Assembly (NCBI GenBank): GCA_964035015.1
Contig: OZ036003.1
Coordinates: 7,263,754-7,327,753, forward strand
Direction of reading: 5' to 3'
DNA: 64,000 nucleotides
Origin: Corallium rubrum
Taxonomy: Eukaryota > Cnidaria > Anthozoa > Scleralcyonacea > Coralliidae
Positions 1 to 64,000 of this stretch are shown piece after piece; within the stretch, counting starts at the first letter, position 1, and the number at the start of each line of letters is the position of its first letter. The notes below the pieces were generated by a model that had not been told where the DNA came from, searched no databases, and saw only the letters and a list, made by a program, of their open reading frames with translations. The position numbers and the translations under genes are program-made.

Positions 1-91
1 TAAGAATAAAGAACTAAAAATACATCAGTTACAAGCTAATTATAGGTTAGGAGGTGAGGTAACACTGAATGTGTCAGGAGGTAAGAGAAAA

Positions 92-836
92 TTAAAATAA
101 GTAGAGCGGTGCTGATCCAATATTGCCGTTGAGATGAGGTTTAAGTTTGTTAATTAAAAGACTTTCGCGTAAAAGAAGCTCAGATTCAAAAGAGCAGGAA
201 GAGATAATACTAAAATCATCAAAAGAAATAGGATGCCCCGTCTCATGATGATGGGCAAGAATATTACCACGGGGTGGACTACCGAGTTTTTTGCCAGTAA
301 GGGCCGAAATTCCCATGTGTTCAGAAACGCGTGTGTGCAGATGTCGAGTGGTTTCACCCACATACAAAGCTCCGCAGCTTTGACACTTAAATTTATACAC
401 GACATGCGATCTCAAAGAAAGAGGAATCCGGTCTTTGAACGAAAAGAAATGAAAAAGGCGAAGAGAAGGCCGAGCTATAAACCTAATGCTAATTTGAGGA
501 TAAGCAGAATTGAGTAGTTTTTTTAATTGCGTTCGAATTTGGAGAAAATGCTGACCAGTGAAAGGTAACGAAAAATAAATAACGTGTTTAGGAACGGAAC
601 ATGGTTTTGCAGACTGCGAGAATACTTTATCAAGAAAGGAGGAAATGCAACTGTTAAGGAGTTTTTCTGGATAGCCGTTTTGAATAAAAATAGTTTTAAG
701 TTTTTCTAGTTCGGAATTAAAAATAACATATGTCGAACAGATGTTAAAACAGCGATTGAGAAGCGAAAAGATTAAACCTTTTTTATAGGTAAGTGGAATA
801 AATGAATCAAAAGAAGTAAGTAAGCCGGTAAACGTA
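92..836 (-). pseudogene. Penelope-like element: RT C-terminus, linker and GIY-YIG endonuclease
   Basis: Reading the minus strand from about 836 down to 92 gives one continuous frame. It opens with YRKPTFTG (the RT thumb motif typical of Penelope-like elements), runs through an aromatic-rich linker, and ends in a GIY-YIG nuclease domain (about 415-92). In that domain one sees a CxxC pair directly before LYVGET, an HTRVSEH segment and RESLLINKLKPHLN, which carries the expected catalytic glutamate. In this family the endonuclease nicks target DNA for target-primed reverse transcription. The ORF is cut off from the RT core by a palindromic insertion at 837-899, so it is not expressed as an intact polyprotein. 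No host role is inferred. Confidence 0.8.
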
Positions 837-899
837 GGTTTACGATAAACAGATGTCGAAAAGCAACTTGCTTTTCGACATCTGTTTATCGTAAACCTT
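837..899. repeat. Near-perfect short palindrome inside the RT frame
   Basis: The two halves (about 840-868 and 872-899, around AAGCAACTTGCTT) are reverse complements. The second half is the expected RT coding sequence; the first is an inverted copy of it, causing a frameshift. It resembles a local template-switch (snap-back) mutation. Confidence 0.75.
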
Positions 900-1203
900 T
901 AAGCAACCACCGGAACGATCAATTTTAACGTCAAGAAAAGATATGGAATTGTTAGACTCAAGTTCATGCGTAAATTTTATGTTAGGATGTTTAGAATTGA
1001 AATAATTAAGAAAAGGAATAACATTGTTAGGCGAACGAAATAATATGAAGCAATCATCAACGTAGCGTCTGTAGAATAGCGGTTTAAATTCGGGAGGACA
1101 ATCATTTAGCCAATTGGATTCATGATGTGCAAGAAAAATATTAGCAAACAAGGGACCTAGAGGGGAACCCATAGCAACACCATCGACTTGTTTTACGCGA
1201 AAG
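840..1203 (-). pseudogene. Penelope-like element: reverse-transcriptase core fragment
   Basis: The minus-strand frame contains QVDGVAMGSPLGPLFANIFL (RT motif B region), RRYVDDCFI with the catalytic YVDD, and NSISFLDVKI. This is the palm of a Penelope-type RT. Upstream of motif B the sequence abruptly becomes an inverted copy of the endonuclease end, so the fingers domain is missing. Downstream, after LKVY, the frame runs into a 57-bp hairpin and a stop. The fragment is therefore truncated at both sides and non-functional. Confidence 0.8.
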
Positions 1204-1435
1204 TCTTTTAATTAACAAACTTAAACCTCATCTCAACGGCAATATTGGATCAGCACCGCTCTACTTATTTTAATTTTCTCTTACCTCCTGACACATTCAG
1301 TGTTACCTCACCTCCTAACCTATAATTAGCTTGTAACTGATGTATTTTTAGTTCTTTATTCTTATTGGTCTATATGTATGTAATTAGAATTCTGTTTATT
1401 GTATATCCTGTAAATTAATATCTTGTAATCATTAT

Positions 1436-1473
1436 CTCCGAAGATGTTGTAGCATAAACAACGAAACGTTAGA
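1436..1473 (+). other. Hammerhead-like hairpin motif next to the Penelope-like element
   Basis: CCGAAGA is followed by a GTTGT/ACAAC stem and then GAAAC. The order CUGANGA-stem-GAAA is that of a hammerhead ribozyme core, which Penelope-like elements often carry, but here there is a C for U in the first box and an extra unpaired base before the stem. Ribozyme activity is only a hypothesis. Confidence 0.25.
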
Positions 1474-1927
1474 TTATTAAATATTATGTTTTTTATGTCC
1501 TTTTGTTCATGGCTTTTATTCGTGTTTTGTGCTGGGCACTTATATTTATAATAAGATTACGTTTTCCGCCTGGTGAATCTCTTGCCGACGTTCTAAAGAA
1601 GCGATAATGTAATAATATTAATATCATTATTTATAATGAATATTATATAAGCTTAGCAAATAAATATTTTACGTGGTGTTTCCACAAAACTGATCTATTT
1701 AGTTTTGAAAAGCCCGACATTTTCCTAAAAATCTGAAATGCAATGTCAGGCGATATTTGTTCTTTGTCCAATAGAACTCGCGCATATGCAAACGTTTGCA
1801 GCTGCTTGTGTTGATTGCGGGCTCTGTTGTTTTGGACGCGTGGTTGCTAAGTATTTCCAATATGGCCGCTGTATCGTCCTGAAAGGCTAGCAAAGTTCTT
1901 CGGCGTCTTGTCTGGCAGAACTGGAAA

Positions 1928-3500
1928 ATGACAACTCTTCGACCGTTTGTTTGTGACGACCTATTTCGTTTTAACAATGTGTAAGTGTTTATGTAATGTA
2001 ACTGCCTATTTTTGTCATCTAGAAAGCAATATGATTATTATGATACAAGGCTTTCTGTAAGTTAAATTCTGTTATTCTGTATAATGTATTTATATATATT
2101 TTTGTTTCAACAGAAACTTGGATCCTTTGACCGAGACTGTATCCTTACCAAATACCAGATTCAACTGGATATTTTACTGCGACACAAGAGAGCTTCGTGT
2201 TCAAATGACGTCAAACGTACCTTTATAAGAGTACATATGCACGGAGCTTCATGTTTTATTTGTTAAATAAAGCATGAATATAAAGGGGATATTACACAGT
2301 GGTGAGAAGATATGGATTTTATGTTCAAGTGGCAAGGACAATATCTCACGAGTGAGTGCAGTGAACAAGTGAGATATTACTCTTGCCACGAGAACATACA
2401 GTACTGCTCAGAAATAACCTAACAGTGCGGTTGAGGTTAAGTTAAACAATGATAGAAATGGTAGTTAACTTTAGTAAAGAACAATAAAATTAGTAATACA
2501 GAAAACAGTCCATATTTTGATTCATAGTGATTTAGAGACAGTTTAACTAACACTGAACAGAGTTATGATTAAGCTGAGGTTAAACCTAGGTTTGACCTCG
2601 GTTTTTGTTAGGTTATTTCTGAGCGGTACTGTAAAATCCGTATCTTTGAGCAATCATGTACTACCATTTGCATTCAAGTGTTTAGAGAATAACTAGTTGT
2701 TTCCGGGTTTTGAAATGAACGTTGTCCAATGACAACTATAAGTTTGACAGATCAAACAATGATGAATAGGGTGTGTAACTTTTTGTTGTTATTGTTTCTG
2801 TTTCAAGTTTCAATGGTGTATTGATATTTTCTCACGGACCACGGCAAACATAGAATACAAAATAAATGTGTTTGGCAGCTGTCATATCGAAGTGAACTAC
2901 CCACTGGTGTGGAACTACCCTTATCAAGTGACCTACATGTATTGGTCATTCCAATTCTCACAATTAAGCCAAAGAAAAGTATATTCCAACCAAACGCTGT
3001 GGTCTGAAACGAACGATAACAAGTCTTGACAACAAAAAGTTATACCCCCTATTTGTCATTGTTTGATCTGTCAAACTTATAGTTGTCATTGGATAACGTT
3101 TGTTTCAAAACCTGGAAACAACTAGTTATTCGCTAAACACTTGAACACAAATGGTAGTAATGTTCTATTTATTATATGGACAATGAAATTATGCGGGGAA
3201 GTGATATTGGTAAACTGATTTTTTTGCAAAAACTACAACTGCTTGACCTAAAACTTTTAGAAAATACAAATGAAAAATACAACAGCTTCTTCGAATTATA
3301 CGTCATTTTACGTGAAAACTGAATTAAGAGAAGTCACTAACTCAAATTTACTTGATTCAAAACTTACGGCAAAAGGTGTAAATTTTGGCTTGTCAATATG
3401 TTACTTGTGAGCATTACATACAAGAAGTACACCACTCGGTTCCTGAATGTAGTGAAATATGGATTCTCTGAGTGTTTTAGTTGCTAGTAAAATATTCTCC

Positions 3501-3538
<38 letters not shown>

Positions 3539-6500
3539 TGTGTGTGTAGTGACATATATTGTACATATTTGTACATATACATATATCTTATTAGATGTTT
3601 TGGTGTGTAGTATCCAGAGAAGTAGTGTGACTTGCACCAAGACAAAATAATAAGCATACATGAAGTAGTCTCCTGTGTGATAAATTTGATTGGCTAATGT
3701 ACAGTGCAAATAACTAACTATCCAAATATCGCTGTATATTTGCACTCATTTTTAGCATTATTTGGACAGTTTTTAATGCAGTTGTATAATAAATTATAAT
3801 ACATATACTTTATATATACAGTGTACTGTATAACTATATAAAGTGTATATAGTACTTGCAGGACAATATTTGGAGCTACAGTATTGTCTACTTTGCAGGT
3901 TACTACAATTATAATATCTTAACATTTTCTTAAGTATGGGATACCTTTCTACCTTCAATATTTATCTCATTGGCCAGAGTATTTTCAAGTGGCAGAATCT
4001 CCCAGTGGAGAGATAATGGGTTACAGTAAGTGAACAGGGCTGTATCCAGGGGCATAGGTGTACCTGACCAGCTCCGTTCGGGGGGGCAAAACATTTTTGC
4101 CCAAAAAATTAAGAGTCGACTGTCGATTATTAGATTGTATTCAACATACGAGTTTCTTCAAAATATAATTTTTCATGAATATTTAACAGCAATATCACCT
4201 GAATTTACCCGAAATTTCTTTCAAAAATCGCCTGAAATTTTTATTTTTAAAAGGTTTGGGGGGGGGGGGCAATTGCTGCCCCCCTGCCTGGTACGCCTAT
4301 GTCCAGGGGGATTGCGAGGCTGGTACACCCTGGTTTGGGTGCTTGAACTACTGCCCAAAAAATCATAAATTACCCCTCCAAATGTTAAAAATCATTCTTC
4401 AAAATGCAGGAAATGACATCTCTGAATTCTACATTTCAAACCTCCCAAGAGAGTTTCTGGGAGTTGCCTCTTTTTGAATTTTTTGTCTTTTTTACTGCTG
4501 GTTGAAGGTGACCACCCCACGTGGTGAAATTTTAATTGTTGTTTGCATTGTGTCAACTCCTACTTTACATGACATCAAGTATGAGTTCACATGGGCCAAG
4601 TATCATGTATGAGTTCAGTCAAGTCAAGGTTATTTAACTTATTTTTAATGCTTGTTGACAATTTAAAATCAATGGACAAAGCTTTTCCACTCTCATATAT
4701 CCTTCCACATTTACCAAGTTTCATAATTTACATTATCTCACAACTTGCTGTCTGGGATCCCACATTAATGTTATTGGTGTTCAATAATTTCAGTATGGTG
4801 GGAATAAGTGAAATGTGATTGGTTTTAATACAAAAATAAACGTTAATTTACAACTGACAAAAACTTGATTTGAGCACTAAAAATAACCTTGACTTGACTT
4901 ACTCATACACTTGGCCCAGTGCTGTAATAGTTACATAATTTTTGTAACTAGTTACAGTTACATCATCAGAAAAGTAACTAGTTACCAATACAAGTTACAA
5001 GGAGAAAATACTAACTAGTTACAGTTACAGTTACAGTTACAGTTACAGTTACAGTTACAGTTACAGTTACAGTTACAAAGTTACTTTAAAAATTTTGTAA
5101 TTAGTTACAATTATAATTACAAAGTTGCACCTATTTTTTCTTTCGGCTATTAAAATCGAGAAAGCATGTAAACTAAGCTGGACATGTTTACGCAAATTCG
5201 ACAATGATGATAGGCTTTAACTTTCGGTGAACAAAGTAAACAAGTTAGCTTTACGGTTTGTCCCGCTACTGATTTGAACTGGAACATCGTTTCCAAGCGC
5301 GGCCATGGATTTGATACTGGCTGTGCTGAAGACATCTTGATGTGCTACTACGTGTGTAATCGCTCACGTCGACGAATGAATGAATAAATGCACGTGTATT
5401 AATATCGCATTTGCATATAGATTGTCCAGAATGCATTGCAGCGGCGTGTGACGAAGATTTGAGCCTGAATACGACGTTGAAAGACGACTCGGCGAGGTTG
5501 GGAGTATTATGGATATCGCAAAAAATAACGGCGCTCTCGACGGCAGATGTAACTAGTTATCGTTACTTTTTATTCCTACTTTTTGTAACTAGTTACAGTT
5601 ACAGTTACCTCCTGAAAAAAGTAACTAGTTACCGGTAAAGTTACTCAAAAAAGTAACGATTACGTGTAACTAGTTACTTGTAACGAAGTTACTCAGCGCT
5701 GCACAATGCAAACAATGATCAAAATTTCACCGTGCGGCATGGTCACCTGTAACCAGCAGTATCTTTCCACTTACTAAAAATACTTTATTTTGGGACAGAT
5801 TTTATTTGGTGAGAAAATTTCTTGTTAAACTTGCTATATACTTATAGTACTGTATATACTGTGAGTAATCCCATATTCTGATGAGAGAATTTGGAGATTA
5901 CGGTAACTGTGCTACAATAATGCTTGAATTGTCATGTTTCCGGTATTTGTTTTTGGTAGTTATGGGCAAAGCTGAAGGAAAAGCTGAACGTGAACAATGG
6001 CATGGTCATGTGACAGCAGTTACAGTTGCTCCTCAATTTAGAAGACTGGGACTTGCTGCAAAACTTATGGCTGGCTTGGAGGAGATTTCTGAAAGGTACT
6101 GGTGTGTCGTACCTTGCGTGCCAGAGCCCCTTTCCAACCTATGCAAGCTTCGGGGGAAAGTGGGCTCTGCCAACAAACTCGATCTTCGCCCCAAGTTTGG
6201 GGTGAGTCAGGTTTTAAACTGGTCAAACAAGTTCTAGTTACGAACACGCGTAAGCAGGAAAATAGGAAGTGACGCGTTAGAGCCTGGGCCCAAAATAGTA
6301 TCTTGGCAACCGTTCACGCATGCTCAAAAAGAAGTATCGAGTTTGTTGGCAGAGCCCACTTTCCCCCGAAGCTTGCGTAGGTCGGAAAGGTGCTTGGACT
6401 CGCAGGGTAGGTGTGTCGATAATGAAAGACAACACAAACATTTTTTTGGCGTTATTACAGTACACTATAATTTTGCATGCAACTTGCCTCGCAATGCCTA

Positions 6501-9500
6501 TAGCATTGATCTGTGTGCAACATTTGTTGTAACTTGCCTCACAACAATCTTGGCCATTGCACAGCATGTTACACAATGCAATAATTGTGAAACTTGTTTT
6601 GCAATGATCTTGGCCATTGCACAGCATGTTACACACAGCAATGGTTCGTGCAACTTGTCTTGCAACGATCTTGCTATTTCATAGTATGTTACACACTGCA
6701 ATGGTTTGTGCAACTTGTCTTGCAACGATCTTGGCCATTACACAGCATGTTACACGTTGCAATGGTTCATGCAACTTGTCTTGCAACGATCTTGGCCATT
6801 ACACGGCATATGTTACACACAGCAATGGTTCGTGCAACTTGTCTCACAACGATCTTGCTATTTCATAGTATATTATACACTGCAATGGTTTGTTCAACTT
6901 GTCTTGCAACGATCTTGGTCATTGCACAGCATATGTTACTTAACAAATAGATTCCATTTTGCCGTTGTCTGTTCAGTTATAGATGCACAGATGACGTCAC
7001 AACGTGGTAAGAACAAAAAAGTGGCCCACGAGACGCAGTCGAGTGGGTCACTGATGTTCTTACCACGTTGTTACGTCCTCTGTGCATCTATAACTGAACA
7101 GACAACAAAAAAAATGGAATCTATTTGTTTTATACAATACAAAAATTTAAAAGGTTTTTTCAAAACTCTTGACGGATTTTGGGGCATGAAGAAAGAAAAA
7201 AGCGAGTCAGCTGACGTGATCTGACGTGATCCGTGTGTCTGTCCTCTAATAGATCATGGGCAACAACCAATGAAAACACGCATAGCAACCAGAGTATTGT
7301 ATAAACAGCAATGGTTCATGCAACTTGTCTCACAACGATCTTGCTATTTCATAGTATGTTATACACTGCAATGGTTTGTGCAACTTGTCTTGCAACGATC
7401 TTGGTCATTGCACAGCATGTTACACGCTGTAATGGTTGTGCAACGAAACGATTACCGGTACATCACAGTTGCATGGTGTTGCAAGACGAGGTCAAAACAG
7501 TGACCATCATAGTTTTCATAAAAAGATTTCCTAACAAAACATCTCAATTATAAGGATTGTGTGACAGTGGTAATCTATGGTAATGTAGGCATGCACTTTG
7601 ATTTCAATTTACTTCGTTACACAGAAAAGTACGTGCATACCTACATGTATACTCATTATTTTGAACTGAAAAAAGTAAAGCCACTCCAGCCAACGAGATA
7701 ATTATGTTTCTGGTGAACACTGAGTTGATCATAAAACCATCTGGATTATATTGTAGGAAACAAGCGTTTTTTGTGGACCTATTTGTGCGAGTTTCAAATA
7801 AGGTTGCGGTCGACATGTATGAACGTTTGGGTTATGTGATTTACCGCAGAGTTTTGGAATATTACTCTGGCGATCCCGACGAAGATGCATTTGGTAAGAT
7901 ATTCGTTAATTCCAACCTTCCATTATTAGGTGAGGTGAAGTGAAGTGAAGTGAAGTGTAGTGAGGTGAAGGAAAGTGACGTGAAGGGAGAGGTGAGGTGA
8001 GGTGAGTGGATGCAGTAAAGTGAAGTGTAGTAAAGGAAAGGAAAGTGACGTTAAGATCTTCGTTAAGGTTTTCAGGGTCATTTCTGTAAAGCGCTCTTAA
8101 TTCGTCAGAATTTATGCCACAAAAATAAAATAGATATCGTTAGAAAGCTATAAATTTGTAGAATACAATGGTGTCTTTGGTTTCGCGATAAACACAAACC
8201 GTTAATAGTTGTGAATTTTTTAATTAAAACCAGAGGGCTTCACTCGGGGCGACTCGAGTAAAAAGCGTTTTATTTTATTCAAAATCTTTTTTGTACTTGG
8301 ATTCCGAGATAAATTTCCAGCAAAACGGTGTCAGCGTTTTTTGATATGTCGAGTTTTGCCGATTTTATTGACGACCAAAGTTAAAAATGCTGTTTTTCGA
8401 CCAACATTCGGACAAAATAAGTCATAAATTCGAAACCAGGCAATAAATAAAAAAACGCTGACACCGTTTTGCTCGACATTTATCTCGGAATCGAACTGCG
8501 AAAAAATTTTTTGAACAAAATGAAACGCTTTGTTCTTAAGTCGCCCCGAGTGAAGCCCTCTGGTTTTAATTAAAAAATTTACAACTATTAACGGTTTGTG
8601 TTTATCGCGAAACCAAAGACACCATTGTATTCTACAAATTCATAGTTTTCTAACGATATCTATTTTATTTTTGTGGCATAAATTCTGACGAATTGAGAGC
8701 GCTTTACAGAAATGACCCTGAAAACCTTAACGAAGACCTTAACCCTATCCAGACTGGGGGGGTGGGGGCGGAAAGTGCCTGCGCTGAATTTAAAAGTTAA
8801 TATCTCCTAAACCAGTACAGGTATGGTTCTGAAATTTTATGACTTTTCCTAAATATGTATGGGCTTTATCTGTGGAAAATTTGGTGAAAAGATATTACGC
8901 CAAAAAAAAGTTACAGCGGAGTCGTGAACACCTACCAACACAAAATTTCAGCCGACAATTTTTATTATGTTTGCTTTTATAATAGTTACAATAAAAGTAA
9001 GCACTTTTTAATAAAGAGAAACTATTTTTTTGATATACTACCTTTTTTATGTTAACAAAACAATAGGAAAAATTTTTTTTGAAATTCTAGAAATCCTGGG
9101 TTTTTGCAATTAATGACGTCATAATGACGTCATAATTTGTCGCCATGACAACATAAGTGTAACACATACTTGAACAAGGCATACCATCCACCTGTAAAAG
9201 TTTCGTCGGAATACACCAAATGGTTCCGGAGATATTGACCGCGGGCACTTTCCGCCCCCCCCCCCCCCCCCCAGTCCCAGAAGACAAAAAAAAGCCCAGT
9301 CTGGATAGGGTTAAGTGAAAATGAAGTGAAGAGAAGAGAAGTGAGGTGAAGTATAGTCAAATGAAGTGCAGGAAAGGAAAGAGAGGTGGAGGAAGTCCTT
9401 TCTATTAACCGTGGTGCATCATAAGTTATACTCGCAAGCAGCCATCTTGAAGTTCGCTTGGTTGCCCCAGTGAGCTTTATATATAATTGGAGTGATATCT

Positions 9501-9950
9501 GACTGCTAGTCATTGACTGGACACATGAAGCCAAACGTGTAGGGCTGAAGCACGTATAGTTTCAATTTCCTACGCGGCCTTTTAATCAGGTCAGACAGCA
9601 TAAAGGATCAAGACTATACGTCAGTACTTCAGGCTTACACGTCTGCCATGTTTGGCTTCAATCGACGAACCAAAAGCATCACTGCGATCATATATAGAGA
9701 GAGCTCACTGAGTTTAATACACCAGCAAATCTGAGAGTGATCCCCAAATATTATTGTGCTATATAGCTTACATCGTTGCCAGTAAGAAAATATCAACACA
9801 TTAAGTATCCCACAACAATTTGCTATGATTGTAACACATCTCAGGAAGATTCTTCCTTTTCTAGACATGCGAAAAGCGTTATCCAGGGACAAAGATAAGA
9901 AATCCATTATTCCACTCAAAGACCCAGTACGACCAGAGGACGTGGAATAA
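1928..9950 (+). CDS. NAA20: N-alpha-acetyltransferase 20, NatB catalytic subunit
   Basis: Six coding exons with GT-AG borders: 1928-1980, 2114-2138, 3935-4025, 5960-6095, 7757-7893, 9865-9950, giving 175 residues (human NAA20 has 178). Phases join exactly. The product starts MTTLRPFVCDDLFRFNN, continues NLDPLTETYGIPFYLQYL, and holds the GNAT acetyl-CoA-binding motif RRLGLA (residues 84-89), then FFVDLFVRVSN and LGYVIYRRVLEYY, ending DPVRPEDVE. These are family signatures along the whole length. NatB, formed with NAA25, co-translationally acetylates proteins starting Met-Asp, Met-Glu, Met-Asn or Met-Gln on the ribosome. Exon 2 is only 25 nt. Introns are filled with transposons; one MITE starts 14 bp after the exon-4 donor and another 27 bp after the exon-3 donor. 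No broken exon is seen, so the gene is probably functional. Confidence 0.95.
2288..2398. repeat. Small foldback element
   Basis: GTTCAAGTGGCAAGG...AATATCTCAC on the left is mirrored by GTGAGATATTACTCTTGCCAC on the right around a 20-bp loop. It lies in NAA20 intron 2. Confidence 0.6.
2399..2631. mobile_element. Tc1/mariner-like MITE, copy 1
   Basis: Terminal inverted repeats begin CAGTACTGCTCAGAAATAAC and are flanked by TA (2397-2398 and 2632-2633), the Tc1/mariner target duplication. A second, inverted copy is at 28963-29202. There is no coding capacity. Confidence 0.8.
2658..3160. mobile_element. Foldback element with about 135-bp arms
   Basis: The left arm (about 2658-2792: ACTACCATTTG, then AACTAGTTGTTTCC, then TTTGACAGATCAAACAATGA) is repeated inverted at about 3022-3160. 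The roughly 230-bp spacer is unrelated. It lies in NAA20 intron 2. Confidence 0.75.
3505..3534. repeat. (TA)n microsatellite
   Basis: Alternating TA for about 30 bp. Confidence 0.9.
4053..4301. mobile_element. hAT-like MITE with 8-bp TSD
   Basis: The ends are CATAGGTGTACC and GGTACGCCTATG, flanked by an exact 8-bp duplication TCCAGGGG (4045-4052, 4302-4309). An 8-bp TSD is the hAT hallmark. It has a G-rich internal tract and sits 27 bp after the NAA20 exon-3 donor. Confidence 0.75.
4592..4916. mobile_element. Nested foldback, TGGGCCAAG termini
   Basis: TGGGCCAAGT and GTCAAGTCAAGGTTATTT on the left are mirrored by AAATAACCTTGACTTGAC and ACTTGGCC on the right. Confidence 0.6.
4917..5701. mobile_element. 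Non-autonomous hAT-like element with GTAACTAGTTAC repeats and a BED-finger remnant
   Basis: The ends are CAGTGCTG and CAGCGCTG. The subterminal regions are full of GTAACTAGTTAC, with a (CAGTTA)n run at about 5018-5078. On the minus strand at 5335-5150 a short frame reads GQTVKLTCLLCSPK, resembling the first Cys pair of a BED zinc finger as in hAT transposases. The rest of the transposase is absent. I see no clear 8-bp TSD, probably because both flanks are other repeats. Confidence 0.5.
6110..6409. mobile_element. TACCCTGC MITE family, copy 1, 9-bp TSD
   Basis: The element is about 300 bp and runs TACCTTGC...GCAGGGTA, with long imperfect inverted repeats that contain CAGAGCCCCTTTCC and CTTCGGGGGAAAGTGGGCTC. 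It is flanked by the exact 9-bp duplication GGTGTGTCG (6101-6109, 6410-6418). It starts 14 bp after the NAA20 exon-4 splice donor. Related copies are at 36461-36756 and 56347-56624. A 9-bp TSD fits Mutator-like or Merlin-like elements. Confidence 0.85.
6470..7450. repeat. 60-bp minisatellite, split by an insertion
   Basis: Units of about 58-60 bp (GCAATGGTTCGTGCAACTTG, TCTTGCAACGATCTTG, then a GCCATTACACAGCATGTTAC or CTATTTCATAGTATGTT variant) repeat about 7-8 times at 6470-6935 and about twice more at 7306-7445. Between them lie a foldback (6941-7128) and about 175 bp of other DNA. It is in NAA20 intron 4; the apparent ORFs here are repeat artefacts. Confidence 0.85.
6941..7128. mobile_element. 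Foldback inserted in the minisatellite
   Basis: Arms of about 70 bp: ACAAATAGATTCCATTTT...GTTCAGTTATAGATGCACAG on the left and its inverse on the right. The left arm includes the palindromic TGACGTCA, a CRE-type bZIP site. The loop is about 45 bp. Confidence 0.7.
7926..8050. repeat. Purine-rich (GTGAA)n minisatellite, left part
   Basis: Degenerate GTGAA/GGTGA units. The same tract resumes at about 9315-9395, so two TTAA elements were inserted into it. Confidence 0.75.
8055..8738. mobile_element. TTAA-flanked foldback, about 330-bp arms
   Basis: Virtually the whole 684 bp is a palindrome centred near 8398. It starts GATCTTCGTTAAGG, ends CCTTAACGAAGACC, and is bounded by TTAA at 8051-8054 and 8739-8742. 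The arms differ by scattered substitutions. There is no ORF. TTAA targeting suggests piggyBac-type or Kolobok-type mobilisation. Confidence 0.8.
8743..9310. mobile_element. piggyBac-like MITE, TTAA TSD
   Basis: It has 16-bp terminal repeats CCCTATCCAGACTGGG and their inverse, between TTAA at 8739-8742 (shared with the previous element) and 9311-9314. Subterminal GGGCGGAAAGTGCC and GGGCACTTTCCGCCC also mirror each other. CCCT termini with TTAA are typical of piggyBac. The interior is noncoding. Confidence 0.8.
9315..9395. repeat. Purine-rich minisatellite, right part
   Basis: GAAGTGAAGAGAAG-type units continuing the 7926-8050 tract beyond the twin TTAA elements. Confidence 0.65.
9527..9663. 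repeat. Imperfect foldback
   Basis: TGAAGCCAAACGTGTAGG near 9527 is mirrored near 9640-9657 (ACACGTCTGCCATGTTTGGC), with ACTATACGT inner arms. It lies in NAA20 intron 5. Confidence 0.5.
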
Positions 9951-10270
9951 CAAAGCACGACCAATCGTCAAACATACTCCTGATTTCTAGTTTAAAGAGT
10001 TGAAGATTAAGATTTAAGAGTCGTTCGTTTGATGGTTGGTCGTCCAGTTGGTTGTCAGCCAACGTTCGTTGTAATCTGTATGGCAAGATGTAAGGTGAAC
10101 TGTAGAGTTAGGTGAACTATCGCTCCTATATACGCGAGTCGAGGGCGAGTTGTCTAATTGTTTTACTATAAACTTTTACTATAAACTAACTAGTTGGACA
10201 AATATTATTTTAGAGGCACAAACTAAAACATCGAGAAAATGGGAATTTTCTGCCATTGTTTTGAATTTTA
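9951..10270. other. NAA20 downstream flank
   Basis: No gene seen. Bases 10180-10270 (AACTAGTTGGACAAATATTA, then the GAAAATGGGAATTTTCTG region) match 16285-16375 in the same orientation, so this is the edge of a repeat family that also precedes the second polypyrimidine tract. Confidence 0.5.
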
Positions 10271-10272
10271 AA

Positions 10273-11475
10273 AATCTTCATTCTCATCTTCATCTTCATT
10301 CTCATCTTCATCTTCATTCTCATCTTCTTTCTCATCTTCATCTTCATTCTCATCCTCGTTCTCACCTTCATCTTCATTCTCATCTTCATTCTCATCTTCA
10401 TCTTCATTCTCATCTTCATTCTCATCTTCTTTCTAATCTTCATCTTCATTCTCATCTTTCTCATCTTCATCTTCATCTTCATTCTCATCTTCTTCTCATC
10501 TTCATCTTCATTCTCATCTTCATTCTCATCTTCTTTCTAATCTTCATCTTCATTCTCATCTTCTTTCTCATCTTCATCTTCATCTTCATCTTCATTCTCA
10601 TCTTCTTTCTCATCTTCATCTTCATTCTCATCTTCATTCTCATCTTCTTTCTAATCTTCATCTTCATTCTCATCTTCTTTCTCATCTTCATCTTCATCTT
10701 CATCTTCATTCTCATCTTCATCTTCTTTCTCATCTTCATTCTCATCTTCCATTCTCATCTTCATCTTCATTCTCATCTTCTTTTTCGTCTTCTTTTTCGT
10801 CTTCTTTTTCGTCTTCTTTCTCATCTTCGTCTTCATTCTTATCTTCACTCTCATCTCATCTTCATCTTCATTCTCATCTTCATCTTCTTTCTCATCTTCT
10901 TTCTCATCTTCATTCTCATCTTCATTCTCATCTTCCATTCTCATCTTCATCTTCATTCTCATTTTCTTTTTCGTCTTCTTTTTCGTCTTCTTTTTCGTCT
11001 TCTTTCTCATCTTCGTCTTCATTCTTATCTTCACTCTCATCTCATCTTCATCTTCATTCTCATCTTCATCTTCTTTCTCATCTTCTTTCTCATCTTCATT
11101 CTCATCTTCATTCTCATCTTCCATTCTCATCTTCATCTTCATTCTCATCTTCTTTTTCGTCTTCTTTTTCGTCTTCTTTTTCGTCTTCTTTCTCATCTTC
11201 GTCTTCATTCTTATCTTCACTCTCATCTTATCTTCATCTTCATTCTCATCTTCATCTTCATTCTCATCTTCATCTTCACTCTCATCTTCATCTTCATCTT
11301 CATCTTCATCTTCATCTTCATCTTCATCTTCATCTTCATCTTCATTCTCATCTTCATCTTCATCTTCACTCTCATCTTCATCTTCATCTTCATCTTCATC
11401 TTCATCTTCATTCTCATCTTCAACTTCGTCTTCATCTTCACTCTCATCTTCATCGTCACTCTCATCTTCTTCGAT
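10273..11475. repeat. 1.2-kb (TTCATC/TTCTCATC)n polypyrimidine minisatellite with 186-bp higher-order unit
   Basis: Hexamer-based array with strict strand bias. A higher-order unit repeats three times at exactly 186-bp spacing (the CCATTC variants at 10749, 10935 and 11121) and carries a (TTTTTCGTC)n block. Both strands remain open for hundreds of codons (His/Leu/Phe-rich or Asp/Glu/Lys-rich) only because the repeat lacks stops. I do not call a gene. Confidence 0.9.
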
Positions 11476-11609
11476 AATCCTAACAAGAATAAATGACATA
11501 TACGTATGACATGTACTGTATTTCACAAAACTACAGACCGTCACCGCGTCACGCAACGATTATTAAACCATTGACAATATGACACCATGTACAACCTTTT
11601 ACAGTTCCC

Positions 11610-11893
11610 TATACTACTCAAGTCAGTAGAGCGAGACATGGATGATTTTTTTATCGCTTCCGAAGTGTCAGTTTTATTAACCGCAGATCATATTTCAAAG
11701 CAATCACGAGGTGTATTCTCATGTATACGTACCACGTGATAAACATCCAATCGTTAACTCGTAACTTATCACGTGGTACATAAGAATACACCTCGTGATT
11801 GCTTTGAAATTGATCCGCGGTTAATAAAACTGACACTTCAGAAGCGATAAAAAAATCATCCATGTCTCGCTCTACTGATTTGAGTAGTATTCT
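11610..11893. mobile_element. Foldback, about 125-bp arms
   Basis: TACTACTCAAGTCAGTAGAG at the left is mirrored by CTCTACTGATTTGAGTAGTA at the right. The arms run through TTATCGCTTC, TTTGAAATATGATC-like and CACGAGGTGTATTC motifs. It is absent from the paralogous copy near 19310. Confidence 0.8.
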
Positions 11894-11920
11894 ATAAGCA
11901 TTACATTTCGTTCTAAACAA

Positions 11921-12052
11921 GCAAAACAAAACAAAACAAAACAAAACAAAACAAAACAAAACAAAACAAAACAAAACAAAACAAAACAAAACAAAACAAA
12001 ACAAAACAAAACAAAACAAAACAAAACAAAACAAAACAAGACAAAACAAAAC
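11921..12052. repeat. (AAAAC)n microsatellite, about 26 units
   Basis: An AAAAC run with one G interruption near the end. The paralogous inverted copy near 19265-19280 has only about two units. Confidence 0.95.
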
Positions 12053-12196
12053 ACAGACTATACTTTAACCTTTACAGTAAAGCACTGAATCAAGTCATTA
12101 ACAGATTCCCTATGACTAGTTGATGTTAACTGTATATCATAGTATCATACGGTCTTTGGGGGCTTTTCAGTGATAGAAACACACTATAAAGGGTGG

Positions 12197-13917
12197 CTAA
12201 GACTGCGTTCACACGAGTCCGGTGTAGAAGATAAACGGTAAAATGTGGTTACGTTCACACGAATCCGTCATAATTTAACGACGCTTTGAAGGCGTTCACA
12301 CGACTCCGGAACCTTCTGGTGTATATCCAGTATTTCAATGCTGTGCACTGTTTAAAGTGCACCTAACCCCAAATATTTTTTTTTCTAAAATCAAATTACT
12401 ATGGTTTGTTGAGTACCTCAGTCCAAAATTTTTTTGATTTGGATGAATTCTCGAGTTTCTATGCCCTGTTGAAATGTCGAAAATCGCCGACATTTTCGTT
12501 CACGGCCGAGTTGCAAGCAAAGTTTCAAAAGGCATGGAACTAGCACATTTGTGACGTAGATTCCGGAACGCCCGATTATTAGTGGCTGTCTTGGTTGTCT
12601 TTGGACTGCTTGCAAGAGTTCATAGACATATACTATACATCGGATACTATTCTTGTAGAAATAGTTACGATATCAACAAAGTAACAAATCCAACAGACGG
12701 AGAAACCGCCGAAATATAAGAAATAGTAATGTATAAAGAACAATTCACGCAAATGAAAACAAACAAATATCCAATTTCATCATATTTTTATTAAACATTA
12801 TTAATTGTTGACATATACATAAAAGTTTAGAAGCATAAACTAGTGTAGAATCAGATTTAATGAAAGATATCAGAATAATAAATAAGCAAGAGAAGACAAA
12901 CCATAACAATAGACGAACGTTCTCGGCGCTCTCGCACGGCTTTGATATCCGCAGAATCGCAGCTTGATATTCACTTCGCACGGCTTTCCCTCAGGGCTAC
13001 ACGCACAGCTTTCCAGATAGTAAACCACGGCAGACTTGAAGGAACATCTTATGTTTTTGGCTCATCCTAGTTCTAGAGAAAGAGTCCGTAGATATAGAAG
13101 CTATAGAGCGGTATAGTATTTATACCTGACAATGTGTACAAAATACAATAGTATTAAGATCAGAAATTTGTCATTCGCGACGTATAACCGCCTGAAGGGT
13201 ATAGCTTTAGTTTATATGATCAGGAACGAGCAATCTAGGCGTTCCGGAATCTACGTCATAAATGTGCTGGTTCCCATGCCTTTTGAAAACTCGGCCGTGA
13301 ACCAAAATGTCGGCGATTTTCGACATTTCAACAGGGCATAGAAACTCGAGAATTCACCCAAATCAAAAAAATTTTGGACTGAGGTACTCAACAAACCACA
13401 GTATTGTCATATCTCGTCAAAAGTAAATGAAACGAGGGGCTATTCAAAGAATATTATTCCCAAGGGTGTATAGTGCTTTCTAGGTTTACAATTTTAGTCT
13501 TTCTGTTAATAGGAGAAGATGAAGTCAATAAGGTGAGTTCCTATTTACACTGCCTAGTCATTGTTGTAATAATGTTATAATTGTTCAAACAGCAGCACAA
13601 GTTCTTAGCAGAAGCTTTCCGAAGTCGAGAAGACAAATAAAGTTTTCCATCGCTGAAAAATACGCCAGCCGTTTGGTTAGGAGCCGAAAATTTAGGAACT
13701 GGGTACTAAAGCGGAGCGAAAAAGTGCTGGATCTTGTGTTCACACGGCACCGCCAAGGGTTCCGTTTTCATTTCGCTCCGTCTAGCAATCGTTTTCAAAA
13801 CGCTCCGGTTAGAGCGCCGTTTGCACACAATTTCGATCCGGTGCCGTGTGAACGCAACGGCGTTTTGTGACTTTTTAGCGCCGTTTTCAACTCACTCCGG
13901 ACTCGTGTGAACGGGGT
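12197..13917. mobile_element. 1.7-kb non-autonomous element, GTTCACACG termini
   Basis: It begins ACTGCGTTCACACGAGTCCG and ends CGGACTCGTGTGAACGGGGT. Both subterminal parts are rich in further GTTCACACG-type motifs. The paralogue at about 19115-19130 reads straight through (GGGTGGCCAAGTAATG on its minus strand), an empty site that fixes both borders within a few bases. There is no transposase. A nested foldback occupies about 12400-13400. Confidence 0.8.
12400..13403. mobile_element. Nested foldback, about 185-bp arms
   Basis: GGTTTGTTGAGTACCTCAGT at about 12402 and following sequence, through GAATTCTCGAGTTTCTATGC and TTCCGGAACGCC, are mirrored at about 13215-13403. The 600-bp spacer shows no gene. 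Confidence 0.75.
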
Positions 13918-14125
13918 CCAAGTAATGTTTGTGTTTCCTTACGACCTTACCTCTGAATCGTTCGTCGGAAACACGAAAAACATGCTGTAAAGCGTTTCCA
14001 CATCCCTTCCAATGATATCGTTGAGTGGTTTAATAGATATTCAGTGACAGTAGACTGGTAGATGCAAATAATCCCACAGCGTTTACTTCTTACAGTTGAT
14101 TTCACATTACTTTTATACCGCCGTG
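13918..14125. repeat. Left arm of the inverted duplication, continued
   Basis: AAACGCTGTGGGATTATTTG-type sequence here (inverse, 14040-14090) pairs with about 18965-19110. It ends near a short MITE. Confidence 0.65.
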
Positions 14126-14127
14126 TG

Positions 14128-14275
14128 TTGCGAAGTTCGTTGCCAAGGTTGAAAAATTATCCAATCAAATTGCGAGCTGTCGATCAAAACTCGTCATGAT
14201 TGGATGGATAATGTTTCAACCTTAATTCCGAACTTCCGAATGAACTTCGGAACTTCCCAACGAACTTCGCAACAG
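14128..14275. mobile_element. Foldback MITE, CGAACTTC-rich
   Basis: GTTGCGAAGTTCGTTG at the left and CAACGAACTTCGCAAC at the right, with inner TTATCCAATCA arms. It shares the repeated GAACTT style with elements at 25315, 36945 and 40730. Confidence 0.6.
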
Positions 14276-14560
14276 GATAGGATAGGAAGGATAGGATGAA
14301 AACTTTATTTATACACGCTAACCATTGTCAACCTAGGCTGATTTCCACAAGGGGCGTGTAAACTATTAAAATTACAAAGATATAGTAACATAATATACAC
14401 TGTTGGAGCAGAACAGTTGAAATAACCACAAAGTTGGCCATCTCAGATTAGATTGAATCTGAGATAACCAACCCCATGGTCACTCCAACTGCTCCGCTTC
14501 CACTGTGCAGTAGAAAATTATAAGTACAAGAATATAAACTATAGAAAATAATATACAGTA
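14276..14560 (-). repeat. Dispersed repeat with (AGGAT)n tail, probable SINE/LINE 3' end
   Basis: A short AGGAT run is followed by AAAACTTTATTTATACACGC and CCACAAGGGGCGTGTAAAC, resembling sequence at 44230-44310. The microsatellite-tail arrangement suggests the 3' end of a minus-strand retroposon. An inner hairpin (ATCTCAGATTAGATTGAATCTGAGAT) lies near 14450. Confidence 0.35.
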
Positions 14561-15700
14561 CAATAAATTTATTTACAAGTCTTTCATGCGATGTTATTCA
14601 AAAATGCAGTGAGTAGCAATTTTAGTTTGAAAGGACATGAGGGAGTTGCTCTCCCTAATTTGTTTCGGTAAAGTAATGTGAAATCAACTGTAAATAAATT
14701 TCCCTTTGTCTGTTGTTGACAAGCGTTGACAAGACACACACCCCCCCCCCCCCCCCCCCCCACACACACACGCAAGTTTGACAAACGTGAGAGCATTATT
14801 TTACACGTACATTTACAAACGACGAAGCCGAACTCGTTCGAGTTTTTATGGGAAAGGATGGAGTTTATCGGCAGCCGATCACGGTGAGGATAGAGAAATT
14901 GTCGATCTTTGTTTTGGCGTCGAAAAGTTGCCTGACGATTGTGATTTGGGTTAGGGAACATCGTTCAAGCAAACGTGTTGGCAAATTTTTGGATGTCAGT
15001 CTTAGTCTTTTTTTCGCGACTGAACCACTCTTGACCGTTGACACAAATTCAAATGGAATATAGAATTTCGACATAAATGTTTTTTTAAAACTTGCTTCTG
15101 CTTAATTTCTATTTGTTGATGTTTGTGTCTTTCTGACTTCCGACTCAAGTTTCGACTATATTTCGACGAGACGTTTACTTCTGTTAACCTCTTTATACTA
15201 AAAATAAGGAAAGGCTGGCAACTTTCAATAAAGAATATTTTAGACGACGCTCATTTAAAGCTCCGTGAAATACACAAAAACCGCTCGATCTCGCGAAAAT
15301 TTCCGTAGGCGTAGTTTATTCGTAAAGAACTCGGCTTTTGGTTCATTGCTCTTTCATCTATGCAGCTCGACTGAAACGTAACGTTTGTATACAAACCGGC
15401 TTTGGCTTCACAAAAGCTCTCACCGTATGCGTATATACGAACGGCCGGTGTCACCTCAGTTTGTAGGAACGTTTCTCGAGCTGCGAAGATGAACGTTTGG
15501 GTCGAAAGAGCACTGATGACAATTTTAGCGAGAGCGAGTGTTTTTTGTGGATTTTACGGAGCTTCAAGTGAGGGCCGTCAATCTCGTACCCAGAGCCTGC
15601 GATCCTTTTGGTCAGTATCATGTCTCGCTAGCTAATTTAATTAAATCCCTATCCCATCCTGTCCCAACCGATCCCCTGTGGGCCCCTATCGGAACCATGT
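14561..15700. other. Gene-free stretch
   Basis: It contains a poly-C plus (CA)n run at about 14739-14771. Otherwise there is no convincing exon, repeat or RNA on either strand. Confidence 0.4.
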
Positions 15701-15701
15701 A

Positions 15702-15850
15702 AAAACCATGTAAATGTAACCCTGTAAACCTTGTAACCCTGTAAACCTTGTAACCCTGTAAACCCTGTAACCTTGTAAACCCTGTAAACCTTGTAAACCC
15801 TGTAAACCTTGTAAACCTCGTAAAATCAACATGTTTTACAAGGCTCTCGA
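15702..15850. repeat. GTAAACCYTGTAACC minisatellite
   Basis: About 16 units of 8-9 bp of the type TGTAAACCT/TGTAACCC. It is not a telomere repeat because the unit and phase vary. Confidence 0.75.
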
Positions 15851-16284
15851 CAAAGCATTTCGTGTGAGAATGGCCGTTCTTTGCTTTTCTCCTAATCGTC
15901 GACCGGACGATTTGAGCCGTAACTTTCTATTAGGAATTTTGGCTAAATTATATCGACCTTGCATTCTCGCCTTCCGGTATATATAGAGTTCACTGGATTG
16001 TATTCACAGTTCAAATCAGTTGGTTTACAGGTTTCAAATAACAAACAAGTTACGCCCAACGTAAACGTTTCAAACTTGGCCTGAATCTTCAGATTATAAA
16101 AAAAACAATTAGCCAAAAAAGTACTGTATAATAAAGAGAAAATAGAGCCATGGTCCAAAATTTTCATGAGTATCAGCCAAAGTTGATGATGGTGGCAGAT
16201 AAAAAGGGATTGCCCACTAATTCTAAATGTTAGGTAATGGGTTTGTGACAGTTAATTCAGCCTGGGGTTTAAAACTGAAATTCA

Positions 16285-16380
16285 TAAACCAACTAGTCAG
16301 ACAAATATTATTTTAAAGAGATAAAATAAACTCTTGGCAAAATGCGAGTTTCTGTCATTGTATTTTGGATTCAAAAATCG
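16285..16380. repeat. Copy of the 10180-10270 repeat edge
   Basis: AACTAGTCAGACAAATATTA and the following bases match 10185-10270 in direct orientation. It is again upstream of a polypyrimidine tract. Confidence 0.6.
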
Positions 16381-16520
16381 ACTCCTTTCTCTACTTAGTG
16401 TGGTCTATTACCAATAGACAGTTAAGAGTTCAGCCAGTCAGAATGTATATAGGTTCAGCAATAGTCGACTAGTTGGTTTATACTAAATATGTAATGTTGT
16501 ATGGTATGTGTGTTCGTCAA

Positions 16521-16990
16521 TTAAGCCGTGTTTACACCCAAAATTTAAGCAAGCTTACGTTAAGCGTGCTTAAAATGCGCCACCTTGGTGATGATGTGCG
16601 TTTACACGGTCATTTAATAATCCCTTACTAAAACACGTACACCATTATTCAAATGGCGGACGAGCTATATTTTTGGTTTTGGAAACTTTGTATGGGTAGC
16701 GTGTGTCAAAGAACAACGAAGACATCGGTACACGAAAAAGTAATAGCTAAAAGAAAGAAAGAAACAAAGGAACAAAGAATAGCGAGATGGAAGCTTCTAC
16801 AGCAGGGCAAAAAAATGCATTTAATCGTATTAATAACTAGCAAGCGTTTTTCAATCCCGTTGCGTTTACACGGCCAAGTTACGCGCGATTGACTGATCGT
16901 GCTCAGTTTAATTCACCTCCGTGAGGTGGTGCAAACTAATCGCGATTAATTTACGCCGATCTGTTTACACGGACATTTTAAGCCCGGTTA
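16521..16990. mobile_element. GTTTACACGG-type non-autonomous element
   Basis: GCCGTGTTTACACCC near 16525 and CTGTTTACACGGAC near 16961 are inverted. Internal CGTTTACACGG copies lie at about 16597 and 16862. It includes a 79-codon plus-strand ORF (16653-16892, MADELYFWF...) with a basic middle, which may be a remnant of an element-encoded protein; I do not recognise it. Confidence 0.5.
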
Positions 16991-17121
16991 AAGTCAGATG
17001 TGGCTCAGATCCCGCTAAAATTTTGGCCATGGAAAATGAATTGTATTTTCTTATTGACATACAGCGTACATAATTTTCGTTTCAAGTAAAATCGTCAACA
17101 ATTTCATGATTTATTTCACAT

Positions 17122-18080
17122 ATGGTGTTCATCTTCATCTTCCTTATCTTCTTCATCTTCTCCCTCATTCTCCTTCTTTTCCTCATTCTCTTTCTCATCC
17201 TAATTTTCGTCTTTATCTTCTTCATTTTCATCCTCTTCCTCATCTTTGTCTTTATCATTTTCTTTTTTATCCTCTTCTTTTCCTCCATCGACTTCCTTTT
17301 CTTCATCCTCTTCCTCATCATCCTCATTTTTGTCGTCATCATCATCATCATCATCATCAGTATCATATCATCATCATCACCATCAGTATCATCATCATCA
17401 TCATCAGTATCATCATCATCATCATACATCATCACCATCATCATCACCATCATCATCAGTATCATCATCATCACCATCATCATCAGTATCATCATTATCA
17501 TCATCAGTATCATCACCATCATCATCATCATCGGTATCATCATCATCACCATCATCATCACCATCATCATCATCATCGGTATCATCATCATCATCATCAC
17601 CATATCATCATCAGTATCATCGTCATCATTAGTATCATCGTCATCATATCATCATCACCATCATCATCATCACCATCAGTATCATCACCATCATCATCAT
17701 CATCATGCATCATCACCATCATCATGCATCATCACCATCATCATCATCATCAGTATCATCATCATCATCATCGGTATCATCATCATCATCATCATCATCA
17801 TCACCATATCATCAGTATCATCACCATATCATCATCAGTATCATCATCATCATCATCATTAGTATCATCATCATCACCATCACCATCATCATCATCATAT
17901 CACCATCATTATCAGTATCATCATCATCATCACCACCATCATCGTCATCATCACCGTCATCATCATCAGCAGCAGCAGCATCGTCATCATCTTCGTCCTC
18001 ATCAGCATCGTCATAATTATCATAATTATCATCATTTTCATCTTTCTTCTTCATCATTTTCATCTTCATCATCATGCATC
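17122..18080. repeat. (TTC/TTCATC)n then (ATC)n trinucleotide tract
   Basis: Polypyrimidine TTC/CTC units (17122-17340) pass into about 740 bp of ATC repeats with regular AGTATC and GGTATC variants. Long His/Ile/Ser 'ORFs' are artefacts of the repeat. Confidence 0.95.
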
Positions 18081-18950
18081 ATCATCATCTTTATCATCAC
18101 CACCACCGTCGTCATTTTCATCATTGCCGTTTTACAGTATCACAACAGTTGTTGCTAGTTGCTTCGAGAAATTTTTTTATGACATTTCAGAACAGTTTTT
18201 CGCACTCCTCTCCGCGCATCCAAATCCCTTGATTCGCAACTGAGTTCGCAGCAGGAGATTCAGAAAATCCAAACACAAGAACTTGTACATATATTACAAC
18301 GCGGGGTCAACGGGGGTCATGCAGCGTTCACAAAGATACTACCCTGTGTGGACAAGTTTAAATGAACACAGTTGTTGTAACTCAAAGCATGGGTTATGGC
18401 GAACAAAGCGAAATATACAAACAAACCGTGTTGGAATAACTTTAACTTTTAGGTTAAGCTGTCCACTTACGAACATATTTAAAATAGCTGTAATCAAACA
18501 TACCGTATGTCTGTAAATTGTCTGTTCGACATTGTCGCGATAAGAACTATGTACATGTCTTTGTACAAACTTTGTGTGGACTACAAACTTAATAGTTACA
18601 GCCACAGGCCATGATTTGAAACGAATAATCCGTTTACGGGCAAAGCCGGGGTTAAAGAGCCTACGAGGCTCTATTTTTGTTTGCTCCATCCGAAAAGCAA
18701 TGCTTGTCATTTCAAGTATGTGACGGGCTAGCAGTGGTACTAACACAGTGTTGAATTTCAAATCTGGTTACCAGATACGGGTATTGTCTGGTGTTACGCA
18801 CGCCAGCGCTAGAACCAAGCCAACTTCTTACAAGACCAAGCACCCTTCGCAGTCGAAAATTAAGTTTGCGAGATCCAGACCATGTTTGTGGCGTTGCTAT
18901 CGTCCCGGCCTAGTTATTGGTTTACGCGTCTATGTCAACAACAGACAAAG
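18081..18950. other. Gene-free stretch
   Basis: No recognisable coding exon or RNA gene. Probably old repeat sequence between the (ATC)n tract and the inverted-duplication arm. Confidence 0.4.
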
Positions 18951-18954
18951 GGAA

Positions 18955-19450
18955 ATTTATTTAAGAAGTAAACGCTGTGGGATTATTTGCATCTACCAGT
19001 CTACTGTCACTGAATATCTATTAAACTCGACGGCATCATTGGATGGGATGTGGAAACGCTTTAGAGCTTGTTTTTCGTGTGCCCGACGAACGAATCAGAG
19101 GTAAGGAAACACAAACATTACTTGGCCACCCTTCTTAGTGTGTTTCTATCACTGAAAAGCCCCCAATGTGATACTATGATATACATAGTTACATCGACTA
19201 GTCATAGGGAATCTGTTAATGACTCGGTTCAGTGCTTTGCTGTAAAGGTTAAAGTATATAATCTGTTTTGTTTTGCTTGTTTTGAACGAAATGTAATGGT
19301 TATAGAATATAGGGAATTGTAAAAAGGTTGTACATTGTGTCCTATTGATTCCATGAGGGTGTCAATGGTTTAATAATCTTTGCGTGACCGTCTGTAGTTT
19401 TGTGAAATACATGTCATACGTATCTGTCTAACGTTTTCCTGTTAGGATTA
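18955..19450. repeat. Right arm of the inverted duplication, with preserved empty site
   Basis: Reverse complement of 11476-12196 joined directly to 13918-14110. It lacks the foldback (11610-11893), the (AAAAC)n expansion and the 1.7-kb element (12197-13917), so all three arose or arrived in the left copy after the duplication. Confidence 0.75.
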
Positions 19451-21370
19451 ACCATAGTTAACACATCTCTCGTGACGTGATTTGGCAAGCTTTAATTTAA
19501 CTGATGAAGCAATCTTGTGATTCCAAAGTACTCGTGTGTTATAATATGCTTTTAAAACCTCGAAATTAAATTTCAGATTTAGATTTGAGACTTGCCGTTG
19601 AACTTGTACACATTCGATATGTAACTATGTTTGCAAACCAAATACAGTTTAAAAAAGTGTTTTGGATAGGGCAAAGCGAAAAGGTGGAGGAATTGCCAAG
19701 ATTTTTCGAAGCGAATTACTGGCATTTTGCCTTCATCAGCGGTTCAGCTCGAAATTTGTAAAAATCTCAACAACTCACCACAGTTTTGTTTGGTTGTATA
19801 CGAAAGACCATGTAAAGCTAAAATCGACTACAGAATCAACCTCGCGCTGCGTTCTGTATTGCACCGCGAGATTCGCTTTCCAGTTTTTCTAATTACATGT
19901 AATTTTTCCGTAGTTCTTAAAATGCAGTGAATTGTGAAGAAGAATATCAATTTTAAACAAGTTTTGCGACGCGTGCCTATTAAAATAGAAATGGATCAAT
20001 CAGCGGACAAAACTTTCTCATTGGTAAGAAAACTGAATGCTTCCCTGAACTTTTCACGGGGTTACATATACTTGCAACATGATCGAATTTGCTTCCAATC
20101 AATTGTGGCATAGAAAGTAAAGAACGTGATTGTAGTTTAGATAATATAGCAATTATCTTTTTTAACGTTGGGTTGATTGCACTAACATTCTTTCGCTGTT
20201 TTACAGCTAGACGTTTTAATAACCTGCTGCTAATGCCTTATTTCGGTGCTGATCCCGAGATAAGAGTCTCGGATTGTCAAAGAGAGGATTGGTTTTGAGC
20301 CGTTATAATATTTGATGGAACAATAAACCGGCCCATGTCTCGCGACGATTTAAGATTACGAAGATTACGAATTTGGCTGACACTAAAAGGCTTCATTTAG
20401 ATTGATTTCTGCTAAACGCTTTCAACATTTCATTCGACATCGTTCAACATTGTTGAATTCAACATGTTGAAAGCGTTTGGCCACCGTGTTGAATGTTGAA
20501 CGGAATTTGAACATGTTCAAATTTTCGTTCAACACGCGTTCCACAATGTTGAACGATGTTGAATTATTATTATTAAATAAAAATAATTCGCCATAAGGGT
20601 TGATCGTTTTCGGGAAATAATCTGAACAATGCGTCTATTAAAATTAAACCATGACTCACGCTTGTGATAAACGGAAATTGCCTCTTTGGTTGTTTGCCTT
20701 AGTTTAGCGAAGCAATTAAACTTATGTTTGAATAATGAATACAAAAACAGCTAAAAAAATCCAAAGTTGTGTTACTTGTGTATTCATGACTTTTCAGAAT
20801 CCGTCTTAAATCAAGATTAGAGTCGTATGGCAAGAAGTAATTAAAATGTCCTAATCCCACACACTACCCAACTTTGTTTGTACAAAAACTTCGCGTTTAA
20901 TTCGATGTTCAAATTATGGAACGCTTTTTGGTTGATTCTTTTTGTCTATGTTAAACTGTTCCTACAGCTAAAGTAAACACGAGTCCTTGAATAAAACAAA
21001 CCGCTAAAAGTTTTTCATTCGATATTGGCATCGCTTGCACTTTGAATTTTTGTATACGATTACAGACAACGCTTGTGTTTGGCTTTGTTTAGTTGTTTTA
21101 GAATAGAATAAACGCCAGACCTCTGCTAAATTATCATTTAGATCTTCAAGATAAAATTTCGAGGCTAAGGGGTTAAATACTCGGTCAATATTTAGCTGTT
21201 AACATATGACGCCCCGACTTGCGCTGGCAAAAATATGGCACACAGCTGGTTGGGGTAACACGATATGTCGTAACAGCGGTTTGTTTAAGAATAGGGAACG
21301 AAAAATGGCGAGAAGTGTCACGAAGTTTGAGTTGTTCATTTAGAACGGAAATTTTCTTTCATTAGTTGTG
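19451..21370. other. Upstream region of the actin-like gene
   Basis: Mostly no identifiable features. A MITE-like stretch at about 20420-20570 has many alternating TTCAACATGTTGAA-type inverted motifs. The 200 bp before 21371 should hold the promoter, but no TATA box is obvious. Confidence 0.4.
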
Positions 21371-29969
<8,599 letters not shown>

Positions 29970-30101
29970 AGCGATTTACAAAATTTCTGGAATTCATATT
30001 TCTTATAGGCAAACCTACCTACCTATTTTCTCGAATAAGCACCCAGCGCTCTTTTGAAATAACACTTGAAATGACTAGTACATGTACTATTTTTTGCAGT
30101 A

Positions 30102-30205
30102 CAGTGGAACCTCTAATTAGTGGACACTCTATCCAGCGGACATCTGGCTAATTAACAGAAGTATGAAACGTTCCCGTCGGTGTCCGCTAATTAGAGGTTC
30201 CACTG
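30102..30205. mobile_element. pogo/Tigger-like MITE
   Basis: A 104-bp palindromic element, CAGTGGAACCTCTAATTAG ... CTAATTAGAGGTTCCACTG. The CAGTGGAACCTCT terminus is typical of pogo/Tigger elements. It lies in the 3' flank of the actin-like gene; a possible poly(A) signal AATAAA is at 30282. Confidence 0.75.
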
Positions 30206-30821
30206 GATTTCGTTTCCCTGCTTCGTTTTTGAGAAATTTTAGTTAATATGCAAATTAAACACCTTGACGTCGCACGTGCATAATAAAGAGTTATCAGAGA
30301 ACGTTATATATACGTTATATCTTTCACTTGAAAATTCTACATGTTTAGTGTTACAGAAGTAACACACCCACTTGCTTCCTTCGAATTAATTTGGTTTGAT
30401 AATAGGAACGATATACACCACTTCCATTATGGCGATTGATTTGAATATACTTTTATGTGCATTTTAACCAGCGTGTCTCGCCTTATTTGTATGTCTGTAA
30501 TCCAAAAGGTTCTTAACCTTCTCCGAGAAGTCACGCACTTGTGACATCAATATGTTAATTTGCATATCAAGCAAACTTAAATATCTTAACAACAAAGCAA
30601 GAAAACCAAAAACTGCAAAAGATGTTACTTTGTCATTTTAAATGTTATTTCGAAGACCATAGATAATGTAAGGGAACTGGATAGGAAACTTACGAAATCG
30701 GAAACGATGTTTGCACAACTTGCTATGGTAATTATAGAAATATAGTAAGGTTAGATATTCTGCCGAAACAGAGAACGTAGGAGTCTAACGTTTCGAGCGA
30801 AGGCCCCACGCCCACGTTTCT

Positions 30822-30854
30822 CTGACGAAGGGCCTTCGCTCGAAACGTTAGACT
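30822..30854 (+). other. Hammerhead-like motif CTGACGA...GAAAC
   Basis: CTGACGAAGGGCCTTCGCTC followed by GAAACGTTAGAC. Box order matches a hammerhead core, but stem II is short and preceded by an unpaired A. The same motif recurs at 35404 and 35439, and its inverse at 37600. Confidence 0.25.
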
Positions 30855-31244
30855 CTACGTTCTTCGGCATAGTCAATCGAGATATGGTCTGGAAACTCAG
30901 CTAAAGTCTTTGGTCTATCTTTTTGTTCGCCTTTATGCATTTTTGTGCACGGTGCACGGTCACTGAACACATTGTATTTTAGTATAATGATATTGGGCAT
31001 TTCACTCGATTACATAGCATGTTCTAAGGATTTAGGGATTTATGTATCTGTCGCTATGGGAGAACTTAAAAGTGGCTGTATGAAAACCAAGTGGGTCCCA
31101 CTTGAAATAGCCGCCACTAATTTATTCCTACTTCACAGCGAGCACCGGATGCTCTATCCAGTATAATGAGTCTATTATTTGAGATCAGTGAACTGGATAG
31201 GAAACTTACGAAACCGAAAACGCTACTTTTATTACACTATATGG

Positions 31245-31425
31245 TAATTATACACTTATAAGCGGCTAATGCACCTAACGGGTTGTCCCACGTGGCTAAA
31301 ACAGACACTGCTGAACTTAAGTGATATTACACTATTGTTTAATTTCAGCAATAGCTTATCCTGGCCATGTGGGACCACTCGTTAGGTGCATTAGCTGCTG
31401 ATAAGTGTATAATTACCATAGCAAG
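31245..31425. mobile_element. Foldback, TGGTAATTATACACTTATAA ends
   Basis: The left arm (TAATTATACACTTATAAGCG through CTAATGCACCTAACGGGTTG) is mirrored on the right with few changes. The loop is about 70 bp. Confidence 0.75.
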
Positions 31426-31500
31426 TTGTCCAAACATCGTTTTCGGTTTCGTAACATCGTTTTAAGTTTCCTATCCAGTTCCCCTTCCATTATCTATGAT

Positions 31501-32235
31501 AACACAAACTTACTTTTCCTGTCAGTCTAGATGTCATGGGGGCAGGGTGCTTATCTTAGAACATGGGTGCTTATCAGAGAAAATGCGGTATATATTAGAT
31601 GTTTCTCATAATTGAATGTCACGACATAAAACCTCGCGCGAATTATTGAATATTACGTACATTTCTTAAAATTTCGTCGAAGCATTCAGAGCAGTTGTAG
31701 ATTTCTTTATAAATTGCGGAACATAATTTTAGTTGCTCTTTTACTTTTCAAATTTGCCAACGGTACAACTCACCAGACAACATATGCATATAGAATTGAG
31801 AAAGTCTTCAAAATATCAAAAACTCCCATTTTGACAGAGGATAAAGATGTATCATTAGACTAACCCTAAATAATTATTTTCTCTCTTGCAAGTACTTCTG
31901 TTGAGTTCATTTCAAATCGTCTTTTCTTATATAGAAGGTATATTTTAATATAATAAATTAAAGCAATCGTATATAAGTCACTTTACACCCTTTCGAGTTT
32001 CTTGTCTTGTCGTATACATCACTTATTTCCAGACTGCCTCGCGCAAAACTTCATCTTGCTTGTTCTTTTAAGTTTTGGAAATGTTTTTCATAATTCACAA
32101 CATAATTAATTTGATTTAATTTATCAAATACTTGCAAGTTGCAGAGTACTTGTGCACTCGTAAAATCTTATTTTATATAAAGATCTTGGAAATGTCTTTA
32201 ATTTTCAAAGCATTAGATTTTTGCTGATAAAATTC
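31501..32235. other. Intergenic, no feature recognised
   Basis: AT-rich sequence without convincing coding or repeat structure. Confidence 0.4.
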
Positions 32236-32580
32236 TTAATTTATGTTAATTTATATTAATTTATGTTAAATGTATTAATTTATGTTAATTTCTATTAATT
32301 TATGTTAATTTAATATTAATTTTTGTTAATTTGATATTAATGGCCAAAACATTGTATTTCTCACGAGCTTTCGATTGCTTGTGTGATTGTGATCCTTGAT
32401 GATGAATATGGGTGTTGAAAGCGGTGTCATATGAGGAAGGTGATCCAGAAGAACTGCTGACTCCGGCACATCTGTTATAAAATTATTGTTCGCCGAAAGC
32501 TCGTGAGAAATTTATTGGTCAGAGAACGTTTGCTTAATTAATTTTAATGTTAATTTATATTAATTTATCTTAATTTGTTT
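32236..32580. repeat. (TTAATTTATR)n minisatellite split by a hairpin element
   Basis: About ten TTAATTTATG-type units at 32236-32340 and again at 32535-32575. Between them, TCTCACGAGCTTTCG (about 32359) and CGAAAGCTCGTGAGA (about 32493) bracket an unrelated 130 bp. Confidence 0.6.
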
Positions 32581-33660
32581 GCTATGCCGATCGCGCTCAT
32601 TGTTATTAGAGAGCTTAAGCATATTAGGCGTTTTTGAGACACGGACGGTGACCGGAAGAACAGGAATACAATACAGAACTACTGAACCGCGTATTCTTTG
32701 AAAAGACTTTTTTAACCCAAAACAAAGGCTATGAATAGTCACATATCTAAACTATTAGCTTATAAGGTTAAATTTCATCTTTATATAAAAATACAGATCC
32801 TTTATTTTATATTGTAATGTAAAAAAATTATCCCCCTTAAAATACAAGTTTCAGTCTACTTTAAAAGGATGTCTATTGCAGTTAAACAACGATGACAGGC
32901 CTCAACGTTCTAGAAGTTCCCGTCGTCTCAAGAACGTGAAAATGCTCTCAATGACGTCTGTGTAGAACGACGACGGCGTTCTCTTTGCTCTTGGAATTTT
33001 AAATTGCTCATTATCATGTTTTGAATGAAAAATGCTATTGAATTCAATCGCCGTCCGTGGCTCTAAAACGCCTGTATGCTTAAGCTCTCTATTGCCTCTA
33101 CCATGCACCTGCCCTTACGAATGACGAGTTATAGCGCTGTATATTCTTCCTATGAATAGGCACGGTACCGGTCTGGGGTCTGGCTTGTGTTTGTGTTTGT
33201 GCTTGTATTCTTACAATAACATTTATATACATTAACCAATTACCACATTGGGTGTCCTATATAATACGTGATTCACCTTTGCAATTTCCTGTTCATCAGA
33301 TCAGTATTGTGCGAAGGTCACTTGCAAGGAAGTCATATGTAGGTAAAAATAAGGGATTTTGACTTCCTCAAACTTTTTTTGGAGAGAGATTACAAGCCCG
33401 AAGATTACAGCTCTCCATCTTGCTTCTTTGTGTTTAATAATCTCCCCTGCAACTGGTGCAAGTTGGGCAAAAGATCACTGATGTAAGTAAAAGTAAGCCT
33501 ATTTCATGTGATGTATATGTTCATATATATAGTTCTCTGTCTGTAACATGTCTAGGTACTGTTGATATCGGTTTATGTAAATTATAATTGATTTGCGCAC
33601 AATTTGTTGAAACGAGCTAGTTTCTGTCACTAAAAGCTGATGCCACTCCAAGCTAATTTC
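32581..33660. other. Intergenic, no feature recognised
   Basis: No credible exon or RNA gene on either strand. Confidence 0.35.
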
Positions 33661-33709
33661 TGAAGTATATATATATATGACTTGAAGATTTGTAATCCAG
33701 GCATAATGT

Positions 33710-33829
33710 GTTCGTTAAGAGTTCTCCGGATTCAAATTACTTTTTCTTGAGCTTTCTGATAAAGACTCGAAGCACCGAGTCGAAAGCTCAAGAAAAAGTA
33801 CTTTGAATCCGGAGAACTCTTAATTAACG

Positions 33830-33835
<6 letters not shown>
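33710..33835. repeat. Foldback with hammerhead-like centre
   Basis: Arms TAAGAGTTCTCCGGATTCAA and TTTTTCTTGAGCTTTC with their inverses. The loop is CTGATAAAGACTCG-AAGCAC-CGAGTCGAAAGCTC, i.e. a six-pair stem between CTGATAA and GAAA, like a hammerhead core with one changed base and an extra A. Confidence 0.45.
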
Positions 33836-34136
<301 letters not shown>

Positions 34137-34139
34137 TAA

Positions 34140-35305
34140 TTAAACCAGTAACTTGAAAGCGTTTCAGTTAACGGCGCCGAATTGTGAAAGTAGAAAAAGC
34201 GGAAGAAATTTCTAAAATGTACATTATTTATTAATCGGAGAGATTGACTTCCGTTTGCATGGCGTTTGGATCGAACCGATGCGCAAACGAATAAAAATAA
34301 ACCTGAGAAGTGATCAAATAGAAGTTTAATTCGAATAGAAGTCTAAAAATACAGTCACTGTAATGGAGTGATGTTATATATGGCTATAAGGGGTGTTACA
34401 GGAAATATATACCGTATTTTGATCCAATCAGGAAGGACTTCCTAAATTGGATAATTTTCGTGGGGTGACCATCTAAAACTGTACATTTCCTGTGGTTTAG
34501 TTCATATAACTAAAGCTTGTTTTCTTGTCCTTTTCTTATGGTTTAAGTTGCTGTAGTAACAGGAGCATTGAGATTGGTATTTGCCCGACGTTTGCGGTTT
34601 CAGTATACGCGTTCATTTTCTACGGCAACTGAAAAGGTAGGTTTCTATACGTAATACATTTGCGTATAAATGTTTCTGGTATATACAATTTTTAGGTATT
34701 TTTTATTTATGTATGAATTTTAAGAGAACTACTGAGTGGAAAAGCGAAGATTTTTGCCTTCGTCGTTTGAAACATGAACGCTTCATGTACAATAAGGTAT
34801 ATATGTGCCATTTATAGGTCAGAATCGTTGGGTCAGAATGAGTAAATAGACTCCTCAAATTGTCTAGCGTTAGCCACGAGTAATTAAATTATAAAAGCCC
34901 TGTAGTCTATATTGAGTAAAACAAAAGTAATTATTCATACTGGCCATCATAACGTTGTTCATGGGCCTTTATGCTGGCCAGTACACAAGGTTGTCCAATA
35001 ACGAGCAATAATATAGCCATGCAAATAGTGCCGTTTATATACCAGAATCGAATAAGACACGCCTTACACAGGACACGCCTTACATAATTAGTCACGTAAC
35101 ACTCATCTAAAAGGGACAAACTACAGGACTAATATAATAATTGTCTAAGACACTAATATAATAATACTAGAAATTACTATCGCAAGTGAAGATCTTATCT
35201 TGTAATTCAGAACACCGTATGAATGGGTCAGTTTGCGTCTCATTAAAAGGTGTGCCATGTGTAAGCCGACTCTTTAATATCGGTTCGTATAAACGGCGTT
35301 ATTTG
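34140..35305. other. Intergenic, no feature recognised
   Basis: AT-rich. Only short ORFs without recognisable similarity. Confidence 0.35.
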
Positions 35306-35307
35306 CG

Positions 35308-35525
35308 AATTGAAATATAGTAAGGTTAGATAAGCTGCCGAAACAGAGAACGTAGGAGTCTAACGTTTCGAGCGATGGTCCTTCGTCAGAGAGAAACGTT
35401 TCTCTGACGAAGGGCCTTCGCCCGAAACGTTTTTCTCTCTGACGAAGGACCTTCGCTCGAAACGTTAGACTCCTATATACGTTCTCTGTTTCGGCAGTAT
35501 ATCTAACCTTACTATATTTCGATTG
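35308..35525. mobile_element. Palindromic repeat with CGAAACGTTAGAC arms
   Basis: AAATATAGTAAGGTTAGATA ... CCGAAACAGAGAACGTAGGA on the left is mirrored to the right end. Two CTGACGAAGG...GAAACG hammerhead-like motifs are at 35404 and 35439. A one-armed copy is at 37545-37640, another at 30735-30865. Confidence 0.65.
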
Positions 35526-36117
35526 TTGCTTCAACACTGCCTACGCAGCACGCTACTGTTATTTCATTATATCTGCTGATTGCTGTCTTTATACGTACGT
35601 GTGGACTGCATGGTTGAACTAAATTGACCTTCCCCACCACCACACCCGTGACCTTGTCCTGCCCTTGGGAAGAGGACGGTTATAAGTTATCAGCTTACAA
35701 AATCATTGATTGATATTTTAGCTCTATTACAGAATCATCCTCAGAAAAACATGAAGAAAAAATCTCATAATATTCTGACAATGCGAAGTCAACGCGAACA
35801 ATGTGTTGCCTCGAACTTGAACTTGCATCAGGGACTGCCGTTGAAAGTCAACACATTAGTTTGCGTTGACTTCAATATGAGTTTTTCTCTTCATATTTTA
35901 GCTCATAATCTTCAGTTTTTAGTTCGTCATGTTATCTTAACATTTTCTGTTTCCTGCATGTCGCATGTATTACCTGTGGTTTTATCGATCCGAGTATATA
36001 GGATTATGAACGAGACCGGCAAAAAGATCGTATTGCCAATGCGTGCATGCTTACAAAATTAGTGGTCAGACATGACGCGGCGCAAGGTCAACCAGTATAT
36101 ATTTGGGTATATCAGGC

Positions 36118-36244
36118 TATGCATGTGCACGCGTTTCCGAGCGTTTTCGTATTGTTTCAAGTAATGAGCTGATTGTTCTCGATTCTTCCCTTGAGAACAG
36201 TAAACAATACGAAAACGCTCGGAAACGTTACCGTGTGCACATAG
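36118..36244. repeat. Foldback
   Basis: TGCACGCGTTTCCGAGCGTT and TTCGTATTGTTT are mirrored by AAACAATACGAAAACGCTCG and ACCGTGTGCAC. Loop about 50 bp. Confidence 0.65.
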
Positions 36245-36253
36245 TGTTATAAG

Positions 36254-36430
36254 TGATATTGGGCATTTCACTCGATTACATAGCATGCATGTTCTAAGGA
36301 TTTTGGGTGAAGGAAAATTCGAGTGTAGAATATATACATTTTAAGACCAAACCGGGACCAGTTGCGAAAAATGCAACTACACAGGCCTTCCGGCAGGAAT
36401 TGAACCCACGACCTTGCGATTTTCCTTCAC
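36254..36430 (-). mobile_element. Truncated tRNA-derived SINE, minus strand
   Basis: The inverse of the 55-57 kb SINE unit: GATATTGGGCATTTCACTCG, then the tail, then CCGGCAGGAATTGAACCCAC (B box on the minus strand). The tRNA-like 5' half is missing. Confidence 0.7.
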
Positions 36431-36460
36431 CCAAAATCCTGAGAACAGTATATATTTGGG

Positions 36461-36756
36461 TACCCTGCAAGTCAGAGCCCCTTTCCGACCTACGCAAGCT
36501 TCGGGGGAAAGTGGGCTCTGCCGACAAACTCGATATTTCTTTTTGAGCATGCGTGAACGGTTGCCAAGATACTATTTTGGGCCCTCTAATGCGCCACTTC
36601 CTATTTTCCTACGCGTGTTAGTAAACTAGAACTTGTTTACCAGTTTAAAACCTGACTGACTCGCCCCAAACTTGGGGCGAAAATCGAGTTTGTTGGCAGA
36701 GCCCACTTTTCCCCGAAGCTTGCGTAGGTCGGAAAGGGGCTCTGACTCGCAGGGCA
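36461..36756. mobile_element. TACCCTGC MITE family, copy 2, 9-bp TSD
   Basis: TACCCTGCAAGTCAGAGCCC ... GCTCTGACTCGCAGGGCA, flanked by ATATTTGGG at 36452-36460 and 36757-36765. The interior shares GAGCATGCGTGAACGGTTGC and the CCCCAAACTTGGGGCGA hairpin with the other copies. Confidence 0.85.
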
Positions 36757-36944
36757 ATATTTGGGCGTTTATGCGCATAATGCCATTAAAGACATGCGTA
36801 CGGGAAATAGCTAAACACCTAGCTATGATCATCGGCGTGGCTTGGCGTGTTTCCCGTATGGAACTCTATATACAATACATTTTATCGTTGCCAATGAGTT
36901 ATAGTCCTGGTTTATAACAACGTGCTATATATCAGCGCATGCAA

Positions 36945-37140
36945 TACAGTTTTAACCAAAATGCCAGTGGAAATTTGTTCGAGGTTTGCAAGGGTTTGTT
37001 GTACGCATTTGATTGGCTGCTAGGAATCAAGGAGCCAATCAAATGCCGTAGTTCAAAACGAACCTGCAAACTGTGTAACGAACTTCCCAACCAACTTTCA
37101 AACATTTTGGTGAAAAAGTATAGTTGCAAACGACTGTAAA
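36945..37140. mobile_element. Foldback MITE related to 25315-25548
   Basis: TACAGTTTTAACCAAAATG at the left and CATTTTGGTGAAAAA...GACTGTA at the right. The centre has GCATTTGATTGGCTG and its inverse. Confidence 0.65.
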
Positions 37141-39426
37141 AATTGGTGCGGTCCTTGGCAAGCTGCCTGTAGTAGAACGCTGTCCGATTTTGAACAAACG
37201 AAATTCATCATCGTGCCAAAATTGAATTATGCACTGTAATAAAATGTATTCAGTTATCGCTTATTTAGGTACGGTGTTTTAAACAAAAAATTTGAAACCG
37301 TGTATAATTCCATTTGTAATTTGTAGTAACATTGGTTCGATGCCGTGCATTACTTCAAAATACCATTGGCGTTCAAGAGAAAAAAATTGGTCTATTTTTT
37401 CTTATAATTACCGGCAATAATTTTGAAGTTATTTCAGTTTATGGTCAGACAAAAAACTCGGAAAGCAGATTTTGGTATTGTCATTGGGTTTGACTTTGTT
37501 ATGACTATATAGTATATACATATAAGAATCTATGTCAAAGGATAATCGAAATATAGTTATAAGGTTAGATATATACTGCCGAAACAGAGAACGTAGGAGT
37601 CTAACGTTTCGAGCGAAGGCACTTCGTCAGAGAGAAACGTGGAATTCGTATGTCAAAGAATATCCGGTCCAAAAGGTTGTTATTTTAATACTGGAATACA
37701 AAATTTCCAGTAATTTTAGTTTCGAAAGAGGGGGAATTAAAATAAAACTGATATTTTGTTGACTTTCTTTATCAAAGTGATTGCATGAGTAGTGACTATA
37801 GTGGAAGTCGCTTCATAATTTATTGCTATCTGACGTTATCTTGATCAACGAGTAAAGGGATATAGCCAACACAGCAATATGAGCACTTAAACTCTTGCGA
37901 GTGACAACTGGAGTGTCGCTGTTGAGCCTTGAATTCAGGTCACTGAACTATAGTTATCTTCTTCCTGGTGTAATATATACTGTTTATATTTAGTCAACTG
38001 CTGTTTTGGCTTCTGTTTTCTTCTGTGTTCTCAAAACTGAATCAAAAAACCCTCACTAGAATTCAGGGTTTTGTCTGAGAAACGGCAATAATTGTCAGGT
38101 TGGTAAATACTACTTGTAATTTATGATACAATTTCATAAAGCTCATACGCCATATAGCTGCATGAGGCTCCACAATATAAACTTCCGTTAAATCCCAAAT
38201 CCCGCAACAACCTTGGTTATAGCTGATCCCACCCGACCAACGTCTTCGTCATTTAGGAAGCCCGAATCCCGTTGTTCAATCTCTTTATTTCACGAATCAC
38301 ATCGGCAAAAATTTCTACATCTCGTTTCCCGTCTTTCAGCGGTTTGAAATCCCAAACCTCGTCCATTTAGTTTTCTCTCAGTATATCGTTTCTCGTTATC
38401 GCTGAAAAAAATTAAATCATCGTTATCCAGCGTCTCGATACTGTCAAGCGTTGTGGACCCTCGTAGATAGATAACAGTCCTTTTACGGGCTAATAGATGA
38501 ATCGACAGAAAAGGGTGTTGAAAGTTAGGTATTTTGTTTGTATATTGTACCAGTGTTAATAATAAGTAATGGCAATATTATAGTGATCACTGACTGTTCA
38601 GTCTACTCAATTCATTTAGTAGTCGAGTTTCACCCAGCATTCGTTACTGAGTCCATCGTTTTTCAGTCAGCATTCACATCAGTTACGCTAAACGACGCAT
38701 CCCTCAAGTCCACAATTTCCTCATATTTTATTTCCGTCCGACAAGGTTTCGTAGTCATGAATGATATTCTAATTTATGGAAGGGCATTTAGGCCAACATT
38801 ACATTCTTGAATATAAATAACTAAGCTAAGAGAAATTCCAGAAATTTCTTCAAATGGTATATAAGTATAAATTAAAAGAGCGCGTCAAAGTCTCAAAGAG
38901 TCAGTTGACGGTCTGGGATCGGGGCCAATTAATATATACCACACAAGTTTTACTTTCGTTTCTTTCTCAGAAATTAGCCGTGGGAAATTGAGGAAATAAC
39001 GATTGAAATGTTTTGTAAAAACATCCTAATATTCTCCTAGAGCTATGTGGAGATACTGTTTATTTTTCTTTTGTAAAATATAGGTTCTTTTGTTTGGGTA
39101 AACGCATAGAGCAGGCGATTTTGGAGTGATTTTCTGCTGGTGGTTTTGGCCAACAGCTGATGAAAAACGTGGGCAAGAGCGCGCAAGGCACGCTGGGCAG
39201 GTGTTAAGCAATGCATATTACCGCGTAATCGTCGAGATCCGTGTGTTGCTTCAAACTGACTTTCTACTTCTTGCTACCGTTCAAAATGCGTCCCGAAAAC
39301 CCGAGGATAACCTAAATAGATCCATTCGTCGACCACGGTTTACGTTTCGGCTCACACGAGAGGCGAGAGACGACGAGTAAGTCGTCTGACGACGAGTCTC
39401 AACATCTCAACGAGACCCCCAAACTG
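37141..39426. other. Intergenic, no gene recognised
   Basis: Contains the 37545-37640 repeat arm. The last 300 bp (39126-39426) are CG-richer and immediately precede the putative BAHD1 first exon, so they may hold its promoter and 5' leader. Confidence 0.35.
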
Positions 39427-42400
39427 ATGGCGACCTCTGTCAACAAGTCTATCTCTGGCGTTCAGGTTGTACAATTTACACAGCTTTATTTGATAGGAAT
39501 GAGACGAATAAGTAGTTTAGTTAACCTCTTATTGTATATTAAAGGGAGGACTACTTAGTTAGACGTAGCCGTTGAAGGTAGTGTAATATTTAGTTCCGGC
39601 AAGTTGGACGATCTAATAAAGACAGACCCCAACTCTTGTGGTCCATCGGGCCCTGTTCACTTCAGTCGTTCATCCTCAGGGAGAGTCCGTTTTGGTTAAG
39701 TAAGCATTCATTGAATAGCTATAGTCCTCAAATTCCGACTTGACTTTTAAACATCCTGTTTATAAAAAGCCAAGAAGGCTCGTTATTCCAAAAGGCTTTC
39801 ATCGCAAGATCGATTAGTCACCTAAAAATTAAAGTAGGCGTGTTAAACAAATCTTTACGACCATTGGAGTCGTTTTTTCATAAAACTGGCTCTCTTTTGC
39901 CAAACCATAAACCATCTATAAAAGGACCACAGTTTTACATTATAATAAATACATATTTAAGAAATATTGAAAACTTTAGTCATTAGTCGTGAAAGACGTC
40001 CCCGATCTTCGCCAGGACGAGAACGTTTTTCCGCAAGTCTGTTCGACCTCTTGCGGATTTTTATAATTTTTACATCTAAAGAAACTCTCTTTCCGAGTTT
40101 TTGTTATTTTAGCTTTTAACCTTAGCTTTTTGAATCAAACTTAATCCTAAATATCAAGTTAAAACTTCGCTGCAGACAAAATACGTAACGTTGCACAAAA
40201 ACTTTTTAAAGTTTGCATAACATTTTTTTTTGCAAAATCTCCGTTTTCGTCAATCTAATCATTGTAATTCAGTTTCCCCCAGCTGTTTAGCTGATATAAT
40301 TAATATAGTATTGAGAAGATTTTTTTTTTAATTTTCTTTTGTGGAAAGATAGTTTTGTGTCATATTTTACCATCTGTTCAACTTCTAATTTCTTGAACTT
40401 ATTCAAGTTTACTTTGCTTCCCTTTATTATTTTCAATTTTGTTTGTTTAATTTTATTTCAATTTATTTATAAGTTTTGTTAACAACTAATGAACGTACTT
40501 CAATAATTGTAAAGTTTACATTTAGATCTCAAAAAAACTTACAGTTTTCATTTTCTAGTCATTCGATTAATATTTTCATTTTCTAGTCATTCGATTAATA
40601 TTTTCATTTTGTGATATCGCAGTTCTCTAAACTGGAAATAATTTTTTTTTTCATTTTCTTTAACAGTCGTTGTAATTCGAAGAGATTTTCAGTTGCTTTC
40701 AGGTTATATAACTTTTGACTGGAAATGTTTAGAACTTTGTTCACAAGTTGAAAACTAACTTGCAAACTTTGAAATGAACTTGTGAACTTTGACAGGGTTC
40801 AAAATAATGTTCAGAAAATATGCCTAATTTTGCAGGCTGTTCTTTGTAGGTCAAAATTTTTGCTGGCTGTTTTCCAAGCAGCAAAGTCACATTCTGGACA
40901 TAGGCCCAAATAATCACTGGCAAGGTCCTAAAACTGCCAGCTATCACCAGCAGCCGGCTGCTATTTCGAACCCTGTTTGAAATGAACTTGTGCACTTTGG
41001 AATGAACTTGCAATATTTGGAATGACTTTGCAAATTTCAAAATGAACTTTGGAATGAACTTCTAAACATTTCTGTTAAAAGTAACATGAACCTGATTGTA
41101 AAAAGACTAAAATTTTGTTTCTCATCTCAATTAATTTATTTGACGAAGTTTGATGACTAGCAACTTCCTGCTTTGAATTTCAGTCAGTTGTCAGTTTTTT
41201 GTCAAGTTGTAACGATCATGTAAGAATTGAAGCTATGTTTTACAGCTGGTAGTGGTACAGCGTGACCATTTTGAGCAGGGGGGTGTACCTCTATTGCACT
41301 TCCTCAATACCAACCAACTCATTCTTATGACAAATTTACCAACCAATTTCCTATCAATTTACTGGCAAATCACGTTTTTCTCTGCAAAATTTTCCAACCT
41401 GTTTTGGGACCCAGGAACCCAGGTGTTTATCGTGATACCATCACTAGGATTATCAGCCAAGAATATAGAGCTCCTCCTACCCCTTCCCACAAACATAGTG
41501 GATGTTGTTAATCAGAGTTTTCCTTCAGTGATATTTTATTTGTAATCCTATTTGGTTACCCAATGCTAATTCTAGTCAAAATGAACTGAAAACCATAGTA
41601 GCATGAACACTTTGGGGCCTGGACCACTCCCTGTGCTGAATAAAATTGTCTGGTGTTAACCAGAATATAATACTAAAGACTCGTCTTCAGGCTTCAAAGT
41701 GTTAAAGGGATAGGTTTTAACACTTTGAGGCCTGGACCTCTCCCTGTGCTGAATAAAACCATCTGGCATTAGCCAGAATAAACCTTAAAGACTCGTCATC
41801 AGGCTTTGAAGTGTTAAACTATGTCCTCTGAACTATGTCTAATTCTTTACCTGGCATAGGCATAGAGGTTTTTTTTTCATCTAGGGGGGCTGAAGTACTG
41901 AACAGGGCATTTCTAAGAATTTTCTTGTGGGGGGTGTTAACAAAAAGGGACTCTTCTAGGGGGTCTGGGGGCATGCCCCCCCCCCCCCGAAATTTAGAGT
42001 CTTGGAAATGCCATTTCCTGCATTCTGAGAGGTGATTTTTAAGAACACTGAAGGTCATGAAATGTCATAAAAACTAGTTAAAATACAACACATTTCAACA
42101 ATTTTTTAATGTTGTGTTTACTGGGTTGACTTATCACTGTATATGATATGGGTACTTTTGGCTGACAGGAATGAAGCTGTAACAGTTACTTTAGCCTAAC
42201 GAGTAACCTATAGTTTGTGAATGGTGATTGATGAGTCAGTTGCTCAAAAGGCCCCCCCCATTGGGATTTCTCCAGGGGCTAAAGCCCCTCAGCCCCCCTC
42301 CCCCCCCCCCCCATACTCTACACCCATGTTACCTGGCTACCTTGTGAATTTGTTTGTTTTGTTTTGCAGAGGAGATTTACCAGACATTCTCAGCCATCGT

Positions 42401-45400
42401 TGATGAATGATATTCCACAGATAGTGACAAGGAACTCTGGTACTAAAAATTCTCTAAGTGAACTACCAATGGAAACTCTATCTGCAGACATTAAGAATGT
42501 AGCTAGTAATGGTAAACCATATCGTTCTCGACGGATCATAGATCACTCAGATACAACAGTTCACTCCAAAGTGCAGAACTTCCAGTTACACAGACATGAT
42601 AGGAATAAGCAAAACCCTAATGAGCTTGGCTCTTGTGATGGTGAGGATTTATTATTGGTGGAGCCTGATGTCATTGAAATTGAAAAAAACAGAGAGGATG
42701 CTAAGGATATTACAGATAGGGACTTTGTCGAAGATTTTGAATCTAGTGGCAAAGAGAAATCCAGAACGGGAAAACATTATAAAACTCTAGTTCACCGCTT
42801 GGCACCTACACCTGGATTTGTTGACAAGAACTCTCTTCCTTCAGATCTGCTAAGCCGAAGACGTGTTCGAAGGCTTGCGAGTTTGAATGCAGCAGCCAAG
42901 GTGAATGTATTCTTCGAACCATCAAGCCCACTTGCTGGTCGTTCAATGACAGATATTATGCAGAATTCTAAGAAACTTCAGGGTGGTGAGGATGAGTGTG
43001 CAGAGCAGGTGACCCCTGAGAAGGGGACAAAGGGAAAAGGCAGCAGACCAAGGTTAATGAAGATTTCAAAAAACAATTCAAATTATTTGGAAAGCCCAGA
43101 TTTGTTATCCGAGGTAGCACATGCCAGCTTTGGAAATATGGATGGAGAGAATAATGTTAATATGGTGAATGGTGCAAGCTTAAAACGCGAACAGGAAGAT
43201 GCTTTAGAAGAAGTTGTACGAAAGAGGATGAAACTTGATAAGGACAGTCGTTTTGCTACGATCATCACAAATAGACGGTTTGAGAAAGGCAAAGAGGTTA
43301 TTGATGTGGGTCTACAAGTGGAGTTACCCTTACCAAAGAATGGTATACAGGACACGATGGGTGATACCAAGGCTATTTACTGTTCATGTAGATCATCAAA
43401 AATGATGGACGTACCAGTTCAGAGCTATGTGAGTACGTACAGTAATGGTACCCTAGTGTCCATTCCTATCACTAAAACTCACAGACTCACCCCTCAGGTC
43501 CCCGGGAAACCTTTGCCTGAACTGACGCAGGGTGACTTGGCTTGTCGGAGTAAGCGTGTTGCAGGCTTAAACTCTCAGGCAATGCTCAATGCGATTCTTG
43601 CACAAGAACAGAAATTGCCTTCCTCGCACAATGCTGCCAAGCAGCGCAAACTCCACAACAAGAAGAGTTTTTATGAACATGGTCTTGCAAACACTGTGCC
43701 GAGCACATTAAAAATACCGAAAATAAATTATGCAGCTACCTCGACGTCGAACTTCAGTGGTTTTGGCCGCGGGAAGGCAATTGGGAGTCAACCAGGGAAG
43801 ATGAATATATCTGGATCACTGTGGCAGAAGTATAGTCTTGCTAGCCATGATGGTCCCAAGGTAATGCCAGGTTTTTCTTTTAGTTATATGTCTGAATCAT
43901 AACAAATACATTGAGATTTTTGTGTAATGAATGAAACAAAAACTAGCATGTTTCTAATTTCTGACACTCTTGGTCATATTTGATCTCTGATATTTACTAG
44001 GCCAAGGGAGAGAATGTCATATCAACTTTCTGATTGATTAAATGATTTTTGTCACAAGTGAAAAAATATCATATGAACAGTTTCATTGACTATTGTTCAT
44101 TTGCTTCATTGGCCAGGTTTTCTGTTCCAATGTTGTCTTCAGCAAATTCGCTTGATAGCAATGGCGGACAAGAATTTTATTATAGATAGCAAAAACATAC
44201 ATGGTAAAAACCTTGTGCACTTTTAATTTAATTTAATCCATTTTCACTGCAGTATAAACATAATAATAGATACAAATTCAATTACTTCTTCCCACAAGGG
44301 GTCTTTCAAGAGCAATTTACATATTACATTTCAAGTGGCAGCGTCGAAGGCATATTAAAAGGGACTTTAAGATTCAGACAACGGACTACGGCTACGGTAG
44401 AAAATTTAACAGTGATATTAAATGGTGGTGTATTTATACATTCAAATTTCAAGATACATAATCGCACCGACTCGCCTTGTTCTTAAATTCTTAAAGAAAA
44501 ATACTTTGTTCAATCTATGGTAGTCGCGAGAGTAATATTAAGTTTTTCTAAGGCTTCTGTAGTGACTCAGGTTCCGCGTGGTCTTCACAACGTAAAAATG
44601 CTTTTTCTACGTTGTCAACAGAGCCACGACGGCATGAAAATTACTCTGGGGACCGTCATTTGCAAAAGCTCTTTGTATATGACATAAAAATTCTATTGTT
44701 CAAACACGTAGTCGTAGTCGTTGTGTTTTCTTAAAGTCCCTAAAGGCGCTTTGGCAGCCGCCATACGACACATTTATGACACACATGTCAGAGCACGGAT
44801 CACAGCTAAGATGTTAGGTGTTGATTTTACGGAAGGAGGAAAACCGGAGAACCCGGCGAAAAACCCTCGAAGCACAGGAGAGACCAACTACAACTCTACT
44901 CACATGAGTTCCAAGCTCGAGAACAGCGTTATTCCCAGACGGTCACCCATCCAAGTACTAACCCCGTCCAACTGGGCTTAACTACAGCGGTGAGAGGCAG
45001 CGCCCTAACACCACCCCAGTGCTGGAAAATGTCCGGCAGTACCGCTGCCAGGAAATTGTTTGTAAAAGTTGTTCGCAGGAAATTTTTTGTATCTTGCAGG
45101 AAATATTTGTCACTTTTTTTAATCCAAGTCAAAGTTTAAAGATAAATTTCCCATTCTTCAAAAAATCGAAAAGCGTCATGGTCACACAATTTTGATGGGC
45201 ATCACTTTTGATCGAATATCAAGTTTCATATTCGATGACTCATCTTTCTATATTCTTGCCAAACCCAGCGGCGATTTTTAAACAATTCGAAAGTGTCTTG
45301 AAGGTTTATTACATGACCTTAACCTGTCTAAGTTTCGTATATCCTTGCGCAAATGATGCAACGATTTGTTCTAGAAAACAATGAAATATTTATTATTTCA

Positions 45401-48400
45401 GTATAGTCTTGTTGTTGCAGGCTGCAGCTGTCATTGTGCATTTGCAAGAATGCAAGCTGCTTTTATCTTATTCAACTGTTTCAGCATTTCGGTTTTTGAC
45501 GCTAGTACTTGTATTACATAGTATTCAATTGAAAAAGTTCACTATTTCAAAGTATGTATAGATCTACCACATTCAGATAAATTATGGTTTTGAGATACAA
45601 ATTGCAAGTCTGGTGGTATCACAACTCATAAAATTGAAAAATTCTATCAGGCAGGAAATCGTTAATTTAGTTTAGCAGGAAATTTTGGATTTTGCTGCCA
45701 GGAAGAAAAATGCTTTATCTAGGCCTGCGCCACCCCGTGATATAAACTAAACTAAATAAAGTTATAAGCTACAAAAACAATAAGGAATAATAGCATCAAG
45801 TAGACAAAACTAGAAAGGATGCAGTGGGGAAGGACTAGAAAGGAACGTAAGATCCGTACGTGCTAGTCCACCCTTTTTTGACAAGGAAATTGTGTTCTGA
45901 AGCGTTATGTTGATATTCAGATTTCAGATGCCACCATTTTGGTTATTTGTATTACATTATGATGACCATATCTTTGTTTAGAGAACGAATGGTTGGGTTT
46001 TTCATGGCACTCCGATGGTGAAGCCATATTATTACGTAAGTTTTATATTTGTATGTGTGATGTACAATACAAAAACAACAACAATCGTTTTACGGCCGTT
46101 TTCCCCGCTTACGCGGGGGTTGGCCGGCGGCTCCCCAAAGCAGTTTTCTCCACGTCTCTTTCTCCGGAGCATCCTCCCTTTTCAATCCACGCCCTCATAT
46201 CCATTTCTACCACCTGACTCCATGTCATCCTCGGCCTTCCTCGTCCTCTTGTACCGTCCACCTCGAGCGACATGCTCTTCTTCACCCAGTCACCATCGTC
46301 TTTCCGCAGCACATGTCCCAACCAATAAAATACAATACAATACAATACAATACAATACAATACAATACAATACAATACAATACAATACAATACAATACAA
46401 TACAATACAGTACAATACAATACAATACAATACAGTACAGTACACTGCACTGCATTGCACTACACTACAATACAGCACAATACAACACAACACAATACAA
46501 TATACTTTATTTTACGTGGTCGATACACTTAGCGTTAACGCTATTTTTCAGGTATGCCACGATTTAAACTAAATCGATGTTAAAACAGTTGTACTATAAC
46601 TATTTTTACAATAAAATAATACTGTATATACAAACCTAAAATTAAAATTTAGTTCTAATCTATTATATATACAAGAAGTTCGTGTATACAAGATAGTAAG
46701 TTTTGTTTATGTCTCAAGGTCAAAATATGTTTGGGGAATGTGACGTTTTCTCATCTGTTTTCCGACAGAGCGACTTTACAGTGACTCGCAAGTACTACGG
46801 TGCCATAAACAGAAACAATGAATTTATTTACGTTCGCGACTCCGTCTTGTTGAAATCAGGACCACGACGGAAAGATCTTCCTTTCGTTGCTCGTATATCG
46901 GGATTCTGGGAAGAGGTCAATGGTAGGTTAACATTTTATTAATGTAAGTAAATAAGTAATAGATAAATCATGAGCAGCTGATCTGTATGTGATGTACAAG
47001 GCGAGCTGCAAGCGAGCCGTAGTAAATCACATACAGATCAACTGCGAATGCTTTATCGTACTTATCAGTTGGACGCATCCCAATAGCCATGTTTTCAAGG
47101 TCTAACTATATTGAGGCTCGGATGGAAAGTTAAGGTTAATGTAATGTATTGTAATGTAATGTAATGTAATGTAATGTGATGTCATGTCATGTAATGTAAG
47201 TAATGTAATGATTTATTTAACGTCGTAAGCACAGGATGTGGTCGCCCAATCATCCCAGCCAGAGGCTCGTTAAAAGTGCACGACACTAAGCTAAGACCTA
47301 CGTGTTGATTTTACGGAGGGAGGAAAACCGCAGAACCCTGCGAAAAACCCTCGAAGCACAGAAGAGACAACTCTACTCACATGAAATTCAAGTTCGAGAA
47401 CAGGGTTATTCCCTGACGGTCACCCATCCAAGTACTAACCCCGTCCAACTGGGCTTAACTATACAGTGGTGAGAGGCAGCGCCCTAACAGCACGCGCCAC
47501 CCGTGCTTCCAAATTCATAGTCGTATGCTTTACCTGAATTTTACTACGTTACGGGTGGTGGATTGTAAAATTCGTCAAGCTCAATACTCAGGAAATGTTA
47601 CTGAGCCCCAGACAGGGATCCAAATGTACAACCTTCTAATGACCGGTTAGACGTTCTAACCATTGAGCTACTGAGGCTCAGATCGAGAACCAACGTTAAA
47701 AATTTATGGTCGTATATGTGCTCCTGAGCGATAGAGTTTTGCATATGAGATGTAAATAAGTAAATACGTCTAGCTATGGTGCGTTTGCGAGCTTGGTGTA
47801 ATGTAACCGACTTTGGGATTTCTTTTGTTCGTTTGTTCGTATTTGCGTGCGCTCGTGTCCTTTCGTTCGTTTATTTGTTCTTTCGTGCGAGTGAGCGAAC
47901 GTGGGTGAATGCGTTAATTCGTTTGCTAGACCCCGTTTACACGATGCCGGTACAATTTGAAAACGGAACAAAATCATGCTGGTGTGTATAGTACAGGCCA
48001 AAAAGTCTTGCGTTTACACGGTGCCGGTATAATATAATGACGGATTAGCATGTGACTATTCTCTTCCAATGAGAATTGAGAAGACTTTGTGAATACTGCT
48101 GACCCGAATACTGTGGTCGTATATATCGTGATTACCGTCATCAAACTGTTACGGCACGGGCGTTTACACGATACCGGTTAGTGTTACGTTTTCATTTCAT
48201 GCCGTCAAGGAACCCGTCTTCATTTTGTGCCGTTTTCATGTCATTTTTGTGCCGGTATCGTGTAAACGCAAGGCCTAAACGGCATGATTTTGTTCCGTTT
48301 TCAAATTGTACCTAGTTACCAGGAATCTTTCTTGTGTAGGTCCTAATGCGGGGGAGATGATGATGAGTGTCTTGTGGTACTATCGTCCTGAACAAACAGA

Positions 48401-50779
48401 AATGGGCAGACAACCGCACATTTATGGCGAGGTGGGTGAGCAAGTAAATAATGTTTAGCATTCTTCCAATTTTTTTCTGTGAAGACACACATTTAACATA
48501 ACTAAATTTCACCTTTTCTGTGTAGAACGAGATCTTGGCGTCACGTCACAAGGACGATAACAGTGTAGCTTGCATTGTAGACAAGTGTTACGTTCTCAGC
48601 TATCCGGAATATTGTAGGTATGTTGAAGTGATTTTGGGTGTGAAAATTGACAGTTCTGGATACCATTTATAGGAATAAGAGTTTGAACGGCAGTCCCTTT
48701 CCAAAGTGTCTGGAAACGCGTTTTTGTTCTATGATTTTGTTCACATTTTCGCCTCGCCGCATCCTTTCACGAACGCCCTGGGGACGAAGTTGAAATGTGC
48801 ACACTCTTACGTTTGCTAGATACAATGTATTTTCGGCCATGCATGTCGAATACTGTCGAACAGATACGAGTCGTACCAATCGTGAAATTTGTTGCTAGAT
48901 ACCAAGTTCAACACAATGAAACAATCAGCAAGGTTTGTGCGAAAAGACCAAGGGCAGAATAATTTTGCCGTAAAAACCGTCTAAGCAAGGTTAAGGTTTT
49001 TCTTATATGACCAATGTTTTTTTAGTTTTATTTGAATGTTGAGAGTAGTACAAGCAGCAAAGACCGAAGCAACTGACGAACTTTCAACAAAAACTGCACT
49101 GAACAACAAAAACACTTTCGGTCACCGGCATTGTCGTATTAAATTTTTTAGCGGTAAATTTATTTTCACGATATTTGAACACTATTCTATTAGCCATTTC
49201 CCAAAAGAGCAGAGTACTGGGTTCGAGTTGAGACCGCAAAGCATGTTGGGGTCGTTTGGAAGGACAAGATACTAGCAGAGATTGAAGAGCGAGCATAAAA
49301 TTGCGTTCCACTAGTTTTAGAAATGTACCACAACTGCATTATTATAGGATTCCAAAGAACCAGGAGCACAGAAAAACATATGAACATATTCTAAGGAACA
49401 AAACACTTAAGAAGTCAGACGCCACTCGAGTTTGTTCGGCTCACTTCGAAGGAGGAGAAAAATTGAGTCGTAATCATTTACCTACAACATTTCCTTGGAT
49501 AAATGAGACACCTAAAAGAGAACTCGCACAACGTTCAGTTGAAGATGTGATAGCTTCACCGAAGAAAAAGACAAGATACAACACGGCATCTTCTTAACTG
49601 GACAACAGTGCATTCTTCTACTGATTCCCGTGGAATTTTAGCTCCTGGAATGTCTTCCTCACTCAGTAAAATACTTTCTGTTGATATGGACATTATTCAT
49701 TTAATAAATTAAAGGACAACTGACACTCCGACAGCTCATTTGCATTGCAGCCATTGTTGTCTTTCCACACGACCCCAACATGCTTTGCGGTCTCGACTTG
49801 AACCCAGTACTCTGCTCTTTTGGGAAATGGCTAATTACAGAGTCATCCTCAGAGACATGAGAAATTGGAAAAATTTTTTAGCTTCACTTGCTTAATTTTG
49901 TGATTTTGTTTTTAATTTTTGCAATGACCGGTCTTTACCGATTTGTAAAGATCGCTCAGGAGCCAATCAAATCGCAAGAAAGTCGCGTTAAGACTGCTCA
50001 CGTGACAGAGTCATATAATAAGTGTTTATTATATGGCACGGATTACTTCCGGTAATATCACGCGCTGTGATTGGTTGCTGACGGGGCGAGATTTCTCCGT
50101 AATGCCCGCAGGCATTATGAAAATTGTTAATCCCTACGATTGGAAACAAACAAAAAATTCTAATAAGTAACTTTTATTGCCGAAAAAAGGCGAAAATAGA
50201 TGAAATAGACGACGATGAACATTATAAAAGTAAATTCTAGTATCCAGACGAGAAAGAAACAGAAGAAAATAACGCTAGTTCGGTCCTTTGACGAAGTTAA
50301 AGGAAGCGAAGACCAGAAATACAAGATTGATTTTGAAATAAAAAGTGCCATATAATAAACTACTTAATAACCTCGACCGTTCGGTCTTTACGGTAAAATA
50401 TTAAACCTCGGTCTTGAGCGTATTAACCTCGCTATCGCTCGGTCAATCGGTCAATACAGCAAGACCTCAGTTTAGTATTTTACCGTAAAGACCTCACTCT
50501 CGGTTATTAAGTAGTTAGTAATGCACGACCTTGAGACTCATTCTTCAATACTTGTGTGTTTGTTCCGTGCTTTGTTTCAGGTACAGAGCAGCCGCTAAAC
50601 GTTCTCAAGATTCACGTGTACCCTCCACAACCCTCGTTCCACCGGCTCAGCCAACAGGATCCGGGGAACAAACCGCTCCCCTGACAGCCAACCCTAAACT
50701 GGTATTTTTCTGTCGACAAATTTATGACTACAGGATGGGACGAATTATGAAGAATCCTGTCATATACAATCCAAATTGA
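39427..50779 (+). CDS. BAHD1: BAH domain-containing protein, BAHD1 orthologue
   Basis: Exons: 39427-39465 (tentative, [13 protein letters not shown], phase 0), 42370-43860, 45982-46035, 46769-46922, 48340-48431, 48526-48617, 50581-50779; about 706 residues against 780 in human. The long exon encodes a disordered region with [14 protein letters not shown] (near 42856) and [15 protein letters not shown] (near 43549), the Leu-Asn-Ala motifs of BAHD1. The last five exons form the BAH domain: [88 protein letters not shown]1 recruits heterochromatin factors and its BAH domain reads H3K27me3, so a nuclear repressor role is inferred. The start is the weak point: the large exon has no Met at its acceptor, and the donor after the proposed exon 1 (CAG/GTTGTA) is only fair. 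Confidence 0.85.
39466..41595. other. BAHD1 intron 1, mostly featureless
   Basis: A 30-bp direct duplication (TTTCATTTTCTAGTCATTCG) lies at about 40546-40606. A diffuse array of GAACTTGTGAACTTTG-type motifs at 40729-41075 is related to the CGAACTTC foldbacks. A stretch near 39590-39700 with AATAAAGACAGACCCCAAC could be an LTR end, but I cannot support it. Confidence 0.35.
41600..41818. repeat. Tandem duplication carrying the CTGGYGTTARCCAG hairpin
   Basis: Two units of about 112 bp (ACACTTTGGGGCCTGGACC... and ACACTTTGAGGCCTGGACC...), each with a TCTGGTGTTAACCAGA or TCTGGCATTAGCCAGA hairpin. Confidence 0.75.
41855..42328. mobile_element. hAT-like MITE, copy 1, exact 8-bp TSD
   Basis: CATAGGCATAGAG ... 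CTCTACACCCATG, flanked by TTACCTGG (41847-41854, 42329-42336). It is closely related to 63196-63658. It ends 41 bp before the acceptor of the large BAHD1 exon, so branch-point sequence may lie at or in the element. Confidence 0.85.
44355..44745. mobile_element. Foldback MITE, GGGACTTTAAGA ends
   Basis: AAAAGGGACTTTAAGATTCA plus CGGACTACGGCTACG on the left, GTAGTCGTAGTCG plus TTCTTAAAGTCCC on the right. An inner TCTTCACAACGTAAAAATGC / TTTTTCTACGTTGT hairpin. It is in the BAHD1 intron after the large exon. Confidence 0.65.
44750..45018 (-). mobile_element. 5S rRNA-derived SINE, copy 1
   Basis: On the minus strand the head reads GTTAGTACTTGGATGGGTGA then CCGTCTGGGAATAA, the internal control region of 5S rRNA (A box to C box), preceded by GGGCTTAAC-type degenerate 5S. 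The body contains GAGTAGAGTTG and TTTTCGCCGGGTTCTCCGG. It belongs to a SINE3-like class driven by a type-1 Pol III promoter. Confidence 0.75.
45019..45980. other. BAHD1 intron, no feature recognised
   Basis: No exon, RNA or clear repeat apart from repeated GCAGGAAATTTT-type phrases near 45045-45105 and 45650-45705. Confidence 0.35.
46100..46318 (-). pseudogene. LINE 3' ORF end (RT C-terminus), minus strand
   Basis: The frame reads [20 protein letters not shown], then [20 protein letters not shown], the C-terminal tail of non-LTR retrotransposon RT proteins (a HVLRKDDxDWVKK ... GRPRxTW pattern). Only the last 70 codons survive. It abuts an (AATAC)n tract and lies in a BAHD1 intron. Confidence 0.7.
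46322..46500. repeat. (AATAC)n microsatellite
   Basis: About 25 perfect units, then degenerate AGTAC/TGCAC variants. Confidence 0.95.
47146..47510 (-). mobile_element. 5S rRNA-derived SINE, copy 2, with (TAATG)n tail
   Basis: The 5S-like head (minus strand) spans about 47396-47505, containing GTTAGTACTTGGATGGGTGA. The body is 47216-47395 and shares AGGAAAACCGCAGAACCCTG-type sequence with copy 1. The 3' end is a TAATG microsatellite at 47146-47215. The head-body-simple-repeat order is a full-length SINE. Confidence 0.8.
47605..47677 (-). mobile_element. tRNA-like sequence, probable SINE head
   Basis: The minus strand folds as a tRNA: a fully paired acceptor GCCTCAG/CTGGGGC, an A box TAGCTCAATGG, and a perfect TCTAA/TTAGA anticodon stem with loop CCGGTCA. 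Position 33 is C instead of U and the T arm is degenerate, so it is a tRNA-derived repeat rather than a working tRNA. It lies about 100 bp upstream of the 5S SINE head on the same strand. Confidence 0.5.
47930..48313. mobile_element. GTTTACACG-type foldback
   Basis: ACCCCGTTTACACGATGCCG starts it. GGTACAATTTGAAAACGGAA is mirrored at 48292-48312. A second inner pair, TGCGTTTACACGGTGCCGG and CCGGTATCGTGTAAACGCA, lies at 48014 and 48250. It ends about 27 bp before a BAHD1 exon acceptor. Confidence 0.7.
49185..49840. mobile_element. TIR element carrying a THAP-domain ORF
   Basis: About 75-bp inverted termini: TTAGCCATTTCCCAAAAGAG ... CATGTTGGGGTCGT at 49190-49262, mirrored at 49755-49838. Between them is the THAP-encoding frame. 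No transposase catalytic domain is present. It is in the last BAHD1 intron. Confidence 0.7.
49301..49597 (+). pseudogene. THAP zinc-finger fragment
   Basis: The frame includes [20 protein letters not shown], then [20 protein letters not shown] and LPTTFPW, matching the second half of a THAP domain (the Cys-x2-His zinc pair in VCSAHF and the AVPTxF-like end). The first CxxC half is missing or in a lost exon, and the ORF ends after 98 codons. THAP domains bind DNA and are common at the N-terminus of P-element and some PIF-type transposases. Confidence 0.65.
49990..50530. repeat. Foldback-rich region before the last BAHD1 exon
   Basis: TTATTATATGGCAC (about 50028) is mirrored at 50345-50358 (GTGCCATATAATAA). 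A second palindrome, TTACGGTAAAATATTAAACC / AGTATTTTACCGTAAAGACC with ACTACTTAATAACC / GGTTATTAAGTAGT ends, is at 50362-50514. Confidence 0.65.
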
Positions 50780-51780
50780 AAATGTTCTACTGGTGTCCTC
50801 GACGTTAACCTTTTGAAAGTTCCAGGTATTCTGTTGTCTCCTTCATGGCTGTTGTTAGTGTCAGCCTCAAAACATCCTCTATCAAAAAGGTGAACGAAAA
50901 AAGATGGCGGAAATATTGTTCCTTTTTTTCATGGCAGCGACCGCTGATTATATTTTCCCTCTCATTTTTGACTGCGGGCTCAGCTGCGCCCACAGTCCGA
51001 TTAATCTAATTATAGATTCACTTAAAAATAGGTCAGCGGTTAGTGCTACTACGGGTCATTCGGCTGTTGATTTAGGGTTAGGATTAACTTGGCGAGACAT
51101 GAATCAACAACCAGTCATCCTTTTTCACTCACTACTTTTGGGACCTGCATTCCTGTTGCTAGGTCAATAGTTTGAATGGGGTTTTGGTCTTGACACTTAC
51201 AATGTTTGCGAAGGTGGCTACATGTTATGGTTGCTTTAAGTAAACGATGGGGCGCCACAACAGTGGTGGAAACAGTGAGCTGGTATACAGAGTCGTGGTA
51301 ACACCACGAACAAATACTGGCGTTCGCCGTAGTCCGACAAACACTTTTGTAGTCGATTGATATTGTCTTCCAGTTTAACTGTTCTTGCCTTGTTTTGGTA
51401 TTGCAGACGCTTGCTTGGACATCACTGAAAAGTAAACATTGCCGGCGGCTTCTTTAGGTTATAGGTACAGCATAATTTATGATATAAATATATATGTATA
51501 TAATACACCTGACATTTTGTAACCAACTGCTTTGCAGCTTTCGCTTGTAATTTATTGTGAGTAGTTTTATTCAAACTTTTAACAATCGAAAGATTGAGTT
51601 CAATTGAGAAAGTATACGTGTTTTTCTGTTGAATTATTTCAGTGTGGAGTTAGAAAAGACCGGCAGGTATGCGGGTAGCGCCCGTTAGGAAGGTTTACTA
51701 GTAAAGAAAACACGTCAAACACCACATGAAATAATTTAGAGTCCAAAATAGTTATAACGGAACACTCAAGGTGTTAAGGA
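50780..51780. other. BAHD1 3' flank
   Basis: Likely holds the 3' UTR. No canonical AATAAA is evident close to the stop and no other gene is recognised. Confidence 0.35.
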
Positions 51781-51793
51781 GGTTAGCTAATAG

Positions 51794-52030
51794 GCGAGTT
51801 TCAGGGTGTTGCGCGCGCATCGTTTTGCAAAGAAATTGGCGGGCTCTCCACAAAGTAAGCAATGACAAACAGACTTGCTAGCAAGTCAACAACAGCAGAA
51901 TAACAGTGTTAGACATCCAGAAACTGTATCTATACTTTGTTTATTTTAAACAGTATGTTTAATTTGAGTGGAGCTTGCCAGTTTTTTTGAAAAATGATGC
52001 GCGCGCAACACCCTGAAACTCGCCTATTAA
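51794..52030. mobile_element. AATAGGCGAGTTTCAGGGTG MITE, copy 1
   Basis: The inverted termini TAGGCGAGTTTCAGGGTGTT and its inverse each include GCGCGCGCATC-like CpG-rich sequence. TA lies on both sides. An inverted copy is at 52514-52754. Confidence 0.8.
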
Positions 52031-52039
52031 CAGCTGATC

Positions 52040-52240
52040 GCAATAGATCGTTTGCACATGACGTCACGTCCGCCATCTTGGTTGATTTTTGGTTGGCGAA
52101 CCATAGACATTATATCGATTATAATATCTATATGTGGCAAACGCTGTTAAGGCACCGCTGACCACCATGTTTGTTTTTGCACGTGTTTTGAAAAAGTAAT
52201 GAAAATCAACCAAGATGGCGCCCGATGTCACGTGATTGCA
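52040..52240. mobile_element. Foldback with CCAAGATGGCG arms
   Basis: TGACGTCACGTCCGCCATCT TGGTTGATTTT on the left and AAAATCAACC AAGATGGCGCCCGATGTCACG on the right. AAGATGGCGGC-type YY1 sites and a CRE-like TGACGTCA sit in the arms. Confidence 0.6.
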
Positions 52241-52513
52241 TCGACTCCCCGTCTTCTCGAGAGACAGACTTAATGTTAGCCTGTGTACGGCCTGAATATA
52301 CAGTTGCAGAGTGTATATTCAGGCCTGTATATAAATAAAGTCTGCCTCTCCGATCTAACCTTTATTATACTGTATGTCATTGCAATGCTATACTATTATT
52401 AGTGTTGATTATTACTAATTTGGCTGAGTTCGTTTTTCGGTCCGTATACCATAGAGATCATATAAATACTAGAGGGGGCATCCTATCTTAGTTTCAGTCA
52501 ACGGCGGGCAACC

Positions 52514-52754
52514 AATAGGCGAGTTTCAGGGTGTTGCACGCGCATCATTTTTCAAAAAAACTGGCAAGCTCCACTCAAAGTAAACATACTGTTTAAAATA
52601 AACAAAGTATAGATACAGTTTCTGGATATAAAACATTGTTATTCTGCTGTTGTTGGCTCGCTAGCAAGTCTGTTTGCCATTCCTTACTTTGTGGGGATCC
52701 CGCCAATTTCTTTCCAAAACGATGCGCGCGCAATACCCTGAAACTCGTCTATAG
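52514..52754. mobile_element. AATAGGCGAGTTTCAGGGTG MITE, copy 2
   Basis: The reverse-oriented relative of 51794-52030, sharing the interior AAACAAAGTATAGATACAGT and TTGCTAGCAAGTCTG-like motifs. Confidence 0.8.
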
Positions 52755-52774
52755 ACCTTTTCACCAATAGCGGC

Positions 52775-53155
52775 GCCGTCTAGAATTCGCAATGCATTAT
52801 GGTCTGTCCAGTAGCAAGCTCCATTAAAAGGGCGATTGCGTAGTGTTGAGACACAATGCGGTAATTTTTTCTTTATAAATACTTTCGTGGCAACAATATC
52901 TAAATATAATAATTGTCATATTGGTAAAAGCAATACTCGTACGTATAAGGATACATTTGTCATGAATCTATCCTTACACGTCCGAGAATTGTTGCTTTTA
53001 TCAATATGACAATTATTATATTTAGATATTGTTGACACGAAAGTATTTATAAGAAAAAAATACCGCATTGTGTCTCAACTACACAATCGCCTTTTTAATA
53101 GAGCTTGCTACCCTGGATTGGCCATAATGCATTGCGAATTCTATTGAACGCCGCC
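52775..53155. mobile_element. Near-perfect foldback, about 175-bp arms
   Basis: From TAGAATTCGCAATGCATTAT through AGACACAATGCGGTA and AATACTTTCGTGGCAACAAT to GTATAAGGATA, mirrored to CATAATGCATTGCGAATTCT. The loop is only about 15-20 bp. Confidence 0.8.
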
Positions 53156-53330
53156 ATCTTGGATTTTTTGGAGGCAAACATTAGGCGCGTTGTTTGGCAA
53201 AGGACTGGGTCTAGTACATGTGCCAATTGACTGAAATATCATAGGTTAGGTAATGGCGGTTGCCATGTGGTTACCAATTTTTTCCGCCAATGCCCCCTCT
53301 AGTATTTATATGATCTTTATGCCGTATACC

Positions 53331-53715
53331 CCCAAAACGATGCCAAATGATTGGATGAGCGGTTAGGATCCCGCGACATTGAACCCCCCGGTCAAAACAC
53401 CTTTTCTCGGACAGTGCGTTTTCGCGGGAAAAGTTTTGAGTTGATTTGAAAGCAAATAAAACAGAACTAAGTATCTTTATTCAAATATTTCAAACAATTA
53501 AAAGTGCTGGAACAATTAGTGCTGCTTTTCATTAAAGCTGTTTAAACGTAAAACATTTAAAAACACGACAAATGAAAGCCGAACTGGTGTAAACAAGGTG
53601 CCACACGAAAAAGCTAACAGGTAAGAAAGGGAAGGGAACGGCAAACTTCGAAGACAAAAACCGAAAACAACGTTCAGAACTTAAAACGGAAATGAACTAA
53701 AGCCGTGCATGCATA
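53331..53715. other. Intergenic, no feature recognised
   Basis: No convincing coding or repeat signal. Confidence 0.35.
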
Positions 53716-53723
53716 TAATAATT

Positions 53724-54104
53724 CAGGGGCGTAGGAACGTTGATAAACTTAGGGGGGCCGAGTCCCACGAAGCGCCACCATGGTTGGCGCCGAGCGGAAA
53801 AATTTTGAAAATTTGGAGTCTCTAGATCGTCGGAAATGGCGTTTTCAGAGTCTCCTCTACCTCTTTCGTTAGGCCCTTTCATTAATTCTTTCATTATAAT
53901 TTGTGAGTCTATGCTATCCGTGAGTCAGGATGGATTATTATTATTATTAATTGGCCGATCAGCGCAATCGAAATCGCACTTATAATGCAATTTTTTTAAA
54001 TTCAATTATTTTTGGGGGGGCCGAAAGCTATTCCGGCCCCCCTTTATAAAATATTGGGGGGGGGGCGCCCCCCCCCCCCGGCCCCCCTGCTTCCTACGCC
54101 CCTG
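53724..54104. mobile_element. hAT-like MITE, CAGGGGCGTAGG ends, exact 8-bp TSD
   Basis: CAGGGGCGTAGGAA ... TTCCTACGCCCCTG, flanked by TAATAATT at 53716-53723 and 54105-54112. G/C homopolymer runs are near the right end. CAGGGGCG plus 8 bp is classic hAT. Confidence 0.9.
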
Positions 54105-54439
54105 TAATAATTTCTTTTTGAATTTGTGTGTTCGGACTATACTGGAAAGTATTTGCTTTCGGGGTTTTCAGGCGTCGCTTCTTCGCTTGGTCAATAACTC
54201 TGTCCGAATTGGTCTTAAGTCTTCTTTTAACGCCAGACGATTTTATTCACGTCTGGGGAAGCCCTCGCCTCTGATAGGAACGAGTTCGGGAATGTACAAA
54301 ACCTCAAAAAATATGTTAAGAAGAAGACTTTCCGCTAAATTTGAAAAGAAAACATAAGAGAAGAATACTTTTAGTCAAATTTGAGAAGGAAACATATTCC
54401 TACAGGTGCCCAAATCCTAAGTAAGAGATAAACACCGAG

Positions 54440-54790
54440 AACGAGGGCTGTATGCTATATACAGCCCCGAGGACGCGAAGCGTCCGAAGGCTGTATATCG
54501 CATACAGCCCGACGTTGGAGGGATTTATCTGATTTAATTTATTATTGAGGAGGTTTTCCAACAAAGTTTTGTCTTTTTTTCTACCTTGGACAAAGATTTT
54601 CCTAGTTTTTTTCTTCATTTCTTATCTAATTAGTATTCAAGGGCTGTATGCTATATACAGCCCGCGGTACATCAAAGAAAACCGACTCAATAATAAATTA
54701 AGTAAGAGTTAATTACCATGAACGGAGGCTTTTTGTCAAATACAGGCATACAGCCCGAGGGGCCGCAGGTCCCGAGGTTTTCGGAAAAAC
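54440..54790. repeat. Clustered GGGCTGTATGCTATATACAG palindromes
   Basis: Self-complementary GGGCTGTATGC...GCATACAGCCC motifs occur four or five times with 80-200 bp of unrelated spacer. One copy brackets CCGAGGACGCGAAGCGTCCG, itself a hairpin. Confidence 0.6.
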
Positions 54791-55263
54791 ATATAATTAC
54801 TATATATAGCTATTGACCAGGGAAATATCTAGATATTGTCCTGTTGAGCAAGGCAATATCTATATATTAATTATCGGTTCTCTTCGGATATATCGTAGAT
54901 ATAGTTCAACAAAGAACAAAGAAAACCGACTCAACTATTAAATAATCCGAGTGTAGAATATATACATTTTAAGACCAAACCGGGAGCAGTTGCGAAAAAT
55001 GCAACTACACATTGCACTAGAATCGCAAGGTCGTGGGTTCAATTCCTGCCGGAGGGCCTGTGTAGTTGCATTTTTCGCAACTGCTCCCGGTTTGGTCTTA
55101 AAATGTATATATTCTACACTCGAATTTTCCTTCACCCTAAAATCCTTAGAACATGCTGTGTAATCGAGTGAAATGCCCAATATCATTTATAATATACCCA
55201 ATTCTCTCCTGGCATTACCACCTTATTATATATACAGAACTCGCGATCAAGCTCTCGGCTACG

Positions 55264-55334
55264 GCCTCCGTGGCTCAGTGGTCAGAGCATTGCACTAGAA
55301 TCGCAAGGTCGTGGGTTCAATTCCTGCCGGAGGG
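55264..55334 (+). mobile_element. tRNA-like SINE head, unit 1
   Basis: Acceptor GCCTCCG pairs with CGGAGGG (6 of 7). A box TGGCTCAGTGG and B box GGTTCAATTCC match the Pol III type-2 promoter. The anticodon stem TTGCA/CGCAA encloses loop CTAGAAT, giving anticodon AGA. It lacks the long variable arm of tRNA-Ser and repeats with a SINE tail, so it is a SINE head, not a tRNA gene. Confidence 0.75.
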
Positions 55335-55541
55335 CCTGTGTAGTTGCATTTTTTGCAACTGCTCCCGGTTTGGTCTTAAAATGTATATATTCTACACTCG
55401 AATTTTCCTTCACCCTAAAATCCTTAGAACATGCTGTGTAATCGAGTGAAATGCCCAATATCATTTATAATATACCCAATTCTCTCCTGGCATTACCACC
55501 TTATTATATATACAGAACTCGCGATCAAGCTCTCGGCTACG

Positions 55542-55612
55542 GCCTCCGTGGCTCAGTGGTCAGAGCATTGCACTAGAATCGCAAGGTCGTGGGTTCAATT
55601 CCTGCCGGAGGG
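55542..55612 (+). mobile_element. tRNA-like SINE head, unit 2
   Basis: Identical in A box, anticodon region and B box to the copy 278 bp upstream. Confidence 0.75.
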
Positions 55613-55912
55613 CCTGTGTAGTTGCATTTTTCGCAACTGCTCCCGGTTTGGTCTTAAAATGTATATATTCTACACTCGAATTTTCCTTCACCCTAAAATC
55701 CTTAGAACATGCTGTGTAATCGAGTGAAATGCCCAATATCATTTATTAAATAATCCTATTTATATCCCACGCACTGGCTGTCCTGAAAGATCAAAATACA
55801 ACATAAACTTGTTCCTTCTATTCTTCGTTTTATTAAACTAGACGATAGTGTAAACTATACTGGGGAAATTTTTGCGATATTTGTGTTTTTGTGAAATCTC
55901 GTCAAATCCAAC

Positions 55913-55995
55913 ATGGCGGATTATCGGAAATGCCTTCGGAAAATTTCGAGTGTGACTTCCCAGATGTCATTGTATGTAGATCAAAGCCCCCAGAG
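55913..55995 (+). other. Possible orphan first coding exon
   Basis: ATG in good context (CCAACATGGCG) opens 27 codons (MADYRKCLRKISSV...) ending in a plausible donor CAGAG/GTAATG. No continuing exon was found in the window. This may be chance. Confidence 0.15.
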
Positions 55996-56084
55996 GTAAT
56001 GTGTAAAGCTTATGCCTTATTGGGGAGTGTTAGTGGTGAACCTGGTATTATGGCGCCCACGAGGTCAAAGGCAAAGCAGGGGCG

Positions 56085-56230
56085 TAACTAGATGACCCCC
56101 GGAAAATTTTTGAATTTTGAGTCTGAAACGGCATTTCCTGCATTTTGAGGACGCTTTTCTCGTATTTTTGGTTGCGGAAATTTTTATTTTGGTCTCGCAT
56201 TTAAAATTTATCATAATTATATTCAGCCTA
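56085..56230. repeat. hAT-like MITE fragment
   Basis: GCAGGGGCGTAACTAGATGA, then GAGTCTGAAACGGCATTTCC, similar to the left part of the other CAGGGGCGTA elements. Confidence 0.5.
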
Positions 56231-56346
56231 GCTGACGCCCGGGCCCACTGCCAGAAGCCTCTGAGTCTCGCCAGATTTGCGGAGAATTGCATTGCGTACC
56301 ACAACAGACGATTAATTATCTGTTTAGCTAATGTCTAACCTAGTAT

Positions 56347-56624
56347 TACCCTGCAAGTCAGAGCCCCTTTCCGACCCACGCAAGCTTCGGGGGAAAGTGG
56401 ACTCTGTCAACAAACTCGATCTCTGCCCCAAGTTTGGGGCGAGTCAGTCAGGTTTTAAACTGGTCAAACAAGTTCTAGTTTATGAAGACGCGTAAGCAGG
56501 AAAATAGCAAGTTAGAGCCTGGAGCCGTTCACGCTTGCTCAAAAAGAAATATCGAGTTTCTTGGCAGAGCGCACTTTCCCCCGAAGCCTGCGTAGGTCGG
56601 AAAGGGGCTCTGACTTGCAGGGTA
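56347..56624. mobile_element. TACCCTGC MITE family, copy 3, 9-bp TSD
   Basis: TACCCTGCAAGTCAGAGCCC ... GCTCTGACTTGCAGGGTA, flanked by ACCTAGTAT at 56338-56346 and 56625-56633. It has the same interior CCCCAAGTTTGGGGCGA hairpin. Confidence 0.85.
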
Positions 56625-56659
56625 ACCTAGTATTAGAGGTCTCACAAAAAGGACAGGGG

Positions 56660-56836
56660 TACCCAACCACTAATCTCATTCTCGCGTCATCAGGGCTAAG
56701 TCCACTTATGACGATTGCACTTTTACTCACAGTCACTAAAAACGCGCGAAATTTTAACCAATAGGAAAGCAGAAGTCTTTAGTGGTTACTTGGCCCACAT
56801 TCTTTGATTGGGCCAGGGTACCAGGCTACTCCAACA
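56660..56836. mobile_element. TAGCCTGGTA-type MITE, copy 1
   Basis: A direct relative of 62178-62360 (TTATGACGATTGCA, AAAAACGCGCGAAATTT, TTTAGTGGTTAC). The left terminus is degenerate; the right ends TACCAGGCTA. Confidence 0.65.
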
Positions 56837-56837
56837 G

Positions 56838-57197
56838 GTCGTGGGTTCAATCCCTGCCGGAAGGCCTGTGTAGTTGCATTTTTCGTAACTGGTCCCGGTT
56901 TGGTTTTAAAATGTATATATTCTACACTCGAATTTTCCTTCACCCAAAAATCCTTAGAACATGCTATGTAATCGAGTGAAATGCCCAATATCAGTTATAA
57001 TATACCCAATTCTCTCCTGGCATTACCACCTCATTATATATACAGAACTCGCGATCAAGCTCTCGGCAACGCCCTCCGTGGCTCAGTGGTCAGAGCATTG
57101 CACTAGAATCGCAAGGTCGTGGGTTCAATTCCTGCCGGAAGGCCTGTGTAGTTGCATTTTTCGCAACTGGTCCCGGTTTGGTCTTAAAATGTATATA
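56838..57197 (+). mobile_element. tRNA-derived SINE units interrupted by the palindromic element
   Basis: A headless unit (from the B box, 56838) is followed by a full tRNA-like head at 57072-57142 (A box TGGCTCAGTGG, B box GGTTCAATTCC). The tail stops at AAAATGTATATA (57197) and continues at 62084 as TATATATTCTACACTCG. Confidence 0.8.
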
Positions 57198-57264
57198 AGT
57201 AGATGACCCCCCCCCCCCCCCCATCCAGGGACCAAAGGGATGCCGCCTCATTAAATATTCAGCG

Positions 57265-57318
57265 TGACTCACGCATGACTCGCGCACCATGACTCACGCA
57301 TGACTCACGCCTGACTCA
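57265..57318. promoter_or_regulatory. Cluster of TGACTCA (AP-1-like) sites
   Basis: TGACTCA at 57265, 57290, 57301 and 57312, plus TGACTCG at 57276; spacings are 11, 14, 11 and 11 bp, about one helical turn. It lies upstream of the small ORF and is mirrored in the right arm near 61965-62020. The motif is the bZIP/AP-1 consensus; regulation is inferred. Confidence 0.4.
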
Positions 57319-57611
57319 CGCCTGTGACATGTTTGGACAAGACTGGAATATAGTTAGTGCGCATGAAGTTATATAAATTGAATAATATGGAGACTTTGAA
57401 TATTATATTAACCTTTATGATCAAACGGTCTTATACACGTTTTGTGGCAATAAGTGTTAACAAGTTTAGAGAGTTATCGTTTACTTTGGCCTAGTTTGTA
57501 GAGGAACGAAACAGAAATGGATAGAGACACTTTATATTTTTTATCTTAAACCTGGTTTGTAGGAATTTAGCGGGTTTTTGGTTAAGTAATCTTAGTGTTA
57601 TTTACGAAGAG

Positions 57612-57902
57612 ATGAATGTTGACAGTTTTGGTCGAATTATCGCTTATCTAACCCTAGTGTATAGAGTATACGAATCCTTGGATGAAGAATCAATTCGAGA
57701 AGCCGTAAAAAGAAGAACGATCAATGATTTCATGAGAAAATATAAACGGAATAACTCTTCAAGCTGGTTGCTACGCTTTCTGTTACTAACTGTGATATTT
57801 GCATATTTATCTCAGTGCACGTGCAGGAGACAAAAGAGAAACTCGTTAGGGGCAATTAAGAGGATTAAGCGCTTAGGCAAGTCTAGGCGAGAAAGTCATT
57901 AG
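57612..57902 (+). CDS. Small basic single-pass membrane protein of the element (left arm)
   Basis: 96 residues from the ATG at 57612. The N-terminal half is charged and helical-looking (YESLDEESIREAVKRR). One hydrophobic segment follows at about residues 54-69 (LLRFLLLTVIFAYLSQ), and then an Arg/Lys-rich tail (AIKRIKRLGKSRRESH) with a CTCRR junction. It converges with the ATPase gene, 68 bp apart. I do not recognise the family; small basic membrane-active virion proteins are known in related viruses, but no homology is claimed. The mirrored copy is frameshifted in the tail. Confidence 0.6.
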   Translation: MNVDSFGRIIAYLTLVYRVYESLDEESIREAVKRRTINDFMRKYKRNNSSSWLLRFLLLTVIFAYLSQCTCRRQKRNSLGAIKRIKRLGKSRRESH

Positions 57903-57970
57903 CGTCATCACAACAATCAGTTTAAAATATTTATTTCGGTTTTCGTTCAAACATATACATATAAAAAGTT

Positions 57971-59302
57971 TTAGTAAGGTCTGCTTCTTAGATTATATTT
58001 AGGTGTTTTTATTTTAAAAGTAGCATGATAATCTTTCTTGTCTTCTGGTGATAATTGGGACACATCTTCTTTTGTCATGGGTAAATATTTTGATCTAGTC
58101 ATCATTAGATGGTGTTCATACTCTTCTCTATCATCCGGAGTCATCTTTGCCAAGTCTTTCTCTGTCGGGTCGCCCAAACTTTCCCAGTTATGAAAGAAAT
58201 TATGTTTAAGCGTCGGTTGTTCAACGGTAGGAGGCGGTGTTACAAAATAGGTTTTAGGTGTAGCAGGGAAACCCCACGGAAGATCGTCAGTTTCTTGCTT
58301 TATCTCCGGTGTCAAATTTGGTGTATTTTGCTGAGTTTGAAGACTAGTCAGAGGTTGAGACTGATTTTGCAGTTGGTTTTGAAACGTCAGAAAACGTCCT
58401 AGCTGATTGGAGTAAAGTATGCTCTTTTCTTCAGGTGTTAACTGTGGCGCTTGTACAATATCTTGCATTTTTTGTTCTGTATTGTACATGGCATTAACGA
58501 TCGGAGGTAGTTGATAGGATTGCTTTTGTATGAAACTACCCAGCTGTTGCTGCAGGCTGGAGCTATTTTCTCCAGGTAGAACATTGGTCTTGAGGCGGTG
58601 ATCGTCGTCCGTAGTCGGCTTTAGATCAAGCATTAAATAACCATGAGGGCGACTTGTGGCTTCCTCATAACTCTTCATAAATTCATGGACATGACCTGGG
58701 TTCACCTGCCGTGCCAAGACAGAAATTTGTTGCTTATCCCTCGGAGACTTGAATAGTACGATATAGTGTGCGTTGAGGCTGATGTTTCTTGTTTCTTTGC
58801 CTTGGTGGAAAATGTTCTGAACAATATAGATGATAGATAAATTCCGGTGATGACTACCTTTAGTAAATAGACTAGCAACTCGTTTATCTCCCCCTGATTG
58901 AGCCATAAGATCATCAAGGACGATCAGGTTACGTTGAGAGACTTCAAGAAAATTATCAGAGTCAATGTTGGAAGGTATACCCTCATAGAATTCGATGCCT
59001 GGTATTGTTTTGATCATTTCTAAATACATGGGCTGCCACTGTCCATAGCACCAAATGATACGTTCGGGAGGAGGATTAATCGTAGTTTTGGCGTTTTCAA
59101 GAAGTGTTTTCACCCATACTGTTTTACCACTTTGGGTGCACCCTGCTACAATACACGTGAACGGGTGCTGCATGACTGTAGATACGTTGGCTAGAGGAAT
59201 AGGTTGCGAGGCGTCGCTCTCGGGGTGGACATTCTTAATATGACGAAGAAGGTGCTCTTTTCTCGATAGACTTTTTCCGCATTTGTTGCAAACGTGTGAC
59301 AT
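57971..59302 (-). CDS. Polinton/adintovirus-type packaging ATPase (left arm, open frame)
   Basis: 443 residues if read from the ATG at 59302, which begins MSHVCNKCGKS. It has an N-terminal C2H2 finger (Cys5, Cys8, His21, His26), a P-loop GCTQSGKT (residues 54-61), a Walker B LIVLDD (126-131), then SHHRNLSIIYIVQN and SLNAHYIVLFKSPRD, conserved in FtsK/HerA-superfamily genome-packaging ATPases of Polintons and adintoviruses (A32-like). A GYLMLDLKP segment follows, and then a Gln/Pro-rich tail ending NLRSRPY. The enzyme normally pumps DNA into capsids. Here it is retained without capsid genes. The finger fused ahead of the P-loop is seen in related copies in other invertebrates, as I recall. The frame is intact; expression is unknown. 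Confidence 0.8.
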   Translation of the reverse strand: MSHVCNKCGKSLSRKEHLLRHIKNVHPESDASQPIPLANVSTVMQHPFTCIVAGCTQSGKTVWVKTLLENAKTTINPPPERIIWCYGQWQPMYLEMIKTIPGIEFYEGIPSNIDSDNFLEVSQRNLIVLDDLMAQSGGDKRVASLFTKGSHHRNLSIIYIVQNIFHQGKETRNISLNAHYIVLFKSPRDKQQISVLARQVNPGHVHEFMKSYEEATSRPHGYLMLDLKPTTDDDHRLKTNVLPGENSSSLQQQLGSFIQKQSYQLPPIVNAMYNTEQKMQDIVQAPQLTPEEKSILYSNQLGRFLTFQNQLQNQSQPLTSLQTQQNTPNLTPEIKQETDDLPWGFPATPKTYFVTPPPTVEQPTLKHNFFHNWESLGDPTEKDLAKMTPDDREEYEHHLMMTRSKYLPMTKEDVSQLSPEDKKDYHATFKIKTPKYNLRSRPY

Positions 59303-59394
59303 GTTTACACGATGAGTACTAAACACCAAATGAGTTTATTATTTGGAAGCGCAATGCTTAAATTATTTAACCAAATTTCTGCAGAGGATCTAAA

Positions 59395-59896
59395 CACCCA
59401 AACACCCCGGGGGTAACCCCCAAACACCCCTGGGGGTAACCCAAACACCGGTAACCCCAAACACCCCTGGGGTAAATCCCCAAAACACCCCGGGGTAACC
59501 CCAAACACCCCTGGGTACCCCAATCACCCCCGGGGGTAACCCCACCCGGTAACACCCCCGGGGGTAACCCCAAACACCCCTGGGGTACCCCAATCACCCC
59601 ATGGGTAACCCCCAATCACCCCCGGGGGTAACCCCCAAACACCCCGGGGTAACCCCCAAACACCCCCGGGGGTAACCCCAAACACCCCTGGGGCACTCCA
59701 ATAACCCCCAGGGGTGTTTGTGGGTTACCCCCGGGGTGTTTGGGGTTACCCCAGGGGTGATTGGGGTACCCCAGGGGTGTTTGGGGGTTACCCATGGGGT
59801 GATTGGGGTACCCCAGGGGTGATTGGGGTACCCCAGGGGTGTTTGGGGTTACCCCCGGGGGTGATTGGGGGTTACCCCCGGGGTGTTTGGGTGTTT
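59395..59896. repeat. Central GGGGTAACCCC-type minisatellite, inverted and asymmetric
   Basis: Units of CCCCGGGGGTAACCCCAAAC type, about 310 bp on the left, switch orientation near 59708 and continue about 190 bp as the reverse complement. Each unit is itself partly palindromic. This is the symmetry centre of the element; copy number differs between sides. Confidence 0.85.
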
Positions 59897-59985
59897 AGAT
59901 CCTCTGCAGAAATTTGGTTAAATAATTTAAGCATTGCGCTTCCAAATAATAAACTCATTTGGTGTTTAGTACTCATCGTGTAAAC

Positions 59986-61319
59986 ATGTCACACGTTTGC
60001 AACAAATGCGGAAAAAGTCTATCGAGAAAAGAGCACCTTCTTCGTCATATTAAGAATGTCCACCCCGAGAGCGACGCCTCGCAACCTATTCCTCTAGCCA
60101 ACGTATCTACAGTCATGCAGCACCCGTTCACGTGTATTGTAGCAGGGTGCACCCAAAGTGGTAAAACAGTATGGGTGAAAACACTTCTTGAAAACGCCAA
60201 AACTACGATTAATCCTCCTCCCGAACGTATCATTTGGTGCTATGGACAGTGGCAGCCCATGTATTTAGAAATGATCAAAACAATACCAGGCATCGAATTC
60301 TATGAGGGTATACCTTCCAACATTGACTCTGATAATTTTCTTGAAGTCTCTCAACGTAACCTGATCGTCCTTGATGATCTTATGGCTCAATCAGGGGGAG
60401 ATAAACGAGTTGCTAGTCTATTTACTAAAGGTAGTCATCACCGGAATTTATCTATCATCTATATTGTTCAGAACATTTTCCACCAAGGCAAAGAAACAAG
60501 AAACATCAGCCTCAACGCACACTATATCGTACTATTCAAGTCTCCGAGGGATAAGCAACAAATTTCTGTCTTGGCACGGCAGGTGAACCCAGGTCATGTC
60601 CATGAATTTATGAAGAGTTATGAGGAAGCCACAAGTCGCCCTCATGGTTATTTAATGCTTGATCTAAAGCCGACTACGGACGACGATCACCGCCTCAAGA
60701 CCAATGTTCTACCTGGAGAAAATAGCTCCAGCCTGCAGCAACAGCTGGGTAGTTTCATACAAAAGCAATCCTATCAACTACCTCCGATCGTTAATGCCAT
60801 GTACAATACAGAACAAAAAATGCAAGATATTGTACAAGCGCCACAGTTAACACCTGAAGAAAAGAGCATACTTTACTCCAATCAGCTAGGACGTTTTCTG
60901 ACGTTTCAAAACCAACTGCAAAATCAGTCTCAACCTCTGACTAGTCTTCAAACTCAGCGAAAAATACACCAAATTTGACACCGGAGATAAAGCAAGAAAC
61001 TGACGATCTTCCGTGGGGTTTCCCTGCTACACCTAAAACCTATTTTGTAACACCGCCTCCTACCGTTGAACAACCGACGCTTAAACATAATTTCTTTCAT
61101 AACTGGGAAAGTTTGGGCGACCCGACAGAGAAAGACTTGGCAAAGATGACTCCGGATGATAGAGAAGAGTATGAACACCATCTAATGATGACTAGATCAA
61201 AATATTTACCCATGACAAAAGAAGATGTGTCCCAATTATCACCAGAAGACAAGAAAGATTATCATGCTACTTTTAAAATAAAAACACCTAAATATAATCT
61301 AAGAAGCAGACCTTACTAA
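59986..61319 (+). pseudogene. Packaging ATPase, right-arm copy, frameshifted
   Basis: The mirror copy of 57971-59302. The P-loop, Walker B and finger are all present, but a small insertion in an A-run near 60958-60965 shifts the frame and ends the protein at 60978. The remaining C-terminal 114 codons are open in another frame (60975-61319). The ATPase core could still be made, without its tail. Confidence 0.8.
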
Positions 61320-61440
61320 AACTTTTTATATGTATATGTTTGAACGAAAACCGAAATAAATATTTTAAACTGATTGTTGTGATGACGCTAATGACTTTCT
61401 CGCCTAGACTTGCCTAAGCGCTTAATCCTCTTAATTGCCC

Positions 61441-61677
61441 CTAACGAGTTTCTCTTTGTCTCCTGCACGTGCACTGAGATAAATATGCAAATATCACAGT
61501 TAGTAACAGAAAGCGTAGCAACCAGCTTGAAGAGTTATTCCGTTTATATTTTCTCATGAAATCATTGATCGTTCTTCTTTTTACGGCTTCTCGAATTGAT
61601 TCTTCATCCAAGGATTCGTATACTCTATACACTAGGGTTAGATAAGCGATAATTCGACCAAAACTGTCAACATTCAT
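61441..61677 (-). pseudogene. Small basic membrane protein, right-arm copy, truncated
   Basis: The mirror copy of 57612-57902. One A fewer in the CAAAAGAG run shifts the frame just after the transmembrane segment, so the basic tail is replaced and the product ends after 78 residues. Confidence 0.7.
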
Positions 61678-62083
61678 CTCTTCGTAAATAACACTAAGAT
61701 TACTTAACCAAAAACCCGCTAAATTCCTACAAACCAGGTTTAAGATAAAAAATATAAAGTGTCTCTATCCATTTCTGTTTCGTTCCTCTACAAACTAGGC
61801 CAAAGTAAACGATAACTCTCTAAACTTGTTAACACTTATTGCCACAAAACGTGTATAAGACCGTTTGATCATAAAGGTTAATATAATATTCAAAGTCTCC
61901 ATATTATTCAATTTATATAACTTCATGCGCACTAACTATATTCCTGTCTTGTCCAAACATGTCACAGGCGTGAGTCAGGCGTGAGTCATGCGTGAGTCAT
62001 GGTGCGTGAGTCATGCGTGAGTCACGCTGAATATTTAATGAGGCGGCATCCCTTTGGTCCCTGGATGGGGGGGGTCATCTACT

Positions 62084-62177
62084 TATATATTCTACACTCG
62101 AATTTTCCTTCACCCAAAAATCTTTAGAACATGCTATGTAATCGAGTGAAATGCCCAATATCAGTTATAATTTACTC
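62084..62177 (+). mobile_element. SINE tail continuing after the palindromic element
   Basis: TATATATTCTACACTCGAAT, then TTTTCCTTCACCCAAAAATC and ATCGAGTGAAATGCCC: the 3' remainder of the SINE interrupted at 57197. Confidence 0.8.
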
Positions 62178-62370
62178 CAACAGTAGCCTGGTAGGGAACC
62201 ACCAATCTCATTCTCGCGTCAATAGGGCTAAATCCACTTATGACGATTGCAGTCTTACTCATAGCCAATAAAAACGCGCGAAATTTCAACCAATAGGAAA
62301 TAGCAGAAGTCTTTAGTGGTTACCTGGCCCATATTCTTTGATTGGACCAGAGTACCAGGCTACTCCAACA
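62178..62370. mobile_element. TAGCCTGGTA-type MITE, copy 2, 9-bp TSD
   Basis: TAGCCTGGTA ... TACCAGGCTA flanked by CTCCAACAG on both sides (about 62173-62181 left, 62361-62369 right). Related to 56660-56836. Confidence 0.65.
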
Positions 62371-63187
62371 GTTGATCATTTTAAAACCCTTATCTTTTGA
62401 TAATTCTGCAAGAAAGAATATTCTGTGTACGCAAAGGATTTTGGTTAATTAATGTACAAGTCGCCATCTTTTTACGTCAATTGTAGCTATTAACCTTGGT
62501 TGTTACAAACCTCTACTGAGCATATCTTCACTCACAAGTATATATGAATTGTTTTTATCTTTTGATATGTTTCTCAACCCCCACATGTACTTAACAAGTT
62601 TGTTGACTGTATGAGCTGCACAATAATGCTAAAACAAAGAGATTTTGAGTGGTACGCCAAAAGCAAAATGTTGTTTGAACACGAGCAAATTTTGCATTGA
62701 CTACTGTAAATATTTAACAGTTTGGCATACTTACCCGCATGATTTTTTAATCTTTTTGTTCCGAACCCCCAAATGCTCATAAAAAGTTTGTTGATTTTAT
62801 AAGTTACACAATAATGCTAAAATAGAGAGGTTTTGAGTGGTACATCAAAATACTCAAGCGTTTTGACGCTATTCACCGAAAATGCATGACATGGAAAATA
62901 GAATTAATTTAAATAATTATTTGAAGTATGATTCTTGAAATTAAATGTAAGCGGTGGTGCTGAAAGCCAAAATGTTATTTTTGCATGACATATTTCGTAG
63001 AAGCTTCGCTGTCGCTATTAAGTTACAAAAGGGAGCTTAAGCAAATACAACGCGAACATCAAGAACAACGTCCTTAATACAATAGAATTTTCCTCATACA
63101 ACAAAGAAAATGAATCATTTTTAGACCCTAGAGTAATCGTAACGCCGTCCCGGTTCTACATACAGGTCATACAGCGTTATTCAGATC
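62371..63187. other. Intergenic, no gene recognised
   Basis: Two diverged direct repeats of about 200 bp (AATAATGCTAAAACAAAGAG near 62622 and AATAATGCTAAAATAGAGAG near 62811, each followed by TTTTGAGTGGTAC). Nothing else. Confidence 0.45.
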
Positions 63188-63195
63188 ATTTTCGC

Positions 63196-63658
63196 CATAG
63201 GCCGTAGAGTTTTGTTTTTGTCCAGGGGGGCTGAAATGCTGAACAGGGCCTTTTTAAAAATTTTCCCGTGGGGGGTGTTTACAAAAAGGGACTCTTCTAG
63301 GGGGTCCGGGGGCATGCCCCCCAGAAATTTTTGAAATTTAGAGTCTTGGAAATGCCATTTCCTGCATTCTGAAATGTTATAAAAACTAGTTAAAATACAA
63401 CACATTTCAACAATTTTTCGATGTTGTGTGGGTTGACTTATCACTGTATATGCATGGGTGCTTTTGGTTGACAGGAATGAGGCTGTAACAGTTACTTTAG
63501 CCTAACGAGTAACCTATAATTTGTGAATGGTGATTGGTGAGCAAGTTGCTGCAAAATTTCGGGAGGTGGGGGGGGGGTGGGGGGGGGGGGGGTCAGCCCC
63601 TCATTAAGATTTCTCGGGGGAGCTAAAGCCCCTCAGCCCCCCATACTCTACGCCTATG
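63196..63658. mobile_element. hAT-like MITE, copy 2, 8-bp TSD
   Basis: CATAGGCCGTAGAG ... CTCTACGCCTATG, flanked by ATTTTCGC / ATTTTCAC (63188-63195, 63659-63666; one mismatch). A long G run is at about 63569-63592. Direct-orientation relative of 41855-42328. Confidence 0.85.
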
Positions 63659-63869
63659 ATTTTCACGTGATGGCTATGCGACAAAATCCTTTTAGAACTC
63701 TAAAGCTTTTGGATGTCAAAAAACATACTTTAAGTATTCAATCAGTACCACGTAAATGATCCGTCGTTTCTGTTAGATAATAGATACCAAATTTTAGATT
63801 GCCATCGCCGTCCTAATCACGTAGGCGAAATATCTATTATTACAAATACGATAAAATTAAACTTCTAAT

Positions 63870-63985
63870 CCTAACCCTTTATCGCCCAGTAACCACTCCA
63901 TTGACGAGTAAAATCGCGATCATCTGGCGTTTATAGCCAGAGTAAAATACTACAGACATCGTTGGGCGATAAAGGATTAAACCGG
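63870..63985. repeat. TIR repeat with hairpin core
   Basis: AACCCTTTATCGCCCAGTAA at the left and GGGCGATAAAGGATTAAA at the right. The core GACGAGTAAAATCG then TCTGGCGTTTATAGCCAGA matches the hairpin of 25115 and 41600. Confidence 0.6.
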
Positions 63986-64000
63986 CCTCGTTCGATTAGG

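Follow-up and report, generated by a model that had tools for sequence, protein, structure and literature searches.

The window analysed here, a 64,000-nucleotide stretch of the Corallium rubrum genome, contains a 4.9-kb palindromic element (positions 57198-62083) that probably belongs to a large family of integrated palindromic satellites which are non-autonomous and whose helper is a co-resident Polinton (Maverick). Judging from sequence, we read the members of this family as coding satellites rather than plain snap-back debris.

The element runs from AGTAGAT... to ...ATCTACT, and TATATA stands on either side of it (57192-57197 and 62084-62089). Because the DNA is AT-rich, this duplication could by itself be due to chance; sister elements have clearer ones, such as CAGAGC, TGCATG, CACGCT, GACGAG and CAGCTG. 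Self-BLAST gave a single minus-strand alignment over 57215-62074 (97.3%, gaps included) with a short extra alignment at the end. Direct comparison of the two arms found no mismatch at 2021 aligned positions across arm positions 151-2180 (2 gap openings), and 2 mismatches in 639 positions of the ~640 bp past the C-run (1 gap opening). The palindrome, AG.../...CT ends and 6-bp duplication described in the initial annotation are thus all borne out. The left terminal repeat of ~700 bp (57198-57895, plus strand) starts with AGTAGATGA-C16 at 57198, and the right one (61386-62083, minus strand, inner edge approximate) finishes with G8-TCATCTACT at 62083. Wholly or partly common to sister elements with different genes, the left repeat includes a GGGATGCCGCCTCATTAA motif (57237-57254, plus strand) and a terminal tandem repeat of TGACTCACGC(A/C) (57265-57321, plus strand) that also occurs in the end of a PolB element on C20, described below. 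The interior had been annotated as having no unique sequence besides a minisatellite, and we found this to be a mirrored array: a left half with a unit of ~21 bp (59397-59693, plus strand) and a right half with the mirror unit (59706-59891, plus strand). The best axis lies at ~59699 (approximately 59699-59700), where 45 of 60 flanking bases are complementary.

The left arm carries an intact 452-aa frame (57971-59329, minus strand; 443 aa from an inner ATG) predicted to encode a C2H2 zinc finger and an A32-type packaging ATPase (Pox_A32, 24.8 bits against a cut-off of 22.8). In correction of the initial annotation of two mirrored viral-type genes, its mirrored counterpart (59959-61319, plus strand) is broken into two frames, one of 339 aa (59959-60978) and one of 114 aa (60975-61319). 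A 96-aa frame (57612-57902, plus strand) is possibly Bcl-2-like, from a weak Pfam match below the cut-off (E 0.022), and has no mirrored partner of at least 80 aa in the window ORF list. Nineteen residues at and immediately before its start are similar to a frame close to the right end of the 13.3-kb Polinton described below (58%; E 3e-6 when a single sequence was compared); neither Pfam nor PDB supported a Bcl-2 label for that Polinton piece.

Several features of the window element are those of Polintons/Mavericks, namely the 6-bp target duplication, the AG...CT inverted ends and the packaging ATPase. In the excerpted text of PMC8097293, ends close to (AGT)2, 6-bp duplications (in vertebrate Mavericks) and an ATPase gene are likewise described, but for elements of ~17 kb, whereas the small elements here are 4.4-7.4 kb long (an estimate from 27 of 36 terminus pairs). 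The small elements also differ in having mirrored genes and no polymerase, integrase or capsid gene that we could find. The ORF list of the window element contains no frame for a protein-primed PolB (the PolB matches listed lie elsewhere), for a retroviral-type integrase, or for a capsid or protease. A PHROGs search returned weak matches only, none with a function, and IMG/VR scans with the ATPase, the terminal motif and a capsid piece confirmed no relative. Without replication or capsid genes, and with termini in common with a potential helper, the element has the make-up of a helper-dependent satellite.

The initial annotation had raised the possibility that the structure recurs in the genome, and copies with their own 6-bp duplications are indeed present. 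The terminal motif was found in 726 + 723 occurrences genome-wide and its reversed control in none. Both ends were recovered at 16 of 20 further loci, with an exact 6-bp duplication in 14 of the 16 (L011 and L017 have none). The window-type zinc-finger ATPase gene recurs elsewhere as mirrored pairs (15 inverted pairs in the top 46 matches; best 93 of 2201 candidates scored). A 224-aa gene on sister elements, whose product had no credible match, forms 52 inverted pairs among the best 150 of 1314 candidates. All ATPase and 224-aa pairs have the same -/+ sense, and inverted pairs are spread over many contigs. The integrase and the capsid-like gene gave one inverted pair each (best 150 of 940 and best 150 of 164 candidates, respectively). 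Several sister elements have a unique centre, with a single ATPase flanked by mirrored 224-aa genes; complete palindromy is therefore not a rule of the family.

A Polinton sharing the terminus, which the initial annotation had predicted, was identified at C1:11054673-11067945. This 13.3-kb element has the same end motifs as the small elements and CTGGTC on both sides, and the pieces sampled from between its inverted ends include PolB, ATPase, protease-like, capsid-like and integrase sequences. The integrase piece matched rve_3 (E 0.0039) and also retroviral integrases; a search with the rve family (best 150 of 2916 candidates) retrieved mostly long frames, probably from retroelements. The protease-like piece (L087) has 95% DNA identity to L072, the corresponding piece from C15, and the L072 peptide matches ASFV S273R (E 0.0029). 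Pfam searches with the protease, capsid-like and core-like pieces gave nothing but one weak unrelated match. The capsid-like gene is a putative capsid gene, so named from a motif and from its linkage to the integrase; it lies within 3.5 kb of 51 of 58 identical integrases. Two 11-12 kb PolB elements share the termini of the small elements: C20:2810809-2822245, with a 6-bp duplication of TATATT, and C49:8475191-8487475, with one of GACCTC. In both, mirrored PolB genes stand around one ATPase. We considered whether all PolB copies are mirrored, and rejected this: one of 11 further copies was mirrored at the sampled distance.

Integrase and capsid matches, scored as the best 150 of 940 and the best 150 of 164 candidates, lie near all 10 non-mirrored PolB genes and near none of 6 mirrored ones. 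The same sets placed no integrase (best 150 of 940) and no capsid (best 150 of 164) in the 20 small-element loci or the window. Of 12 integrases on C1 below 42.5 Mb, 4 are enclosed by terminus pairs, every one of which spans at least 11.1 kb. Within 13 kb of 103 integrases there was a single ATPase match among the best 93 of 2201 candidates.

From codon 46 to its end, the ATPase has a dN of 0.017-0.023 and a dS of 0.17-0.23, giving a dN/dS of ~0.1 outside the zinc finger for frames picked for being intact. On this codon-level comparison, the predicted ATPase shows purifying selection and conservation between sister lineages. Together with the large copy number, purifying selection points to lineages that persist.

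It is unlikely that these palindromes are plain snap-back products, that is, defective-interfering errors of Polinton replication that were inserted in trans and serve no function themselves. Such an origin fits the PolB palindromes, which consist of the helper's own sequence: in addition to their mirrored PolB and one ATPase, their centre matches the 13.3-kb Polinton samples at 98.8% in a 161-bp stretch next to the gene and, within the ATPase, at 97.7% in a stretch of 86 bp and 83.6% in one of 61 bp. The arm L046 of one PolB palindrome shares 99.8% identity with L047, a copy at another locus that is not mirrored. The window element has the near-perfect self-complementarity of a snap-back genome, and repeat arrays are present at the palindrome axes examined. 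AAV snap-back subgenomes are a documented analogue, being self-complementary, derived from one viral genome end and replicated in trans (excerpted text of PMC8235507). However, the present elements are integrated with target duplications and in large copy number, and their genes differ from those of the co-resident Polinton and appear to be under selection. The window ATPase shares just 47% identity with its counterpart on the PolB element, and none of the best 150 of 1314 matches to the 224-aa gene lies within 13 kb of any of the 103 integrases. Because of these two results and the purifying selection in a family of large copy number, the window element does not, on sequence grounds, resemble a simple defective-interfering derivative of one end of the resident Polinton. 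The snap-back origin from one Polinton end first proposed for it thus suits the 11-12 kb PolB elements, but not the window's own element.

Two further explanations carry much less weight. In a multipartite virus, PolB, ATPase, the 224-aa gene and others would reside on separate common-ended segments, each turned palindromic, and among bidnaviruses there are some with as many as twelve segments (excerpted text of PMC11071296). Separate elements with different genes do have similar ends (84% over 172 bp between the window and C20 PolB elements) and their own target duplications. However, all sampled core genes occur together on a single 13.3-kb molecule that has these end motifs, so the Polinton has no need of segments, and the small-element loci gave no integrase or capsid match within the sets scored above; we regard this reading as very improbable. 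It lost ground once elements with a single PolB were seen to contain protease-like, capsid-like and integrase pieces. Foldbacks are a possible product of long-read assembly, and the near-identical arms might reflect an inverted copy joined to one true arm. Such an artefact is scarcely credible given the exact 6-bp duplications at 14 of the 16 two-ended elements, the indels and run lengths by which the window arms differ, the unique centres between the arms of sister elements, and the recurrence of inverted pairs on many contigs.

If the elements are satellites, the protein-primed polymerase and integrase of the Polinton would serve the common ends in trans. Non-autonomous DNA transposons have common inverted ends and are mobilised in trans, and the present elements would resemble them in trans mobilisation via common termini; in contrast to such transposons, they are protein-coding, appear to be under purifying selection and carry a virus-type gene. 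A selfish family that keeps its ATPase under selection, and in which no capsid gene was found, points to capsids supplied from elsewhere, most simply by the co-resident Polinton, and we infer that the satellites use Polinton capsids. The satellite's own ATPase, with its zinc finger exchanged, may steer satellite DNA into these capsids, in much the way that phage satellites supply a packaging specificity of their own. We therefore put forward, tentatively and as somewhat short of probable, that palindromic satellites hijack Polinton capsids via their own zinc-finger ATPase, the finger swapped between lineages setting which genome is packaged. If true, they would be a eukaryotic parallel to phage satellites and would indirectly indicate that Polintons here still make capsids. 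No Maverick particles had yet been observed according to the excerpted text of PMC8097293, and an outside capsid supply would make it possible to test in this host whether Polintons form particles.

PICI-type phage satellites bring a small terminase subunit, whereas the present elements are eukaryotic and palindromic and bring a whole packaging ATPase. The likeness lies in a small integrated parasite with, presumably here too, its own packaging specificity for a helper capsid (excerpts of PMC6092414 and PMC5052747). Mimivirus transpovirons are ~7-kb DNAs with inverted ends and central tandem repeats that lack a polymerase and rely on a larger virus; they have another host, and no palindrome is described in the excerpted text (PMC7031253). 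Unlike them, the present elements have a packaging ATPase and integrate in the nuclear genome. At the level of titles and abstracts, with few subscription journals covered, we found no description of palindromic, segmented or non-autonomous Polintons, and the excerpts of PMC10120064 and PMC6431247 contain none.

With their mirrored genes, these elements are a natural system in which to study how linear genomes with protein-primed replication turn into palindromes and remain so. The palindromes may originate when a nascent strand folds back in the repeat-rich centre and is copied to its own end, and each hairpin round would then restore arm identity; alternatively, gene conversion after insertion could homogenise the arms. 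Five type A elements have 0-7 arm mismatches per ~2000 bp, and differ from one another by 0.25-1.66%. The L020 end is without the anchor used for the terminal-repeat comparison. The arms of L028 are mostly unlike. Nor are the two arms of an element always the closest pair: the arms of L014 differ by 2.4% in the terminal ~640 bp, and L010, L011 and L022 share a single sequence over the same distance.

The element at window 57198-62083 is 4886 bp long and palindromic in layout, with a right half that mirrors the left around a central minisatellite, which is itself mirrored between its two halves. Self-comparison gave a single minus-strand alignment (57215-62074, 97.3% including gaps), and positions 151-2180 of the arms, with the minisatellite excluded, had no mismatch in 2021 aligned positions and two gap openings. 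The termini read AGTAGATGA-C16 on one side and G8-TCATCTACT on the other, and TATATA is found on each flank, bearing out the mirrored arms of about 2.4 kb and the TATATA duplication described in the initial annotation. The left arm contains an intact 452-aa frame combining a C2H2 zinc finger with an A32-type packaging ATPase (24.8 bits against Pfam Pox_A32, cut-off 22.8). Of the two mirrored genes claimed previously, an ATPase is indeed present in each arm, but in the right arm it is broken into two frames. A 96-aa frame (57612-57902) lies within, and slightly past, the terminal 700 bp. Three tRNA-Ser(AGA)-like sequences on one strand (55264-55336, 55542-55614 and 57072-57144), the last stopping 53 bp before the element, are likely tRNA-derived SINEs. 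Strong strand asymmetry was seen at window 10001-12000 (GC skew -0.58) and 26001-30000 (AT skew 0.26-0.30).

We searched the same 474-Mb genome with a 497-bp arm piece and scored the best 40 of 1791 candidates; 28 of these 40 places formed 14 inverted pairs with starts 2.6-5.3 kb apart. Twenty loci (L009-L028) were retrieved for closer comparison. Both ends were located by motif in 16, and 14 of these 16 have an exact 6-bp duplication (in L014 it sits in a TA run), so that palindromic copies with their own duplications recur as had been proposed. No exact duplication was present in the two-ended loci L011 and L017, and the motif used detected one end only in L018, L023, L025 and L027. The fetched loci share the window element's terminal ~700 bp, wholly or partly, and differ in their interiors. 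Type A elements (the window element, L009, L012, L020 and L026) carry mirrored ATPase genes, type B (L010, L011 and L022) a mirrored 224-aa gene, and type C (L013-L017, L019 and L021, plus L023 and L025) a mirrored 224-aa gene flanking one ATPase copy that is whole, split or shortened; L018, L024, L027 and L028 are atypical or incomplete. Across the genome, the terminal motif has 726 forward and 723 reverse occurrences at up to two mismatches, and the reversed-motif control gave 0. Among 100 motif places listed on contig C1 (0-42.5 Mb), 72 made 36 neighbouring +/- pairs less than 20 kb apart and 28 were solitary; with ~90 bp added for outer ends, 27 pairs measured 4.4-7.4 kb and nine 9.7-14.8 kb.

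The mirroring of genes is systematic. Among the best 93 of 2201 ATPase candidates, 15 inverted pairs are found in the top 46 matches and none in the remaining 47, those of the 47 inside fetched loci being single copies. For the 224-aa gene, 104 of the best 150 of 1314 candidates formed 52 inverted pairs of uniform orientation, with three same-strand neighbours. In contrast, the best 150 of 940 integrase candidates and the best 150 of 164 capsid candidates yielded one inverted neighbouring pair each; these two (C20:3481777/3484886 and C30:409235/415174) are possibly adjacent insertions.

None of these 150 integrase and 150 capsid matches fell inside the window or any of the 20 small-element loci. 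None of the best 150 of 1314 candidates for the 224-aa gene lay within 13 kb of 103 integrases, and one of the best 93 of 2201 for the ATPase did (C1:30757063), which, beside stand-alone ends, may be a mere neighbour. On C1 below 42.5 Mb, four of 12 integrases were inside terminus pairs, every such pair being at least 11.1 kb. The small elements examined thus have no genes for mobility or particles, and they bring their own genes. Because the window element differs from a Polinton in lacking its defining gene set, we call it a Polinton satellite rather than a Polinton.

A Polinton with a common terminus had been predicted, and one was found at C1:11054673-11067945 (13,273 bp, CTGGTC at both flanks). 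Its gene content comes from samples of 121-200 bases and from a longer PolB locus (L052). Both ends and a tandem repeat were recovered in eleven samples, together with core-like, protease-like and capsid-like frames, an integrase, a zinc-finger-type ATPase downstream of PolB and, near the right end, a frame akin to the 96-aa region of the window; a twelfth (L075) is the capsid-like piece. A protease peptide from C15 (L072) matched ASFV S273R (E 0.0029); the C1 protease-like piece (L087) shares 95% DNA identity with L072. The integrase piece matched Pfam rve_3 (E 0.0039) and solved retroviral-type integrases (E 0.008-0.026), and Pfam gave no support for the protease-like, capsid-like or core-like pieces. 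The names capsid and core are provisional, given from motifs and linkage: among 58 integrase copies that are identical across the integrase piece, 51 have the capsid piece on the same strand no more than 3.5 kb away. Since frames of 360 aa (integrase) and 449 aa (capsid) recur among the scored matches, the Polinton looks recently active.

PolB (PF03175) likewise occurs in inverted pairs (best 76 of 1079 candidates). Two such pair elements, C20:2810809-2822245 (duplication TATATT) and C49:8475191-8487475 (GACCTC), have the window element's terminal motifs; an end of the former is 84% identical to that of the window element over 172 bp, and its mirrored PolB genes flank a single central ATPase. 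A 151-bp sample at the expected partner position was mirrored in one of 11 additional members of the family, giving six mirrored copies (that one, one on C12 and four pairs) and ten unmirrored at the sampled distance. Within the sets of 150 matches each, integrase and capsid were both within 14 kb of all ten non-mirrored PolB genes and of none of the six mirrored ones. Six of the ten unmirrored samples read as one capsid-like protein and two as one protease-like protein; another, L066, we take to resemble a LINE endonuclease, and the last, L071, drew no assignment. Other PolB families gave no mirrored sample in six. A second PolB family (L031 group) is found at C1:68-76 Mb, with many copies, and on numerous small contigs; in it a separate ATPase gene adjoins PolB, and neither of two samples was mirrored. 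Arms within the four inverted pairs are 98.6-99.9% identical, and 94.0-97.8% identical to the other copies printed. The exception, a C25 palindrome (L046) 99.8% identical over 3064 bp to a non-mirrored copy on C15 (L047), may therefore have arisen recently from a copy resembling the C15 Polinton. In four loci (L030, L038, L039 and L050) the PolB frame stops and continues in another open stretch, as would fit a spliced intron.

The initial annotation read the window element as a snap-back, defective-interfering-like genome made from one Polinton or adintovirus end and integrated in trans. Origin from the resident Polinton's end sits poorly with the ATPases: that of the window element is just 47% identical (156 aligned positions) to the central ATPase of the C20 PolB element, an ATPase that in turn matches the 13.3-kb Polinton's at 97.7% (86 bp) and 83.6% (61 bp). 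Six intact ATPase frames from five loci gave dN 0.017-0.023 and dS 0.17-0.23 between types A and C over codons 46 to the end; over codons 1-45, the zinc finger, dN was ~0.41 and dS either saturated or undefined, a pattern that would fit replacement of the finger. A homologue of the 224-aa protein in L024 is 45% identical (dN 0.43, dS 1.3-1.4). Protein-level selection sustained for that long is difficult to reconcile with defective copies shed once, and suggests that the small elements are more than that.

Within type A elements the arms differ by 0-7 mismatches in ~2000 bp, and between elements by 0.25-1.66% (40 comparisons); the contrast is weaker in the terminal ~640 bp, where L014 arms are 2.4% apart and L010, L011 and L022 are identical to one another. 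We infer that the Polinton's terminal-protein-primed polymerase would initiate on the common ends and the displaced palindromic strand would become a one-ended hairpin. Copying around the hairpin would restore a palindrome with identical arms, and the integrase would insert the product. Fold-back would have begun at the tandem repeats at the axes. The satellite ATPase, with its own finger, could select satellite DNA for the Polinton capsid, this ATPase-driven packaging being the least certain step.

Our sequence-level comparison covers Polinton features and palindromy; other systems are likened by description. Vertebrate Mavericks have (AG)3 or (AGT)2 ends, 6-bp duplications and ~17 kb (PMC8097293), AAV forms snap-back genomes from either end (PMC8235507), transpovirons are companion elements of 7 kb that have inverted ends and repeats at the centre (PMC7031253), and segmented forms are noted for bidnaviruses (PMC11071296). 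No account of palindromic or satellite Polintons was found by title or available abstract, which does not prove absence.

In type B centres a short retained stretch corresponds to the ATPase frame of type C at its 5' end (L010 2960-3080, L011, L022, L015), suggesting that type B arose from type C by deletion. In the first ~45 bp of L009-L028, a short, seemingly modular block between the C-run and AAAGG varies (for example ATCCAGTGTATC, ATATGGTGTATC, ATATACCGACAC and ATATAGGGACC). The block may be a marker of origin or of packaging specificity, and it is mostly identical at an element's two ends wherever both are available.
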